From Bacteroidales bacterium (GTDB lineage: Bacteria > Bacteroidota > Bacteroidia > Bacteroidales > P3): a stretch of DNA of 60,740 nt. The stretch spans positions 1 to 60,740 of the forward strand of contig JAFSQF010000111.1 of the NCBI GenBank assembly GCA_017446745.1, given 5' to 3'. This document shows, one piece after another, positions 1 to 60,740 of the stretch. The notes under the pieces are model-generated. The model did not search any database, had not been told where the DNA came from, and worked only from the letters and a program-made list of their open reading frames with translations. The position numbers were made by a program, and so were the translations under genes. The first letter of the stretch is position 1; every line of letters begins with the position of its first letter.

Positions 1-285
1 ATCCCAATAGTCGGTATAATTCGATTGCCGTTTATAGATGAGATCAAAAAGTAATTGGTAATTCCGCCAAGTGTAGTTCTCTGGTTTTATTTTTCTCGGC
101 TTATCTCGCAAGTCTTTGTCGCGACATAAATTGATGAATTCACGAATATGGTTGTTGGATACAGCCGTCGACTCTTTCCCTATTATTAGGATGTCTTTGT
201 TTGGATTTCCGAGACCAGGAAATTGAATTGGATTGTTTTTTTCGCAATCGTTGAGGTATGCCTCAAAAAGTTCTTCTCTATCCAT
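1..285 (-). CDS. Hypothetical protein, C-terminus beyond window
   Basis: Reading the minus strand from an ATG at 285 gives 95 open codons that run off the left edge with no stop. The protein starts MDREELFEAYLNDCEKNN and contains PGLGNPNKDILIIGKEST, a pattern that faintly recalls the first strand of uracil-DNA-glycosylase-like folds; this is not enough to assign a function. The composition is hydrophilic with no signal peptide. It lies just downstream, on the same strand, of a run of Rhs toxin and immunity genes, so it could be an orphan immunity or cargo gene of that island. The start is the only ATG in the frame near the spacer. Confidence 0.6.
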   Translation of the reverse strand, partial: MDREELFEAYLNDCEKNNPIQFPGLGNPNKDILIIGKESTAVSNNHIREFINLCRDKDLRDKPRKIKPENYTWRNYQLLFDLIYKRQSNYTDYWD

Positions 286-720
286 ATTGCTCTATTTTTG
301 GTGTTAAACTATGTCGAAATGCAAAAGACGGAAAAATTTTTGAAACGACCAAATCTACGAACTACTTTTTTCAAAAAAAACTGCCTTTTTAACAAAACAC
401 TGCGTATTCCGGTGATAGCCGTTCACTAATTCCGATGATATCCGTTCACTCGGTTGGTGATTTACTCTATCGGCGGCAAAGTTAATACTTTTTTCTTAAC
501 CCACATTGCAGCCTGATGGGTGCTAAGTGGCTGTTTTAGAGATGGGGTATTCTGCGGATGGTAATTTCTGGGGCCACACAATGATTATAGCGGTTTAAAT
601 GTACCACCCGTAGCGGAAAGGAATGTACCCTACATCCGTTTCCAAATTGGAATACATCTTACGTGCCTTATTTGGATGGTTCAATATGAATATCTTTTCC
701 TGACTACTACATTTGTTCCA
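286..720. other. Gene-poor spacer with relics of a lost cassette or insertion
   Basis: No convincing gene is seen here. The stretch holds A- and T-runs, the two tandem 22-bp copies listed separately, and, near 600-720, sequence directly after the stop of a truncated Rhs cassette. It may be the decayed remains of the missing toxin tip or of an insertion sequence. Confidence 0.5.
406..450. repeat. Two tandem copies of a 22-bp motif
   Basis: Copies at 406-427 and 429-450 share ATTCCG, TGATA and CCGTTCACT and differ at two bases. Spaced multiple repeats of this kind occur at the ends of IS21-family elements, so this may be an orphan element end; no transposase is visible in the window, so the assignment is inference. 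Confidence 0.6.
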
Positions 721-1008
721 TTAATCTAGAGGAGGCCAACCATCAGAAAGAGACACTTCCCTTCCGTCAGGATCTCCCGGCTTCACAGGGTTCCACGCAC
801 AATAAGCATACGGCGAGATAGATGGGTACTTGTCGGCCAGCGGGTCGACGGAGAGCCACATGGTCATCAGTTCGTGGTCCATGTATCTCGCGCCGAAATA
901 GCCGTAGCCTGTTTCAGTGTCTCTCTCTTTGCCGGTGGAAACAAAGGGGTAAAACCGTATGGTTTGCATGCGGCTTACCCCCTTCTTTTTGATTGTTGGA
1001 CAGTTCAT
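721..1008 (-). pseudogene. Rhs core fragment with lost toxin tip
   Basis: This 95-codon frame encodes an Rhs-associated core end: GKERDTETGYGYFGARYMD, then the WLSVDPLADKYPSISPYAY block and NPVKPGDPDG. Only about a dozen residues follow the DPDG boundary before the stop, where sister cassettes carry 100-200-residue variable tips. It therefore cannot encode a complete toxin. The core matches those at 1441-2307 and 2669-3517, and the fragment is the last cassette of the array in its direction of reading. It may serve as recombination substrate for tip exchange or be a dead relic. Confidence 0.75.
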
Positions 1009-1067
1009 TTAGTTACTGTTTTCTCTTGGGATTTCTGTATTGTGACAAGTACAAATCTCTCGTCCAT

Positions 1068-1472
1068 TCACAGATGAGTAACGCAATATATCACATTACT
1101 GTTTACGGTATCAATATATAGTCTTTTTACATCTTCGTCCGAAAATAGTGTTCGGTAATAACCACTAGTATTGTTCAAATAAAGATAAATTATATCATTC
1201 GTATCAGAGTTGGTGAATATATATGGTTGAAACAATTCTTTGGCACGGATAATAATGTTGCTATCTTTTATTGAATAAACATAAACGCATGTGAAATCCG
1301 AATTTAATCCGCACGATTCTTCTCGTTTCATTGTTTCCATACGCATACTTCCTTTTATATTCGTCTCTAAGATATCGGAAATATCATCGATAGGATTGTA
1401 GCATGCACAAAAAAACAGAAAACAAGGAATAAAAAATAAATTACGGATAACTAACTTTAAATTTTTTCCCAT
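1068..1472 (-). CDS. Small lipoprotein, likely immunity protein
   Basis: The 134-residue product begins with a basic N-terminus and hydrophobic stretch ending in FFCAC, a plausible lipoprotein signal with Cys at about 24. The rest is polar, with no family recognised. Its start lies 32 bases inside the 3' end of the Rhs toxin cassette at 1441-2307, the coupled arrangement typical of toxin-immunity pairs. That position is the main reason to call it an immunity protein. A lipid anchor would place it in the periplasmic leaflet, suiting a toxin that acts in the envelope. Function is inferred from context only. Confidence 0.6.
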   Translation of the reverse strand: MGKNLKLVIRNLFFIPCFLFFCACYNPIDDISDILETNIKGSMRMETMKREESCGLNSDFTCVYVYSIKDSNIIIRAKELFQPYIFTNSDTNDIIYLYLNNTSGYYRTLFSDEDVKRLYIDTVNSNVIYCVTHL

Positions 1473-2307
1473 TCCCTATAATATTAGATGCCGCTGCAAC
1501 GGCACGAGTTTGTATTTCATTTTTCAACGCTCTCTGACCAAGTTTCTTTGGATCGAAATCATAAGTGTCTTTGAAACCTGTTATTCTTTGCTTTCCATCT
1601 AGAGTAACAGTTGCACTTCCAAAAGCGAGAGAGTACTCCTGACTATCATAGAAATTAATTAATTTGCTTTTGCTATCAGATTCTGTCGGAGACTGGTTGC
1701 TTTCTTTTATATACATTAGAATCCCTGCAAATTGGCTTCCTGTCAGTGTTATGTCACCTTCTCCATTCCAGAAGTTTGTAAACAAATCTTTTGCTATTCC
1801 GGAACCCGCTTTTTGCCGAATAAAATTTCCTGTTTTCCCCAAGTCAATATCTGAATGTGCTTCCATTGTCCCATGATCAATCTCAAAAACATCACCTTCT
1901 CTTAAATTTAGCACCCCTTTCGAGTTGACAGAGTAACCTTGTTCTTCAAGCATATTGGTGGCAATTTCAGGTGTTGTATTTAAGTATGTAGCCAAAGTCC
2001 AAGCGTTGTCTCCCTTTTCTGCTACAAGGTTTCTATTTTCATCAGGTTTCCATGCTTCATTCCCATCAGGGTCAACCAATTTAATTGGATTCCACACACA
2101 ATAGTTGTAGGGACTTATGCCGGGATACTTATCAGCCATCGGGTCAACGCTGAGCCACATGGTCATCAGCTCGTGATCCATATAGCGGGCACCGAAGTAC
2201 CCGTAGCCGGTCTCCTCGTCGCGTTCTTTGCCGGTGAAAACAAAGGGGCAATACCGCATGGTTCTTGTGCGGTTTACCCCTTTGGTTTTATGTACTGATG
2301 TCGTCAA
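1441..2307 (-). CDS. Rhs cassette with variable C-terminal toxin domain
   Basis: The 288-residue protein has the Rhs core end at about residues 25-80 (GKERDEETGYGYFGARYMD, WLSVDPMADKYPGISPYNY, DPDGNE). It continues into a LysM-like stretch (about 90-140) and a unique tip with the pattern DTYDFDP...KNEIQTRAVA near the C-terminus, resembling uncharacterised polymorphic toxin tips. It lacks the thousand-plus residues of YD repeats, signal peptide and shell of a full Rhs protein. It is therefore an orphan cassette rather than an independently secreted toxin. The stop overlaps the following lipoprotein gene by 32 bases. The true start is uncertain, since orphan cassettes may be expressed only after recombination into a full-length gene. 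Confidence 0.7.
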   Translation of the reverse strand: MTTSVHKTKGVNRTRTMRYCPFVFTGKERDEETGYGYFGARYMDHELMTMWLSVDPMADKYPGISPYNYCVWNPIKLVDPDGNEAWKPDENRNLVAEKGDNAWTLATYLNTTPEIATNMLEEQGYSVNSKGVLNLREGDVFEIDHGTMEAHSDIDLGKTGNFIRQKAGSGIAKDLFTNFWNGEGDITLTGSQFAGILMYIKESNQSPTESDSKSKLINFYDSQEYSLAFGSATVTLDGKQRITGFKDTYDFDPKKLGQRALKNEIQTRAVAAASNIIGNGKKFKVSYP

Positions 2308-2336
2308 TTATTTGTCGTTATCATTTGTTCCTTCTA

Positions 2337-2660
2337 TCAATAAGTATGAAATGTTCCAAATCTTACATGCCCATACTCTTCAAGAGAAATGGCTGTTTTA
2401 AGTAGGTTGTCGGCGATGTTTCTCCCGCAAATCAGCCGGTCTTGCAAAGTTGAAACCTCTGATAGTTCTACGAAATCAAACTCAAGATCACGCGCGTAAT
2501 CCTTTATCAACGCGACAAACTCCTTCTGGCTATGTGCTTTTGCAATTAAGTTAACATATGCTCCAGCAACATCACCAAGCATCTCATCGTTTTTTTTCGT
2601 GGTCTTAATATGGAGAATTCCATACCAAATATCTGGATAATTAGTTTTATTAGAATCCAT
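2337..2660 (-). CDS. Putative cytosolic immunity protein
   Basis: This 107-residue soluble protein (MDSNKTNYPDIWYGILHIK at the start, VRFGTFHTY at the end) has no signal sequence. It resembles small immunity-type proteins found beside Rhs tips, but no named family is claimed. It follows the cassette at 2669-3517. If the frameshift in that cassette is corrected, the toxin stop (2650-2652) falls inside the first codons of this gene, an 11-base overlap that implies translational coupling. A cytosolic immunity protein fits a tip that looks like a nuclease rather than an envelope-acting toxin. Confidence 0.65.
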   Translation of the reverse strand: MDSNKTNYPDIWYGILHIKTTKKNDEMLGDVAGAYVNLIAKAHSQKEFVALIKDYARDLEFDFVELSEVSTLQDRLICGRNIADNLLKTAISLEEYGHVRFGTFHTY

Positions 2661-2668
2661 GATGAGGG

Positions 2669-3517
2669 CTATTGGGTTTCTTTAATCCGTTTCTGTCTGT
2701 TGGATGATAGTGTGGTTCCCCCACTTTGGGAGATGGGTGTTTTACTGGTCGACCTTTTCCTTGATTTCTTGCCGCATCTTTGGCTTTTTTTTTGTGTGGG
2801 GTGATGGACTGTATTTACCCTAGGCTTACCACTTCCCCCTAAAACATTTCCATAGCGATCTGTTTTCTGTCCAGCGGAGGTTTGAACATCATCATTGCCA
2901 TTATCTGTAGCGCATTGACGGGTATCACCAGAGAATAATAAGCTGGCTGGTATTATCCATGCAATTGTAGCAACTGCTTCAATGGCTACTCCAGCAGCAG
3001 TGGAAAGTCGTTCTAGTAATAAGGCACCGATTGGAACTGCAATAGGAGCAGCAATGTTTGCGTCCATTTCTGTTGTGGATGCATCAGCGGTTATGTTTAC
3101 TTCTGCTAAATGTACAGAGGTATGCAACCTCCCTTGCTCATCCCCATAAACAGTTTGTCCTTCACTGTTGGTCAATAATACGGTTTTACCCAAGTATTCC
3201 TCACCATCTTTCAATGTTGTCTCTTTTGTAACAGAAGGATTCCACTTAAGCCGACCTTTTTCATCTTTATACCAATCATCATTGTCTATCGCTTCATTTC
3301 CATCCGGGTCAACCAACCTCACCGGATTCCAGGCACAATAGGCATATGGAGAAATACTCGGGTACTTGTCCGCCAGCGGGTCGACGGAGAGCCACATGGC
3401 CATCAGCTCGTGGTCCATATAGCGGGCACCGAAATAGCCGTAGCCGGTTTCCTCGTCGCGCTCTTTGCCGGTGAAAACAAAGGGGTAATACTGCGTGTTT
3501 TGAGTGCGCTTTGTCAT
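2669..3517 (-). CDS. Rhs cassette with frameshifted toxin tip
   Basis: As it stands the frame encodes 282 residues: the Rhs core end (GKERDEETGYGYFGARYMD, DPDGNE), a spacer, a hydrophobic stretch at about 150-195 (AAPIAVPIGALLLE... WIIPASLLFSG) and a tip beginning GKPRVNTVHHPTQKK. After a run of nine A (plus-strand T-run 2785-2793) the frame becomes arginine/serine-rich and meaningless. Removing one A restores a coherent tip with KDAARNQGKG, PVKHPSPK and HYHPTDRNG, a His-rich pattern found at the ends of other Rhs toxins. That frame ends at 2650-2652, overlapping the immunity gene. The gene is thus either inactivated, slippage-switched, or misread in the homopolymer. The tip is plausibly a nuclease, which is inference. 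Confidence 0.7.
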   Translation of the reverse strand: MTKRTQNTQYYPFVFTGKERDEETGYGYFGARYMDHELMAMWLSVDPLADKYPSISPYAYCAWNPVRLVDPDGNEAIDNDDWYKDEKGRLKWNPSVTKETTLKDGEEYLGKTVLLTNSEGQTVYGDEQGRLHTSVHLAEVNITADASTTEMDANIAAPIAVPIGALLLERLSTAAGVAIEAVATIAWIIPASLLFSGDTRQCATDNGNDDVQTSAGQKTDRYGNVLGGSGKPRVNTVHHPTQKKSQRCGKKSRKRSTSKTPISQSGGTTLSSNRQKRIKETQ

Positions 3518-3643
3518 GTTATTTCAATAACCTTGTTGTTCCTTCAATCCGTTGTTTTCACTTTGTAGCAAGCATCCGTTCCTTGTCCTGTATGGTTTTA
3601 GTTCGGCATATGTTGTTGTAAAAAGTTCATGATGCAGAAACGA

Positions 3644-4045
3644 CTATGGAGCATTAATCTTTTCATCATTATTAACCGTGGTTCTAGGGAAAACAAAGTA
3701 ACCCTGCGTACAATCTAGTCGACCGTCAGAAAAACAGTATATGCCAGGGCCAAATATAACAGACAAATTTTGTTCATGAGGTCCAATTATGGGCAACTCT
3801 CCAATGACAACGTCATTTTCATTGCACAAGAAAACACGTCCAAACTCCAATCCTGTCATGTTTTCGATAATTTCTTTATACTTATTGTCAATAAAGAAAA
3901 CCGTATCATTGCACAGTATTCCACTGACATACAACATTACAATACCCTCGCCATCCTCTATCTTTATATAACATCCGTCTCTGTTGCTTTGACAGGATAC
4001 AATTCCAGGAATAAAGAGCATGGCCATAAAAAATAGTCTTTTCAT
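3644..4045 (-). CDS. Lipoprotein, likely immunity protein
   Basis: The 133-residue product has a clear lipoprotein signal: MKRLFFMAMLFIPGIVSC with Cys at 18. The mature part is a small beta-rich polar domain of no recognised family. It begins 4 bases after the stop of the NlpC/P60-like toxin-tip remnant at 4050-4602, so it was probably the cognate immunity lipoprotein for a cell-wall-acting toxin. It appears intact although its toxin partner is broken. Orphan immunity genes of this kind can still protect against kin. Confidence 0.6.
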   Translation of the reverse strand: MKRLFFMAMLFIPGIVSCQSNRDGCYIKIEDGEGIVMLYVSGILCNDTVFFIDNKYKEIIENMTGLEFGRVFLCNENDVVIGELPIIGPHEQNLSVIFGPGIYCFSDGRLDCTQGYFVFPRTTVNNDEKINAP

Positions 4046-4049
4046 AAAA

Positions 4050-4602
4050 CTATTGATTTGGATTATGATATCCTGACACTCTACTTTTATATTCAGATTT
4101 CACAGCGGACAATGGAGAAACTTTTGGGGGAGCGAACCACCCATTCTTTGTATACACATAAACAACTCCGTTATTGTCTGTTCCATAATATACTGCGCCA
4201 TGTTTTATTTCTCTTCCACGTGAAAAACTGATAACTGTTTTGCCAAAAACGGCATCATCAGGTTTAATAGGAGAAAAGCCATCACTTAATCTTTGGCTAT
4301 ATTCTTCCGGTGTATCAATTCCACAACCACCAACAATCTCGTTTGGTGCCGTAGGTGTATGTCACGTCGTTGCCAGTCATATCGCTATAACGTTTCTGAA
4401 GCACTCTGTAGTATGTGTAGTCGTAATTTATTTGACCCAGAGGGTTGACCTCCGTCAACAGATTACCGGCGTTGTCGTAGGTGTATCGGGTTTCTCCCGC
4501 ATCGGGATGGGTGCGTTTTGTTGGTGTTATGTAAAGCTTCTCATAAGTGTTTCCGTGACGGGAAACAGTATTCAGGGTTCTGCGACTGCCAGGCTCGCAA
4601 TT
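4050..4602 (-). pseudogene. Chimeric Rhs remnant joined to NlpC/P60-like toxin tip
   Basis: Minus-strand frame 4602 to 4315 encodes YD-repeat sequence (ETRYTYDNAGNLLTEVNPLG, DYTYYRVLQKRYSDM, VTYTYGT) and then stops. In another frame, 4349 to 4050 encodes 99 residues of toxin tip, with GKTVISFSRGREIKHGAVYYG and VYVYTKNGWF, like the His-containing half of NlpC/P60-type domains. The core segment normally linking repeat to tip is missing, and no catalytic-Cys half is seen. This looks like a recombination scar that fused a repeat end to the distal part of a tip in the wrong frame. Both pieces lack starts. Confidence 0.6.
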
Positions 4603-4691
4603 TTAACAAATTGGATTTCGCTTTCAACGCCTCCCTAACCGCTTTAAGCAACGGTAAAAAAATAAGGTAATATGATGGATAAAATGAGAGC

Positions 4692-4775
4692 GCGTTTCTA
4701 CGAAACGCATAGAATATTGGTTGTCAACAGCCCCACACTATGTGCGGGGTTATTGAGAGTAAGCCCCTCCGGGGC
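4692..4775. repeat. Cluster of three short hairpins (REP-like)
   Basis: Three inverted repeats lie in a row: GCGTTTC-TAC-GAAACGC (4692-4708), CCCCACA...TGTGCGGGG (4731-4749) and GCCCCTCCGGGGC (4763-4775). The last resembles the GCCCCTACGGGGC motif seen at 7202 and 59630-59690. The spacer from about 4650 to 5111 holds only these and the terminator downstream; no gene is seen. Confidence 0.65.
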
Positions 4776-5035
4776 TATATTGTATCAACTTATTTTTTGA
4801 TGATTGCTAAATGTTGCTAAAGTCGTCAATAAAGAGGAACATCCAACCTTGTTAATAGCAAATCTTAAATCATTGTTATACAATTGCTACATACTAAAAA
4901 GATTTTTCCTTAAGTCGCGTTTTAAACCAGACAAGAAATAAAATGCCGAAATTTTCAAAGAACTCTGTGATATAGCGGTTAATGCCGCTTGAAATGTTAA
5001 ATAAAAGTTTCCGAACTATTGTCTTGTAGCACGCG

Positions 5036-5074
5036 AAAAAAAAGATGCCCCACAATAGGGACATCTTTTTTTTT
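5036..5074. terminator. Bidirectional rho-independent terminator
   Basis: AAAGATG and CATCTTT arms around a C-rich/G-rich inner stem are flanked by an A-run on the left and a T-run on the right. It lies 38 bases past the gapA stop and would end gapA transcription on the minus strand. Confidence 0.85.
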
Positions 5075-5111
5075 AATGTGTTGGCGGGCTGTCTGCAGCC
5101 GTGCTAAGCTA

Positions 5112-6119
5112 TTAGAGGAGCTTGGCGAGTTTGGCGGCCAGGTCGCCGACGCGGGTGCTGTAGCCCTTCTCGTTGTCGTACCAGCTGACGATCTTGACGA
5201 AGTTGCCGTCCATGACCTGGGTCAGCAGGCTGTCGAAGATGGAGCTGTGGGTGTTGTCGATGATGTCGATGCTGACGATGGGTTCTTCGCAATACTGCAG
5301 GACGCCTTTCATGGCGCCTTCAGCGGCTTCCTTGACGGCGGCATTAATCTGCTCCTTGGTGACGGTGCAGTTCAGCTCGGCAGTGAGGTCGACAACAGAA
5401 CCGTCGGGAGTGGGGACGCGCATGGCGAAGCCGTCAAGCTTGCCCTTGAGCTCGGGGATTACCAGACCCACGGCCTTGGCGGCACCGCTGCTGGTGGGGA
5501 TGATGCTGACGGCGGCGGCACGGGCACGACGCAGGTCGCTGTGCGGCTGGTCAAGAATCTTCTGGTCGTTGGTATAGCTGTGGACGGTGTTCATCAAACC
5601 GCGTTTGATGCCGAATTTGTCGTTCAGAACCTTGGCGACAGGGGCCAGGCAGTTGGTGGTGCAGCTGGCATTGCTCACAAGCTGCATCTCTTTGGTGAGT
5701 ACATTGTCGTTGACGCCCATAACCACGGTGGCGTCGACATCTTCGGCCTTGCTGGCGGGGACGGTGAGGATGACTTTCTTGGCGCCGGCGTTGATGTGCT
5801 TCATCATCTGCTCGCGTTTCTTGAAGAGACCTGTGCTCTCCACAACGATATCAACACCAAGCTCTTTCCATGGCAGGTTCTGGGGGTCGCGCTCGGCATA
5901 GATGCGCACCTTCTTGCCATTGACCACGAGGTACTCTCCTTCGGCGTGGACTTCACCGTCGAAGTTGTCGTGCACCGAGTCGTATTTGAACAGATATGCC
6001 AGCGTGTCGGCACTGGTGAGGTCGTTGATGGCCACGATGTCGAGCTCGGGGTGAGCCAACATGGCGCGGAAAGACATTCTACCAATTCGGCCAAAGCCGT
6101 TTATTGCTACTTTTGCCAT
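5112..6119 (-). CDS. gapA: Glyceraldehyde-3-phosphate dehydrogenase, type I
   Basis: This 335-residue enzyme oxidises glyceraldehyde 3-phosphate to 1,3-bisphosphoglycerate with NAD and phosphate in glycolysis, acting in the cytosol. It opens with the Rossmann motif INGFGRIGR, carries the catalytic Cys153 in SNASCTTNC with His180 in NTVHSYT, and ends with SWYDNEKGYS; length is standard. The start at 6119 puts the Rossmann motif directly at the N-terminus. A well-formed Bacteroidota promoter lies 54 bases upstream and a terminator follows the stop, so it is probably monocistronic. The xerD-like gene is transcribed divergently. Confidence 0.97.
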   Translation of the reverse strand: MAKVAINGFGRIGRMSFRAMLAHPELDIVAINDLTSADTLAYLFKYDSVHDNFDGEVHAEGEYLVVNGKKVRIYAERDPQNLPWKELGVDIVVESTGLFKKREQMMKHINAGAKKVILTVPASKAEDVDATVVMGVNDNVLTKEMQLVSNASCTTNCLAPVAKVLNDKFGIKRGLMNTVHSYTNDQKILDQPHSDLRRARAAAVSIIPTSSGAAKAVGLVIPELKGKLDGFAMRVPTPDGSVVDLTAELNCTVTKEQINAAVKEAAEGAMKGVLQYCEEPIVSIDIIDNTHSSIFDSLLTQVMDGNFVKIVSWYDNEKGYSTRVGDLAAKLAKLL

Positions 6120-6172
6120 AAAGTATTGTTGTTTAATGGTTAATGAATTAATTGTGTCTTGATTTAATTTTA

Positions 6173-6203
6173 CAAATATACAACTATTTTATTTCTTGGC
6201 AAA
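6173..6203 (-). promoter_or_regulatory. Promoter of gapA
   Basis: On the minus strand TTTG at 6203-6200 and TATATTTG at 6180-6173 are separated by 19 bases, matching the Bacteroidota -33/-7 consensus almost exactly. Confidence 0.75.
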
Positions 6204-6253
6204 AAAATCTTAATTTTTCAAAATAATTCGTCACTCCTTTCGTTTTCTTCAAC

Positions 6254-7210
6254 GTGACAAGAACTGATACAATCCTCTCTACCGTCGACAGTCCTTCGTG
6301 GAAACGTTCCCTGCGTTCGTTTAATAGCTGGATGAAACTGGAACGGCAGCTTTCGGTCAACTCCATCGAGGCCTATCTGCGCGATGTGGCGCAACTGGCG
6401 CGCTTCGCCACGGAGCATGGCGTCGAGCCCGGAGCTGTCGACCTCGACCTTTTGCGACATTTCGTGGCCATGCTCCACGACATGGGCGTGGCTTTGGCCA
6501 CGCAATGCCGCATCGTCAGTGGACTGCGCACCTTCTACCGCATGATGGTTATAGAGGATGCCGTGAACGACAACCCCGCCGAGCTCCTCGAGATGCCTCG
6601 CAGCTCGCGACACTTGCCCGACGTGCTGACCAACGACGACATCGATGCCATTTGCAACACCTTCGACCTCAGCATGCCAGACCAGGCACGCAACCGCGTC
6701 ATTGTCGAGGTGCTTTATGGCTGCGGCCTCCGCGTGTCGGAGCTCGTCAACCTGCACCTTTCCAATATCTACGCCGACGACGAGTTCCTCCTCGTTACCG
6801 GCAAGGGCGACAAGCAGCGTTGGGTTCCGATCAACCATACCGCACTGCACCTCCTCCTGCAGTATATCCACACCATACGTTCGCAACAACGTATACGCCA
6901 TGGCGAGGAAAACTATGTGTTCATCAACCGTTTGGGTACGCACCTGTCGCGGAACTACATCTTCATGTTCCTCAAGGAGGCTGTGCAAAAGGCTGGTATC
7001 GACAAGAATATCTCGCCCCACAGCCTGCGCCATAGTTTCGCCACCGAATTGGTGACCAACGGCGCCGACCTTCGTGCCGTGCAGGAAATGCTGGGCCACG
7101 AAAAAATAAGCACCACGGAAATCTACACGCACCTCTCGCACCAATACCTCCGCGATACTATCTCAACCTACCACCCGCACTATAGGGAATCTATAAAAAT
7201 AGCCCCGTAG
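6254..7210 (+). CDS. xerD: Tyrosine recombinase, XerD-like
   Basis: This 318-residue site-specific recombinase probably resolves chromosome dimers at dif with a XerC partner. It has an N-terminal SAM-like core-binding domain (about 15-105) and a catalytic domain holding Arg160 (CGLRVSEL), Lys184 (GKGDKQRW), His256-x-x-Arg259 (HSLRH), His282 (GHEKIS) and nucleophile Tyr291 (IYTHL). The start is GTG; the first ATG would remove part of the core-binding domain. It sits alone and divergent from gapA, with no phage or transposon genes nearby, which favours a housekeeping Xer over an integrase. Choosing XerD over XerC rests on overall pattern only. Confidence 0.9.
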   Translation: MTRTDTILSTVDSPSWKRSLRSFNSWMKLERQLSVNSIEAYLRDVAQLARFATEHGVEPGAVDLDLLRHFVAMLHDMGVALATQCRIVSGLRTFYRMMVIEDAVNDNPAELLEMPRSSRHLPDVLTNDDIDAICNTFDLSMPDQARNRVIVEVLYGCGLRVSELVNLHLSNIYADDEFLLVTGKGDKQRWVPINHTALHLLLQYIHTIRSQQRIRHGEENYVFINRLGTHLSRNYIFMFLKEAVQKAGIDKNISPHSLRHSFATELVTNGADLRAVQEMLGHEKISTTEIYTHLSHQYLRDTISTYHPHYRESIKIAP

Positions 7211-7376
7211 GGGCGACATTTTATATAATTGAATTTACAGAACCCACATAAAAACGATAACTAAATCATCGCAGGCGGGGACGCCCGCGTACCAAGTTAA
7301 ATCATCGCAGGCGGGGACGCCCGCGTACCAAGTTTCGCTATCAAAACCTAATTGCATTGGCGAAGCTGGGAAGCTT
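7202..7376. repeat. Perfect 36-bp tandem duplication with flanking REP hairpins
   Basis: GCCCC-GTA-GGGGC lies at 7202-7214, overlapping the xerD stop. Two identical 36-bp copies follow at 7263-7298 and 7299-7334, each containing the palindromic GCAGGCGGGGACGCCCGC and then GTACCA. A GCGAAGCTGGGAAGCTTCGC hairpin closes the group at about 7357-7376. Relatives of the 36-bp unit occur at 19213, 21301, 40232 and 54681. Confidence 0.85.
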
Positions 7377-7423
7377 CGCCTCCTACCAGGTTAATTAACA
7401 TTATCAAAAACAATACCCATCTG

Positions 7424-8455
7424 ATGCACGATCACCGTACCTTAAAATACGTTTTTTCGCTCCCCTTTCTTCTCGTTTTGCTTGTCATGTCGGGATGTCG
7501 GAGCAAGGATTTCCTCGTTCCCGAAGAGGAATTCACTGTAATGAGCCTCAATGTCGACGGCCTGCCCAGCCAAATTCTTTTCGTCGACGTCAACCCCGAC
7601 GGCCCTGGCGCGGAATACATGCCCGATGTGAGCCTTTATATCGGTGAGCAATACTGCGAGTTTGTTGGCGTCCAGGAGAATTTCAACTTCGATGCTCAAC
7701 TGCGCTCTCGCCTCGATGTCGACTACCTGCACGACACCTGGAGCGGAGGTATCCTGAGCGATAATTTCAACAACGATGTCTCCGCTCCGCGCTACTATTG
7801 CGATGGCCTTTCCGGCTTTTGGCTCAAGAGCTTACGTCGTGGCGATATGGTGGCACGTGTGGAATGGAACGACAACTGCGGCCTCTTCGACCACAGCTGG
7901 GACGGCATAGCCACTAAGGGCTTCCGGCGCTATGAGCTGACGCTGGAAGGCAACTCGGAGGTGGTGGTCTACAATATGCATATGGATGCCAGCACTCCTG
8001 AAGATGAGGCCGCCGGCCTCGATGGCCCCGACCGCATTGCGCGCCTCAACCAGTGGCGTCAGCTGCGCGACCATATCTTGGAGCATCTCGACCACCGCCC
8101 CGTGGTGGTGTTGGGCGACATGAACAGCTACTATGCACGCGACAGTATCGTCAGTCAGTTCATCGACGCCATCCAGTCCACCGGGCGTGCCTCCGTGGGC
8201 GACGTCTGGGTGGAGCTGGTACGCGGCGGCATCTATCCCGACCTGCAAGAGGGAATCGTCACGCACGACGGCTCGGGGGGCTGGCGCCGAAACGGAGAGA
8301 CACTCGACAAGATTCTTTATGTCAACCCCATAGGAGGCCGCCATATCCGACCCGTGGCCTATATGCTCGACACACTCCACTACCTCCGCCCCGACAGCGT
8401 CACCCCTCTCGGCGACCATTTCCCCATAATGGCCACTTTCAGATTCACCGACTGA
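7424..8455 (+). CDS. Secreted lipoprotein, endonuclease/exonuclease/phosphatase fold
   Basis: The ATG at 7424 gives a 343-residue protein with a lipoprotein signal (LPFLLVLLVMSGC, Cys about 24), so it is probably anchored in an envelope membrane. The mature part has the metal-dependent phosphohydrolase fold: SLNVDGLP near the start, VQENF (metal-binding Glu), VVVLGDMNSYY (Asp/Asn pair) and the terminal GDHFPIMATF (Asp-His). The superfamily includes nucleases, inositol phosphatases and sphingomyelinases; the substrate cannot be read from sequence. A longer reading frame begins 24 codons upstream but inside a repeat hairpin and would spoil the signal peptide. It is followed 64 bases later by a secreted esterase. 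Confidence 0.85.
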   Translation: MHDHRTLKYVFSLPFLLVLLVMSGCRSKDFLVPEEEFTVMSLNVDGLPSQILFVDVNPDGPGAEYMPDVSLYIGEQYCEFVGVQENFNFDAQLRSRLDVDYLHDTWSGGILSDNFNNDVSAPRYYCDGLSGFWLKSLRRGDMVARVEWNDNCGLFDHSWDGIATKGFRRYELTLEGNSEVVVYNMHMDASTPEDEAAGLDGPDRIARLNQWRQLRDHILEHLDHRPVVVLGDMNSYYARDSIVSQFIDAIQSTGRASVGDVWVELVRGGIYPDLQEGIVTHDGSGGWRRNGETLDKILYVNPIGGRHIRPVAYMLDTLHYLRPDSVTPLGDHFPIMATFRFTD

Positions 8456-8519
8456 CCCCTGCGGGATGTTCTGTCTCTGCCTTACTTATCAGCTTCACAT
8501 CTCTAACATTTTTTATGCC

Positions 8520-9479
8520 ATGAAACATAAGATTTTAGCAATTTTCAAAATTCTTGTTCCCGGTATTTTCTTTTCGCCTTTAGCGGTTTGGGGCAGCACG
8601 GTGGCCGACACTGTTGTGCCTCAGAGCTTTGAATACGTTCTACGTGATGGAAAACCGTTGATGCTTGATTTCTATAAGCCAGCGGCTCCGCGGCCCGATT
8701 CGGCATGCCTGGTCTACCTCTTTGGCGGAGGTTTCTACAGCGGCTCGCGACAGAATGCCGATGTGCGCCTCTATTGTCAGAGCCTGGCTGCTCGTGGTTT
8801 CGCCGCCGTGGCCATCGACTATACGTTGCATCTGCGTTCGGTGAACTACGATACCGTAAATCTGTTCAACATGACTGGCGTATTCCGTCAGGCCATCAAC
8901 TTGGCCGCTGCCGACTGCGCCGCTGCCGTCGACTTCATCTGCCGTCATGCCGAGGAGTGGGGCATAGCCGCCAACCGCATAGTGCTGTGCGGAGGCAGCG
9001 CGGGAGCCATCAGCGTGCTTCAGCTCGACTATTGCCGCGCCAATTCGTTGCCCGCCGCTTCTGAGCTGCCGCAGGACTGGCAACCTGCCGCCGTGGTGGC
9101 CTACGCCGGCGCTATCTTCGCCGAGAAAGGCAAGCCCAGCTATGCGACACCTCCCGCCCCCACTTTCTTCCTGAATGGCACTAAAGATAAGATTGTGAAC
9201 TATAGGAAATTCCCGCCAGTTCTTAGAACGGGCCTCTACGGGGCTAAAAAAATCCAGAAAACATTCCGAAAAAACAATTATTCTCATTGGATATTCCGTT
9301 ATGACGGGATAGGCCACGAGATAGCGTCGCTCCACAACTACACCCTTGCGGAAATGGAGGCCTTCGTTGATGCCACACTTGCCGGACGCCAGATGAGCTA
9401 TGATGCCACGGTGCGCGACAACAACGTGCGCCCCACTAAATGGACCACGATGAACGTCTTCGACCTTTACAGAGAATAG
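8520..9479 (+). CDS. Secreted alpha/beta hydrolase (carboxylesterase-like)
   Basis: From the ATG at 8520 the product is 319 residues with a signal peptide (MKHKILAIFKILVPG... LAVWGS). It shows the oxyanion-hole motif LFGGGFYSGS and the nucleophile elbow CGGSAGAIS, typical of the hormone-sensitive-lipase/acetyl-esterase branch. Acid and base are probably the Asp of LNGTKDKIV and the His of DGIGHE. An upstream in-frame start would add residues with no signal function. Together with the preceding gene it may form a two-gene unit for breaking down ester- or phosphate-bearing polymers outside the cytosol; the substrate is unknown. Confidence 0.82.
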   Translation: MKHKILAIFKILVPGIFFSPLAVWGSTVADTVVPQSFEYVLRDGKPLMLDFYKPAAPRPDSACLVYLFGGGFYSGSRQNADVRLYCQSLAARGFAAVAIDYTLHLRSVNYDTVNLFNMTGVFRQAINLAAADCAAAVDFICRHAEEWGIAANRIVLCGGSAGAISVLQLDYCRANSLPAASELPQDWQPAAVVAYAGAIFAEKGKPSYATPPAPTFFLNGTKDKIVNYRKFPPVLRTGLYGAKKIQKTFRKNNYSHWIFRYDGIGHEIASLHNYTLAEMEAFVDATLAGRQMSYDATVRDNNVRPTKWTTMNVFDLYRE

Positions 9480-9504
9480 TAATGTGGCGGTCGACGCCTT
9501 TCGT

Positions 9505-10599
9505 TCACACTACCATTTTCTCTATCTCCTCCTTGTGTTCGAAGAGGGTGCACCCGCCTGTATGCTCCCATCCGAGGGCATGTGCGGCGCGGATTTTGCG
9601 GAACAGGGGCGACTGCAGGGCCCCACGCAGGCCTACCTGAACCACGTTGCTGTCGCTGAAGGGCGAGAAAGGGCATGGCTCGGCGGAACCGTCAGGTCCG
9701 ATATGGAAGAACCCACGCCCCGAGGCAAGACAGCCGCCCATCTCTTTCTCGTCGCCGGGGAACGAGAGGAATATCATGCCCGGGTAAGCTTCGCGAACAC
9801 TTCCCAAAAGCTGCTCCATTTCGGCCACATGGCTGTCGGTGAGGGCCAGATGCTCGGTACCCGGCTCGGTGGGCACATATTCCACGTAGAAGACTATCTT
9901 GCAGCCCTTATGGCTCAGCATGTCAAGAAAATCGGACGATGTGACCATCTGCATATTCTCGGTGGTGACGGTGATGCTGGTGCCAAAAAAGAGCTTGTCA
10001 TGGGTGAGCATGTCCATCGACAGCATGGCACGCTGGAACACACCCTGTCCGCGCCTTTCGTCGGTGCCCATGGCGGTGCCTTCTATGCTGATGATGGGTA
10101 TCATGTTGAGGTGTTTACGAAAGAACTCCATATAGGTGGGCCCTATAAGGGTGCCGTTGGTGAAGATGGGGAAAATCATCTCCTTCACTTCGGCCACTTG
10201 CTCCAGTATGTCGCGCCGCGTGAGGGGCTCGCCGCCGGCAAGCAATGAGAAGTTGATGCCCAGCCCTGCGGCCTGCTCAAAGATGTCGCGCCACTGCTTT
10301 GGACTTAGGGTGGGCTTGCCGTTTTGCTCGTCGGCGATGCCGTTGTTGCGGGCGTAGCAGCCTTTGCAGTGCAGGTTGCACGTTGTGGCTATGCTGCTGA
10401 TAAGAAATGGTGGAATGTCAAGCCCCTCGCTTGCTTTTATCATGCTCCGACGGGTTTCAGATTTCTCAAACAGGCGTTGCATGCGCAGTGCAAAGCGCGC
10501 CTCGCGGGGGTTGGAAAGGACATTTTTATAGGCCCTTGTCATGATGCCTCGAATGCCGTTGCTCATGTAGTAGGCCAGATTGAACGTTTTTTCTGTCAT
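9505..10599 (-). CDS. Radical SAM protein with SPASM-like C-terminus
   Basis: This 364-residue protein has the radical SAM cluster motif Cys74-x3-Cys78-x2-Cys81 (CNLHCKGC) after a 70-residue N-terminal extension, LLAGGEPL for SAM binding, and a C-terminal region with GGCLASGRGFFHIGPDG and EPCPFSPF, resembling a SPASM/twitch auxiliary-cluster domain. Such proteins modify peptides or make cofactors, but no peptide precursor is seen beside it, so the substrate is unknown. It is the terminal gene of a minus-strand run behind a thioesterase and a small membrane protein, and converges with the esterase gene. Function beyond class is not assignable. Confidence 0.85.
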   Translation of the reverse strand: MTEKTFNLAYYMSNGIRGIMTRAYKNVLSNPREARFALRMQRLFEKSETRRSMIKASEGLDIPPFLISSIATTCNLHCKGCYARNNGIADEQNGKPTLSPKQWRDIFEQAAGLGINFSLLAGGEPLTRRDILEQVAEVKEMIFPIFTNGTLIGPTYMEFFRKHLNMIPIISIEGTAMGTDERRGQGVFQRAMLSMDMLTHDKLFFGTSITVTTENMQMVTSSDFLDMLSHKGCKIVFYVEYVPTEPGTEHLALTDSHVAEMEQLLGSVREAYPGMIFLSFPGDEKEMGGCLASGRGFFHIGPDGSAEPCPFSPFSDSNVVQVGLRGALQSPLFRKIRAAHALGWEHTGGCTLFEHKEEIEKMVV

Positions 10600-10641
10600 G
10601 TTTAATGTAAGGTGGCTTGGCTTTGGTGAGGCTGTGGGCTC

Positions 10642-11049
10642 TCACAGCCCGCAAATCATGGAATACAGCTCGGGGAAACGGATTTGGAGCGTCACAGGAC
10701 GTCCGTTTTCAAGAAAACAGTGCACACTTCGCGCCGTGCACACCGTCTTTGCCTTGCAACGCATGGTATAGTCGAAAGATATCTTAAGAGCGGTCATTTC
10801 CGCCACATGCACTTCTATCTCAATGACGTCCTTGAAGGTTGTAGGAGCCTTGTAGCGGCATTCCACTTCCACCACAGGACTCACCACGCCCTCGGCCTCC
10901 ATTCGGTCGAAGCCGTAGCCCAGCTGGTCCATCCAGTCCACCCGCGCCTCCTCCATGAAACGTATGTAGTTGCTGTGGTGCGTTATGCCCATGCGGTCGC
11001 ACTCGTAATATTTAACTTCGTGGCGATAGGGCGCAATACGACTTTCCAT
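10642..11049 (-). CDS. Acyl-CoA thioesterase, hotdog fold (YbgC/FadM type)
   Basis: The 135-residue protein is a single 4HBT hotdog domain with the active-site block YYECDRMGITHHSNYIRFME, where Asp of CDRMG is the expected catalytic residue, followed by the YKAPTTFKD strand. Members hydrolyse short- or long-chain acyl-CoA thioesters in the cytosol; the YbgC branch is often linked to the envelope. It lies 9 bases before the stop-side end of the GlsB-like gene and 42 bases ahead of the radical SAM gene, all on the minus strand, so the three may be co-transcribed. Confidence 0.85.
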   Translation of the reverse strand: MESRIAPYRHEVKYYECDRMGITHHSNYIRFMEEARVDWMDQLGYGFDRMEAEGVVSPVVEVECRYKAPTTFKDVIEIEVHVAEMTALKISFDYTMRCKAKTVCTARSVHCFLENGRPVTLQIRFPELYSMICGL

Positions 11050-11058
11050 CCGCTTCGC

Positions 11059-11304
11059 TTATTTCTTCTTGATGAGCGTTATAAGCCAAAGCAGCAGAAT
11101 GGCTCCGATTACCGAGGTCACAAGGCTTCCGATGAAGGTGCCTCCCCATTGGATGCCAATCCACGACAGCACGTTGCCGCCTATGAAGCCTCCCACGATG
11201 CCAACAATGAGGTTGACGATGAAACCAAAGCCGGACCCTTTCATGATTTTCCCGGCCAGAAAGCCTGCCAAGGCCCCCACGATGATGCTTACTATGATTC
11301 CCAT
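11059..11304 (-). CDS. GlsB/YeaQ/YmgE family small membrane protein
   Basis: This 81-residue protein has three hydrophobic segments with the family's glycine pattern: GALAGFLAGKIMKGSGFG, then NLIVGIVGGFIGGNVLSW, then an Ile/Leu-rich third segment ending in KKK. The family is membrane-embedded and often stress-induced; its biochemical role is unknown. Length matches the family norm of about 80-85. It is the first gene of the possible three-gene minus-strand unit with the thioesterase and the radical SAM protein. Confidence 0.9.
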   Translation of the reverse strand: MGIIVSIIVGALAGFLAGKIMKGSGFGFIVNLIVGIVGGFIGGNVLSWIGIQWGGTFIGSLVTSVIGAILLLWLITLIKKK

Positions 11305-11389
11305 AATCGTTATTTTTCGTTTTTTTTTATCGTTTTTTCATGCCAAAACGCACGTCACTTTATTATATTGTATAATCTACAGCAATTAG

Positions 11390-11418
11390 CGGGTCAAGAG
11401 GTCAGACCCCTTGACCCG
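11390..11418. repeat. Palindrome with 9-bp perfect arms
   Basis: CGGGTCAAG and CTTGACCCG enclose a loop that is itself partly complementary (AGGTC...GACC). It lies 21 bases after the Rpn gene stop. It may help terminate that transcript, but no T-run follows on the minus strand. Confidence 0.6.
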
Positions 11419-11438
11419 ATTTGCGGTGACAGTGATGG

Positions 11439-12485
11439 TCATCCGAACAGCTTTTCCAATTCTTTATCGTTTAATCCAGTGGCTTTAGCTATTTGTTTTT
11501 TTGTCAGTCCCATGGACTGCAATGACCTTGCAATCGCCATTTTTTCCTCGGTGCGTCCTTCGGCAATGCCTTCGGCACGTCCTTCGGCACGTCCTTCGGC
11601 ACGTCCTTCGGCAATGCCTTTGGCGCGTCCTTCAGCAATGCCTTCGGCACGTCCTTCGGCACGTCCTTCGGCAATGCCTTTGGCACGTCCTTCGACAATG
11701 CCTTCGGCACGTCCTTTGGCAATGCCTTCGGCGCGTCCTTCGGCAAGTCCTTTGGCAATGCCTTCAGCACGACCCTTAGCCTCGGCACCACGTTGTAGGC
11801 TGGATTCCACCCAGACGTTGTCCCAAAACTTCTCGTAGGCCGCCAGCTCGGCATCGGAGAAGGCCGACAGCTGAAGTTGTTCGATGGCTTGTGCCACTTC
11901 GGCGTTGTTGGTCAGCTCCGGAGCAATGGTCTCCGTCTCGTCGTTTATCTCGGTGAGGTAGCGCAGCCACAGTACTTGCATCTTCTTCTCGACCATGGTG
12001 GTGGGCTTGAATTTGGGCAGCTCGACGAACACCAGCTGTAGGCCGTTAATTACGCGGTTGCTATCCTTCTCGTGCACCATACGGTAGTAGTGGTAATAGC
12101 TATCCATGCCGTCCTCGAAGGTGTCGTTGACCAGATTGAGCGAGTAGACGGGTTGTAGCTTACTGTATTCGAAGCCCTTAGGAGCCTGGCGCACGTAGGC
12201 CTTGGCGGTATTGAAGAGCACGCGTGTCTTGAATTCGGGGGTCCAGAGCATCTGCATCTCCACCACGAACTGACGTCCCCGCTTGTCCTTGCAGCGCACG
12301 TCGACGATGCTGTATTTCCGCCACGGGCTTTCGGGAATCATCTCCGCAGGCATGTATTCAATTTCCTCTATCTGTTGGTCTTTCTCGAGTGGCAGCAGCG
12401 CGTTGAGGAAGCTCTTCACTAGGTTGGGGTGCTCGCCAAACACCTTCTTGAATGTCAAATCAGCTTTGGGATCCAGATATTTCAT
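11439..12485 (-). CDS. Rpn-family PD-(D/E)XK nuclease with repeat tail
   Basis: The 348-residue protein begins YLDPKADLTFKKVFGEH, the hallmark of the Rpn (formerly transposase_31/YhgA-like) family. The nuclease core shows SIVDVRCKDKRG...FVVEMQM, giving the Asp and Glu-x-Gln of a PD-(D/E)XK site. Family members are recombination-promoting nucleases, and some act in phage defence. From about residue 235 to 310 the tail is a tandem of AEGRAEGI/AKGRAEGI units, then a helical end (MGLTKKQIAKATGL) like a small HTH. The repeat is low-complexity and likely length-variable. A paralogue sits at 56533. No adjacent partner is evident. Confidence 0.88.
   Translation of the reverse strand: MKYLDPKADLTFKKVFGEHPNLVKSFLNALLPLEKDQQIEEIEYMPAEMIPESPWRKYSIVDVRCKDKRGRQFVVEMQMLWTPEFKTRVLFNTAKAYVRQAPKGFEYSKLQPVYSLNLVNDTFEDGMDSYYHYYRMVHEKDSNRVINGLQLVFVELPKFKPTTMVEKKMQVLWLRYLTEINDETETIAPELTNNAEVAQAIEQLQLSAFSDAELAAYEKFWDNVWVESSLQRGAEAKGRAEGIAKGLAEGRAEGIAKGRAEGIVEGRAKGIAEGRAEGRAEGIAEGRAKGIAEGRAEGRAEGRAEGIAEGRTEEKMAIARSLQSMGLTKKQIAKATGLNDKELEKLFG
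11566..11775. repeat. Intragenic 12-bp tandem repeat in Rpn gene
   Basis: Alternating 12-bp units GGCACGTCCTTC and GGCAATGCCTTC (with GGCGCG variants) run for about 17 copies, encoding the Ala-Glu-Gly-Arg/Ile tail. The unit length is a multiple of three, so copy-number changes would keep the frame. Confidence 0.85.
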
Positions 12486-12859
12486 GACTTTTTTTTACGT
12501 TAGGAGTTATCGTATGGGTTGTTTTGCAATCGCTGAGGGTGCGATTGTGTGTTGCTCTCGTTGTCTCAAATACGCAAAAATTCACATATTATTGTTTGCA
12601 TAGTCAATAAAAGTTAGATATGTATAATATGCAACGTTCGGAGGCGTTGCCCGCTATGATTATTCAGTTCTGTGGTGAACTTGGATTGGGGTTCGATGAT
12701 TGAATTGGAATTTTTTATGTATATTTGCAGACTTTTTTAATGTGTTCTTGCTTTTGGGTGGTTGTTGCATTGTGTTGTAAAATAGAAAGATATGTTGCAA
12801 TATCTTGGGTATTGGCAATGGCTTTTTTTTACACTGTGGCTTTAAAAAATAAGATTATT
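12486..12859. other. Divergent spacer with a promoter for the winged-helix gene
   Basis: No gene is seen in this 374-base spacer between divergent genes. It holds TATATTTG at 12720-12727 with TTG at 12700-12702 upstream, a good Bacteroidota promoter reading right, and a CAACG...CGTTG hairpin near 12630-12650. The promoter implies a 5' leader of about 125 bases before the ATG at 12860. Confidence 0.55.
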
Positions 12860-13639
12860 ATGACTGTCAGAGATATTTTCGAGCTTCGTAGGCAGGGTAG
12901 GATAGAGGAGGCATACGATGCCATCCGTCCGATGTATGCCGTCCATAAAGGCAAATATACCAGCCTTTGCATGTTCTGGACTGCTGGCGACATTTTCAAG
13001 AAACGTCTTGACGATGGGCTTGTCGACGAGGCGGCAAAGATTTTGGAAGCCATGAAGCGCGTCTTGCCATACATTAGGGAGCACGACAGGCAGCCCGCTG
13101 ATGCCAATGCTGCCGCATTGGGCTCGGCTGGCGATAATGGCTCGGAGTCCGCCGCGGCCTTTATTCAGCATGCCTCGCGGCGGCTGGCGCAGGCAAGGGG
13201 ACGCGACGGTTCGACACAACAGTCTCTTGGCACACAATCCGCTCCACTCCCCACCGATACAGCCATTCGTGAAACGATTCCGAGCGATAAGGTGGATAAA
13301 ACGCCAGATGTCAAGCCGGTAGGGGAACAGGAAGGAGCCATCGAGACCTCGCCAGCTGACACATCAGCAGGCTCAACGGCGCCCAAAGAGTACACATCAG
13401 GCAGATTGGCCGTGGGACTCGACGAGGGCATCATCCGTCCCATCGATGGCATAAACGCCATCCAGCGGGTCGTTCTGGCTTGTATTGTAGGCCATCCCGG
13501 CTATTGCCTCGCCGAAATTGCCACCTCCACGGGCATCCCAGAGCCTGTGGTTCAGAAGCATATCGCTGTCCTCGAGGATCACAACCTTGTGGCATTTCGC
13601 GACAGCAATACCGCCTCTGGTTATTTTGTCGTCTCTTGA
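12860..13639 (+). CDS. Winged-helix DNA-binding protein with TPR-like N-terminus
   Basis: From ATG 12860 the product is 259 residues. The first 65 residues (MTVRDIFELRRQGRIEEAYD, then a second helical pair around KKRLDDGLVDEAAKIL) look like a short TPR-type helical hairpin module. Residues about 85-185 are a low-complexity, Ala/Thr/Pro-rich linker. The last 65 residues are a winged helix: INAIQRVVLACIVGHPGYCL, then AEIATSTGIPEPVVQKHIAVLE as the recognition region and a GYFVVS wing. A longer reading frame starts upstream, but it would begin before or within the promoter. A transcription regulator is the likely role; its target is unknown. Confidence 0.65.
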   Translation: MTVRDIFELRRQGRIEEAYDAIRPMYAVHKGKYTSLCMFWTAGDIFKKRLDDGLVDEAAKILEAMKRVLPYIREHDRQPADANAAALGSAGDNGSESAAAFIQHASRRLAQARGRDGSTQQSLGTQSAPLPTDTAIRETIPSDKVDKTPDVKPVGEQEGAIETSPADTSAGSTAPKEYTSGRLAVGLDEGIIRPIDGINAIQRVVLACIVGHPGYCLAEIATSTGIPEPVVQKHIAVLEDHNLVAFRDSNTASGYFVVS

Positions 13640-13707
13640 TTTGATAATCAACTGAAAAAAATTGATAAACAATACTGCATATTTACATATTTAATTCAAA
13701 GACACAG

Positions 13708-14760
13708 ATGAAAAAATATTTATTTTTACTCGCCGTCGCTTTTACAACGGTATTTATAGGCTGCACCAAGGATGAAACACAGTCGGTCAAGGACAAGTAC
13801 TTCAGCCAGTGGAACGACTGTTCCGCTCTCACTGCTCTGATGCAATATGTCGACGATGTCACCAACCCTTCCTCGCCCAACTTCATTCCTGCATCCGACC
13901 GCATCGCCACTTTTGATATGGATGGCACTTTCATTGGCGAGCTTTACCCTACCTACTTTGAATACAACCTCTTGGAATACCGTGTTCTTGACGACCCCAC
14001 CTATCGCGACCTCGCTCCCGACAGCGTGCGCGAAACGGCTCAGCAAATCCGCGACTTCGTCAGGAATGGCACTCCCTTGCCATCCCATTTCGATATGAAG
14101 CATGCGCGCTCCGCCGCTGTGGCTTACGCCGGCATGTCAATAGCCGAGTTTGATGCCTACGTCAAGGCATACGCCGCTAATCCAGCCAATGGCTTTACGG
14201 GCATGACCTATGCCGAGAGTTTCTATAAACCCATGCTCGAGGTGTTCAAGTATCTCGAGGATAATGGCTTCACCTATTATGTGGTCTCTGGCTCCGACCG
14301 CTTTATCTGCCGTGCCCTTGTCGAATCGCTCGGCATCGAACCCAACCGCGTCATCGGAATGGATGTCAAGCTGGTTTCCGCCAGCCAGGGCTCCGAGGCC
14401 GGCGTCAACTACACCATGGGCAGCGAGGAAGATATCATTCGTACCAATGAGCTTATTATCAAAAATCTAAAGACTAATAAGGTGTTACAGATAGCTCAGG
14501 AAATCGGTAAGGTCCCCGTTCTCTCGTTTGGTAATAGTGGCGGCGACGTGGCCATGCACAACTATTGCCTCTCCAACACCTTGCGTTGCGAGGCTTTCAT
14601 GCTCATCGCCGATGATGATGTGCGCGACCATGCCAACCGCGACAAGGCTCTCGCCCTTGGCGAGCAGTGGCGCGACAACGGCTTCCATGTCATCTCCATG
14701 CGCGACGACTTCAAGACCATCTATGGCCCTGGAGTCTCCCTGGTGCCTTTCTCGTTTTGA
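13708..14760 (+). CDS. HAD-family phosphatase lipoprotein
   Basis: The 350-residue protein has a lipoprotein signal (MKKYLFLLAVAFTTVFIGC, Cys19), so it acts outside the cytosol. HAD motifs are complete: motif I FDMDGT (Asp70, Asp72), motif II VVSGSDR, and motif IV LSFGNSGGDVAM. The architecture resembles phosphoserine-phosphatase-like acid phosphatases with a helical cap between motifs I and II. The stop codon is 2 bases from the hrpB start, so the two are co-transcribed, although no functional link is obvious. It probably scavenges phosphate from small phosphorylated compounds in the periplasm; the substrate is unproven. Confidence 0.88.
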   Translation: MKKYLFLLAVAFTTVFIGCTKDETQSVKDKYFSQWNDCSALTALMQYVDDVTNPSSPNFIPASDRIATFDMDGTFIGELYPTYFEYNLLEYRVLDDPTYRDLAPDSVRETAQQIRDFVRNGTPLPSHFDMKHARSAAVAYAGMSIAEFDAYVKAYAANPANGFTGMTYAESFYKPMLEVFKYLEDNGFTYYVVSGSDRFICRALVESLGIEPNRVIGMDVKLVSASQGSEAGVNYTMGSEEDIIRTNELIIKNLKTNKVLQIAQEIGKVPVLSFGNSGGDVAMHNYCLSNTLRCEAFMLIADDDVRDHANRDKALALGEQWRDNGFHVISMRDDFKTIYGPGVSLVPFSF

Positions 14761-14762
14761 TT

Positions 14763-17318
14763 ATGCCTTTCACGCAACGCTTTAACGACGAACTGGCAGC
14801 ATTGCCTGTCTCTGCTATAGCAGAGCAGCTCAACGCAGTCCTGCAAGCCCATGAAGCTGCTATCGTCACTGCCGAGCCGGGAGCCGGCAAGTCCACTCTG
14901 CTTCCCCTCACCATTCTCGACTGCCTTGGTGGCGATGCCGGCAAAATAATACTCCTCGAGCCTCGTAGGGTGGCGGCACGCCAGATAGCCTCTCGTATGG
15001 CCTGGCTTTTGGAGGAAAGGGTAGGGGAGACTGTGGGCTACCGTATTCGTTTCGATACCATGGTGTCGTCCCGGACACGCATCGAGGTGGTCACCGAGGG
15101 TATCTTGACGCGCATGCTCCTCGACGACCCGGCCCTCGAGGGGGTCTCCGCTGTCGTCTTCGACGAGTTCCACGAGCGCAGCCTAGCCTCCGACGAGGCT
15201 TTCGCTCTCACGCGCCAGTGCCAGTCGCTCTTGCGTCCAGACCTGCGCCTCGTCGTCATGTCGGCCACTATCGACACGGCTTCGCTCGTCGCCGCACTCC
15301 ATTGTCCGGTGCTGCAAAGCCAGGGCCGTATGTTCCCTGTCGATATTGTCCATTCCAACGAGGATGCCGATGCTTTCAATGCCCCTCAGATGGTGGCACA
15401 TACCATCCTGCATGCTCATCGCTCCTTTCCGGGCGATATACTGGCTTTCCTTCCCGGCGAGGCCGAAATACGCCGCACTGCCGGGCTGCTGGCCAGTGGC
15501 TTTGATACTTCTGGCAACGAGTCCACCCACATCTTCCCTCTCTATGGCCTCCTCTCCAATCAGGAGCAGGCACGGGCCATAGCCCCAAGCCCTGCAGGAC
15601 ATCGCAAGGTGGTGCTGGCCACCCCTATAGCCGAGACGTCGCTGACCATCGAGGGCGTTCGTGTGGTTGTGGACAGCGGCCTCTGCCGCTCCATGTTGTT
15701 CGACAGCCGCAGTGGCCTTAACCGCCTGCAGACGCAACGCATCTCGCTCGATATGGCCACCCAGCGTATGGGCCGTGCCGGCCGTGTGGCTCCAGGGGTT
15801 TGTTTCCGCCTTTGGTCCGCCGCCACCGAGGCGCGCATGGCTGCCATCCGAACCCCGGAAATACAGCTGGCCGACCTGACATCGCTGCTTCTTGATGCCG
15901 CCGTATGGGGCGAACGCGATGTGGAGGCCCTCCCATGGCTCACGCCTCCTCCAAGGGCTGCCGTTTCTTATGCACGCTCCCTGCTCCTCTCGCTCGGCGC
16001 CGTCGCACCCGACGGCACTCCCACCTCTCATGGTCGACTGTTGTCGCGGATGCCTTGTCATCCTCGCATCGCTCAGATGCTTGTTTCGGCACAAACCCCG
16101 GTGCAGAAATCCCTTGCTGCTGATATCGCTGCCATTTTGGAAGAGAAGGACCCTTTGTCCACTAATGCTTTCTCTGCAGAATGGGGAAAGAACCATGACG
16201 ACGATGTGTCGCTCTGCACCCGAGTCGACGCTCTGCGCAGGGCACGTGGCTGTCGCAACCCCGGCCCCTGGGCGCGTATAGCCAAGATTGCCAGTCAGTA
16301 TGCCGACCTTGCGCATGCCAACGAGGACAATGCGCCTGCCAATCCTTTCGATGTGGGTGCTCTGTTGGCCTCGGCCTATCCCGAGCGCGTGGGCAAGGCT
16401 TGGCGCGATGGCTCCGCCACGTTCCAGCTTGCTGGCGGCGAGTTGGTGGCCGTGGCTCCCTCCGACCTCCTTGCCAGCGCCGATTGGATTGTCGTGGCTG
16501 CTATGCATCAGAAACCCAATGGGGTGGGTAAAGTTTTTCTGGCCAGCGTTGTTCACCCCTCCGATCTCGTCTCTTTCGCCCGCCAACGCGATGTGGTGCA
16601 ATGGGACAACAAGTCGGGTACTGTCGTCGCCCGTAGCGAGAGGCGCATAGGTGCTATCCTCTTCGATGCCAAACCTCTCCAGGGCGATACCCATAAGGCT
16701 ATACAGCAGGCTGTTTGCAATGCTATTGTCCGCTATGGGGCAGCCCTTGTCAACTTCTCCGACCCGGTGCAGAATATGCAACGACGCATTGCCTTTGTTG
16801 CTTCCCGACACCCCGAACTTGCGCTTCCGCCAGTAGATAACGACAGCATTTGCCAACGAGCCTTGGAATGGGGGCCTCTTTTTGTGGGCAATGCCTCCAC
16901 CACCGCCGAGCTGAAGAAAATAGACCTTTGTCAGGTGGTATGGAGCCTTCTGAGCTTCGAGCAGCAGCAGTCTGTCGACCGTATGGCGCCGACGCATATC
17001 CAGGTCCCCACGGGCAGTCGTATCCGTATCGAATATCGTCTTGGTGCTGAAGCCCCTGTGCTGCGCGTGCGCCTGCAGGAATGTTTTGGCCTCGTCGACA
17101 CCCCGAAGGTCGACGACGCGCCAGTCCTCATGGAGCTTCTATCGCCAGGCTTCAAGCCGGTGCAGCTCACCACCGACCTTCGCAGCTTCTGGCAGTCCAC
17201 CTATTTCGAGGTCCGCAAAGAGTTGCGCCGCCGCTATCCCAAGCATTCCTGGCCCGACGACCCATTCGCCGCTGCTCCCGTTCGTGGTACGAAAGTTCCA
17301 CGCGAAAAACTCCTTTAA
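14763..17318 (+). CDS. hrpB: ATP-dependent helicase HrpB
   Basis: The ATG at 14763 gives 851 residues, normal for HrpB, a DEAH/RHA-type helicase thought to act on RNA. It shows Walker A AEPGAGKST (residues about 38-46), DEFHERSL as motif II (134-137 DEFH), VMSATID as motif III, ATPIAETSLTIEGV as motif V and QRMGRAGR as motif VI, then the HrpB-specific C-terminal region ending WPDDPFAA. A longer frame begins inside the preceding HAD gene and is not credible. Its last four bases overlap the end of the convergent uvrC gene. Confidence 0.95.
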   Translation: MPFTQRFNDELAALPVSAIAEQLNAVLQAHEAAIVTAEPGAGKSTLLPLTILDCLGGDAGKIILLEPRRVAARQIASRMAWLLEERVGETVGYRIRFDTMVSSRTRIEVVTEGILTRMLLDDPALEGVSAVVFDEFHERSLASDEAFALTRQCQSLLRPDLRLVVMSATIDTASLVAALHCPVLQSQGRMFPVDIVHSNEDADAFNAPQMVAHTILHAHRSFPGDILAFLPGEAEIRRTAGLLASGFDTSGNESTHIFPLYGLLSNQEQARAIAPSPAGHRKVVLATPIAETSLTIEGVRVVVDSGLCRSMLFDSRSGLNRLQTQRISLDMATQRMGRAGRVAPGVCFRLWSAATEARMAAIRTPEIQLADLTSLLLDAAVWGERDVEALPWLTPPPRAAVSYARSLLLSLGAVAPDGTPTSHGRLLSRMPCHPRIAQMLVSAQTPVQKSLAADIAAILEEKDPLSTNAFSAEWGKNHDDDVSLCTRVDALRRARGCRNPGPWARIAKIASQYADLAHANEDNAPANPFDVGALLASAYPERVGKAWRDGSATFQLAGGELVAVAPSDLLASADWIVVAAMHQKPNGVGKVFLASVVHPSDLVSFARQRDVVQWDNKSGTVVARSERRIGAILFDAKPLQGDTHKAIQQAVCNAIVRYGAALVNFSDPVQNMQRRIAFVASRHPELALPPVDNDSICQRALEWGPLFVGNASTTAELKKIDLCQVVWSLLSFEQQQSVDRMAPTHIQVPTGSRIRIEYRLGAEAPVLRVRLQECFGLVDTPKVDDAPVLMELLSPGFKPVQLTTDLRSFWQSTYFEVRKELRRRYPKHSWPDDPFAAAPVRGTKVPREKLL

Positions 17319-19264
17319 TCTTGATTGAAATGGTCGAAAACGAGCTGGGCTTTGGCAGGGCCAATGGCTTTGGCCAGGTCGTCGAGGGTCTGTAGCTTCA
17401 CCTCTTTGACAGAGCCGAAGCGGAGCAGGAGGTCGCGTGCTGTCTTCTCGCCAATGCCGGGGATGTCGGTGAGCTGGGTGCGGAAGGTGCCCTTGCTGCG
17501 CTTGTCGCGGTGGAACGTGATGGCGAAGCGGTGCACCTCGTTCTGTATTTGTTCAAGCAGATGGAAGACGGGGTCGGTGGGCTTGAGCCCTACGGTGCCG
17601 ATCTGCCAGCTGGCGTCGTAGCAGAGCAGTTCGCGCGTGCGGTGCCGGTCGTCCTTGGCTAGGCCGGCAATGGGAAGGTCTATCTTAAGCTCGTCGCATA
17701 TCACCTGGCGGGCCACTTCCATCTGTCCGGCCCCGCCATCAACAATGAGGAGGTCGGGGAGGGGAGTGCCTTCGTCAACGAGGCGTTTGTAGCGGCGGAA
17801 GATGACTTCAGCCATCGAGGCATAGTCGTCGGGGCCTTCCACGGTTTTGATGTTGAACTTGCGGTATTCCTTGCGGTTGGGCTTGCCGTCGGTGAAGCGC
17901 ACCATGGCTGCAACGGGGAAGGCTCCTTGGATATTGCTATTGTCGAAGCATTCGATGTTGACCGGTGGGCGGCTGAGGTGCAACTCTTTCTGAAGAACGC
18001 GTATGCTGCGGCTCAGTTCCTGCTCGCTCTCCTCGGGGTTTACGAGCTGGCGTTGGTGGCGGCTTTGTATTTGGAACGCCGTGACGTTGCGGCGGCTAAG
18101 GTCCAGCAGCTGCAGGCGGTCGCCGCGCGTGGGTACGGTGAGGTGGAGGTAGTCGTCGGGAATATCGTCGATGAGGAAAGGCACCACGGCTTCGCGGGCT
18201 GTGCTTTCGGTCTGCTCGTGCAGCGCCGGGACGATGGTGGCCAGAATCTCTTGGTCGCTCTCGTCGAGCTGTTTCTTGATCTCGGTCGAGAAGCTGTAGA
18301 TGATGCTGCCGTTCTTGATGCGCATCATGTTGACGTAGGCGTAGCGGTCGTCGGAGAGGATAGAGAAGACGTCGACGTCGCGCACGTTGGTGCCCACGAT
18401 GGTCGACTTGGCCTGATACTCTTCCAGCAGGCGTATCTTGCGGCGCAGCACTTCGGCCTCCTCAAAACGCAGCTGGTCGGCAAGGTCGAACATCTCGGTC
18501 TTCATGGTCTCGACGATTTCGCCGAAGTCGCCGCGCAATATCTTGCGTATGCGGCTGAAGGTCTCGAGATATTCCTCGTGGCTCTCCTTGCCCACGCAGG
18601 GGGCCTTGCAGAGCCCTATCTGATGGTTCATGCATGGGCGGTCGCCGCCAACAACAACCTGGTGCTCAGCATCCCAACGCAGTTTCTTGTGGCAGGAACG
18701 GTAGCAGAAAAGCTTGCGGATAATGTCCTGCAGCTCGCGCAGGATGCGTTGGTTGGGGTAGGGCCCGAAGAATTGGCCTCGCAGCCGGCTACGGTCGCGT
18801 GTGAAAAGCAGCTGGGGGTAGTCCTCGTCGGTGATGCAGAGCCACGGGTAGCTCTTGTCGTCTTTCAGCAGGCTGTTGTAGCGGGGCTGGTACTGCTTGA
18901 TGAGGTTGTTCTCGAGCAAAAGGGCGTCGACTTCCGAGGCCACAACGGTGATGCGCAGATCGTGGATGTTGCGTACCAGCATCTTGATTTTTGAGCTGTG
19001 GTCGTCGTAGCGGTTGAAATAGGAGCTGACGCGGCGCTGCAGGTTGCGCGCTTTCCCTACATAGATCACCTTGCCGGTGGCGTCGAGGTACTGGTACACC
19101 CCGGGTGTCTCCGGAACGGTCTTGAGCTTCAGTTTTATATGCTCAATATTCTTGTTTATTGAAGCATCTATCAATGTGCAGAATGTTTTTGAATGCAGTG
19201 GTTGCAACAGTGTTGCAACATACTGTACGCAGGCGTCATTGCCTGCGATTGTGGTGCTTGGCAC
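17315..19264 (-). CDS. uvrC: Excinuclease ABC subunit C
   Basis: UvrC makes the two incisions in nucleotide excision repair with UvrA and UvrB. Domains in order: GIY-YIG nuclease (TPETPGVYQYLD, IYVGKARNLQRR), a Cys-containing segment (CYRSCHKK...CKAPCVGK), the UvrB-binding UVR motif (ADQLRFEEAEVLRRKI), the RNase H-like nuclease (NIECFDNSNIQG, LLIVDGGAGQ) and tandem helix-hairpin-helix (LTDIPGIGEKTARDLLLRFG). The start shown is GTG and adds about 45 residues before the GIY-YIG domain, part of them (IAGNDACVQY) encoded by a dispersed palindromic repeat. No ATG exists in that stretch; a TTG near residue 31 is an alternative start. Confidence 0.93.
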   Translation of the reverse strand: MPSTTIAGNDACVQYVATLLQPLHSKTFCTLIDASINKNIEHIKLKLKTVPETPGVYQYLDATGKVIYVGKARNLQRRVSSYFNRYDDHSSKIKMLVRNIHDLRITVVASEVDALLLENNLIKQYQPRYNSLLKDDKSYPWLCITDEDYPQLLFTRDRSRLRGQFFGPYPNQRILRELQDIIRKLFCYRSCHKKLRWDAEHQVVVGGDRPCMNHQIGLCKAPCVGKESHEEYLETFSRIRKILRGDFGEIVETMKTEMFDLADQLRFEEAEVLRRKIRLLEEYQAKSTIVGTNVRDVDVFSILSDDRYAYVNMMRIKNGSIIYSFSTEIKKQLDESDQEILATIVPALHEQTESTAREAVVPFLIDDIPDDYLHLTVPTRGDRLQLLDLSRRNVTAFQIQSRHQRQLVNPEESEQELSRSIRVLQKELHLSRPPVNIECFDNSNIQGAFPVAAMVRFTDGKPNRKEYRKFNIKTVEGPDDYASMAEVIFRRYKRLVDEGTPLPDLLIVDGGAGQMEVARQVICDELKIDLPIAGLAKDDRHRTRELLCYDASWQIGTVGLKPTDPVFHLLEQIQNEVHRFAITFHRDKRSKGTFRTQLTDIPGIGEKTARDLLLRFGSVKEVKLQTLDDLAKAIGPAKAQLVFDHFNQD

Positions 19265-19285
19265 ACATGCGTCCTGGCCTGCGAT
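19213..19285. repeat. Two diverged copies of the GCAGGC...GCCTGC palindrome
   Basis: ACGCAGGCGTCATTGCCTGCG and a second arm pair GCGTCCTGGCCTGCGATGAT lie across the predicted uvrC start. They belong to the same family as the 36-bp units at 7263. Confidence 0.65.
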
Positions 19286-19336
19286 GATTTTTCTTCACAG
19301 AATGCGAAGAACTCCTTGCGTAAAGCTTCCAGATGA

Positions 19337-19822
19337 TTAATTCTCTACAATCTTGAGAGTGAGGCTATTGATGCCGTGAATCTCGTATTTGCTGGTGCGC
19401 TGCTTGATGCGGTAGGTGTAGAGGCCTGGGGAGTTGTAGGTGCGTCGAGCGTCGATGGTGTCGGTGATTGTGCAGTATTGTCCTACCATTTCGCCACGCA
19501 GCTTGCCCTTGCTGTCGCGCAGGCGCATGACGGGGGCGAAATTGTGCAGCTCGTTGCTGTCGATGTAGAAGTCGACCAGCAGCGGCAATTGCGACTGTTG
19601 GAAGATGGCGGTGTCGTAGCGAAGGGTGAGGGCCACACAGTTGCTGATGTCGGTGTTGTTGACTTGCACCTTGAATATCTCGGGGTTGAAGCGCAGCCAT
19701 GTGTTGTTCTCGAACGGGTGGGTCTCGTCAATCAATGTTTTGTTGCCGCAGGCTGAGAAGAGGAGGGCGAGAGCGAGGCCGTAGCGGACAATCCGTCCGC
19801 GTCCAATGGATATTTTTTTCAT
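19337..19822 (-). CDS. GldH-like lipoprotein
   Basis: The 161-residue product has a lipoprotein signal (YGLALALLFSAC, Cys about 25). The mature domain, with FENNTWLRFNPEIF, a central LTLRYDTAIF strand and a final block GLYTYRIKQRT...IHGINSLTLKI, resembles the GldH family of gliding-motility/type IX secretion lipoproteins. In Bacteroidota GldH is needed for gliding or type IX secretion; many non-gliding Bacteroidales keep it. Similarity is by pattern and length (about 160), so the symbol is withheld. It sits 72 bases after the uvrC stop side, between uvrC and asd on the same strand. Confidence 0.55.
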   Translation of the reverse strand: MKKISIGRGRIVRYGLALALLFSACGNKTLIDETHPFENNTWLRFNPEIFKVQVNNTDISNCVALTLRYDTAIFQQSQLPLLVDFYIDSNELHNFAPVMRLRDSKGKLRGEMVGQYCTITDTIDARRTYNSPGLYTYRIKQRTSKYEIHGINSLTLKIVEN

Positions 19823-19856
19823 CGATATAATATATAGTTGTTACTTCGCAGAAAAC

Positions 19857-19935
19857 GGAATTTGCAATCCGCATAATATAAACGGATTAAAAATCCTTAT
19901 AATAAGCAGTTTCGGATTGCAAATCCGAAACAACA
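19857..19935. repeat. Copy of the 65-bp double-hairpin repeat at the asd 3' end
   Basis: The stretch contains CGGATTAAAAATCCTTATAA and TTTCGGATTGCAAATCCGAA, the two hairpins of the repeat found in arrays at 54796 and 57562. It supplies the last residues and stop codon of asd. Confidence 0.85.
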
Positions 19936-20984
19936 TGCGCAGAATGCGAGAAGTTACTTAGTTTTTCCATTATTTGGATGGCGTTGGTGGCGGCACCTTT
20001 GCGGAGGTTGTCGGCCACCACCCAGAGGTTGAGGGTGCATGGCTGCGAGAGGTCGCGGCGCAGACGGCCCACGAAGACCTCGTCGTGGTTCTGGCTGTCG
20101 ACGGGCATGGGGTAGATGTTCTGTGAGGGGTTGTCGAGCAGCACCACGCCAGGCGTGGAGGCTATGATCTGCCGCACCTCGTCGAGGTCGTATTCCTCAC
20201 GCAGCTCAACGTTCACTGCCTCGCTGTGGCCTCCCATGACGGGCACACGCGCCACGGTGGCGGTGATGGCTATCGTGGGGTCGCCGAGAATTTTCCGCGT
20301 CTCATCAACCAGTTTCTGCTCCTCGGTGGTGTAGCCGTCGGGTTGGAAATCGCCGCCGTGAGGAAACAAGTTGCGGAAAATCTGATGGGGATAGGCTTGC
20401 GAATGGGCTGGCATATCGGCGAGAAGGGAAGGGGCGTCGTGGCCCAGAGCTTGCGTTTGGCGCGCGTGCCAGGCCTCCTCCTCTTGCAGTTGGCGCACGG
20501 CGGCAATGCCGGTACCTGTGATGCTCTGATAGGTGCTGACCACCAGTCGCTTGATTCCATAACGCTGCTGTAGGCCGCTGATGGCCAGCACCATCTGTAT
20601 GGTGCTGCAATTGGGGTTGGCAATGATACGGTCGTCGGGCTTGATGGCGTCGAAATTGATTTCGGGCACCACAAGGGGCTTGTCGGCATCTTTGCGCCAG
20701 GCCGACGAGTTGTCGATGACAATGGTGCCGGCGGCGGCGAAAAGGGGTGCGTATTGCCGCGAGGCAGCGGCTCCCGCCGAGAAGATGGCGAAATCGGGAC
20801 GCATGGCTATGGCATCGTCAACACTCATCACCGTCAGCCGACGACCGTGGAAGTCAATGGATTTCCCCTTTGATTTCAGCGAGGCTGCGGCAATGATCTC
20901 TTCGTCGGCGAAGCCACGCTCTTCAAGTACTTTCAACATCACGCCACCAACAAGGCCGGTGGCTCCTACTACTGCTATTTTCAT
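19887..20984 (-). CDS. asd: Aspartate-semialdehyde dehydrogenase
   Basis: Asd reduces aspartyl phosphate to aspartate semialdehyde with NADPH, feeding lysine, diaminopimelate, threonine and methionine synthesis. The ATG at 20984 places MKIAVVGATGLVG at the N-terminus. Catalytic Cys lies in ANPNCSTIQM and the active-site His region in RVPVMGGHSEAV; length to this point is standard. After the expected end (RKGAATNAIQIMEKL) the frame runs on for about 25 residues, the last 15 or so of which (SDLQSETAYYKDF) are encoded by a dispersed palindromic repeat. An in-frame extension 20 codons upstream is unlikely to be used. Confidence 0.95.
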   Translation of the reverse strand: MKIAVVGATGLVGGVMLKVLEERGFADEEIIAAASLKSKGKSIDFHGRRLTVMSVDDAIAMRPDFAIFSAGAAASRQYAPLFAAAGTIVIDNSSAWRKDADKPLVVPEINFDAIKPDDRIIANPNCSTIQMVLAISGLQQRYGIKRLVVSTYQSITGTGIAAVRQLQEEEAWHARQTQALGHDAPSLLADMPAHSQAYPHQIFRNLFPHGGDFQPDGYTTEEQKLVDETRKILGDPTIAITATVARVPVMGGHSEAVNVELREEYDLDEVRQIIASTPGVVLLDNPSQNIYPMPVDSQNHDEVFVGRLRRDLSQPCTLNLWVVADNLRKGAATNAIQIMEKLSNFSHSAHVVSDLQSETAYYKDF

Positions 20985-21139
20985 TGTTTTTATGTTATTG
21001 TCTAAGGTTGCGAAAAAGTGTTGTGTTTGTTGTTGTATGTGCACACGGGGACATGTGCTGTTCGTCTTAACGTACCGTGTTTTCTTTTATTGTGCGAAAA
21101 AAAACAATAATTGTCAAGGGCCGTCTCTCTGATTTTTTG

Positions 21140-21147
21140 TATTTTTG
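21140..21147 (+). promoter_or_regulatory. Probable -7 element of the glycan gene run
   Basis: TATTTTTG followed by C fits the Bacteroidota -7 consensus and is the best candidate upstream of the gene starting at 21278. The -33 match is weak. Confidence 0.45.
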
Positions 21148-21277
21148 CAAAAAATATGAGCAGGCCTTTTCGCCTTTGTAATTGTATATTTTATTAAAAT
21201 ATAAACAGATGTATGATTACTGACGGGAGGGTCTCTCGGCGAAAAAAGTTAATTAAACAAATCAAATATCAATAAGT

Positions 21278-21793
21278 ATGACTACTTTAAAAACGAATAT
21301 TGCAGGCGGGGACAGCCGCGTACCGACTTTATCCTTAAAGCGCATTCTTTTTGTTGATGGGCTGCTGATTGCTGCAATGTGCCTTGTCCCTGCGATGTCG
21401 CATGCTTTTTCATTGCCACTCTATAAGCTTAATCCAATGCTGCTGTGCCTCCTTGCAGGCATGGTGATGGTGTCGGATTGGCGCAATGCTCTGCTTCTTG
21501 GCGTGTTGTTGCCAGTGGTATCGATGCTTGTGGTGGGTATGCCAACCCCTTCAACGGCTCTGTGTATGGTGGCCGAGCTTGTCTCGGTTGTCGCTGTTTT
21601 TCACCTTACGGAGAGGCGAATGCCGACTTTTGTGTCTCTCTTTGGCGCAATGGTGTTTGGTAAAATAATGTATTATGGAATGAAAGCCCTTGTGGTCGGC
21701 CCCTCTGTACTGATAACCACCAATCCGTGGATTCAGTTGGCCTCGATGCTTGTTTTTTGCACCCTGTTTGCCGTCATCTACAGGAAACGTTAA
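21278..21793 (+). CDS. Integral membrane protein, possible ECF transporter S component
   Basis: This 171-residue protein has five or six hydrophobic segments. The pattern SLPLYKLNPMLLCLLAGMVMVSDWRNALLLG, then LLPVVSMLVVGMPTP, resembles substrate-binding S components of ECF vitamin transporters, although no energising A or T subunit is nearby. Residues 8-16 (IAGGDSRVP) are encoded by a copy of the dispersed GCAGGCGGGGAC repeat. The gene starts a tight run with the cytidylyltransferase (11-base gap), so it may instead serve that pathway. Substrate unknown. Confidence 0.6.
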   Translation: MTTLKTNIAGGDSRVPTLSLKRILFVDGLLIAAMCLVPAMSHAFSLPLYKLNPMLLCLLAGMVMVSDWRNALLLGVLLPVVSMLVVGMPTPSTALCMVAELVSVVAVFHLTERRMPTFVSLFGAMVFGKIMYYGMKALVVGPSVLITTNPWIQLASMLVFCTLFAVIYRKR

Positions 21794-21804
21794 GCTGGCA
21801 ATAG

Positions 21805-22530
21805 ATGGAAAGGCGCAGGAACATTGCCGTGGTGCTGGCTGGAGGGTCAGGCCGACGTCTGGGAGGCGACATGCCAAAGCAGTTCCTCACCATCGCCGGG
21901 CGTCGCGTTGTTGAATACACCATCGATGTGTTTGAGCGCAACGCTGCAATCAACGAGGTGGCTGTGGTCGTCAATCCCTTGTACTTGAGCCTAATGAGGG
22001 AGATTGTAGAGAGCAACCGCTGGACTAAAGTGCACCAGTTGCTCCAAGGTGGCGAGGAACGCTATCTGTCGACCCTCTCGGCTATCGAGGCCTATAAAGG
22101 ATGCGGCCCCTGCAACCTGATATTCCACGATGCCGTGCGTCCTTTGGTGTCCGACCGCGTCATCAGCGATGTGGTAGAGGCATTGGAAAGGCACGACGCT
22201 GTCGGTGTCGCCGTTCCTCTTACCGACACCTTGTTCAAAATGAGAGAGCATGGCGATGAAGTGGAGGCGGTGCCACCCCGGAACTTGTTGCGCCGAGCCC
22301 AGACACCTCAGGCTTTCCGCTACGAGGTGATAGCGAAGGCCTACGGAAAAGCATTGTCCGACCAGGATTTCGTGACCACCGACGACTGCTCAGTGGTGCT
22401 GCGCTATATGCCCGAGGTGTCGATTCACGTGGTAGAGGGCGAAGAAAGCAATATTAAGCTCACCTACAGGGATGACATTACATTGATAGAACAATTTTTA
22501 GAAAAGAAAAAAACAACTTCCAACGATTAA
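21805..22530 (+). CDS. IspD/TarI family cytidylyltransferase
   Basis: The 241-residue enzyme transfers CMP from CTP to a sugar-alcohol phosphate. The nucleotide-binding loop AGGSGRRLGGDMPKQF is at 13-28, followed by GGEERYLST, FHDAVRPLVS and GEESNIKLTYRDD. The family contains IspD (methylerythritol phosphate, isoprenoid synthesis) and TarI-type ribitol-phosphate enzymes. HDAVRP, rather than the HDAARP usual in IspD, and the downstream CDP-glycerol phosphotransferase and UDP-galactopyranose mutase genes favour a polyol-phosphate substrate for a surface polymer. Housekeeping IspD remains possible, since no other copy is visible in the window. Confidence 0.85.
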   Translation: MERRRNIAVVLAGGSGRRLGGDMPKQFLTIAGRRVVEYTIDVFERNAAINEVAVVVNPLYLSLMREIVESNRWTKVHQLLQGGEERYLSTLSAIEAYKGCGPCNLIFHDAVRPLVSDRVISDVVEALERHDAVGVAVPLTDTLFKMREHGDEVEAVPPRNLLRRAQTPQAFRYEVIAKAYGKALSDQDFVTTDDCSVVLRYMPEVSIHVVEGEESNIKLTYRDDITLIEQFLEKKKTTSND

Positions 22531-22546
22531 ATAATTACCTTACACT

Positions 22547-23848
22547 ATGAATAAATTCGGCTACCGTTTCCGGCTCATGATGGCCTATCGCGACGCCTTG
22601 CGTACCCGCCTGCCTTTTCTTTATAAACGTATGATCGACAATGCCCACGACCGTGCCGTGGCAGCAGCTCATAGGCTCAAGGACAAGGATAGGATAGAGG
22701 TGGCTTTCCTGCTCACTATCCCGGGGATGTGGAAACTGGACTATGTCTTCAGGCTTATGCAGCAGAGCGGTCGCTATCATCCCTATGTGGTAATCTATCC
22801 CTATTCACAATTCAAAGGTTTTGATAAAAAGGAGCTTTCGAACACCGTGCGCCGTACCGAGGACTTCATAAAGCAACGCGGCTTCGAATATGTGATACCC
22901 TACGATGAAAAGACTGGCACATGGAATGACATCCGTAAAAGCCTCAACCCCGACATCGTTTTCTTTACCACCCCTTACCGCGACATTCTGCCCTCTTATT
23001 ACTATTACAATTTCAAAGACAAGCTGACGTGCTATGTCCCTTATTCATTTTTGACGCTGAATCTTTATAAGCTGAATTATAATCAGATATCTGTAAATCT
23101 CTTTGGCCTTAATTTTGCCGAGACAGATATGCACCTCGAATTTGCCAAGAAATACAGTCCGACGCATGGCCGCAACTTCGTTGCTACGGGCTATCCAGGC
23201 ATCGAGGTGTACTCCCGAAACGACTATGTGTCGCCCGATGTGTGGCGGCAGCAAGAGACTACGAAAAAACGCGTGATATGGGCCCCGCACCATACCATCG
23301 ACGACAGCGATAACTTCCAGATTTCGACGTTCCTCATCTTTTGCGAAACGATGCAGCAGCTCGCCAAAGAGTATGCCGGAAGCATCCAGTTCGCTTTCAA
23401 ACCCCACCAGCTCTTGAAATTCAAACTTGAGAAGCTTTGGGGCGTAGAACGGACAGAGGTCTATTACCGCTTCTGGGCCGAAACCCCGAACTGCCAGCTC
23501 GAAGAGTCGGGCTACGTAGACCTTTTCATCCATTCCGATGCTATGATTCATGATAGCGGCAGCTTCACATCAGAATACCTATGCCTCGGAAAACCTGTGA
23601 TGTTCCTTATACAAGGATCTGATGCCGAGAAGCAATTCAACGACTTCGGCGTTATGGCTTTCAGACAACACTATCACGGAAAGACTGTCGATGATATCCG
23701 CCATTTCCTTGACAACGTGGTTCTTCGTGGCGACGACCCCATGCGCGCCTCTCGCGACGCTTTCAAACATCAGTATCTGGGCCCTCGCGATGGCTTACTG
23801 CCTTCGCAGTGCATCATGAATGCCATAGAGGATATGATAAATGGTTGA
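22547..23848 (+). CDS. CDP-glycerol glycerophosphotransferase family protein
   Basis: This 433-residue enzyme probably transfers a polyol phosphate from a CDP-polyol onto a glycan, as in teichoic-acid-type polymers. Its C-terminal GT-B half shows RVIWAPHHTI, FAFKPHQLL (His of the KPH motif) and DAMIHDSGSFTSEYLCLGKPVMF, the acid/nucleotide-binding signature of the TagF-like family. The N-terminal 150 residues carry an alpha/beta domain (EVAFLLTIPGMWKL). It lies 16 bases after the cytidylyltransferase, which could make its donor, and just ahead of glf. Bacteroidota lack wall teichoic acid, so the acceptor is more likely capsule or LPS. Confidence 0.85.
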   Translation: MNKFGYRFRLMMAYRDALRTRLPFLYKRMIDNAHDRAVAAAHRLKDKDRIEVAFLLTIPGMWKLDYVFRLMQQSGRYHPYVVIYPYSQFKGFDKKELSNTVRRTEDFIKQRGFEYVIPYDEKTGTWNDIRKSLNPDIVFFTTPYRDILPSYYYYNFKDKLTCYVPYSFLTLNLYKLNYNQISVNLFGLNFAETDMHLEFAKKYSPTHGRNFVATGYPGIEVYSRNDYVSPDVWRQQETTKKRVIWAPHHTIDDSDNFQISTFLIFCETMQQLAKEYAGSIQFAFKPHQLLKFKLEKLWGVERTEVYYRFWAETPNCQLEESGYVDLFIHSDAMIHDSGSFTSEYLCLGKPVMFLIQGSDAEKQFNDFGVMAFRQHYHGKTVDDIRHFLDNVVLRGDDPMRASRDAFKHQYLGPRDGLLPSQCIMNAIEDMING

Positions 23849-23859
23849 TTGTGCCGGCT

Positions 23860-24969
23860 ATGAAGACGTATGACTTTATAGTTGTCGGTGCCGGACTTTT
23901 TGGCTCGGTCTTTGCTCATGAAGCTGCAAGGCAGGGCAAGAGTTGCTTGGTGGTGGAACGGCGCAAACATATCGGCGGTAATTGTTACACCAAGAACGTC
24001 AATGGCATCAATGTGCACTGGTATGGCGCCCATATCTTCCACACCTCCGACGAGGCCGTTTGGGAATACATGAACCGCTTTTGCCGCTTCAACCACTACG
24101 TCAACAGCCCCATCGCCAACTATAAAGGGCAGCTCTACAACCTGCCTTTCAACATGAACACTTTCTGCAAGCTTTGGCCCGACGTGCATACGCCCGACGA
24201 GGCTCGCGCGCGCATAGCGCAGCAGCAGGCCGAGTTCGCCGACATCACGGAGCCGCGCAACCTGCTCGAACAAGGCATGAAACTGGCCGGACGCGACATC
24301 TTCGAAAAACTGGTGAAAGGCTATTCCGAGAAGCAATGGGGACGCCATGCTGAACAAATCCCCGCTTCCGTGCTGCGCCGCTTGCCTATGCGTTTCACGT
24401 TCAACAACAACTATTTCGACGACCCCCATCAGGGTATTCCCATCGGCGGATATACACCAATATTCGATAAACTTTTGGATGGCGTCGAGGTGCAACTCGG
24501 AACCGATTTCTTGGCCCATCGTAACGTGCTGACGGCTATGGCTGATAGAATCCTCTTCACAGGACCTCTTGATGCCTATTTCAACTATCGGCTGGGCCAT
24601 CTGGATTGGCGCTCGTTGCGTTTTGACCACCAGCTGAAACGGGGCATGGACAATTTCCAGGGCAACGCTGTGTTCAACTTCACGGATGCCGAGACGCCCT
24701 ACACCCGTATCTTGGAGCACAAGCATTTCGAATTCGGCCAGCAGCCCGACACCGTGGTTACCTATGAATATCCTTCTGAATGGAAGCCTGGCGACGAACC
24801 CTTTTATCCCGTCAACGATGCGCGCAACGAAGCCCTTGCCGCCGACTACCGTAAAATGGCGGCCTCCGAACCTAATGTGAGTTTCGGAGGCCGCCTGGGC
24901 GAATACAAGTATTATGATATGGATATAACCGTGGCGCAAGCCCTGCGCCATCCATGGCTTCACGAGTGA
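23860..24969 (+). CDS. glf: UDP-galactopyranose mutase
   Basis: Glf is a flavoenzyme that converts UDP-galactopyranose to UDP-galactofuranose for surface glycans. From ATG 23860 the 369-residue product starts with the FAD-binding motif VVGAGLFGS (residues 8-16), then RRKHIGGN, the GAHIFHT block, KGYSEKQWG and PIGGYTPIF, and ends with the flavin-contacting LGEYKYYDMD. Length is typical. The start lies 11 bases after the preceding stop; an earlier in-frame ATG overlaps that gene. Galactofuranose and a polyol-phosphate transferase side by side suggest one polysaccharide assembly unit. Confidence 0.95.
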   Translation: MKTYDFIVVGAGLFGSVFAHEAARQGKSCLVVERRKHIGGNCYTKNVNGINVHWYGAHIFHTSDEAVWEYMNRFCRFNHYVNSPIANYKGQLYNLPFNMNTFCKLWPDVHTPDEARARIAQQQAEFADITEPRNLLEQGMKLAGRDIFEKLVKGYSEKQWGRHAEQIPASVLRRLPMRFTFNNNYFDDPHQGIPIGGYTPIFDKLLDGVEVQLGTDFLAHRNVLTAMADRILFTGPLDAYFNYRLGHLDWRSLRFDHQLKRGMDNFQGNAVFNFTDAETPYTRILEHKHFEFGQQPDTVVTYEYPSEWKPGDEPFYPVNDARNEALAADYRKMAASEPNVSFGGRLGEYKYYDMDITVAQALRHPWLHE

Positions 24970-25067
24970 TTGTGGCTGCTTTTAAGTGTTAGTTCAAGTA
25001 ATTATCCGTAACTGAACAAAATCCAATTTGTTGTTTGTTGTTTGACTTGCTGGTTTGTAGGCAATAC

Positions 25068-25673
25068 TTAACTCTTGGCACCGGTTTTTTTCTCAATCTT
25101 GATGTAGTTGGGCATAGGAACGGTGTAGCTGCCGACGTTGAGTGAGGGCTTGATGCGGAGCCCCACTTTCGACGAGGTGCCGTCGCTCTTGAAGCTGCTG
25201 ACAAAGTTCTTCAGCGACTGTATGCCGTCCTTGCTGAACATACTGTAGAGGTCGGTGCTCACGCCCAGCGGAACGGCGGTGGTGGCATTCTTAGTGATGG
25301 TGTATTTCTTGTTGGAACTGCCGTTGGCGAACTGGCTGCCGTCGATGTCGAGAATCCAGTCCATCATGGAGAGGGCGGCATTGTTCTGTGTGGGGTTCTT
25401 CACGTTGATGTTGACGTTCATGGCCATGGGGACTTTCTTGTTGAGAAGCGAATTGGTGAGGTTGAGGACGTCAGAGGCTGAAATTTGGCCGTTGGTGAGC
25501 TTCTTGACGTTGATGCCGGCAACGGTGAGGTTGGTTACATCCTTCAGGCTGTATTCGCAGTTGGCAAGGTTAGCAAGCTCGGCCACTTGAGAGCCGACGG
25601 ATTTGACGACATCACATGATGGAAGGGTCATGCAGGTGGCTGCTATGAGTAGGCAGCAAAAGATTTTTTTCAT
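25068..25673 (-). CDS. Lipoprotein with LEA14-like beta-sandwich
   Basis: The 201-residue protein has a lipoprotein signal (MKKIFCCLLIAATCMTLPSC, Cys20). The mature region carries LTVAGINVKKL, then VPMAMNVNINVKNPTQNNAAL, a pattern seen in LEA-2/WHy-type beta-sandwich lipoproteins of Bacteroidales, with paired KKYTITKN and VGLRIKPSLNVG strands later. No enzyme motif is visible; a structural envelope role is likely. It is a single gene, convergent with glf and divergent from glnS. A TAATTTTG -7-like sequence lies at 25780-25787 on its strand. Confidence 0.7.
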   Translation of the reverse strand: MKKIFCCLLIAATCMTLPSCDVVKSVGSQVAELANLANCEYSLKDVTNLTVAGINVKKLTNGQISASDVLNLTNSLLNKKVPMAMNVNINVKNPTQNNAALSMMDWILDIDGSQFANGSSNKKYTITKNATTAVPLGVSTDLYSMFSKDGIQSLKNFVSSFKSDGTSSKVGLRIKPSLNVGSYTVPMPNYIKIEKKTGAKS

Positions 25674-25818
25674 TTTTTTTTACTTTTTATTTTTTTTCTC
25701 TGATTTCTAAACCACCAGGCATTCTGTCTGCGACGCTTTTTGTAATCGTGGCAGCACATCACCTGAAAAAAATGATTTGCAAAATTACGAATAATTTCTT
25801 CATGTGAGAAAAAAAATG

Positions 25819-25826
25819 TATTTTTG
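25819..25826 (+). promoter_or_regulatory. Probable -7 element of glnS
   Basis: TATTTTTG fits the Bacteroidota -7 consensus 89 bases before the glnS start; the upstream -33 match is poor. Confidence 0.45.
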
Positions 25827-25914
25827 TAGTTTGTTTAACAAATAATGTTTTAAAATAACTTTTTATGTCTCAGGATGCTGCATGAAGGCATCTGTAATAA
25901 TTTTTTAGAAAGTA

Positions 25915-27639
25915 ATGGAAGAAAACAACGAAAAGCAGCTGAATTTCCTCGAGGAAATTATAGAAAAAGGTCTTAATGACGGCACTTATAAGTCTATCCT
26001 TACCCGTTTCCCACCCGAACCTAACGGCTATCTTCATATCGGACACGCCAAGTCTATCTGCATCAATTTCGGCCTCGCAAAAAAATATGGTGGCAAGACT
26101 AACCTGCGTTTCGACGACACCAACCCGGTGAAGGAAGACACCGAATATGTAGACTCCATCCAGAACGACATCCGTTGGCTTGGCTTTGAATGGGCGGGGG
26201 TGCATTATGCCAGCGACTATTTCGACCAACTCTATGAGTGGGCCGAGGTGTTGATCCAGAAAGGACTGGCTTATGTCGACGACCAGACGCTCGACGAAAT
26301 ACGTCAGAATCGCGGCACGGTAACCACCCCGGGCACCAACAGCCCCTATCGCGACCGCTCGGTCGACGAGAACCTCGACCTCTTCCGCAGAATGAAGGCC
26401 GGCGAGTTCGAGGACGGCTCCAAGGTGCTTCGCGCTAAAATCGACATGGCCCACCCCAACATGATGTTCCGCGACCCCATCATGTACCGTATCCTCCATG
26501 CCCACCATCATCGCACCGGCGACAAGTGGTGTATCTACCCCATGTACGATTACGCCCATGGCCAGAGCGATTCCATTGAGAATATCACCCACAGCATCTG
26601 CACCCTCGAGTTCGACATCCATCGTCCTCTCTACGACTGGTTCATAGAACAGCTGGGCATCTTCCCGAGCCACCAGTACGAATTTGCACGCCTTAACATC
26701 AACTACACCGTGATGTCGAAACGCAAGCTCCTGCAACTTGTGAAGGAAGGCTACGTCAGCGGATGGGACGACCCCCGCATGCCCACCATCTGCGGCTTCC
26801 GCCGCCGCGGCTACACTCCCGAGAGCATTCGCAATTTCTGTGAGCAGATCGGCGTGGCAAAACGCGACAATGTCATAGACTATGTGCGTCTCGAGAACAG
26901 CTTACGCGACCACCTCAACAAGGTGGCACAGCGCCGCATGGCAGTCCTCAACCCCGTGAAACTCGTGATAGACAACTATCCCGAAGGACAGAGCGAGATG
27001 CTGACCGCCGTGAACAACCCCGAATGCGAGGCCGACGGCACGCGTGAGGTGCCTTTCTGCCGCGAGCTCTTCATCGAACGTGAGGACTTCATGGAAGAAG
27101 CCCCCAAAAAATATTTCCGCCTCAGCATCGGGCGCGAGGTGCGTCTGCGCTACGCCTACTTCGTGACGGCACAGAGCGTGGAGAAGGATGCCGAGGGCAA
27201 TATCACATGCATACATTGCACCTACGACCCCGCCACGCGCGGCGGCGACGCCCCCGACGGACGCAAGGTGAAGGGCACCATCCACTGGGTCTCCGCTCAG
27301 CATGCCGTCGACGCCGAGGTGCGCCTCTTCGACCGCCTCTTCGCCACCGAAGCCCCCGACGAGGTGGAGGAAGGCCATACGTTCCTCGACAACCTCAACC
27401 CCAATTCGCTGACGGTGCTGAAAAACTGCAAGGTGGAGCCTCGTTTGAAGGAGGATGTGAAGCAGGCTGAGGCATCATCCTGGGCCTTGGCACTCAGTGA
27501 GAATGGTGTCGATGCCCCCTTGCGCTTCCAGTTCGAACGTCTGGGCTATTTCTGCACCGACCCCGACGGCGATGCCGAACACCTGGTCTTCAACCGCTCC
27601 TGCACCCTTAAGGACTCATGGGCAAAAATAAAGGAGTAA
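25915..27639 (+). CDS. glnS: Glutaminyl-tRNA synthetase
   Basis: The 574-residue class I enzyme charges tRNA-Gln with glutamine. It carries the HIGH motif in [18 protein letters not shown], the RFDDTNP block, and the KMSKS equivalent VMSKRKL, followed by the two anticodon-binding beta-barrels ([25 protein letters not shown]) and the final [11 protein letters not shown]. Length matches bacterial GlnS without a YqeY fusion. A direct GlnRS means this organism need not use the Glu-tRNA amidotransferase route for glutamine. The stop lies 8 bases before the next gene, which has an SD-like AAGGAG inside the glnS end. Confidence 0.97.
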
Positions 27640-27646
27640 AGATACT

Positions 27647-29158
27647 ATGCGACGTCAGGCCAGCCTATATCTGATTGTCATTGGCATGTTCATGCTCTTT
27701 ATCTCGGGCAATTTCCTGACCGAGGGGCTGGCGCGTGTGGGCGTCGACAATGCCGTGGTGTCGCAACGTATGTCGGAAGGACTGGAAAATTTCTGGTTGC
27801 CATCCCTCAACACGCCAGGCAACCCCGACCGCTCCAACTATCTGCCCCTGGGCTATTGGTTGGAGAGCAAATGGTACGCTGTGTTTGGCACCAACTCGTT
27901 CTTGGTGGAGAAATTCTACTCTGTGCTGATTTTCTTGATCCTCGGCGTGTTGGTGGTGTGGATATGGAAGTTGGTGGGCAACAGTGTAAGCTCCGGATGG
28001 CTGCCGTTGCTCTGTTGGCTGACGATACCGCTGGTGTCGTGGTCGGCCACGAGCAACCTCCTCGAGGGGACCATGACCATTTTCATACTCCTTGCCGTTG
28101 CTTTCATGCACAAAGGCAGCCATGCGTCGTTCGTGGCGCGCACACGCCTGTCGCTGGATAAGGTCGCTGGCCGCTACAGGTTAGGGCGCACCACCTGGTT
28201 CGTCCTTGCCGCTTTGATGATGGAGCTGGCTTTCCTCGTCAAGGGCTTCGCCGGGTTGTTCCCACTGTCGTTCCCGTTGCTTTATTGGCTGATAGTGCGT
28301 CGCGAACGCCTCCTCTTCCCCCTTTACGAGACAGCGGTAATCCTGCTGGTGTGGTTCGCCACCCTCGGCATCATCGTGGCCTTTTCTCCCGAGGTCTACA
28401 ATCACCTCTACGACTATCTGCATAATCAGATGATTGGCGGCGTACTTCATGAACGCACCGTGGCCTCTCATTTTTTTATACTCTATGCTTTCCTGCGCCA
28501 GGCTGTTATCCCTATCGCTGTCATCGCGCTGCTGAGCATGGTGCGTATCAAGAGCAAACCGTTCTATCACTATCTGCTGTTTTGGCGCCACAAGGGCAAG
28601 CTCACCGCCGACCAGCAATCCCGAGCCCGTATGGGTTGGTTCTACCTCTGTCTGGGGCTCTCGGGTATCGTGCCTATTATGATAGGCCTGAAGCAGCAGG
28701 AGTTCTACCTGGTGCCGACCCTGCCGTTCTTCGCCATAGCTATGGCCTGCCTGCTCTTCGAGCTTGTCGACGACTGGATTGGCATGATGAACCCTCTGTC
28801 ACGAAAAGTGTCCACCATCCTTGGTGCCATTGTCTTTTGCATCGGTGTTGTGCTCAACTTGGCAAGTATCCAACGGGTCAGCAGCAACCATGATCTGCTG
28901 TACGACATGAAACTGATGCTGCCCTGCCTGGAAACGGACGAATGCGTCAGCGTCTCGCCCGAATTGTTTGAGATGCCTGAAGTCGAGGAATTCTTCTACC
29001 GCTATAAGGGCATCACTTTCGATACCGGATGGGACAACACACATCTGATAACCCTCTACAGCAAACCCGGGATGACGCCTGACAACGTTCAACTGAGCAA
29101 GCACGAATTGGCCACACGACAATACTCTTTGTGGCACATTAATAAATCTGACAATTAA
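27647..29158 (+). CDS. GT39/ArnT-like membrane glycosyltransferase
   Basis: The 503-residue protein has about ten to twelve hydrophobic segments. A first TM is followed by an extracytoplasmic loop (FLTEGLARVGVDNAV), then the SNYLPLGYWLESKWYAVFGTNS block, like ArnT/PMT enzymes that move sugars from polyprenyl-phosphate donors to lipid or protein. The usual acidic pair after TM1 is not clearly present, so donor and acceptor are unknown. It is translationally close to glnS (7-base gap), and a small lipoprotein follows. A role in lipid A, glycan or protein O-glycosylation is inferred. Confidence 0.75.
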   Translation: MRRQASLYLIVIGMFMLFISGNFLTEGLARVGVDNAVVSQRMSEGLENFWLPSLNTPGNPDRSNYLPLGYWLESKWYAVFGTNSFLVEKFYSVLIFLILGVLVVWIWKLVGNSVSSGWLPLLCWLTIPLVSWSATSNLLEGTMTIFILLAVAFMHKGSHASFVARTRLSLDKVAGRYRLGRTTWFVLAALMMELAFLVKGFAGLFPLSFPLLYWLIVRRERLLFPLYETAVILLVWFATLGIIVAFSPEVYNHLYDYLHNQMIGGVLHERTVASHFFILYAFLRQAVIPIAVIALLSMVRIKSKPFYHYLLFWRHKGKLTADQQSRARMGWFYLCLGLSGIVPIMIGLKQQEFYLVPTLPFFAIAMACLLFELVDDWIGMMNPLSRKVSTILGAIVFCIGVVLNLASIQRVSSNHDLLYDMKLMLPCLETDECVSVSPELFEMPEVEEFFYRYKGITFDTGWDNTHLITLYSKPGMTPDNVQLSKHELATRQYSLWHINKSDN

Positions 29159-29185
29159 GAACCCATTAATCGATACTTATAATAA

Positions 29186-29656
29186 ATGAATGTAAAGAAC
29201 AGATTGTTAAGGATGCTGATGGCACTGCTTGGCGTCATTGTTCTCGTGGGTTGCGGAGGAGCGTATGAGACGGGCGACTACTACAGCGTCAATGGCGTGA
29301 AAGGGGTGGTTGTCACCGCAACCGACAGTGTGCTGCTGGTTGTGTCGCTCGACGAGGCTCGAGGGCTGAACGCCGACTCCGCACTTGCATGGGGCGACGG
29401 CCCTGAGGAGTGGCACCTGCCATCGAAAACTGAGATCGAACAGCTGTGGCGCTTCAGGTCGGCCATCAACCAAACCTTGGAACGCAAAGGGATGGGGAGA
29501 ATTTTCGGCAGCCACACGTTCTACTGGAGCTCTACCGAATGCTCGCCGTCGCATGTCTACGCCTGCGGCCCGGATGGAGTGAAGTGCTATTTCCGTTCCA
29601 ACAAATCGCACCTCTACTGCGCCCGTAAAGTGATTCTTGTACCCGCTAAGCAGTAA
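29186..29656 (+). CDS. Small lipoprotein with DUF1566-like domain
   Basis: This 156-residue lipoprotein (signal LLGVIVLVGC, Cys about 23) has the pattern EEWHLPSKTEIEQLW and later HTFYWSSTE, the W-LP-...-YWSSTE signature of DUF1566/Lcl-type and formylglycine-enzyme-like folds. These domains occur in surface-bound proteins and may bind ligands; no catalytic role is evident. The domain is shorter than usual, with a CARKVILV end. It follows the GT39-like gene by 27 bases and may belong to the same transcript. Confidence 0.7.
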   Translation: MNVKNRLLRMLMALLGVIVLVGCGGAYETGDYYSVNGVKGVVVTATDSVLLVVSLDEARGLNADSALAWGDGPEEWHLPSKTEIEQLWRFRSAINQTLERKGMGRIFGSHTFYWSSTECSPSHVYACGPDGVKCYFRSNKSHLYCARKVILVPAKQ

Positions 29657-29750
29657 TAATTTGTTCTTTAACCTGTTGGTTTGAAGGCGACAATTAAATA
29701 ATTCAACAATTAAACATAGTAACTTAACGCAATAACACAATATATAAGAT

Positions 29751-32246
29751 ATGAAGATTTCATATAATTGGCTGAAAGAATATGTCGACACAGAGTTGAC
29801 ACCCAACGAGCTCGACGAGCTGTTGACCTTTTCGGGCCTTGAAATAGAAGGTGTGGAGAAGGTGGAGACCATTAAAGGAGGGCTCGAACATGTGGTTATA
29901 GCCCAGGTACTTACTTGCGAACCGCATCCCGATTCCGACCATCTGCACCTCACCACAGTGGATGTGGGCAAGGAAGAGCCTCTTCATATTGTCTGTGGTG
30001 CACCCAACGTGGCTGCCGGCCAGAAGGTGGTGTGCGCTCAGATCGGTACCAAAATATGGACCTCCGACACCGAATACCATGAGATCAAGAAAGGCAAGCT
30101 CCGCGGTGCTGTGAGCGAGGGCATGCTCTGTGCTGAGGACGAGCTGCAGCTGGGCACCAGCCATGATGGCATCATGGTCCTGCCTGACGACGCCCCTGTG
30201 GGAATGCCTGCCAAAGACTACTTCAAGGTGAAGGACGACTATACGCTTGAAGTGGCCATCACGGCCAACCGTTCCGACGCCACTTCGCATATCGGAGTGG
30301 CACGCGACGTGGTGGCGGTGCTCAATACGCGCCAGGGAGCCGACAAGCATATCCTCTGGCCCGAGGTGGCCAACGATATCACCGTGGGCCAGCAGAACGA
30401 TGCCCCGGGAGCCATCAGCGTCAACGTGGAACGCAACGACCTCTGCCCACGCTATAGCGGGCTGACCATACGCAACGTCAAGGTGGGTGAATCGCCCGAC
30501 TGGCTGAAAGATAAACTGCGCACCATCGGTCTGCGTCCCATAAATAATATTGTGGATATCACTAATTTCGTTCTCATGGAGGTGGGGCAGCCCCTCCACG
30601 CCTTCGATGCCGACCGTATAGCTGGCGGCAAGGTGGTGGTGCGCTGCCTTGACGAGGGAACCCCGTTTGTGACCCTCGACGGTGTGGAACGCAAGCTCGA
30701 CGGACGCGACCTTATGATCTGCAATGCCGGCCAAGGCGGCAATCCCGAGCCTATGTGCATCGCAGGGGTCTTCGGCGGTCAACAGTCGGGCGTTACGATG
30801 CAAACACGCAACATATTCATTGAAAGTGCTTATTTCAATCCGGTAAGTATCCGTAAAACCTCCAAGCGTCATGGACTGAAAACTGATGCATCGTTCCGCT
30901 ACGAGCGGGGATGCGACCCCAACATCACCCTGTGGGCACTGCGCCGTGCCGCCTATTTGGTGCAGCAACTGGCAGGCGGAGACCTCTGTGGCGATATCGT
31001 CGACGTCTACCCTCAACCCATCCAGCGCGCTACGGTCGACATCGATTTCAAGCGTGTCGCCGACCTGGTGGGCAAGGCCATACCTGTCGATGCTATACGA
31101 ACGGCACTGACATCGCTGGATATTGAGATCGTCGAGGAAACGGAGCAGGGCATGAGGCTCCTCATACCCACATGCAAGGTAGATGTCTACCGCGAATGCG
31201 ATGTGGTAGAGGAGATTATGCGCATCTATGGCTACAACAACATAGAAGTCGACGAACGCCTACACAGCTGCCTGGCCTATGGTGTGAAACCTAATCCCAA
31301 TAAGTTGAAGAACATAGCCTCCGACTATCTGACTTACAACGGATTCAACGAGATTATGAACAACTCGCTGACGCGCAGCAGCCTCTACGATGGCAATGCC
31401 GATTTCCCGTTGGAGCACTGTGTGAATATCATCAACCCCCTGTCGAAGGAATTGAACGTGATGCGCCAAACGCTGCTCTACGGGGCACTGGAATGCATGG
31501 TACGCAACATGAACCACAAGATTTACGACCAGAAAATCTATGAGTTCGGACGTTCATACGTGCAAAACAAAGAGGTGGAGCAGGAGCAGCCCGTCACGAA
31601 ACGGTTCACCGAGACGCAGCACCTCACCTTCCTCATCACCGGAGCTGTTCAGGGCGAGAGCTGGCATGCACCGCGCAAAGAAGTTGATTTCTACGATGCC
31701 AAGCAGCACCTCGAGAACCTCTTGCATCGCCTGCGCGTCCCCATGGGACGCATCGAGCAGGTACCGGCCACCGAGCATTTTCTTGCCGAAGGACTAGCCT
31801 ACAGGGTTCGCGACAACCAGAGGCAGCTGGCCGTGGTGGGACGTCTGTCAAAGGCCACGTTGCAAGCACAGGACTGCAAGCAGGAGGTGTACTATTGCGA
31901 TATCAATTGGGATATGCTTCTCAAGATGTTCCCCTCCAAGGAAATAACCTATACCGAAATACCCAAGTTCCCCGAGGTGCGCCGCGACCTGGCTCTGGTG
32001 GTGAAAAACGACGTGACATTCGCCCAGATAGAGCAGGTGGCTCTTCAGACTGAGAAGAAACTGCTTAAGAGCGTTTCGCTGTTCGACGTCTATCAGGGCA
32101 AAGGCATAGCCGATGGCTTCAAGTCGTATGCCGTCAGCTTTATCCTTCAAAGCGCGGACAAGACACTGAACGATAAGCAAATCGAGGCCGTTATGACCAA
32201 GATGCAGCAATCGCTCGAGAAACAGTTGGGGGCAAAAATACGATAA
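29751..32246 (+). CDS. pheT: Phenylalanyl-tRNA synthetase beta subunit
   Basis: The 831-residue subunit carries, in order, the N-terminal SYNWLKEYVD block, an EMAP-like tRNA-binding domain (about 40-150, PHPDSDHLHL), B3/B4 editing region, B5 domain, the catalytic-like core with RYERGCDPN and a C-terminal FDX-ACB domain that grips the tRNA (FPEVRRDLALVV...). It pairs with PheS, which is not next to it here; separated pheS and pheT are usual in Bacteroidota. Length is standard. A small conserved gene starts 4 bases after its stop. Confidence 0.97.
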   Translation: MKISYNWLKEYVDTELTPNELDELLTFSGLEIEGVEKVETIKGGLEHVVIAQVLTCEPHPDSDHLHLTTVDVGKEEPLHIVCGAPNVAAGQKVVCAQIGTKIWTSDTEYHEIKKGKLRGAVSEGMLCAEDELQLGTSHDGIMVLPDDAPVGMPAKDYFKVKDDYTLEVAITANRSDATSHIGVARDVVAVLNTRQGADKHILWPEVANDITVGQQNDAPGAISVNVERNDLCPRYSGLTIRNVKVGESPDWLKDKLRTIGLRPINNIVDITNFVLMEVGQPLHAFDADRIAGGKVVVRCLDEGTPFVTLDGVERKLDGRDLMICNAGQGGNPEPMCIAGVFGGQQSGVTMQTRNIFIESAYFNPVSIRKTSKRHGLKTDASFRYERGCDPNITLWALRRAAYLVQQLAGGDLCGDIVDVYPQPIQRATVDIDFKRVADLVGKAIPVDAIRTALTSLDIEIVEETEQGMRLLIPTCKVDVYRECDVVEEIMRIYGYNNIEVDERLHSCLAYGVKPNPNKLKNIASDYLTYNGFNEIMNNSLTRSSLYDGNADFPLEHCVNIINPLSKELNVMRQTLLYGALECMVRNMNHKIYDQKIYEFGRSYVQNKEVEQEQPVTKRFTETQHLTFLITGAVQGESWHAPRKEVDFYDAKQHLENLLHRLRVPMGRIEQVPATEHFLAEGLAYRVRDNQRQLAVVGRLSKATLQAQDCKQEVYYCDINWDMLLKMFPSKEITYTEIPKFPEVRRDLALVVKNDVTFAQIEQVALQTEKKLLKSVSLFDVYQGKGIADGFKSYAVSFILQSADKTLNDKQIEAVMTKMQQSLEKQLGAKIR

Positions 32247-32249
32247 ACG

Positions 32250-32669
32250 TTGGGACTGGAGCGATACGACATCAAGATTCTGTTGGCCCTGAACCAGAGC
32301 ATAGCCGGACGGAAGGATTTCTTTCGGTGGCTGTTGGACAACGGCTATCCCGAGTTGGCCGCTTTCTCCAACGCCATACGAGGCGACGTGGATGCCATGA
32401 AATGGCTTTTCGCCAACCATAACGAATGGCTGGCCGTACTCTCTAATGCCATCGACGGCGACGATAAGGCGCGAGTGTGGATTGGCAAGGCCTGTCACCC
32501 CTGCAACCTGATGTTCGCCCTGGCCTGCCGCGAGGATATCCGTGCTATAAGATGGCTACGCGACAGGCAACTCAACATCTTTTTGCTGATGGCGAAGGAG
32601 GTGGCCACAGTGCTCGAAACCCAAGCTTTGGAAAATCAAGGACCCTATGTGCTGCACTTCGGCTCGTGA
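32250..32669 (+). CDS. Conserved hypothetical helical protein
   Basis: The 139-residue product starts at TTG, 3 bases after the pheT stop; no ATG is available near it. The protein has repeated motifs of the form LLDNGYPELAAFSNAIRGD, MKWLFANHNEWLAVLSNAIDGD and a third weaker unit with ACREDIRAIRWL, resembling a degenerate ankyrin-like solenoid of about 33-residue repeats. Similar small proteins appear in Bacteroidetes genomes without known role. Tight spacing suggests co-translation with pheT. Confidence 0.7.
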   Translation: MGLERYDIKILLALNQSIAGRKDFFRWLLDNGYPELAAFSNAIRGDVDAMKWLFANHNEWLAVLSNAIDGDDKARVWIGKACHPCNLMFALACREDIRAIRWLRDRQLNIFLLMAKEVATVLETQALENQGPYVLHFGS

Positions 32670-32814
32670 CATACTTCGATATCCTTAACATTCTTTAACG
32701 TTTTCAGCAAAATAATTGATTTCGCTTGCAAGTTAATATAAGAAACCGATACTAAATAGTACTTTATAGTATTACTTATAATATTACAAAACTGACAAAA
32801 CTAACACAACGTAA

Positions 32815-33732
32815 ATGGAAGAGAACACTTTTTCTCGCGAAGAAAACGGGAAGTCGCGGAGGCCGAACTTCGGCCGAGAGAGAAATGGCAAAGAGGGAAA
32901 CTTTGCCAATAATAAGCGTAAACCGAAGAAATTTAAGCCTTTAAAAGGCTCTGACGAGATTATCCAGAATAAAATAAAGCGCCGGAAGAACCGTCAGGCG
33001 CCGCCGGAGCAGAAACTCGATGGCACGACGCGCCTTAACAAGTACATCTCCAATGCGGGCATCTGTTCGCGTCGGGAGGCCGACAAGCTGATAGAGATAG
33101 GGGCCGTGATGGTGAATGGGGAGGTGGTGACCACTATGGGCTACAAGGTGAAGGAAGGCGACGTTGTGAGTTATGGCGGCGAGGTGCTGCGCAGCGAGCC
33201 GAAACGCTATTTCCTGCTCAACAAGCCCAAGGGCTTCATCACCACTGTCGACGACCCGCAGGAGCGCAACACGGTGATGCAGCTCATCCAGGGATGCTGC
33301 CGCGAACGCATCTACCCCGTGGGGAGGCTTGACAAGAACACCACGGGGCTGTTGCTTTTCACCAACGATGGCGCCTTGACCAAGCGCCTCACTCATCCGT
33401 CGTCGAGAGTGTACAAGATTTATCAAGTTGAGACCGACCGTCCCGTCTCACGGGAAGATATGCAGCAGATGCTCGACGGCGTTGAACTTGAGGATGGGCC
33501 TATAGCTGTCGACGACATACAGTACCAGCCGCAGGCCAAGGACCGCCGTTGTGTCGGCGTGGCCCTGCATTCCGGTCGCAACCGCATCGTGCGTCGTCTC
33601 TTCGAACATTTTGGCTACGAAGTGGTCAAGCTGGACCGCACCGTCTTTGCCGGCCTAACCAAGAAAGACCTTCCGCGAGGACGCTACCGCGAGCTCACGC
33701 AGCAGGAGGTCAACTTCCTGCAAATGGTCTAA
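32815..33732 (+). CDS. rluB: 23S rRNA pseudouridine synthase, RluB/RsuA type
   Basis: This 305-residue enzyme isomerises a uridine in rRNA, probably U2605 of 23S. It has a 60-residue basic, low-complexity N-terminal extension (KRKPKKFKPLKG), an S4 RNA-binding domain (LNKYISNAGICSRREADKLI) and the catalytic domain with the Asp in VGRLDKNTTGLLLFTNDG and the C-terminal GRNRIVRRLFEHFGYEV block. Length beyond the usual 250-290 comes from the charged extension, common in Bacteroidota. The precise target is inferred. A strong terminator follows 17 bases after the stop. Confidence 0.9.
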   Translation: MEENTFSREENGKSRRPNFGRERNGKEGNFANNKRKPKKFKPLKGSDEIIQNKIKRRKNRQAPPEQKLDGTTRLNKYISNAGICSRREADKLIEIGAVMVNGEVVTTMGYKVKEGDVVSYGGEVLRSEPKRYFLLNKPKGFITTVDDPQERNTVMQLIQGCCRERIYPVGRLDKNTTGLLLFTNDGALTKRLTHPSSRVYKIYQVETDRPVSREDMQQMLDGVELEDGPIAVDDIQYQPQAKDRRCVGVALHSGRNRIVRRLFEHFGYEVVKLDRTVFAGLTKKDLPRGRYRELTQQEVNFLQMV

Positions 33733-33748
33733 AGACCGCTTCACGATA

Positions 33749-33799
33749 TTCAACCATGAAAAAAGCCGCACAAAGTGTGCGGCTTTTTTCATGGTTGAA
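33749..33799. terminator. Bidirectional terminator with 24-bp perfect arms
   Basis: TTCAACCATGAAAAAAGCCG and its exact complement flank an AAG loop; the arms (24 bp) contain A- and T-runs on each side of a GCCGCACA/TGTGCGGC stem. It sits between two convergent genes and can end both. Confidence 0.9.
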
Positions 33800-33812
33800 C
33801 ATTGAGGCTAAA

Positions 33813-34304
33813 TCAGTAGCGGATATTGCGGATCACGTTGACCTTGATGGTGATTGTGGAGCTCAAATCCACTGGTTCCAAACCGTCGAGGTCCTGAATC
33901 ACGAAGGTCACCATACCCTGTTCCCATTCAAAACGGATGTTCTCTGCCACAATAATATGGTTGCCGTTGTCGTCGAGTTCGTTCAGCTCAAGAGGGTAGA
34001 CGTAGGGCAGGGGATTCCACGAGCCAAGATTGTTGGCCTGGTCGTAGATGTTCCATATTTCTGCTGTAACGGTGCCAAAGTCCACCACGTCGCGGGTGAT
34101 GTCGCTGTTCTCGAAGCTGGCATATAGATAATTGTAGCCGCCTGGGAGGTTGGCACCCCTAACCCTTTTCCACATTGCCGGGGTGATGTCGTATTCGTAG
34201 GAGAGAACCTGAGCACCGTCGATGTAGGTGTTATACTCTTTTGTGCAGCCTGTGAAGGCTGCCACAGCCACAACGGCCGCAATGATGAAAGCTAATTTTT
34301 TCAT
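33813..34304 (-). CDS. Lipoprotein of unknown function
   Basis: The 163-residue protein has a clear lipoprotein signal (MKKLAFIIAAVVAVAAFTGC, Cys20), then a beta-rich domain with YEYDITPAMWKRV, YLYASFENSDITRDVVDFG and IRFEWEQGMVTFVIQD. No family is recognised. Such small lipoproteins of about 150-180 residues are frequent in Bacteroidales envelopes. It converges on rluB and follows topB on the same strand, separated by an 8-bp-period repeat array. Confidence 0.65.
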   Translation of the reverse strand: MKKLAFIIAAVVAVAAFTGCTKEYNTYIDGAQVLSYEYDITPAMWKRVRGANLPGGYNYLYASFENSDITRDVVDFGTVTAEIWNIYDQANNLGSWNPLPYVYPLELNELDDNGNHIIVAENIRFEWEQGMVTFVIQDLDGLEPVDLSSTITIKVNVIRNIRY

Positions 34305-34336
34305 TTTGTTGTCGTTTTTTTTTTATTATTTATTAT

Positions 34337-34445
34337 TTTCGATATTTCGTTGTTTCGATGTTTCGATATTTCGATGTTTCGTTGTTTCGATATTTCGATG
34401 TTTCGTTGTTTCGATGTTTCGATGTTTCGATATTTCGATGTTTCG
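34337..34445. repeat. 8-bp tandem repeat array, 3' side of topB
   Basis: About 13-14 units of TTTCGNTR (TTTCGATG, TTTCGTTG, TTTCGATA) run without spacers, ending 12 bases from the topB stop. A similar array sits on the other side of topB. Confidence 0.9.
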
Positions 34446-34457
34446 CAGCCTCCTTTC

Positions 34458-36386
34458 TCAGCTATCCCTAACCTCTTCCACAATCCGCGTCACCATCTCT
34501 TTGAGCTCGGCAATAAACTGAGAGGCATCATATTTGTGGGCCTCTATGAGGCGCAGCTTGCGTTCCCATTGGCCTGTCAGTTCGGCGCTCTTCAGAAGCT
34601 CTTCGTTGATGAGGCTAATCAGTCGTATACCAGTCTCGGTGGCGATCAGCGATTTGCGTTGCTTGGTGATGTAACCGCGTTTGAAGAGTGTCTCGATGAT
34701 GGCTGCGCGGGTCGACGGGCGTCCGATGCCGTTCTCTTTCAGGGCGTCGCGTAGCTCGTCGTTGTCCACGAAGCGTCCGGCTGTCTCCATGGCGCGCAGC
34801 AGGGTGGCCTCGGTGTAGTGCTTCGGGGGCTTGGTCCATTTCTCGCTGAGGGTGGGCGTATGTGGTCCCGATTCGCCCTTGACGAAGGAGGGTAGCATCT
34901 TGTCGTCGTCAGACTTTTCGCTTTCGTCGTCGCTCGTGGTGGTGTTTTTCTTCTCCTGATGCCAGGAGCCGTCTTGCTCCAGCCACTTTCCGAAGCAAAC
35001 CCTCCAACCGGGATGCAGCACCTGCTTGCCGTTGGCCTTGAATTTAAGCTTGTCGCCAGTCTTTTTCACTTCCGTGGGCTCGGTCTGCACCTGACCTGTC
35101 ACGGTGGTGGTAGCCACTTTGCAGTCGGGATAGAACACGGCGATGAAATGGCGCGCCACCAGGTCGAACACACGTTTCTCGTTTATCGAGAGGTCGCCGC
35201 CGGAGGGGTTCACACCGGTAGGGATGATGGCGTGGTGGTCGGTGACTTTGGAGCTGTCGAACACCTTCTTGCTTTTCGGAAGCTTAGAGGCCAGCAGAGG
35301 TTGCGTGAGGTTGGAGTAGGGGAGTAGCCCACGGAGAATGGAGGGACACTGTGGGTAGATGTCGTCGGAGAGGAAGGTGGTGTCTACGCGAGGGTAGGTG
35401 GTGAATTTCTTTTCGTAGAGGCTTTGTATGTATTTAAGGGTCTCGTCGGCGGAGAAACTGAATTTTTTATTGCATTCCACCTGTAGGCTGGTGAGGTCGA
35501 AGAGGCGTGGTGGAGCCTCGTTGGAGGTCTTGTTGGTGATGTTCACAATTTCGAAGGGGCGGCCTTGGATGGCGGCGAAGGCTTTGCGCCCCTCTTCCTG
35601 GCTTGCAAAACGGCCACGCACAGCTGCCGCCGACTTCGTTTTTGTCTCCGCGGCGCCATTGTCATATTCCTCATCGTCGCCCTGCAATGTGAAGAGGGTG
35701 TCGCGATAGATGGTTGAGAGGACCCAGTATTGTTCTGGCTTGAAGTTCTGAATCTCAAGATGACGGCTGACGATAAGAGCAAGCGTAGGTGTCTGCACTC
35801 TGCCGATGCTCAGTACCTGTCCCTTATCCATGCCTTGTGAGCCACGGTATTTGAGGGTGTAGAGCCTGGTGGCGTTCATGCCGAGGAGCCAGTCGCCAAT
35901 AGCGCGGCAGAGGCCGGCCTCGTAGAGCGACTGGTAGTCGTCCTGCGGTTTCAGGGCACTGAAGCCGTCGCGAATGGACTGCTCGGTGAGGGAGGAGATC
36001 CAAAGCCTGCTGACGGGACAGCTGGCCTTGGCTTTCTGCATCACCCAGCGTTGGATGAGCTCGCCTTCCTGGCCGGCATCGCCGCAGTTGACGATGCGCT
36101 CCGCCCCTTGCATGAGCTTCTCGATGGTGTGGAACTGCTTCTCGTAGCTTTTGTTTTCGATCAGCTTGATGCCAAAGCGCGGAGGAATCATGGGCAGACG
36201 GCTCAAGGTCCAGGTGCGCCAGTAGTCGGTATAGTCCTGGGGCTCTTTCAGGGTGCAGAGATGGCCGAAAGTCCAGGTCACCTGGAATCCGTTGCCTTCC
36301 ATATAGCCATCGTGCTGGCTATTGGCACCCAACACCTTGGCAATATCCTTAGCAACCGACGGCTTCTCTGCTATGCAAACAATCAT
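34458..36386 (-). CDS. topB: DNA topoisomerase III
   Basis: This 642-residue type IA topoisomerase decatenates DNA by single-strand passage. It opens with the Toprim domain (MIVCIAEKPSVAKDIAKVLG) and the acidic GDAGQEGELIQRW motif, where Gln replaces the Arg of the common REGE. The gate region has SIGRVQTPTLALIV and the catalytic Tyr in TTYPRVDTTFL. Late GIGRPSTRAAIIETL completes the fold, and there are no zinc fingers. The gene is isolated, with 8-bp-period arrays 12 bases after its stop and 24 bases before its start. Confidence 0.93.
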   Translation of the reverse strand: MIVCIAEKPSVAKDIAKVLGANSQHDGYMEGNGFQVTWTFGHLCTLKEPQDYTDYWRTWTLSRLPMIPPRFGIKLIENKSYEKQFHTIEKLMQGAERIVNCGDAGQEGELIQRWVMQKAKASCPVSRLWISSLTEQSIRDGFSALKPQDDYQSLYEAGLCRAIGDWLLGMNATRLYTLKYRGSQGMDKGQVLSIGRVQTPTLALIVSRHLEIQNFKPEQYWVLSTIYRDTLFTLQGDDEEYDNGAAETKTKSAAAVRGRFASQEEGRKAFAAIQGRPFEIVNITNKTSNEAPPRLFDLTSLQVECNKKFSFSADETLKYIQSLYEKKFTTYPRVDTTFLSDDIYPQCPSILRGLLPYSNLTQPLLASKLPKSKKVFDSSKVTDHHAIIPTGVNPSGGDLSINEKRVFDLVARHFIAVFYPDCKVATTTVTGQVQTEPTEVKKTGDKLKFKANGKQVLHPGWRVCFGKWLEQDGSWHQEKKNTTTSDDESEKSDDDKMLPSFVKGESGPHTPTLSEKWTKPPKHYTEATLLRAMETAGRFVDNDELRDALKENGIGRPSTRAAIIETLFKRGYITKQRKSLIATETGIRLISLINEELLKSAELTGQWERKLRLIEAHKYDASQFIAELKEMVTRIVEEVRDS

Positions 36387-36410
36387 TGGTTAATTGTTTT
36401 GATTTTATTT

Positions 36411-36561
36411 ATTTCGTTATCTCGTTATCTCGTTATTTCGATGTTTCGATGTTTCGTTATTTCGATGTTTCGATGCTTCGTTATTTCGATGCTTCGATAT
36501 TTCGATGCTTCGATGTCTCGATAATTCGATGTTTCGATAATTCGATGCTTCGATGCTTCAT
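36411..36561. repeat. 8-bp tandem repeat array, 5' side of topB
   Basis: Roughly 19 units related to TTTCGATG, with TCTCGTTA, TTTCGTTA and CTTCGATG variants, run from 36411. The array occupies the region where the topB promoter would be expected. Confidence 0.9.
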
Positions 36562-36661
36562 CACTTTTCCATCAAAAAACGCTATTGCAAAAAAAATATT
36601 GTTCTGTTGAAAATATTAATTGCCTATTGTCGTTTCTAAAGCGACGAAACAATATAACGAA

Positions 36662-37330
36662 ATGATACAAGAAAATTTGGCGGCCATAGCCGCCACCATT
36701 CCTCAAGGAACACGGCTTGTGGCCGTTTCCAAAACCAAACCCGTCGAAATGGTGCAGGAGGCCTACGATGCCGGGCAACGGCTCTTCGGCGAGAACTACG
36801 CCACCGAGTTGCGCGACAAATATCCTCTACTGCCAAAAGATATTGAGTGGCACTTTATAGGCCATTTGCAGCCGAAGCAGTTGAAATACTATATTGGCTT
36901 TGTGACGATGATACATGGCGTAGACAGCGTAGAGCATCTGCTCGAAGTGGAGAAGGCGGCGGCAAAGGTGGGCCGTGTGGTTGACGTGCTGTTGCAGGTT
37001 CATGTGGCTGCCGAGGAGACCAAGTTCGGCTTTGTGCCAGAAGAATTGGAGGCGCTGCACACTATTCCGCAGCTGGAGCATGTGCGGGTGCGAGGCGTGA
37101 TGGGGATGGCCACGGCTACAGATGATATGGAGCAGGTGCGGCGCGAATTTCGACGCATTCACGCCATTTACGACACCCTCCGACAAGGCTTTTTTGCCAG
37201 CCAACCCACTTTCAACGAGATCTCGATGGGCATGAGCCACGACTACCGCATCGCTATTGAGGAAGGCGCCACGCTGGTGCGCATTGGCTCCTCCATCTTC
37301 GGCCCGAGAAACTACAGCAAACAACAATAA
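36662..37330 (+). CDS. PLP homeostasis protein, YggS/PROSC family
   Basis: From ATG 36662 the product is 222 residues, the standard length. It is a single alanine-racemase-like TIM barrel that binds pyridoxal phosphate: LVAVSKTKPVEMV carries the PLP lysine, FGENYATEL and HFIGHLQPKQLKY follow, and EISMGMSHDYRIAIEEGATLVRIGSSIFG is the phosphate-binding end. Members keep PLP and amino-acid pools balanced and are not racemases. A TTG start 14 codons upstream is less likely. It starts 100 bases after the 8-bp array; the YitT gene follows at 25 bases. Confidence 0.93.
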   Translation: MIQENLAAIAATIPQGTRLVAVSKTKPVEMVQEAYDAGQRLFGENYATELRDKYPLLPKDIEWHFIGHLQPKQLKYYIGFVTMIHGVDSVEHLLEVEKAAAKVGRVVDVLLQVHVAAEETKFGFVPEELEALHTIPQLEHVRVRGVMGMATATDDMEQVRREFRRIHAIYDTLRQGFFASQPTFNEISMGMSHDYRIAIEEGATLVRIGSSIFGPRNYSKQQ

Positions 37331-37355
37331 TTAAATAATTAACAATCAATCAACA

Positions 37356-38249
37356 ATGCATATCTTTCAAAACAAGTCAAAGTTAATCCTCTCCTATGTG
37401 GTAATCACATTCGGCATCATGGTCTATACCTTCGCGTGGTCGGCATTCATGTTGCCGGCCAAGATTGTGGGTGGCGGCGTGAGCGGTATCTCATCGGTTC
37501 TGAACATTGCAGCAGGCATCCCCCTGCCTATTGGAGTGCTTAATTTCATCATCAATGGCGTGCTGCTTGCCATCGGCTTCAAGGTGTTGGGTTCCAAATT
37601 CGGAGCCAATACCATCTATGGCATCGTCATGAGTTCCCTCTGCTTCATCTTCTGGCAACAGCTGCTACATGTGGAGAACCTATTCCTCAGAGATGGGGCG
37701 ATGGCCTTCGACCCATTCATGTGCGCCATCATCGGCGGAGCTCTGTGCGGCGGCGGCATCGGCCTCACATTCTCCATGGGAGGCAACAGCGGCGGAACAG
37801 ATATTATTGCACTTATCGTCAGTAAGTTCTATAATATCTCGCCAGGCAAGGTCATTATGTATCTTGACATTTTCATCATCGGCAGCTCCTATTTTGTATC
37901 GCACGAGATCACCAACGTTGTGTACGGTTACATCGTTATGGTGACGATGACCTATGTGCTCGATATGGTGCTGGATGGAAATAAGCAGACCTATCAGATT
38001 ATGGTTTTCTCATCAAAGAACAGGGAGATAGGGGAAGCCATAACTAAGGAGATAGGACGTGGGGTCACTATGCTTGACGGCGAGGGAGGCTATAGCCATC
38101 AGCCACAGCAAGTGCTTGTGGTTATGGCACATAAGACGGATAAAACCAACGTGATGCAGGTGATTCACCGCATCGACCAGAATGCTTTCGTCACGGTCTC
38201 GAAGACCCAAGGCGTTTATGGCCGCAATTTCGAAAAACTGAAAATGTAA
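37356..38249 (+). CDS. YitT family membrane protein
   Basis: The 297-residue protein has six or so TM segments in the first 200 residues (SYVVITFGIMVYTFAWSAFM, AKIVGGGVSGISSVLN, GNSGGTDIIALIV) and a soluble C-terminal DUF2179 domain (KNREIGEAITKEIGRGVTMLDGEGGY), the standard YitT layout. The family is widespread, but its transport function is unproven. The gene lies in a plus-strand run: yggS-like, yitT-like, rpe, rlmI. Confidence 0.9.
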   Translation: MHIFQNKSKLILSYVVITFGIMVYTFAWSAFMLPAKIVGGGVSGISSVLNIAAGIPLPIGVLNFIINGVLLAIGFKVLGSKFGANTIYGIVMSSLCFIFWQQLLHVENLFLRDGAMAFDPFMCAIIGGALCGGGIGLTFSMGGNSGGTDIIALIVSKFYNISPGKVIMYLDIFIIGSSYFVSHEITNVVYGYIVMVTMTYVLDMVLDGNKQTYQIMVFSSKNREIGEAITKEIGRGVTMLDGEGGYSHQPQQVLVVMAHKTDKTNVMQVIHRIDQNAFVTVSKTQGVYGRNFEKLKM

Positions 38250-38287
38250 GACAATAACAAACAACAATAATTAAACAACCAACAACA

Positions 38288-38935
38288 ATGCACATACTAT
38301 CCCCTTCGCTACTCTCGGCTGATTTTGGCAACCTGCAGCGCGATATAGAGATGCTGAACCAAAGCCAGTGCCAATGGCTTCATGTTGATGTCATGGACGG
38401 CCTTTTCGTGCCAAATATCTCGTTCGGACAACCCGTAGTCAAGCATATAAAGAAGTACGCTGCAAAGCCCCTTGATGTTCATCTCATGATTGTCGACCCC
38501 GGCCGATATGTAGGCGAATTTCGCGACGCCGGAGCCGACCTGCTGACGGTACATTATGAGGCCTGCACCCATCTCGACCGCACACTGCATGCCATCAAGG
38601 ATGCCGGCATGCGTTGCGGAGTGGCCCTCAACCCTCATACCCCCGTGTCGCTCCTCGAGGATATCATCCAGGAGTGCGACCTGGTGTTGCTCATGTCGGT
38701 CAACCCGGGCTTTGGAGGACAGAAATTCATCGAGAACACCTACAATAAGGTGCGTCAGCTCAGGGAGCTCTGCAACCGAAAGAACGCCAAGAGCATCGTG
38801 GAGGTCGACGGCGGAGTGAACACCTCGAACGCCGCCCTTCTTTACGAGGCCGGCGCCGACGCCCTGGTGGCCGGCAATGCCGTCTTCAAGTCCGACAATC
38901 CACAACAAACCATAAGCCAACTCCTGAAGCCATGA
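38288..38935 (+). CDS. rpe: Ribulose-phosphate 3-epimerase
   Basis: The 215-residue TIM-barrel enzyme interconverts ribulose 5-phosphate and xylulose 5-phosphate in the pentose phosphate pathway. Motifs: ILSPSLLSADFGNL at the start, LHVDVMDGLFVPN (metal His/Asp), VHLMIVDP, LLMSVNPGFGGQKF and VDGGVNTSN for phosphate. All metal-binding residues look intact. Its stop overlaps the rlmI start by four bases (ATGA), implying translational coupling. Confidence 0.97.
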   Translation: MHILSPSLLSADFGNLQRDIEMLNQSQCQWLHVDVMDGLFVPNISFGQPVVKHIKKYAAKPLDVHLMIVDPGRYVGEFRDAGADLLTVHYEACTHLDRTLHAIKDAGMRCGVALNPHTPVSLLEDIIQECDLVLLMSVNPGFGGQKFIENTYNKVRQLRELCNRKNAKSIVEVDGGVNTSNAALLYEAGADALVAGNAVFKSDNPQQTISQLLKP

Positions 38936-40113
38936 ACCCTCGTCCTCGCCTTATCGTCGCTCGCGGAAAGGAGAAAGCCATCCAGCGACGCCATCCTTGG
39001 ATTTTCTCCGGGGCGGTGCGCCGCATTGAAGGCACCCCGCAGAATGGCGACCTCGTTGATGTTGCCGACAGCGAAGGGCATTGGATGGCCTGTGGCCACT
39101 ATCAGCCCGACACCATTATTTGCAAGGTGCTCTCGTTCGACAATGCCGAGGTGGACGAAGCCTTCTTCCGCCGCCGTATCGAGTCGGCCATAGCCTATCG
39201 TCGGCGGCTGGGCTTCTTCCGCCGCCCGGACACCAATGTGTTCCGTCTCGTCAATGGTGAGGGCGATTTCCTTCCCGGGCTTATATGCGACTGGTATGGG
39301 GGAGTGCTTGTCATGCAGGCCCATAGCATTGGGATGCACCGTCTGTTCCCCCTCTTCGCCACCCTCTTTTCCACGCTTCTCGACGGCGACGGCATCGTCT
39401 CCATTTTCGACAAAAGCAGCGCAACACTCGCGGAAGGCAGCGCCGATGGTTTCGTGTGGGGCGCAGAATTACCAGAGCAGGAAATTGTGGAACATGGCAA
39501 CCGCATGGTTATAAATTTCTTCGAGGGTCAGAAGACGGGCTTTTTCGTCGACCAGCGCGAGAATCGGGGGCTCGTTGCCGAGCTGGCGCGTGGCTGCCGG
39601 GTGCTGAACTGCTTTGGCTACACCGGAGGCTTTACGCTTGCAGCCCTGCGTGGTGGCGCCGAATATGTGGAAACTGTCGATATCTCAAAAAAAGCCATAG
39701 AGCTCTGCAACCGCAATGTTGAGTTGAACTTCGGTACAGAAGCCCCCCATCGCGGCGTGGTGGCCGACGTGCTGCGCTATTTTGACACCGACGACAGCCA
39801 GTTCGACCTCATCATCCTCGACCCGCCGGCCTTTGCCAAAAACCACCGCTCGCTGCAACAGGGGTTGCGTGGCTATCGCAATATCAATCAAAAAGCCATG
39901 GAACGAATAAAATCCGGCGGTCTGCTGCTTACTTTCAGCTGTTCGCAGGCCGTCGGCCGCGACGATTTTCAGACGATGGCCTTCACGGCTGCCGCAACGG
40001 CCCACCGCGAGGTGCGCATCGTGCGACAGCTGCCTCATGCCATCGACCATCCCGTCAGCATCTACCACCCCGAAGGCGAATACCTCAAAGGACTCCTCTT
40101 ACATATTGAATGA
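38932..40113 (+). CDS. rlmI: Class I SAM-dependent rRNA methyltransferase, RlmI-like
   Basis: This 393-residue enzyme likely methylates a cytosine in 23S rRNA (m5C1962 in E. coli). An N-terminal PUA domain (RHPWIFSGAVRRI) is followed by an EEHEE-like linker (GQKTGFFVDQRENR) and the Rossmann methyltransferase with NCFGYTGGFTLAALR as SAM loop and LDPPAF as the catalytic DPPxF motif; TFSCSQ holds a further conserved Cys. Coupled to rpe by a four-base overlap. The exact target is inferred from family. Confidence 0.92.
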   Translation: MNPRPRLIVARGKEKAIQRRHPWIFSGAVRRIEGTPQNGDLVDVADSEGHWMACGHYQPDTIICKVLSFDNAEVDEAFFRRRIESAIAYRRRLGFFRRPDTNVFRLVNGEGDFLPGLICDWYGGVLVMQAHSIGMHRLFPLFATLFSTLLDGDGIVSIFDKSSATLAEGSADGFVWGAELPEQEIVEHGNRMVINFFEGQKTGFFVDQRENRGLVAELARGCRVLNCFGYTGGFTLAALRGGAEYVETVDISKKAIELCNRNVELNFGTEAPHRGVVADVLRYFDTDDSQFDLIILDPPAFAKNHRSLQQGLRGYRNINQKAMERIKSGGLLLTFSCSQAVGRDDFQTMAFTAAATAHREVRIVRQLPHAIDHPVSIYHPEGEYLKGLLLHIE

Positions 40114-40210
40114 CACCCACACACTCATAATTAAACATCTTTACTTGTTGTTTGATTTATTGATTAGTAACCAACAATAAAACATCCAACATCCAACAAC
40201 ATTTTAAAAG

Positions 40211-40260
40211 AAAGCTCAGGTGAAGCTTTCCTAATCGCAGGCGAGGACGCCCGCACACCA
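40211..40260. repeat. Hairpin plus copy of the GCAGGC palindrome
   Basis: GAAAGCTCAGGTGAAGCTTTC (about 40210-40230) is followed by ATCGCAGGCGAGGACGCCCG at 40234 on, a variant of the 36-bp unit at 7263. It lies in the 266-base spacer between rlmI and folE, which holds no gene. Confidence 0.75.
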
Positions 40261-40379
40261 CGACGCATAAACACAGTCGTTGATTGCACCTACTTGATTG
40301 TTCAACTTATCGCTAAATTCCTGTAAATTCACCTATTCGTTACTATAGAGCGAAACAATTAAATAACCAACATAAATAT

Positions 40380-40991
40380 ATGTCGATGGAAAAAGGTTAT
40401 CTGAAAATAGACCAATACGACCAGCAATGTGTCGATGAAATGGCATCACATTATAAAGAAATCCTGCGCCTGCTGGGCGAAAATCCCGAACGCGAAGGCT
40501 TACTGAAGAGCCCGGAGCGAATCGCTAAGGCCATGCTTTTCTTCACCAACGGCTACGACCTCGACCCCGAATCGATCCTGCGCTCCGCCATGTTCCACGA
40601 GGACTATAAGCAGATGGTGGTGGTCAAGGACATAGAGCTCTATTCGCTCTGCGAGCATCACATGGTGCCTTTCGTGGGCAAAGCCCATGTGGCATATATA
40701 CCGAATGGCACCATAGTGGGACTGAGCAAAATCCCACGGGTGGTGGATGCCTACGCCCGACGGCTGCAGGTGCAGGAACGCCTCACTAAACAGATAAAGG
40801 ATTGCATCCAAAACACACTGCAACCGCTCGGTGTGGCCGTTGTGATTGAGGCCCAGCACATGTGCATGTCGATGCGCGGCGTGCAGAAACAGAATTCCGT
40901 GACCACTACGAGCGACTTCACCGGAGCCTTCCTCAACAGCCCAAAAACCCGCGAGGAATTCATGCATATCATCGGCGTCGACCTTCATTGA
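40380..40991 (+). CDS. folE: GTP cyclohydrolase I
   Basis: The 203-residue enzyme converts GTP to 7,8-dihydroneopterin triphosphate for folate or queuosine-type pathways. Zinc ligands are visible: Cys91 and His94 in [10 protein letters not shown], and a later Cys in [31 protein letters not shown] is the signature helix. Length fits. It stands alone, 45 bases before the phosphonate genes, but no functional link to them is apparent. Confidence 0.96.
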
Positions 40992-41036
40992 ACGAGATAT
41001 ATTGTTTGATTGTTGAATTAAATATAGTAAATAAAA

Positions 41037-43046
41037 ATGAAAGCTTTAATATTGAACAGCGGACTCGGTTCGCGCATGGGTGTCATTACCAAAGACCACC
41101 CCAAATGCATGACCGAAATATCATACAAGAGCACAATCCTCAGCCGCCAGCTGCACCAGCTTGTGTCGTTCGGAATCAAAGACGTGGTAATCACCACCGG
41201 GTATTACGACCAGGTGCTGGAGGACTATTGCAATGCCCTCCACCTACCCCTGAACATCAAGTTCGTGAACAACCCGCTCTACGACAAGACCAACTACATC
41301 TATAGTATCTACTGCGCCAAGGAGCAGTTGAAGGATGAGGACATCATTCTGATGCATGGCGATCTGGTCTTCGAGAGCTTGGCGATGGAGGCTGTGATAG
41401 ACTGCCCCAAAAGCTGTATGGCGGTGAGCAGCACCTCGCCTCTTCCCGAGAAGGATTTTAAGGCTGTCATCAAGGATGGACGCATTGAGAAGGTTGGCAT
41501 TGAGTACTTTGACCATGCTATGGCAGCACAGCCACTCTACAAACTCAATAAAGAGGATTGGAACATCTGGCTTGACAACATCGTTAAGTTCTGCGAGAGC
41601 GACAACCGCAAATGCTATGCAGAGAATGCCTTCAACGAAGTGAGCGACAAGTGCAAGCTTTATCCTTGCGATGTGAAAAATATGCTCTGTGCAGAGATTG
41701 ACACCCCAGAAGACCTGGAGGTGGTCAGCAAGAAAGTGGCTGAAATCAACGAACGAACGGTGTATATGTGCTTCAGCACGGAGTACATCCATAGTGGCCA
41801 TATAGCCATCATCAACAAGGCCCGACGATTGGGGCGTCTGATAGTGGGAGTGCTGAGCGATGAGGCGGTGAGCAGTTTCAAACGCTACCCTCTGATTCCC
41901 TTTGCAGAGCGCAAGGCGTTGTTCGAGAACTTGGCAGGCGTGGAGCGTGTAGTGACACAGGACACCCTCTCCTACGCCAAGGTGCTGCGAGAGCTGAAAC
42001 CCGACTATGTGGTGCACGGCAACGACTGGTGCGAAGGCTTCCAGAAACCAATCCGCCAGGAGGTCTGCGAAGTGCTGGCCGAGTATGGCGGCAAGTTGGT
42101 GGAATACCCTTATAGCAACAGTCCGCAGTATAAAGAGTTGGACGCAGCCCACCGAGCAGAAGCCGCAATGCCGGATGTGCGTCGTGGCCGTTTGCGCAAG
42201 CTCATCAATATGAAAGGGCTGGTAACGGCTATGGAGGCACATAGCGGTATCACCGGTCTGATAGTGGAGAAGACCACCGTGCTCCAGGATGGCAAGACTT
42301 ATCAGTTTGATGCCATGTGGGTGAGCTCGCTTTGCGACTCCACCGCCAAGGGTAAACCTGACATTGAATTGGTGGATATGACCAGCCGTTTCCGCACCAT
42401 CGACGACATTATGGAGGTGACCACCAAACCCATCATCTTCGACGGTGATACGGGAGGACTGACGGAACACTTTGTCTATACCGTCCGTTCGCTGGAGCGT
42501 ATGGGTGTGAGCATGATTATCATTGAGGACAAAACCGGCCTGAAGAAGAACAGCCTCTTTGGGAATGAGGTGAAGCAGACGCAGGACAGCATCGAACATT
42601 TCTGTGAGAAGATACGAGCCGGCAAGCACGCTCAGAAGACCAAGGAGTTTATGATCTGCGCACGTATCGAGAGCCTGATTCTGGAGCGGGGAATGGAAGA
42701 TGCACTCACGCGAGCCATGGCATTCACTGAGGCTGGAGCTGATGCCATAATGATTCATAGCCGCAAGAAAGACCCGGCAGAAATCTTCGAGTTCGTTGAG
42801 ATGTTCCGTGCGAAGAACACCACCACACCGATCGTGGTCGTTCCCACCAGCTTCAATACCGTGACCGAGCAGGAGTTCAAGAGAAGGGGCGTCAACGTGG
42901 TTATCTACGCCAACCAGCTCACCCGCACCGGTTTCCCAGCCATGCAGGATGCTGCCCGTACCATATTGGAGAACCACCGCGCCAAAGAGTGCGACGACAA
43001 ATGCATGAGCATTAAGGAAATCATAACGCTGATTCCAGAAGAATAG
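41037..43046 (+). CDS. Three-domain nucleotidyltransferase / cytidylyltransferase-like / PEP mutase
   Basis: The 669-residue protein joins three enzymes. Residues 1-235 are an NTP-transferase of the LicC type (LNSGLGSRMG, HPKCM at 21-25, MHGDL at 106-110, EIDTPEDL at 220-227). Residues 242-375 are a cytidylyltransferase-like Rossmann domain with the HxGH motif HSGH at 252-255 and VVHGNDW at 325-331. Residues 385-669 are PEP mutase: MWVSSLCDS, DGDTGG (469-474) and EDKTGLKKNS (497-506), the last specific for mutases over lyases. PEP mutase makes phosphonopyruvate from PEP, the entry to nearly all biological phosphonates. The N-terminal domain probably activates a phosphonate with CTP. The decarboxylase gene follows 36 bases later. 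Confidence 0.9.
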   Translation: MKALILNSGLGSRMGVITKDHPKCMTEISYKSTILSRQLHQLVSFGIKDVVITTGYYDQVLEDYCNALHLPLNIKFVNNPLYDKTNYIYSIYCAKEQLKDEDIILMHGDLVFESLAMEAVIDCPKSCMAVSSTSPLPEKDFKAVIKDGRIEKVGIEYFDHAMAAQPLYKLNKEDWNIWLDNIVKFCESDNRKCYAENAFNEVSDKCKLYPCDVKNMLCAEIDTPEDLEVVSKKVAEINERTVYMCFSTEYIHSGHIAIINKARRLGRLIVGVLSDEAVSSFKRYPLIPFAERKALFENLAGVERVVTQDTLSYAKVLRELKPDYVVHGNDWCEGFQKPIRQEVCEVLAEYGGKLVEYPYSNSPQYKELDAAHRAEAAMPDVRRGRLRKLINMKGLVTAMEAHSGITGLIVEKTTVLQDGKTYQFDAMWVSSLCDSTAKGKPDIELVDMTSRFRTIDDIMEVTTKPIIFDGDTGGLTEHFVYTVRSLERMGVSMIIIEDKTGLKKNSLFGNEVKQTQDSIEHFCEKIRAGKHAQKTKEFMICARIESLILERGMEDALTRAMAFTEAGADAIMIHSRKKDPAEIFEFVEMFRAKNTTTPIVVVPTSFNTVTEQEFKRRGVNVVIYANQLTRTGFPAMQDAARTILENHRAKECDDKCMSIKEIITLIPEE

Positions 43047-43082
43047 CTAACGAACACAAAATTCACTAATCAAATAAAAAAA

Positions 43083-44207
43083 ATGATTAGACCAGAATAC
43101 TTTATAGAGAAACTTAGGGAGAACGGCATCGACTGTTTCTCCGGTGTGCCGGACTCGCTGTTGAAGAATATCTGTGCGTATATCACCGACCATTGCGATG
43201 CAGAGCATAACATCATAACCGCCAACGAAGGCGCCGCGGTGGGTATTTCTGCCGGCCATTATCTGGCAACAGGCAAGCCCGCCTGTGTGTATATGCAGAA
43301 CAGTGGAGAGGGAAACATCATCAATCCGTTGGCATCGCTGACAGATGAAGAGGTGTATAACATCCCCGTACTGCTGCTGATAGGGTGGCGAGGCCGTCCG
43401 GGTGTTCACGACGAGCCGCAGCACGTGAAGCAAGGCAAGGTTACAACCGGGCTGCTGAATGTGATGGGTGTGAACTATGAGGTACTCTCTAAGGAAGAGG
43501 ACAAAGCAGAGAAACAGATTGCCAAGGCTATAAAGGCTCTTCAAGACAAGGAAGTATTCGCTTTGGTAATAGAGAAGGATACTTTTGAGGATTATACACT
43601 ACAGAATGTGGAGGTCAATGACCTTACCATGAGCCGGGAAGAGGCCATCAGGACGGTGGCTGCTGCTCTTGGTGAAAAGGACTGTATTGTGAGTACAACG
43701 GGTATGATAAGCCGTGAACTGTTCGAGTACCGTGCTGGTATGAGCCAAGGACACGAGCGAGACTTCCTGACGGTAGGCTCTATGGGACACGCCTCGCAGA
43801 TTGCCTTGGGTATCGCAATGGCAAAGCCAGACCGGAAGGTATGGTGCTTCGACGGGGATGGTGCTGCCATTATGCACATGGGCAGTATGGCCATTGTGGC
43901 CAACAAGGCGCCAAAGAACTATCTACATGTGGTGTTCAACAATGGTGCTCACGACAGCGTGGGTGGACAGCCTACGGTTGGTTTGAAGATAGACCTGCCT
44001 GCTGTCGCCCGTGCTGTAGGGTATAAGCATACAAGCAGCGTGGATAGCAAGGAGGCTCTTGCAGAGACTTTGAAGACTATCGTGGCAAAGGAAGGCCCCT
44101 CATTGTTGGAGGTTAAGGTAAAGAAGGGCAACCGCAAGGATCTTGGTCGCCCGACGACTACGCCTATTCAGAACAAAGAAGCTTTGATGGCATTCTTGAA
44201 GGACTAA
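43083..44207 (+). CDS. Phosphonopyruvate decarboxylase
   Basis: This 374-residue thiamine-diphosphate enzyme pulls the unfavourable PEP mutase reaction forward by decarboxylating phosphonopyruvate to phosphonoacetaldehyde. It has an N-terminal PYR domain (FSGVPDSLLKNI, catalytic Glu in TANEGAAVGISAGHY) and C-terminal PP domain with the ThDP-binding GDGAAIMHMG...NNGAHDSVGGQ. The order pyrimidine then pyrophosphate domain, with no central domain, and the length match the Ppd family (about 375-400). It directly follows PEP mutase and precedes the dehydrogenase, one operon by spacing. Confidence 0.93.
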   Translation: MIRPEYFIEKLRENGIDCFSGVPDSLLKNICAYITDHCDAEHNIITANEGAAVGISAGHYLATGKPACVYMQNSGEGNIINPLASLTDEEVYNIPVLLLIGWRGRPGVHDEPQHVKQGKVTTGLLNVMGVNYEVLSKEEDKAEKQIAKAIKALQDKEVFALVIEKDTFEDYTLQNVEVNDLTMSREEAIRTVAAALGEKDCIVSTTGMISRELFEYRAGMSQGHERDFLTVGSMGHASQIALGIAMAKPDRKVWCFDGDGAAIMHMGSMAIVANKAPKNYLHVVFNNGAHDSVGGQPTVGLKIDLPAVARAVGYKHTSSVDSKEALAETLKTIVAKEGPSLLEVKVKKGNRKDLGRPTTTPIQNKEALMAFLKD

Positions 44208-44240
44208 AATTTCTGTGTAATCTGTGATATCTGTGTGAGT

Positions 44241-45365
44241 ATGAGTCAAAAGATAATAAATGGAATAGATAAGCTTCCGGGCATCCTGCAAGAAGTGGGA
44301 TGCCAAAGGCTCTTCCTTCTGATAGATTCCTCCTATCCATTCCTGAACATCAAGAATGCGATAGAGGCAATGCCTGTGGTGAAGGTGAAGTTCTCAGACT
44401 TCACACCCAATCCGCTGTATGAGCAGGTGTGCAAGGGAATAGAGCTGATGAAAGAATCCAAGAGTGATACCATTCTTGCCGTTGGTGGCGGTAGTGCCAT
44501 TGATGTGGCCAAGTGTATAAAACTGGCGGTTTTGGCAGAAGAGGGGGATGCTGCTATTATTCCACCATTAGTCTCGCAGCGGCTTCCAATTGAGGGGGGC
44601 AAGATTCCGTTTGTTGCCGTTCCTACTACGGCAGGCACAGGTAGTGAGTCCACGCATAATGCTGTGATGTATTATGAAGGGGCAAAACAGACAGTCACCA
44701 ATGATGGCATTCTGCCGGAATATGCAGTGCTGGAGCCTTCCGTACTTAAGACCTTGCCGGACTATCAGAAGAGATGCACTATGCTGGATGCCCTAAGCCA
44801 GGGGATAGAATCATGGTGGTCAATCCATAGCACCGAAGAGAGTAGGGAGTATTCCAAGAGGACTGTGGTGCTGATAATGGCAAATTGGCGCAAGTATATC
44901 TTTGAGAATGATTCAGCAGCTGCAGCACAGATAATGATGGCAGCCAATTATGGAGGAAGGGCGATAAATATAGCAGAGACCACGGCACCACATGCAATGA
45001 GTTATAAGATTACATCGAAGTATGGCTTGCCACATGGACATGCGGTAGCCGTATGCCTGCCAGAGGTTTGGCAGTATATGACCGATAATATGAAAGAGGT
45101 AAAAGATAAGCGTGGCAGCAGATATTTGGAAATGGTGTTTGCAGAAATAGCACATGCAATGGGTTTCGATAAGGTAGGCGAAGCAATCGCCCAATTCCGA
45201 CAGATGATGCACGAAATGGGGATGCTGTATCCCAAATCAGATAATATAGTTGCGGATTTGAAAGAGCTAACCGAGTCCGTCAATCCTGTAAGATTAAAGA
45301 ATAATCCCATAAGTATTGACGAGGATATTGCCTATGCTCTTTACTCACGAATCATAAATGCATAG
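44241..45365 (+). CDS. Iron-type alcohol dehydrogenase, likely phosphonoacetaldehyde reductase
   Basis: The 374-residue group III dehydrogenase has NAD-binding VGGGSAIDVAK, PTTAGTGSE and metal ligands in DALSQGIES, HAMSYKIT and GLPHGHAVAVCLP. Its position after phosphonopyruvate decarboxylase, in the place where aminotransferase PhnW is found in aminoethylphosphonate clusters, suggests reduction of phosphonoacetaldehyde to 2-hydroxyethylphosphonate, as done by PhpC-type enzymes. Base composition is more AT-rich than its neighbours, hinting that this gene was acquired separately. A GTG two codons upstream is an alternative start. A terminator lies 136 bases downstream. Confidence 0.85.
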   Translation: MSQKIINGIDKLPGILQEVGCQRLFLLIDSSYPFLNIKNAIEAMPVVKVKFSDFTPNPLYEQVCKGIELMKESKSDTILAVGGGSAIDVAKCIKLAVLAEEGDAAIIPPLVSQRLPIEGGKIPFVAVPTTAGTGSESTHNAVMYYEGAKQTVTNDGILPEYAVLEPSVLKTLPDYQKRCTMLDALSQGIESWWSIHSTEESREYSKRTVVLIMANWRKYIFENDSAAAAQIMMAANYGGRAINIAETTAPHAMSYKITSKYGLPHGHAVAVCLPEVWQYMTDNMKEVKDKRGSRYLEMVFAEIAHAMGFDKVGEAIAQFRQMMHEMGMLYPKSDNIVADLKELTESVNPVRLKNNPISIDEDIAYALYSRIINA

Positions 45366-45500
45366 TACTGCAGAAGAATCATAATAAGCTATCGATACTA
45401 TCTAATTCAGAAATCAGATGTGAAACCGCGGGGCCTGCTGCAAGCCTTTTTTCCATTCCAGGTCCCTATATTTTTTTACCGCTATTCAACAGGCAATAAA

Positions 45501-45532
45501 AAAGCATCCATCCGATAGGGAATGGATGCTTT
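45501..45532. terminator. Bidirectional terminator after the phosphonate genes
   Basis: AAAGCATCCAT and ATGGATGCTTT form an 11-bp perfect stem around a 10-base loop, with an A-run before it. It lies between two convergent genes. Confidence 0.8.
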
Positions 45533-45606
45533 CATTAGTATTCTTATAACGTTGTTGTCGTTGGCTTGGTGGCTTCCGAACCTGCTTTGTTCGGGGGCTG
45601 TTTGTT

Positions 45607-46194
45607 CTATTCCACCAAGGAGAAGACCAGGTTCTGGAAGAAGCTCAGGAAGAGGGTGGCAAAAGCGTCGTTGGGGTCCTCGGCCTGGACAGGCATGTTG
45701 ACAAGCATGGTGTTGTCGGTGGCGTTGTAGGAGAAGTTGAGGACTATTTCTACGGGATCACCTTCTGTAATCTCATAAACGGTGCCTTCCATAGTGCCCA
45801 GGTTGGTGGTGAGGTCGTAGTTGAAGTCGAAGTCGATGGTGGTGCTTTCGCCGGCGAACTGCACGAAGACCACGTCGGTGCTGTCGCTGTTGATGCTCAG
45901 CTGAAGTGCATCGCCATCATCGTTGAAGTTGAGACGGAAGTCAACGCTGATAGGAAGCCCAAAGCTGTTGGTGCTGTCCATCATCGGAATGAAGGCGGAG
46001 AGGTCCATCGTGGTGTCAACGCTGCTAATCCATTCGGTACCGGCGAAGTTGTTGGCCTGGTTGGCCTTGATGGCATTGGCCGTCTCGACGTCGGAGACGG
46101 ACGGGGTGTTGACGAGGTTGTCGTTCTCTTTCGAGCAGGAGGCTGCTCCAATCATTAGGGCTGCGCCAAGGGCGATGGTGAAGATTTTTTTCAT
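45607..46194 (-). CDS. Acidic lipoprotein of unknown function
   Basis: The 195-residue protein has a lipoprotein signal (FTIALGAALMIGAASC, Cys20) and a mature domain rich in Asp, Asn and Thr with alternating beta strands (ISVDFRLNFNDDGDALQLSI, TTIDFDFNYDLTTNLGTMEG, VEIVLNFSYNATDN). The pattern resembles lipocalin-like or calycin-type lipoproteins of Bacteroidales, but no family is claimed. It is transcribed singly, divergent from pfk. Confidence 0.65.
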   Translation of the reverse strand: MKKIFTIALGAALMIGAASCSKENDNLVNTPSVSDVETANAIKANQANNFAGTEWISSVDTTMDLSAFIPMMDSTNSFGLPISVDFRLNFNDDGDALQLSINSDSTDVVFVQFAGESTTIDFDFNYDLTTNLGTMEGTVYEITEGDPVEIVLNFSYNATDNTMLVNMPVQAEDPNDAFATLFLSFFQNLVFSLVE

Positions 46195-46357
46195 TTTTTT
46201 TTTATTATAAATTAAAGGTTAATATTACAGCGTTTGTTTTTCTTTGAGCCTTTCTCACTCAGCCTCTCTTCCGATGCTCATTACGCTTATAAGAACGGCA
46301 AAATGACATAAAAAACTACAAAAGGTGAAAAAAAAATTCAAAAAAATAATTTTTTCG

Positions 46358-46365
46358 TAAATTTG
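46358..46365 (+). promoter_or_regulatory. Probable -7 element of pfk
   Basis: TAAATTTG followed by C matches the Bacteroidota -7 consensus 55 bases before the pfk start. Confidence 0.55.
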
Positions 46366-46419
46366 CAATTCAGTTGACTACAGCAAATATATTGTAAAAC
46401 CATTAAAACAAAATACATT

Positions 46420-47652
46420 ATGGCAAAAAGCATTGCAATTTTGACTGGTGGTGGCCCCGCTCCGGGAATGAATACGGTTGTTGCCTCGGTGGCAAAAACA
46501 TTCCTGCGCGATGGCTATCGCGTTATTGGCCTTCATGGCGGCTACTCGGCCCTCTTCACCGATAAGCCCCGTATGCAGGACCTCGATTTCCTCACCGCCG
46601 ACGAGATTTTCAACAAGGGTGGCTCAATCTTGAAGATGAGCCGCTTCAAACCTACCGACGAAGACTTCGAGAAACGCTTCAACCTGAAGCTCTTCACCGA
46701 CAACGAGGTGAAGCTCCTCGTCACGGTGGGTGGCGACGACACCGCCTCAACGGCCAACCGCATCGCCAAATTCCTTGAAAGCAAGCACTATCCCATAGCC
46801 AATATCCATGTGCCGAAAACCATCGACAACGACCTGCCGCTGCCCAACAGCTCGCCCACCTTCGGCTACAACAGCGCCAAAGCACAGGGTTGCGTGCTGG
46901 CCACCGCGGTGATGGAGGACGCCCGCACCAGCGAGAACTGGTTCGTGGTCAGCGCCATGGGACGCTCCGCCGGCCATCTGGCCTTGGGAATCGCCGGCGC
47001 TTGCCACTACCCCATGGTAATCATTCCGGAATTCTTCAACAAAACGGAGATCACGGTGGAGAAGATCGTCAACATGGTGGTGTCGTGTATCGTCAAACGC
47101 AAAATCATGGGTATCAATTATGGCGCCGCCATGATCTCGGAGGGTGTATTCCACAGCCTCAGCGACGAAGAGATAGCCAATTCCGGCATCCACTTCAGCT
47201 ACGACGAGCATGGCCATCCCGAACTGGGAAAAGTAAGCAAGGCACATATCTTCAACGACTTGCTGGAACGGAAAGTCAAGGAGCTCGGCCTTAAGGTCAA
47301 GTCTCGCCCCGTCGAGATAGGCTACGAAATCCGCTGCCATACCCCTATAGCATTCGACCTCACCTACTGCTCCCTGATGGGCATGGGCGTCCATACCCTC
47401 TTCAACCAGGGCTGCACCGGTTGCATGGTATACGTAGACCAGCAGGGCAACATCTCGCCGCTCTACCTCAAAGACCTTCAGGACCCCGTGACCGGCAAAA
47501 TACCTCCACGTCTTGTCAACGTCAACAGTAACAAGGTGATGTCGTATGTCAACGACATTATGGACTACATCACCCCTGCCGACTATGAGGACGCCAAAAA
47601 ATACCTCCCCAATCCCGAAGAATACGACTTCAAGCGCATCCTCGGTTGGTAG
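46420..47652 (+). CDS. 6-phosphofructokinase, pyrophosphate-type signature
   Basis: The 410-residue enzyme phosphorylates fructose 6-phosphate. It starts with ILTGGGPAPGMN (phosphoryl donor loop) and has catalytic Asp in PKTIDNDLP and the sugar-binding SAMGRSAGHLALG. The donor-site residues are GGDDT (104-108) and PKTIDND (132-138): Asp107 and Lys133 replace the two Gly (104 and 124 of E. coli Pfk) that accommodate ATP, the established signature of pyrophosphate-dependent PFK. The reaction would then be reversible and serve glycolysis and gluconeogenesis. It is a single gene with its own promoter and terminator. Confidence 0.93.
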   Translation: MAKSIAILTGGGPAPGMNTVVASVAKTFLRDGYRVIGLHGGYSALFTDKPRMQDLDFLTADEIFNKGGSILKMSRFKPTDEDFEKRFNLKLFTDNEVKLLVTVGGDDTASTANRIAKFLESKHYPIANIHVPKTIDNDLPLPNSSPTFGYNSAKAQGCVLATAVMEDARTSENWFVVSAMGRSAGHLALGIAGACHYPMVIIPEFFNKTEITVEKIVNMVVSCIVKRKIMGINYGAAMISEGVFHSLSDEEIANSGIHFSYDEHGHPELGKVSKAHIFNDLLERKVKELGLKVKSRPVEIGYEIRCHTPIAFDLTYCSLMGMGVHTLFNQGCTGCMVYVDQQGNISPLYLKDLQDPVTGKIPPRLVNVNSNKVMSYVNDIMDYITPADYEDAKKYLPNPEEYDFKRILGW

Positions 47653-47688
47653 GCCCCTCAGAGCTTCTTCTTTGATGCAGCCAGAAAA

Positions 47689-47726
47689 AAAACTCTACGC
47701 TTTCTTTGCCGTAGAGTTTTTTTTTT
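47689..47726 (+). terminator. Rho-independent terminator of pfk
   Basis: AAAACTCTAC and GTAGAGTTTT form a 10-bp stem closed by a pyrimidine-rich loop and followed by T's up to 47726. Confidence 0.88.
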
Positions 47727-47756
47727 GCACGATTCAAAAATATATTTGTATCTTTG
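47724..47756 (+). promoter_or_regulatory. Promoter of the NAD synthetase gene
   Basis: TTTG at 47724-47727, the last bases of the pfk terminator T-run, and TATCTTTG at 47749-47756 are 21 bases apart, a good Bacteroidota promoter. A REP-like CCCCAGAGGGG hairpin lies in the leader near 47821-47831. Confidence 0.6.
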
Positions 47757-47926
47757 CCAAATTATAATAAAATATAGAGGCTTTGGTTTGTTGTTGGAAA
47801 TCAAGAGTATGGTTGTTTCGCCCCAGAGGGGCGGCAGTCCGGCTTTTGCAGCGCCTTCGGCGTTCTAAACAACTTTAGCCCATCAAATAAACAGTTATTC
47901 GTTTCATCAGTTCAACATTGTTTCTT

Positions 47927-49486
47927 ATGAATATACATATCGTTCAGCACAACATCATCACCAACAATCCGGAGAAGAATATGGAGTGGATTATGGCAGC
48001 GTTGGACAGTCCGGCCTCGCGCGATGCCCTCCTTACCGTCTTTCCTGCATGCACCCTTTGTGGCTATCCCCTTTTTGGCTCTGCCGCCTACAACGACCTC
48101 CAGAAACGCGCTCAGGCTGTGCTGCAACAGCTGGTGCAGAACTCCGAACACCGCGCTTTCCTTATCGGCATGCCGCTTCAGATTCAGGACAAAGGGCTTT
48201 GCAACGCCATTGTCTTCGTTCAGAACTGCGCCATCCGCGCCATCATCACCAAGAAATACCTGGCCCCTGACGAGCAGAAATATTTTGTGCGCGGCGAGGG
48301 GGTGCAGAGCATCAATTTCCAGGGACAGCAAATAGCCATCGGCTTCTACGAGGACCTCAAGGAGCTCACCAAAGGTCATGCCGAGCAGCCCGATGTGGTT
48401 ATCTGCTGCGGATGCAATGTGTTTGAATACAATAAGCCCTACAGCATCCGCTACCGCATGCACAAGATTGTGGAGAACCTCAACGCATCGCTGGTGTTTG
48501 TGAACCGCATTGGCGGCGAGGGTCCCTACCTCTTCGCCGGAGGCTCTATGGCCCTGAACGCCGCCGGCTCAGTGCTCTGCCAATTCCCCTATTTCGAGGA
48601 ATACAGCGACACAGTAGACCTTCAGTTGCTCTCCACCATGCAGGGCGACGAGAAACCCGAGGTCGTGGAACTCGTCTACAAAGCCCTCGTCATGGGCCTG
48701 CGCGAATATTTCTCCAAGAACGGCCTACGCAAGGCTGTTTTAGGCCTGAGCGGCGGCATCGATTCGGCCCTTGTCTGCGCCCTTGCCGTGGCAGCCCTCG
48801 GCCCCGACAACGTGCACGGCATCCTTATGCCTTCCCAGTATTCCACCGACCACTCTGTGAAGGATGCCGAAGACCTGGCAAACAACCTCGGCATCAAATA
48901 TGATATTGTACCTATTAAAGACTGTTTCGACACCCTCCGCAACACCATGAAACCCGTGTTCGGCGACCTGGCCGAGGACGTCACCGAGGAGAATATGCAG
49001 GCACGCATCCGCGGAACCATCATCATGTCGTATGCCAACAAATTCGGTGCTTTGGCACTGAACACCACCAACAAGAGCGAGGCGGCCATGGGCTATGGCA
49101 CCCTCTATGGCGACAGCTGCGGAGCCATCTCCGTAATTGGCGACCTCTATAAGACAGAGGTCTACGAACTGTCGGAGTTCATCAACCGCGACAAGGAGGT
49201 CATTCCGCGCAACACCATCACCAAAGCCCCCTCTGCCGAGCTGCGCCCGGGGCAGAAGGACAGCGACTCGCTACCCGACTATGCACTGCTCGACGCCATC
49301 CTGAACCTACATATCGAAGAACAACTCTCGCAGGACGAGATTGTGGCCGAGGGCTACGACGCAGAACTGGTGGCATCGGTGCTCCGCAAAGTGAAGGCTA
49401 ACGAGTGGAAACGCCTGCAATTCGCCCCACAGCTGAAGGTGTCGCCCATGACGTTCGGCCTTGACCGAAGATTCCCAATCTCATGA
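47927..49486 (+). CDS. nadE: NAD synthetase with degenerate glutaminase domain
   Basis: From ATG 47927 the product is 519 residues. The C-terminal half is an intact NAD synthetase: P-loop LGLSGGIDSALVCAL, TTNKSEAAMGYGTLYGD, APSAELRPGQKDSDSLPDY. It makes NAD from deamido-NAD, ATP and an amino donor. The N-terminal 250 residues have the nitrilase-type glutaminase fold, but the catalytic triad is broken: the Glu of FPELxLTGYP is Ala41 (VFPACTLCGYP) and the nucleophilic Cys of ICEDxW is Tyr141 (IGFYEDLK); the Lys region (TKKYLAPDEQKYF) remains. The enzyme therefore probably uses free ammonia or a partner glutaminase. A TTG three codons upstream is an alternative start. Confidence 0.9.
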   Translation: MNIHIVQHNIITNNPEKNMEWIMAALDSPASRDALLTVFPACTLCGYPLFGSAAYNDLQKRAQAVLQQLVQNSEHRAFLIGMPLQIQDKGLCNAIVFVQNCAIRAIITKKYLAPDEQKYFVRGEGVQSINFQGQQIAIGFYEDLKELTKGHAEQPDVVICCGCNVFEYNKPYSIRYRMHKIVENLNASLVFVNRIGGEGPYLFAGGSMALNAAGSVLCQFPYFEEYSDTVDLQLLSTMQGDEKPEVVELVYKALVMGLREYFSKNGLRKAVLGLSGGIDSALVCALAVAALGPDNVHGILMPSQYSTDHSVKDAEDLANNLGIKYDIVPIKDCFDTLRNTMKPVFGDLAEDVTEENMQARIRGTIIMSYANKFGALALNTTNKSEAAMGYGTLYGDSCGAISVIGDLYKTEVYELSEFINRDKEVIPRNTITKAPSAELRPGQKDSDSLPDYALLDAILNLHIEEQLSQDEIVAEGYDAELVASVLRKVKANEWKRLQFAPQLKVSPMTFGLDRRFPIS

Positions 49487-49583
49487 CAGTTTTTTTTAGA
49501 ATCGTCGACACTTCGAAATCTCGTATCATCGAAATCTCGAGCCCTTTCAACATCTAATAAATAAACCTTACAATAAATCTGCA

Positions 49584-51755
49584 ATGACGCAGCTGGAACT
49601 GGCTGAACAATATATAAGCAACACCAATGTCTCGGTGTTCCTCACCGGAAAGGCGGGTACGGGAAAAACGACATTCCTCCGTCACATCGCCTCCACCATT
49701 AATAAACGCTTCGTGGTCTTGGCCCCTACGGGAGTGGCCGCCGTCAATGCCGCCGGTGTCACGATCCACTCTTTCTTCATGCTTCCGTTGTGCCCTTATC
49801 TGCCCGACGTCAAGGACCTGGTGACAGAATACCAGATGCCCAACAAGTTCAAACAGCTCCGCAAGGAGAAAATTAAGATCATTCGCACCCTCGACTTGAT
49901 TATCATCGACGAAATCAGCATGGTGCGCGCCGACTTGCTCGACGCCGTCGACATGACCCTGCGACGCTACCGCCGCAACGGCAAACCCTTCGGCGGCGTG
50001 CAGCTGCTGCTGATTGGCGACGTGCAGCAACTGCCACCTGTAGTCACCGACGAGGAGAAGCCCTATATCGACCAAGTCTACCCCTCGCCATTCTTTTTCC
50101 ACAGCAAAGCCCTCCAAAAAACAAACTACGTCACCATACAGCTCTCGCATATCTTCCGTCAGCAGGACGAACGCTTCGTCACACTCCTGAACAATATCCG
50201 CGAGAACCGCTTTGACCGCGACACCCTCGACACCCTCAACTCGCGCTACCAACCGCAGTTCAACCCGCCCGACAGCGAGGGCTACATTCGCCTCACTACC
50301 CATAACTACCAGGCCAACAACGTCAACCAACGTAAGCTGCAAGCCCTGCCCGGCCGCCCTATCGAGCTAAAGGCCTCGGTGGATGGCAATTTCCCCGAGA
50401 CTTCATATCCCACCGACGCCAACCTGACGCTTAAAATAGGAGCCCAGGTGATGTTCGTGAAAAACGACAGCAGCGGCCATGCCTATTTCAACGGTAAGAT
50501 AGCCACCGTGGAAGGCTTCGACCCCGACGAGGGCGTGGCGGTGGTGGACAAGGAAGGCAACCATATCGTAGTGGACCAGGAACGCTGGGAAAACATAAAG
50601 TATGACGTCGACCCCACCGACAACCAGATTAAACAAAAAGTCGACGGCACTTTTGTGCAATATCCCCTTCGTCTGGCTTGGGCCATCACCGTGCATAAAA
50701 GCCAAGGACTTACCTTCGACAAGGTTATTATCGATGCCGCTTCGGCATTCACCTACGGCCAGGTTTATGTGGCCCTGAGCCGTTGCAGAACCCTTGAGGG
50801 GCTTGTTTTGGCCTCGCCAATCTCCGAACGTTGCGTGTTCGACAACGAGGATGTGCTGCAGTTCAACAACACTTTCCCCTCCTTGGATAAGGTGCAGTCC
50901 AACCTCCAGGCTTTCCAGTCGGGCTACTTCTTCGAACTGCTCTACGAGCTCTTCGACTTCAATGCCATCTTCAAGGCCGCCGAGCGGCTCAGCGGCCTCT
51001 TCTACCAGCACATGAGCCGGCTGCTCCCCACGGAGACCAGGAAAATGTCGGACCTGCTCAACAACGACTTGGTAAACCTCTTGGCCGTTGCCGAGAAATT
51101 CCATAAGCAGCTGACCGCCATTGCTATGCAGAATGGCGGCAAGACCGACGACCCCTTCACGCTGGACCGCATCGCCAAGGCCACGACCTATTTCTCCGAC
51201 CAGCTCGAGAAAATTCTGCTGAAAGCCGCACCGCTGATGGAGGTGAAAATCGGCAACAAAACCGTGGCCGCAGACTTCGACGAATGGATGGCGGAATTTC
51301 GCAACGCCCTGGAATTGAAGCAGTTGTGCCTGAAAAGGGTGGGGGAGAAGGGCTTCAGCACCGCCACCTACAATCAGGCCAAGGTGGATTTTATGCTCGA
51401 CAAGGACAACAAAGGTTCCGCCTTGCGCGCCTCGTATCATAAACGCGAGGCTAAGGCCAAAAAGCCACCGGTATGGGCCGAGACGGCTCGCCTCTTCCTT
51501 GAGGGGCAAAGCTTCGAGGCTATTGCCGCACAACGCGGCGTAACGGTGTCCACCATCGCCAACCACATAGAGAAAGCCTACGAGGCAGGCTCTATTCCCA
51601 TAGAAAAAATTATGAACCGCGACGAACTCGACACCATCGTGGCTTACATACGACAGGAGAATCCACAGTCGCTCACAGAAATGTTCCAACATTTCGACGG
51701 TCGTTTCCCATACCATAAGCTCCGTGCTGCAAGTTTCTTCGCCAATAATCAGTAA
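49584..51755 (+). CDS. PIF1-like superfamily 1 helicase with C-terminal HTH
   Basis: The 723-residue helicase has Walker A LTGKAGTGKTTFL (about 20-32), APTGVAAVNAAG, DEISMV as motif II, LLLIGDVQQLPPV as motif III and ITVHKSQGLTFDKVIID with YVALSRCRTLEGL as motifs V and VI, matching the PIF1/RecD-like helicase branch that acts on DNA ends or structured DNA. After about 440 residues comes a helical HRDC-like region and, near 625-680, a helix-turn-helix (FEAIAAQRGVTVSTIANHIEKAYEAG). The combination is common in Bacteroidota but little studied. It stands alone, 97 bases after nadE. Confidence 0.88.
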   Translation: MTQLELAEQYISNTNVSVFLTGKAGTGKTTFLRHIASTINKRFVVLAPTGVAAVNAAGVTIHSFFMLPLCPYLPDVKDLVTEYQMPNKFKQLRKEKIKIIRTLDLIIIDEISMVRADLLDAVDMTLRRYRRNGKPFGGVQLLLIGDVQQLPPVVTDEEKPYIDQVYPSPFFFHSKALQKTNYVTIQLSHIFRQQDERFVTLLNNIRENRFDRDTLDTLNSRYQPQFNPPDSEGYIRLTTHNYQANNVNQRKLQALPGRPIELKASVDGNFPETSYPTDANLTLKIGAQVMFVKNDSSGHAYFNGKIATVEGFDPDEGVAVVDKEGNHIVVDQERWENIKYDVDPTDNQIKQKVDGTFVQYPLRLAWAITVHKSQGLTFDKVIIDAASAFTYGQVYVALSRCRTLEGLVLASPISERCVFDNEDVLQFNNTFPSLDKVQSNLQAFQSGYFFELLYELFDFNAIFKAAERLSGLFYQHMSRLLPTETRKMSDLLNNDLVNLLAVAEKFHKQLTAIAMQNGGKTDDPFTLDRIAKATTYFSDQLEKILLKAAPLMEVKIGNKTVAADFDEWMAEFRNALELKQLCLKRVGEKGFSTATYNQAKVDFMLDKDNKGSALRASYHKREAKAKKPPVWAETARLFLEGQSFEAIAAQRGVTVSTIANHIEKAYEAGSIPIEKIMNRDELDTIVAYIRQENPQSLTEMFQHFDGRFPYHKLRAASFFANNQ

Positions 51756-51824
51756 TAACAGACTTATATTGTTGTTTGGTTGTGGTTTGAGTTACTTTTC
51801 AACAAGCCCACGTTGAGAACTTTA

Positions 51825-51856
51825 TTTGTTCAGATTATAGGATAGTGTTATTTTTG
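51825..51856 (+). promoter_or_regulatory. Promoter of nrdD
   Basis: TTTG at 51825-51828 and TATTTTTG at 51849-51856, 20 bases apart, match the Bacteroidota consensus. Confidence 0.7.
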
Positions 51857-51945
51857 CACCGTCGTTCGCAAGGGCATTTTTAGGCCACGACACCTAAAAT
51901 TGACATGTGAAACAACAAGAAACGCAAAAATACATTATCGCACAA

Positions 51946-54057
51946 ATGGACAAAAGTTTGCTGACAATCACCAAAAGGGACGGAAGTGCCGAACGCTTCT
52001 CGCTGGACAAGATAATGAATGCCATCATCAAGGCTTTCAACTCTGTTGATAAGCCTGTCGACCTTGGCGTGCTCTCCAATATCCTTAGCCACCTGGATAT
52101 CCACAACGGCATCACCGTCGAGGAAATCCAGAACCAGGTGGAGGTGGCATTGATGAAAGAAGGGCACTACGAGACAGCCAAAAGCTTCATGCTCTATCGC
52201 CAACGCCACACCGAGGACCGCGAGACAATGGAGAAGTTGCGTTTCTTGGCCGACTATTGCGAGGCCGCCAATGCCGCCACAGGCTCCAAATTCGACGCCA
52301 ACGCCAACGTGGAGCACAAGAATATAGCCACCCTCATCGGCGAACTCCCTAAGTCGAACTTTATCCGCCTCAACCGTCGCCTCCTTACCGACCGCATCAA
52401 GCAGATGTATGGCAAGGAACTGGCCGACAAATATATCGACCTGCTGACCCACCATTTCATCTATAAGAACGACGAGACCTCGTTGGCCAACTATTGCGCC
52501 AGCATCACCATGTATCCATGGCTCTTGGGCGGCACCTCATCCATTGGCGGCAATTCCACGGCCCCCACCAACCTCAAATCCTTCTGCGGTGGCTTCGTCA
52601 ATATGGTATTCATGGTCAGCAGTATGCTCAGTGGCGCTTGCGCAACCCCCGAGTTCCTCATGTATCTCAACTATTTCATCGGCAAGGACTATGGGCAAGA
52701 CTATTACATGCATGCCGACGAGGTGGTAGACCTCAGCCTGCGCCGCCGCACCCTCGACAAGGTCATCACCGACTGCTTCGAGCAGATAGTATATACCCTC
52801 AACCAGCCCACCGGAGCACGCAACTATCAGGCCGTTTTCTGGAATATAGCCTACTACGACAGGCCCTATTTCGAGAGCCTCTTCGGCGAGTTCCGCTTCC
52901 CCGACGGCTCGGCTCCCGACTGGGAGGGCCTGAAATGGCTGCAAATGCGTTTCATGCGATGGTTCAACCAGGAACGCACCAAGGCTGTGCTCACATTCCC
53001 CGTCGAGACGATGGCACTGCTCTATAAGAAAAATGACGACGGCACCACTTCGTTCTCCGACCCCGAGATGGCAGAGTTCACCGCCGCCATGTATGCCGAA
53101 GGCCACAGTTTTTTCACCTATATGAGCGACAATGCTGATTCGCTCTCCAGCTGCTGCCGCCTGCGCAACGAAATCACCGACAACGGTTTCAGCTACACCC
53201 TTGGCGCCGGCGGCGTCTCCACCGGGTCGAAGAGCGTGCTGACAATCAACCTTAACCGCTGCATTCAATATGCAGTGAACAACAAACTCGACTGGAAAGA
53301 ATTCCTCACCGACGTGATCGACCTTTGCCACAAGGTACAGCTCTCCTACAACGAGAACCTCAAAGACCTCCAGGCACATGGCATGCTGCCACTGTTCGAT
53401 GCCGGATACATTAATATCGGTCGCCAGTATCTGACCATTGGCGTAAACGGCCTGGTCGAGGCTGCCGAGTTCATGGGGTTGACAATCAACGACAATCCTA
53501 ACTATCTGAATTTTGTGCAGACCGTTTTGGGACTGGTGGAGAAGAAGAACAAGGAGTATCGCAGCAAGGATATCATGTTCAACTGTGAGATGATTCCGGC
53601 GGAGAACGTTGGCGTGAAGCATGCCAAGTGGGACCGCGAGGACGGCTATTTCGTGCCACGTGACTGCTACAACAGCTATTTCTATATCGTTGAGGACACA
53701 TCCATTTCGGTGCTTGAGAAATTCAAGCTCCATGGCGCTCCCTATATCGAGCACCTTACCGGCGGCAGCGCTTTGCATTGCAACCTGGAGGAGCACTTGT
53801 CGCAAGAACAATACATGAAACTGCTGGAGGTGGCTGCTAAAGAGGGCTGCAACTATTTCACTTTTAATATCCCCAATACGATATGCAACGATTGCGGCCA
53901 TATCGATAAGCGCTACCTGAAAGAATGCCCCGTCTGCCACTCAAAGAATGTGGACTATATGACGCGCATAATAGGCTACCTGAAACGCGTCAGCAATTTC
54001 TCCATGCCCCGACAGCAAGAGGCCGCGCGCCGCTATTATGCCACTATGGAAAATTGA
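51946..54057 (+). CDS. nrdD: Anaerobic ribonucleoside-triphosphate reductase
   Basis: This 703-residue class III enzyme reduces ribonucleoside triphosphates without oxygen. It begins with an ATP-cone allosteric domain (LLTITKRDGSAERFSLDKIMNAI), continues through the glycyl-radical barrel and ends with four zinc cysteines (CNDCGH, CPVCHS) and the radical glycine in TRIIGYLKRV. A GTG start 13 codons earlier (51907) is possible; the ATG chosen puts the ATP cone at the N-terminus as in relatives. The activase gene nrdG follows after 58 bases. It supports an anaerobic lifestyle. Confidence 0.96.
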   Translation: MDKSLLTITKRDGSAERFSLDKIMNAIIKAFNSVDKPVDLGVLSNILSHLDIHNGITVEEIQNQVEVALMKEGHYETAKSFMLYRQRHTEDRETMEKLRFLADYCEAANAATGSKFDANANVEHKNIATLIGELPKSNFIRLNRRLLTDRIKQMYGKELADKYIDLLTHHFIYKNDETSLANYCASITMYPWLLGGTSSIGGNSTAPTNLKSFCGGFVNMVFMVSSMLSGACATPEFLMYLNYFIGKDYGQDYYMHADEVVDLSLRRRTLDKVITDCFEQIVYTLNQPTGARNYQAVFWNIAYYDRPYFESLFGEFRFPDGSAPDWEGLKWLQMRFMRWFNQERTKAVLTFPVETMALLYKKNDDGTTSFSDPEMAEFTAAMYAEGHSFFTYMSDNADSLSSCCRLRNEITDNGFSYTLGAGGVSTGSKSVLTINLNRCIQYAVNNKLDWKEFLTDVIDLCHKVQLSYNENLKDLQAHGMLPLFDAGYINIGRQYLTIGVNGLVEAAEFMGLTINDNPNYLNFVQTVLGLVEKKNKEYRSKDIMFNCEMIPAENVGVKHAKWDREDGYFVPRDCYNSYFYIVEDTSISVLEKFKLHGAPYIEHLTGGSALHCNLEEHLSQEQYMKLLEVAAKEGCNYFTFNIPNTICNDCGHIDKRYLKECPVCHSKNVDYMTRIIGYLKRVSNFSMPRQQEAARRYYATMEN

Positions 54058-54115
54058 TTGTTTAGACCTACAGATATTGTTACCGTTGTCGAACCGCAAT
54101 TCATAATTAGCTGTC

Positions 54116-54577
54116 TTGTTAAAGTATCTGAATAGCGATGTCGTTTTTCAGGAGGTTCCTGGCGAAGTGACGCTGGCCATCAACCTCACGGGATGTCCGT
54201 GCCGTTGTCCGGGCTGTCACTCGCAGGCTTTGTGGGGCAATGGCGGCGAGAACCTCACCACCGAGGCTTTGGACAGCCTGATTGCGCAGTGCAGTGGGCA
54301 TATAACATGTGTGGCCCTGATGGGTGGCGACGGCCATCCCGATGAGGTCAACGGCCTTATGAATTATGTACGCAAGAGCCATAACGAGCTGCGCACGGCA
54401 TGGTATAGTGGCCGTTCCTTGCTTTCCGACAATGTCGACCTCCACAATTTCGACTATATCAAACTGGGGCCATACTTGGCTCACCTCGGCGGTTTGAAGA
54501 GCCGGAAGACCAACCAGAAGATGTACCGTATCGAGAAAGGGCAGATGCGCAACATCACTAACTGTTTCTGGAAGTAA
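54116..54577 (+). CDS. nrdG: Anaerobic ribonucleotide reductase activase
   Basis: The 153-residue radical SAM activase generates the glycyl radical on NrdD. The cluster motif is Cys27-x3-Cys31-x2-Cys34 in CPCRCPGC, with an additional Cys29 inside it; GGDGHPDEV matches the SAM-binding GGE-like motif. The start is TTG at 54116, since no ATG lies near the conserved N-terminus; length is standard for NrdG. It is the second gene of the nrdDG pair. Confidence 0.93.
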   Translation: MLKYLNSDVVFQEVPGEVTLAINLTGCPCRCPGCHSQALWGNGGENLTTEALDSLIAQCSGHITCVALMGGDGHPDEVNGLMNYVRKSHNELRTAWYSGRSLLSDNVDLHNFDYIKLGPYLAHLGGLKSRKTNQKMYRIEKGQMRNITNCFWK

Positions 54578-54680
54578 GCAAGAGTATTTGATTGTTATTT
54601 ATTTAGTTGTTTCGTAATGATTAAATCATTAGTTGAAGCAATCGGATAGGTACAATAAAAACTACTGTGTTTATGCGTCG

Positions 54681-54707
54681 TGGTACGCGGGCGTCCTCGC
54701 CTGCGAT
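54681..54707. repeat. Reverse copy of the GCAGGC palindrome
   Basis: TGGTACGCGGGCGTCCTCGC followed by CTGCGAT is the reverse complement of the unit at 7263. It begins the 498-base gene-free spacer 54578-55075. Confidence 0.85.
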
Positions 54708-54795
54708 TTCACCTTGTTTTTTACCATTACTTAAAGAATTCGCTATTCTCAATGCTTTGTATATAATGGAGCCCCGTGGACAGCGGTGGCCTTCA

Positions 54796-55066
54796 GTTGC
54801 GTCGGATTCAGTTGCGTCGGATTTGCAATCCGACGCAATTTATTATAAGGATTTGCAATCCGCATAATATAGACGGATTAAAAATCCTTATAATAATCAG
54901 TTTCGGATTGCAAATCCGAAACAACGGAAATAATATAAACGGATTAAAAATCCTTATAATAAGCAGTTTCGGATTGCAAATCCGAAACAACGGAATAATA
55001 TAAACGGATTAAAAATCCTTATAATAAGCAGTTTCGGATTGCAAATCCGAAACAACGGAACAACTG
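54796..55066. repeat. Array of a 65-bp double-hairpin repeat, three copies
   Basis: Leading GTTGCGTCGGATTTGCAATC palindromes are followed by three copies, starting near 54874, 54940 and 55005. Each has GGATTAAAAATCC and a perfect inverted repeat TTCGGATTGCAAATCCGAA. The array ends 10 bases from the stop of the next gene. A matching array lies at 57562-57776. Confidence 0.92.
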
Positions 55067-55075
55067 AAAGGTATG

Positions 55076-55522
55076 TCATTTTCCTCCGCAATGCGCTTGC
55101 GGACCTCTTTGAGCTGGTTGCAGATATTCTTCCCGTGGGTCATCGGTGGCCTCCTTTTTGATTATTTTGATGCCGTCCACTTCCTCTATTTCCACCAGGG
55201 GAGGAAGCCTGCGGTTTTCGTATAATGTTTTGTCGCGGGTGTATTGTTCAATGACAGACGACGGCGGTTGTGGGAACTTTACAATACGCCGGGGTATCCA
55301 TACGTATTCAACATCAGGATAGTATGGCAATACCCCTCCGCAAACACTATGGACAAAAACAATTCGTTTTTCGATGGTGGGTGCCGGTTTCAACTTCGAA
55401 ATGGTATCTGTTTGTGCTCTGCCAACGATGTTGTTCTGTCCCGTGGCCATGGCTGGAATAATGAGGCAGAAAACAGCCGTGAATAGCGCTGCCAGTTTAG
55501 GATTGTTCTTCAAGAGTGTCAT
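55076..55522 (-). CDS. Secreted hypothetical protein
   Basis: The 148-residue product has a signal peptide (NNPKLAALFTAVFCLIIPAMATG) and a small polar domain with RIVFVHSVCGGVLPYYPDVE and EYVWIPRRIVKFPQPP; there is no lipobox. No family is recognised. The C-terminus, GPQAHCGGK, ends 10 bases from the repeat array, so the true stop may have shifted. A consensus promoter lies 15 bases upstream. Confidence 0.55.
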   Translation of the reverse strand: MTLLKNNPKLAALFTAVFCLIIPAMATGQNNIVGRAQTDTISKLKPAPTIEKRIVFVHSVCGGVLPYYPDVEYVWIPRRIVKFPQPPSSVIEQYTRDKTLYENRRLPPLVEIEEVDGIKIIKKEATDDPREEYLQPAQRGPQAHCGGK

Positions 55523-55536
55523 GTATTTTATCGATG

Positions 55537-55567
55537 CAAAGTTACAAACTTTTTGCGATATGGCAAA
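55537..55567 (-). promoter_or_regulatory. Promoter of the secreted-protein gene
   Basis: On the minus strand TTTG at 55567-55564 and TAACTTTG at 55544-55537 are 19 bases apart. The -33 box lies just before the stop of the upstream TPR gene. Confidence 0.7.
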
Positions 55568-55571
55568 ATAA

Positions 55572-56300
55572 TTATTCCTTCGGCTTCTGTTGCTGGTCGA
55601 GCATTTGGAGGTACTGGTCGACGTAGGAGTGTGTGTAGTCGTCGGGTTCCTGTTCCAGCACCCATAGCAGGTCTTTGCGGGCTTCGTCCAGCTGGCCGAG
55701 GTTCATATTGTAGGCGGCACGGTTGACGTAGGCCATCAGGAAATCGGGGGCTATCTCGATGGCCTGCTGGAAGTCCTCCATAGCGCGGTCATGCTGGCCC
55801 AACATACCGTAGGCGGCGCCACGGCTCACTCGAGGGTTGGCGTACTCGGGGTCAAGCTCTATGGCGCGGTCGAAGTCGGTAATGGCATCGGCATAGCGTT
55901 GCTGCTTGTGGCGCAGGAAACCGCGGTTGTTCCATGCTTCGGCGCGCTTGGGATTGAGCCGTATGGCCTGCTCGTAGTCCGCCAACGCTCCCTCGGCGTC
56001 GCCCAGGGCGTCACGCGCGATGCCGCGATTGATGTAGCAATCGGCATCGCGAGGAGTGAGCGCTATGGCCTGGGTGAGGAGTTCCACTTGGCGCTCCTGC
56101 TCATCGTCGCCAAGACGTAGAGCCTCGAAGAACAATGCCTCCGAATCCCATTGCCTGTGGTGCCGTTCGCCGTATTGCACATTCCGGGTCCACACCACCA
56201 CGTTGCCCACTTCCACGCGCCAGCGGTGGCAGGGCGGCTTCTGTCTCTTCCTGTGTTTTCTGTTTATGAGCATACGTCGTAAATCCAGTTCGTGGGTCAT
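55572..56300 (-). CDS. Tetratricopeptide repeat protein
   Basis: The 242-residue protein has a basic N-terminus (about 1-25, INRKHRKRQKPPCHRW), then at least four TPR units from about residue 60 to 230, e.g. ADCYINRGIARDALGDAEGA, AEAWNNRGFLRHKQQRYADA and ANPRVSRGAAYGMLGQHDRA. TPR arrays mediate protein binding; no enzyme domain is present and no signal peptide is clear. It sits in a block between two palindromic arrays, with the Rpn nuclease upstream. A half-copy of the palindrome (ACGGATTTGCAATCCGT) lies just before the gene near 56373. Confidence 0.8.
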   Translation of the reverse strand: MTHELDLRRMLINRKHRKRQKPPCHRWRVEVGNVVVWTRNVQYGERHHRQWDSEALFFEALRLGDDEQERQVELLTQAIALTPRDADCYINRGIARDALGDAEGALADYEQAIRLNPKRAEAWNNRGFLRHKQQRYADAITDFDRAIELDPEYANPRVSRGAAYGMLGQHDRAMEDFQQAIEIAPDFLMAYVNRAAYNMNLGQLDEARKDLLWVLEQEPDDYTHSYVDQYLQMLDQQQKPKE

Positions 56301-56532
56301 AGTGATGATAATAATGCGGTTATACTTTTTTTATTGCATGTATGGTCGCTTCGCTCAAAATTCCGAAGCAACGGATTTGCAATCCGTAAAATCAAGTCCG
56401 TTTTTCCGTCGTTTTGAATTTGGCGGTGCAATGCCACCAGGTTGGTCGACATTTTCCATGACACCCCGCACATGGGTCATATATCTATATATTATGCTAA
56501 TTCTATTTCTTCGGCAAATTAGGTCTGTGTGT

Positions 56533-57483
56533 TCAGTTCAACAGTTTCCTTACGTCCTCATCCGTCATCCCCACGCCTTGGGCTATCTGCTCCAAAGGTA
56601 ACCCCATCGCCTGCAAACGGCGGATAGTTTCTATCTTTTCTTTCTCTACACCTTCTTGCATTCCTTCCAGTCTTCCTTGTTGGAGGCCTTGTTGGAGGCC
56701 TTGTTGGAGACCCTGCTGGAGACCTTCCTGCAAGCCCTTTTGTACACCTTTCTCTTCCGCCGTCTTCAGGGTGCTGTAGTTGTCCCAGAATATCTTCTTG
56801 CTCTCTTCATACTGGCGACGCTCCGACTCGGAATATCGTGCTATCTCGGCCTGCTCGAAGAGCTTCCGGAACACGCGGTCCTGCAGGGCCGCCGGGCGCT
56901 CCAGCAGTCGCGACAAGTTGTGGAGCACGAACATCCACTTGTCGAACATCGTTTCCAGCTCATCCTCGCTCTTGGTGAATTTGGGCATCTCGAGGTAGAT
57001 GAACGTCAGTTTGTCGTAGAAAACGTGTTTGTCATCCACGTCAATGAGCTTGATTTCGTGACGGTAGCTGTCGGCAGGATACTCCCCGTTGGGGAACTCG
57101 AAGTTCAGTATGCCCACGGTGTAGACGTAGTCGAGGCGGTAGTCCCATTCCCCCTTGGGGGCCTGCTGGCGTATGGGTGCGGTGGCGTAGTAGACGCTGC
57201 GGTCCTTGAAATAGGCCTGCTCGGCCTTTTGCATCTCGACGATAAAGCGGCTGCCGTCCTTGGCCATGCAGTAGACATCGAAGATGGAACGGCGGTCGCC
57301 GTAGCCGTCGCCCAGATCTTCGCCGTTGAGATACTGCACATCCTCAATCTCCTTCTCGCTGTTCACCAGCAGGGCGTTGAGGAAACTGATGAGCAGGTCC
57401 TTGTTCATCTCAGTGCCGAACAATTTTTTGAATCCGAAATCGGTGTAGGGGTTTATATAACGTTCCTTAGTGTCCTGTAGCAT
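56533..57483 (-). CDS. Rpn-family PD-(D/E)XK nuclease, second copy
   Basis: Beginning at ATG 57483 (MLQDTKERYINPYTDFGFKK), the 316-residue protein shares the Rpn N-terminal signature with the gene at 11439. The catalytic pattern is SIFDVYCMAKDGSRFIVEMQK. The C-terminal region has GLQEGLQQGLQQGLQQG repeats, then a helical end (MGLPLEQIAQGVGM). A longer frame begins 17 codons earlier. Members are nucleases linked to recombination and phage defence. Matching repeat arrays bracket the block, 72 bases upstream of the longer start and just past the downstream gene, which may show mobilisation of the block. Confidence 0.88.
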   Translation of the reverse strand: MLQDTKERYINPYTDFGFKKLFGTEMNKDLLISFLNALLVNSEKEIEDVQYLNGEDLGDGYGDRRSIFDVYCMAKDGSRFIVEMQKAEQAYFKDRSVYYATAPIRQQAPKGEWDYRLDYVYTVGILNFEFPNGEYPADSYRHEIKLIDVDDKHVFYDKLTFIYLEMPKFTKSEDELETMFDKWMFVLHNLSRLLERPAALQDRVFRKLFEQAEIARYSESERRQYEESKKIFWDNYSTLKTAEEKGVQKGLQEGLQQGLQQGLQQGLQQGRLEGMQEGVEKEKIETIRRLQAMGLPLEQIAQGVGMTDEDVRKLLN

Positions 57484-57561
57484 GGCTGATTTTTTTTCGT
57501 TAACGGAAAAATAGACTGGTTTATTGTTCGACAATCATCTGAAATGGCAAAAAAATCCTGT

Positions 57562-57776
57562 TGCGTCCAGTTGCGTCGGATTTGCAAACCAGTTGCGTCG
57601 GATTTGCAATCCGACGCAATTTATTATAAGGATTTGCAATCCGCAAAATATAAACGGATTAAAAATCCTTATAATAAGCATTTTCGGATTGCAAATCCGA
57701 AACAACGGAAATAATATAAACGGATTAAAAATCCTTATAATAAGCAGTTTCGGATTGCAAATCCGAAACAACGGAT
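57562..57776. repeat. Array of the 65-bp double-hairpin repeat, two copies
   Basis: GTTGCGTCGGATTTGCAATC palindromes are followed by two copies of the unit with GGATTAAAAATCC and TTCGGATTGCAAATCCGAA, in the same orientation as those at 54796. With the spacer from 57484, it fills the gap between the Rpn gene and mntP. Confidence 0.92.
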
Positions 57777-57787
57777 AACGGAGACCA

Positions 57788-58354
57788 TCACACAGTCAGA
57801 TGTTCAAACAGTGTGTATGTGCCAAGGGCAATGAGCACCAGCCCGGCGAGGGCTGTGGCAAGGCGTTCGGGTATGGGGACATTGCGTTTGCCGAGGAAAA
57901 GCCCTAACAACGAGACAAGAAATGTCATCAGGGCTATTATAATTACGGTTAGGATGATGCTGTTTAAAGTGCCGTTCAGTCCAAGGCCGATGCCTACCAC
58001 GAAAGCATCGATAGAAGTGGCTGTGGCAAGAAGACACAGCACGCTGAAGCGCGACACGTCCAGTTGCTCCTCCCTTGGTGCATTGCGTATGGCATCGAAA
58101 AGCATCTTGCCCCCCACGGCCAGCAACAGCCCGAAGGCCACCCAGTGGTCGATAGCGGCAATGAAGGCGTGGAATGCGCTGCCCAGCAGAGCACCGAGGA
58201 GAGGAAAACCACCTTGGAAGAGGGCGAAAGTCAGGGCCATGGTAAGCCCGGTGCGGTAGCTCATCTTGCTACGGAACGCGCAGGTGGTGGCTACTACAAA
58301 CGAGTCGACACACAACGCCAGAGCCAAAAGGATTGTTAATTGCAGGTTGAACAT
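57788..58354 (-). CDS. mntP: Manganese efflux pump MntP
   Basis: The 188-residue membrane protein has six predicted TM helices with the conserved acidic motifs ALCVDSFVVAT in TM1 and TSIDAFVVGIG in TM4, characteristic of the MntP/YtaF family that exports Mn2+. Length and layout are typical. No manganese-sensing riboswitch was recognised upstream. Its stop lies 11 bases from the repeat array. Confidence 0.88.
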   Translation of the reverse strand: MFNLQLTILLALALCVDSFVVATTCAFRSKMSYRTGLTMALTFALFQGGFPLLGALLGSAFHAFIAAIDHWVAFGLLLAVGGKMLFDAIRNAPREEQLDVSRFSVLCLLATATSIDAFVVGIGLGLNGTLNSIILTVIIIALMTFLVSLLGLFLGKRNVPIPERLATALAGLVLIALGTYTLFEHLTV

Positions 58355-58458
58355 TATTTGACTATGTTGAATTGGTTGAACACTTGTTGGATTAATTTAT
58401 TGATTCATAGATGATAATTAAATAAAAACGCAGCTCAACAACTGAACATATTAACTTA

Positions 58459-59394
58459 TTAATAAGTTGTATCTATTGGTTTGGTGAATAAATCGGTAGG
58501 GGTGAACAGACTGCCACGACGTTCGGGGTGTTGTTGCAAGAAGTGGTGCGCCACCATGCCCATGGTGTGTCGAAGGTTCATTTCGCCCACGAAGAAATTA
58601 CCGTCGCGGTCGCGCATCATATCAATGCCTAAAGGTCCCTCGTACCATGTTTGTATGTTGATTCTAAGCCATTCCATGATGCGTTCCTCTATGCTGTGGG
58701 TCGGCCCGACGAGGTTGCGTATCTCGTAGTCGGGTAGCAGCACGTTGTGGCGATACACACCGCTCTGATTTTCGAAGAGCGACAGGCCTGTCAGTTCCAC
58801 TTTATCCTCAGTCACATAATATTCGTAGGCGAAGTTTAGGGCCACATCGATGCGACGCTCTACTATAACGCTGCCCTGCTGAGCCACCACTTTCTGAATC
58901 CACTGCCTGTCGTGCTCGCTCAGTGCGTTGTCCACCCAGCGCAACCCACGTCCCGAGCCCGACAGTGGAGCCTTCAGCACCATTCTGTGTTCAGTGCGTA
59001 GCATGCTTTCGATAGCTTCGACACTTCTTGCCTCGTGGGCATGAGGCTGCAAGGATATGAGAGAGCCGCGATGCTGGAAAAAGCGTATAAGCTTCAGGTC
59101 TTCATCGTAAGGCAGTGGATGTAAGGTGGGGTGAATGTTGTTTTTCAACAGCATGTTCCATACGCGCCGATCCCAACCCCACGCTATCACCATCGAGACC
59201 TGCTCGTTGGGGTGGTCATGCTTCCATTGCTGCAGTTCGTCTGCAGCCACGACGTAGCCCTCATCACCATAGAGTATACGCATTAGCCCTTTCCCCTGGA
59301 CGGCAAATTGCAGTGCCGATGCCGGCGGCACGTAATTGGGGTCGCCATTGGCCAGGCAGAGGTCATGCTCTGGATTGAATATATAGAGGATCAT
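58459..59394 (-). CDS. Conserved protein with ATP-grasp-like features
   Basis: The 311-residue protein starts MILYIFNPEHDLCLANGD and has RMVLKAPLSGSGRGLRWV, a glycine-rich nucleotide-binding-type loop with Lys, then SVIVERRID, GPLGIDMMRD and EMNLRHTMGMVAH, which resemble the metal- and ATP-binding strands of ATP-grasp ligases. No substrate can be suggested. Related proteins occur in Bacteroidales. It lies 104 bases upstream of the mntP start on the same strand, with an AT-rich spacer between. Confidence 0.6.
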   Translation of the reverse strand: MILYIFNPEHDLCLANGDPNYVPPASALQFAVQGKGLMRILYGDEGYVVAADELQQWKHDHPNEQVSMVIAWGWDRRVWNMLLKNNIHPTLHPLPYDEDLKLIRFFQHRGSLISLQPHAHEARSVEAIESMLRTEHRMVLKAPLSGSGRGLRWVDNALSEHDRQWIQKVVAQQGSVIVERRIDVALNFAYEYYVTEDKVELTGLSLFENQSGVYRHNVLLPDYEIRNLVGPTHSIEERIMEWLRINIQTWYEGPLGIDMMRDRDGNFFVGEMNLRHTMGMVAHHFLQQHPERRGSLFTPTDLFTKPIDTTY

Positions 59395-59582
59395 AGCCTA
59401 ATATGTTTAATTATTAAAATGTTTATTCGCTTAATTACTGTCTATAAATCAATAAATTATACAATAAATCAAATGTTGTTTGATTATGAACGCTTACATA
59501 TTTTGTAATCAAGCAAAAATAGTTTACATTTTAGGGATGACGATTAAATGTGTTTTCGTAATAATTATTTTTCCGCTTTGCT

Positions 59583-59697
59583 ATCGAAAGCTCCACTGGA
59601 GCTTTCTTCACCCCTACGGGGCTCAATGTAACTATTTGGTTTACACCGTGGGCTTTCGCCCACGGCTAATATATGCCGCCCCTACGGGGCTATTTTA
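59583..59697. repeat. REP-like cluster of palindromes
   Basis: The stretch holds GAAAGCTCCACTGGAGCTTTC, CCCCTACGGGG twice and CCGTGGGCTTTCGCCCACGG, all inverted repeats. The gap 59395-59849 holds only this cluster and the serA terminator; no gene is seen. Confidence 0.85.
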
Positions 59698-59791
59698 ATA
59701 GACAACTTAATTTTGAACAGTTACTTAAAAAAAACGAGCATGAAATGTACATACTATCTTATGGGTTCGGTGTCAGTTTTTCTAATATTAT

Positions 59792-59820
59792 AAAAAATGG
59801 GGGAACGTCATGTTCCCCCA
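59792..59820 (-). terminator. Terminator of serA
   Basis: TGGGGGAAC and GTTCCCCCA form a 9-bp stem around a 5-base loop; on the minus strand it is followed by a T-run (plus-strand AAAAAA at 59792-59797). It lies 30 bases after the serA stop. Confidence 0.85.
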
Positions 59821-59849
59821 CACTAAGTCTGGTCACTCTGGTGAGCAAA

Positions 59850-60740
59850 TTATTTGTTCACCTGGAATTTGGTGCAGCCATTCTTGAAGAATTCGCTGAT
59901 CTGGTTGGCAGCGGCGATACCGGCGTTGATGTTGGCCTCTTCGGTCTGGGCACCCATCTTCTTGGGCGTGGCGAAGTAGCGGCCTTCGAAAGCCTTGAAT
60001 TCGGCATCGGCATCAGGCATGATGTCGGTGATGTACTTCAGGTCGGTGCGCTCGGCCATCAGCTTGAGCAGCTCGGGCTCGTTGATGACTTCCTTGCGGG
60101 CAGTGTTGACCAGGATGCCACCCTTGTGCATCTTGTTGACGAGGGCGTAGTTGATGCTCTGCTTGGTCTCTGCGGTTGCGGGGATGTGGAGGGACACAAC
60201 GTCGCAGGTCTCGAACAGTGCTTCCTGGTTGGCGACGGCCTTGGCCATACCGCTCTGGTTGATTTGGTCGGCGGTGAGGAATGCGTCGTAGGCATAGACT
60301 TCCATGCCGAAGCCCTTGGCGATGCGGGCCACATTGCGTCCCACGTTGCCGAAAGCGAGGATACCAAGTTTCTTGCCCATCAGCTCGCTGCCGCTCTTGC
60401 CGTTGTAGAAATTGCGGACGCAGAACACAAGCAGACCCATGACGAGCTCAGCAACGGCGTTGCTGTTCTGGCCGGGGGTGTTCATGGCGACAATCTTGCG
60501 GGCGGTGCAAGCCTCGAGGTCGAGGTTGTCGTAGCCGGCGCCGGCGCGCACAACGATCTTCAGGTTCTTGGCGTGGTCAATGACCTCTTTGGTCACCTTG
60601 TCGGAGCGGACGATGAGGGCGTCGGCATCCTCGACGGCCTTGTAGAGGTCGTTCACGTCGGTATATTTCTCGAGAAGAGCCAGCTGGTGGCCATTTTCTT
60701 CGACTACTTTTCTGATTCCATCAACAGCAACCTTTGCAAA
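59850..60740 (-). CDS. serA: D-3-phosphoglycerate dehydrogenase, N-terminus beyond window
   Basis: The frame is open to the window edge, so the N-terminus is missing. The 296 visible residues include FAKVAVDGIRKVV, DADALIVRSDKVTKEV, KIVVRAGAGYDNLDLEA and the NAD-binding GILAFGNVGRNVAR. The later blocks VSLHIPATAETKQSIN and GGILVNTARKEVIN hold catalytic residues. SerA oxidises 3-phosphoglycerate to start serine synthesis. There is no C-terminal ACT domain, the short form usual in Bacteroidota. A reading that starts at the GTG at 60656 would cut the first domain and is rejected. Confidence 0.93.
   Translation of the reverse strand, partial: FAKVAVDGIRKVVEENGHQLALLEKYTDVNDLYKAVEDADALIVRSDKVTKEVIDHAKNLKIVVRAGAGYDNLDLEACTARKIVAMNTPGQNSNAVAELVMGLLVFCVRNFYNGKSGSELMGKKLGILAFGNVGRNVARIAKGFGMEVYAYDAFLTADQINQSGMAKAVANQEALFETCDVVSLHIPATAETKQSINYALVNKMHKGGILVNTARKEVINEPELLKLMAERTDLKYITDIMPDADAEFKAFEGRYFATPKKMGAQTEEANINAGIAAANQISEFFKNGCTKFQVNK

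Follow-up and report, generated by a model that had tools for sequence, protein, structure and literature searches.

Why should one PEP mutase carry two nucleotidyltransferase-type domains at its N-terminus, and what might such a protein activate? The question is raised by three adjacent genes in a 60,740-nucleotide stretch of DNA (contig JAFSQF010000111.1, positions 1 to 60,740, called the window here) from a Bacteroidales bacterium related to gut species. The genes and their parts are:

41037-43046, + strand: triple-fusion gene, 669 aa, its ORF translation free of internal stops
41037..41741, + strand: LicC/PntC-like nucleotidyltransferase domain, residues 1-235 (Pfam; PDB matches 1jyk and 6pd1)
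41754..42122, + strand: Fom1-type cytidylyltransferase (CyTase) domain, residues 240-362 (Pfam; PDB 5x3d; conservation)
42192..43040, + strand: PEP mutase domain, residues 386-668 (TIGR02320, above cut-off)
43083-44207, + strand: phosphonopyruvate decarboxylase (TIGR03297, 510.9 bits; cut-off 312.5)
44235-45365, + strand: iron-containing alcohol dehydrogenase, predicted phosphonoacetaldehyde reductase (PF00465/PF25137; Segatella copri homologue)
45509..45602, + strand: two weak terminator-like hairpins 3' of the dehydrogenase gene (consensus scan only; 8 such hairpins in the region scanned, against a shuffle mean of 5.8, sd 2.6)

The answer we favor, and consider probable, is that these genes form a cassette for CMP-activated 2-hydroxyethylphosphonate (CMP-HEP), a product most likely destined for a surface glycan. 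Genes, domains, motifs, conservation and neighbors are what the sequences show; from these we infer each reaction, the acceptor and what each domain acts on. The C-terminal PEP mutase domain would convert PEP to phosphonopyruvate, the decarboxylase would convert this to phosphonoacetaldehyde, and the dehydrogenase would reduce the aldehyde to HEP. HEP would next be activated with CTP to CMP-HEP by the N-terminal portion of the fusion and, among relatives, transferred to the glycan by a LicD- or TagF-like enzyme. Our estimate covers the CMP-HEP pathway; two of the alternatives weighed below differ from it only in the roles that they assign to the domains.

The make-up of the fusion protein is clear. 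Pfam places NTP_transf_3 at residues 3-114, CTP_transf_like at 251-343 and PEP_mutase at 386-644, all above cut-offs. The NCBIfam PEP mutase model TIGR02320 covers residues 386-668 with 408.7 bits (cut-off 319.55), and the PEP mutase motif EDKxxxxxNS is present as EDKTGLKKNS (497-506). The LicC-like domain displays the GXG(T/S)R...PK loop of PntC, as GLGSR and PK, together with HGD (107-109), E196 and EID (220-222). It departs from PntC at one of the two acids that face the amine of aminoethylphosphonate (AEP): H107 occupies the position of Glu104 in the Tde enzyme, and the acid at the second position is kept (E196). The CyTase domain displays HSGH (252-255), KR (282-283), HGNDW (327-331) and GFQKPIR (334-340), and its nearest PDB entry is 5x3d (E 1.7e-35 with the single sequence, 8.5e-48 with a profile). 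The HxGH, KR and HGDDW-type motifs and the close 5x3d match mark it as Fom1-type; in place of the GVQxxTR-like segment expected after HGDDW, it has GFQKPIR. The initial annotation had proposed a fusion of LicC-like, HSGH-bearing cytidylyltransferase and PEP mutase domains, and was right to the residue.

It had also singled out as unusual that one PEP mutase should bear a pair of nucleotidyl-type domains, but that arrangement is already published, and so is not new. Rice et al. 2019 (PMC6697681) counted 42 triple fusions, 2.8% of 1485 PEP mutases, and the window protein is of this kind, since it unites PF12804, PF01467 and PF13714 and carries the Ppm motif. The relevant passages of that paper do not give function, neighbors or substrate for the triples; what the present comparison adds is their link to an HEP cassette and to a His that never varies in the site of the LicC-like domain.

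Triple fusions are, in fact, common among the Bacteroidales and Clostridia of rumen and gut. All 80 loci kept from one scan contain one; the match starts at residue 1 or 2, runs at least to residue 649 and is 73-91% identical in its best segment. Because it recurs in every kept locus, the fusion is not a chance arrangement. Some of these loci may be among the 42 of Rice et al. Phage and plasmid records added only Segatella copri; viral contigs yielded 14 loci, in none of which the match began before residue 234, and no triple. PEP mutase searches over the class Bacteroidia (1/395 genomes, the window's own) and over the order (19/393) were used for sampling only. Our tallies cover 82 triples, with L073 included, L024 omitted as the same record as L059, and L035 not a triple since it has no CyTase. 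Decarboxylase and dehydrogenase genes are both present in 75 of the 82 loci, and LicD- or TagF-like transferase genes lie near the cassette in 47.

That the pathway turns to HEP rather than AEP had been predicted from a dehydrogenase accompanied by no aminotransferase, and the prediction gains support. The decarboxylase is as annotated. The proposed group III dehydrogenase is an iron-containing alcohol dehydrogenase by PF00465, but it reaches the cut-off of no NCBIfam model, and the nearest one, the phosphonate model TIGR03405, matches it with 137.3 bits against a cut-off of 423.7; the Segatella copri homologue (66% identity) is annotated phosphonoacetaldehyde reductase in its record. No AEP transaminase (AEPT) scores above cut-off in the genome, whose completeness is given as 91.86%: the best TIGR02326 match reaches 37 bits against a cut-off of 400.8, and the same model gives a genuine AEPT from a relative 289 bits. 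Of six proteins from 40380-47652 compared with Pfam and NCBIfam, none has a fosfomycin tailoring enzyme as its best match.

Two known systems frame the question of which domain activates HEP. Fom1, of fosfomycin biosynthesis, shares with the window protein a CyTase N-terminal to PEP mutase, the HxGH and HGDDW motifs and the HEP branch, and its CyTase is described as making CMP-HEP (Rice et al. 2019, PMC6697681); it differs in having no N-terminal LicC-like domain and in reading GVQxxTR where the window family has GFQxPIR. Tde1415 (PntC-AEPT) and Ari-PntC share the LicC-like type of phosphonate cytidylyltransferase, the GxG..R...PK loop and metal-site acids, but they have Glu104 where the window has His107, and the window cassette is without AEPT. 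Moreover, the LicC-like domain of Tde1415 is fused to a transaminase, and that of the window to PEP mutase.

What is new here is the pattern that these residues form across loci. Among CyTase-PEP mutases of two domains, all 39 loci with a dehydrogenase (HEP loci) have an intact HxGH, and all nine loci with an AEPT, a small and related set, have a broken one, the second His being lost. All nine AEPT loci have a separate LicC-like domain, none being found in the stretch of the 39 HEP loci, and in all nine it reads ESD, like Tde-PntC, whose Glu104 contacts the AEP amine in the known structure (Rice et al. 2019, PMC6697681). The corresponding motif of the triple fusions is HGD in 82/82, with His in place of the contacting Glu; R13, P22K23, E196 and E220-D222 are kept throughout, and only a minority of 81 rows have S or T at position 12 of the loop. 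Since the amine-facing Glu is His in every triple, the LicC-like domain is, most likely, a variant of PntC that accepts a substrate without an amine. Our best guess is HEP, the one non-amine end product predicted for the cassette. This pocket argument rests on alignments, and because E196, which aligns with the second amine-facing residue of Tde-PntC (Glu196), is also invariant, it turns on one position.

The CyTase domain of the triples, a relative of the Fom1 HEP-cytidylyltransferase, keeps HxGH in 80 of 82, and so is hardly dispensable and could itself be the HEP site. Yet GFQ or GLQ variants follow HGDDW in all 82, where 5x3d and most two-domain HEP proteins have the GVQxxTR-like segment. 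All three domains are under purifying selection, with dN/dS of 0.00-0.17 in the LicC-like and CyTase domains wherever computable (19 pairs). The CyTase lags behind PEP mutase more in triple than in double fusions; these sets differ in breadth, and we draw nothing from it.

Two trees bear on how often HxGH was lost. In the PEP-mutase tree, the nine AEPT proteins fall in two places (eight in one clade, L213 with L276), nested among HEP proteins by splits supported at only 0.55-0.64; in the CyTase tree, all nine form one clade with L276 (support 0.987), and the 39 HEP proteins form another (0.88-0.90). Coupling of AEPT to HxGH loss as two independent events is thus not established: given the single CyTase clade, the loss may have happened only once, or decayed domains may have converged.

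Could the CyTase alone make CMP-HEP, as in Fom1, leaving the LicC-like domain to activate another non-amine phosphate or phosphonate, for two CMP/CDP donors in all? The two-domain HEP loci, which manage with no LicC domain found nearby, speak for this, as do the near-universal HxGH of the triples and the selection on both nucleotidyl domains. We found no second pathway travelling with the cassette in the loci compared, however, the segment after HGDDW is unlike that of the proteins that would serve as models, and Segatella copri retains the cassette despite a broken HxGH. We regard this division of labor as possible, and judge it somewhat more likely that the LicC-like domain is the main HEP-activating site. 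The idea that one of the two domains is a relic, its catalysis lost and its role structural or regulatory, seems doubtful. It has precedent in the AEP-type proteins, with their lost second His, and in the NSAH motif of Segatella copri, but the catalytic residues and low dN/dS of both domains tell against it.

A bolder variant, unlikelier again, is that the triples are an HEP-tuned PntC subfamily, by the change of Glu to His, whose CyTase has moved to a second substrate. If so, a single protein would both create the C-P bond and supply two different CMP donors for a surface polymer, and TagF-like enzymes might string HEP through its free hydroxyl in the manner of teichoic acid. Least probable is that the cassette makes AEP, with an ordinary PntC domain and a transaminase encoded elsewhere. 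Tde-PntC is among the PDB matches of the LicC-like domain, one amine-facing acid is kept and the genome is incomplete; HGD replaces ESD, though, a dehydrogenase is present in 76 of the 82 triple loci and a weak AEPT-like match in only two. We reject AEP as the product because no transaminase scores above cut-off in the genome and the triple loci offer only those two weak matches.

In the view of Rice et al. 2019 (PMC6697681), PntC enzymes can be expected to activate various phosphonates yet to be found. HxGH kept with a dehydrogenase and lost with a transaminase, together with ESD versus HGD, would predict HEP or AEP surface chemistry at the level of residues, and species in culture, Segatella copri DSM 18205 and Xylanibacter ruminicola D31d among them, have genes with which it can be tested. 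If correct, it would add common species of rumen and gut to the bacteria with cell-surface phosphonates.

The final step, attachment to a glycan or lipid, was also proposed in the initial annotation; the logic of activation stands, and a surface glycan is the likely acceptor in relatives. The Segatella copri DSM 18205 plasmid (NZ_CP085933) carries the same cassette, its triple fusion 80% identical, in the order aepX-aepY-phosphonoacetaldehyde reductase-CDP-glycerol glycerophosphotransferase family (TagF-like) gene, inside a polysaccharide cluster with polymerase and flippase adjoining. The window's cassette, in contrast, stands alone among housekeeping genes, between folE and a phosphofructokinase gene, with no adjacent transferase. 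PF04991 finds no LicD in the genome (the control was positive in 2/14 genomes), nor does the small LicD-like protein of L029 as query, a search without a positive control. An isolated cassette and the lack of any detected LicD make transfer to the acceptor the least secure step of the pathway in this window. A lone candidate lies 17 kb upstream:

22547..23848, + strand: TagF/TarF-like transferase (PF04464; no other detected in the genome)

This gene occupies the slot after ispD where relatives hold HEP genes, and a homologue lies directly 3' of the HEP cassette in L025. We first thought the case for it strong, given that slot, but of the 38 family genomes (among 190) that carry it, only four have a PEP mutase match and 34 have none, and it is now a weak candidate for the user of CMP-HEP. 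The IspD beside it is probably the housekeeping enzyme, since the genome has no close second copy (next match E 9e-4).

In the upstream flanks of the phosphofructokinase gene in 20 same-genus genomes (one flank only 3.1 kb), neither folE nor any other of 13 window proteins tested adjoins; gene order there is not conserved. For insertion of the cassette between folE and the phosphofructokinase gene, GC skew gives no more than a hint, being positive across the cassette and negative to either side of it.

The initial annotation described a three-domain fusion with PEP mutase followed by a decarboxylase and a dehydrogenase. The fusion is real: domain searches with Pfam and TIGR02320 agree on it, its gene is a single unbroken frame, and both companions were found downstream on the same strand:

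41037–43046 (+): triple fusion, 669 residues
residues 3–114: LicC-like nucleotidyltransferase domain (Pfam NTP_transf_3)
residues 251–343: CTP_transf_like domain (Pfam)
residues 386–668: PEP mutase domain (TIGR02320, 408.7 bits; cut-off 319.55)
43083–44207 (+): phosphonopyruvate decarboxylase (TIGR03297, above cut-off)
44235–45365 (+): iron alcohol dehydrogenase

The middle domain is closest in sequence to PDB 5x3d (E 1.7e-35), a record titled 'phosphoenolpyruvate phosphomutase' that we take to be the cytidylyltransferase (CyTase) domain of Fom1, an enzyme of fosfomycin biosynthesis. PDB matches to the N-terminal domain are 1jyk (CTP:phosphocholine cytidylyltransferase) and 6pd1 (Tde-PntC-AEPT). 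The architecture had been singled out as unusual, but it is of a published kind, already present in Rice et al. 2019 (PMC6697681); titles and abstract openings gave no other treatment, in a search mainly of openly accessible journals. In that paper, CMP transfer preferring aminoethylphosphonate (AEP) is shown for two PntC enzymes, Glu104 and Glu196 of Tde-PntC face the amine of AEP, and Fom1 is cited as the maker of CMP-2-hydroxyethylphosphonate (CMP-HEP).

Scanning genome contigs with the window's protein found 188 relatives. The best 80 of these all align from residue 1 or 2 through at least 649, their best segments 73–91% identical, and their record titles name Bacteroidales and Clostridia. 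Among relatives in named collections, the nearest are mostly uncultured Bacteroidales of rumen and gut; isolates among the best 80 are Xylanibacter ruminicola D31d (two contigs), Bacteroides cutis, Ruminococcus sp. FC2018 and Lachnospiraceae LC2019. A further triple fusion, that of Segatella copri DSM 18205, is on a plasmid record. Among 190 genomes from the window's family, PEP mutase is matched (E 1e-40) in 38, of which four (G000, G134, G028 and G151) hold a contiguous triple fusion. The triples, 21 of 82 being sampled, form one clade on both the PEP-mutase and CyTase trees (support 1.0 each), and on the PEP-mutase tree Bacteroidales and Clostridia mingle within it, which suggests that the fusion arose once and later moved between phyla. 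Two unannotated 'Bacteriophage sp.' records from human faeces, MT837901.1 and MT836947.1, also encode relatives; they are perhaps mislabelled bacterial contigs.

We compared 82 triple loci: the window, the best 80 of 188 and S. copri. Decarboxylase and dehydrogenase each occur in 76, and both in 75. Following the triple, the decarboxylase comes before the dehydrogenase in 46 loci and after it in 29. AEP transaminase (AEPT) is matched, weakly, in two. A LicD relative occurs in 41 and a TagF-like relative in 14 (either, 47). All these neighbour counts take in the loci from which the query proteins came, with the window searched over its entire 60 kb and several loci ending with their contig. Of the 57 loci that extend 7 kb or more on each side, 37 carry LicD or TagF-like genes and the other 20 lack both. 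S. copri runs triple, decarboxylase, 'phosphonoacetaldehyde reductase', 'CDP-glycerol glycerophosphotransferase family protein', O-antigen polymerase, flippase and glycosyltransferases. LicD-like genes adjoin the window gene's nearest same-genus relatives (L214/L045, 91%; L024/L059, 87%). The window's own cassette lies between folE and a lipoprotein plus phosphofructokinase gene, with no transferase gene adjoining it. Genome G028 carries, besides its triple, a second HEP cassette (L025:10471-17582; CyTase-PEP mutase, decarboxylase, dehydrogenase); after it come a TagF-like gene, a glycosyltransferase and a flavin amine-oxidase-like protein.

Bacteroidales also have two-domain CyTase-PEP mutases, and these occur with either branch enzyme, dehydrogenase or AEPT. 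We examined 51 of these loci: every one of the 36 listed for the window's family and 15 of 16 in the order survey, G735 being left out at a contig end. All 39 with dehydrogenase and no AEPT keep the CyTase HxGH motif (HPGH), and none showed a separate LicC-like domain within its stretch at E 1e-6, some stretches being short and ending with the contig. All nine with AEPT, one called by NCBIfam (TIGR03301, 449.2; cut-off 360.8) and the others by BLAST similarity, have lost the second His (HPGL in eight, HPGI in one), and all nine have a separate LicC-like domain, in L213 fused to AEPT itself. Three loci have neither branch enzyme in their stretch (L027 and L259, HPGH; L276, HPGL). The plain reading of these motifs is that the fused CyTase would serve HEP, and that in AEP pathways it is presumably dead, its role being taken by a PntC-type domain. 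On the PEP-mutase tree AEPT proteins fall in two places, with weak nesting support (0.55–0.64); on the CyTase tree a single clade (0.987), separate from the HEP proteins, holds them together with L276, so the switch, with its loss of HxGH, may have been a single event.

Seven clusters (L026, L034, L252 and L254–L257) comprise CyTase(HPGL)-PEP mutase, decarboxylase, AEPT, a long LicC-bearing protein (in L026, the one run, an LPG_synthase_TM-LicC fusion by Pfam) and a CDP-alcohol phosphotransferase relative; they look like a Bacteroidales pathway to AEP-lipids (phosphonolipids). Elsewhere, at L022:17094-18902 (-) and L023:120-1121 (-) of one genome (G000, contig 67), a 602-aa fusion joins a LicC-like domain to a CobD-like PLP decarboxylase/aminotransferase, near a CDP-alcohol phosphotransferase and a protein clustering with L026's LPG_synthase_TM-LicC protein; this may be a pathway of its own for a head group or lipid.

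Which domain of the triples loads HEP? Low dN/dS in all three (0.00–0.17 where dS was computable, in 19 pairs, eight with at least one domain saturated) argues that both nucleotidyltransferase domains are retained. Of the 82 triples, 80 keep HxGH intact (exceptions L075, HSAH, and S. copri, NSAH), which counts against the CyTase as a relic; the S. copri cassette is intact despite its broken motif, which favours the LicC-like domain. HGDDW is followed in all 82 triples by a GFQxPIR-like segment, which is GVQxxTR-like in 5x3d and in most of the 39 two-domain HEP proteins, and different again in the nine AEPT-type CyTases; being conserved in triples, it looks changed rather than decaying. On balance the LicC-like domain is somewhat favoured over the CyTase as putative loader. 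In the AEPT loci, all nine separate LicC-like domains have ESD at the first amine-facing position, as in Tde-PntC, and all 82 triples have HGD, with His at the Glu104 position. All 82 also keep R13, P22-K23, the metal-site EID (220–222) and E196, which aligns with the second amine-facing acid, though its alignment to the Asp of LicC is a weak second stretch. His beside Glu at the predicted substrate site would accommodate a hydroxyl more readily than an ammonium group.

We think it likely that the cassette makes CMP-HEP by the predicted pathway. The tree results weaken only a claim of repeated switching, which this reading does not need, and leave our estimate as it was; what merits testing is the pair of residue patterns, ESD/HGD and HxGH.

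The assembly that includes the window, as contig 44, spans 2.79 Mb and is 91.86% complete. No AEPT exceeds cut-off in this genome (best match 37 bits). LicD has no match in it, CDP-alcohol phosphotransferase has three, and PF04464 has one, the TagF-like gene at 22547–23848 of the window. That region (21278–24969) holds a small membrane protein, IspD, the TagF-like transferase and UDP-galactopyranose mutase. Relatives such as L028–L032 carry their HEP genes in the slot after ispD. At 721–3517 (-), three ORFs share the near-identical start GKERD.ETGYGYFGARYMDHELM, presumably Rhs-type repeat ends.
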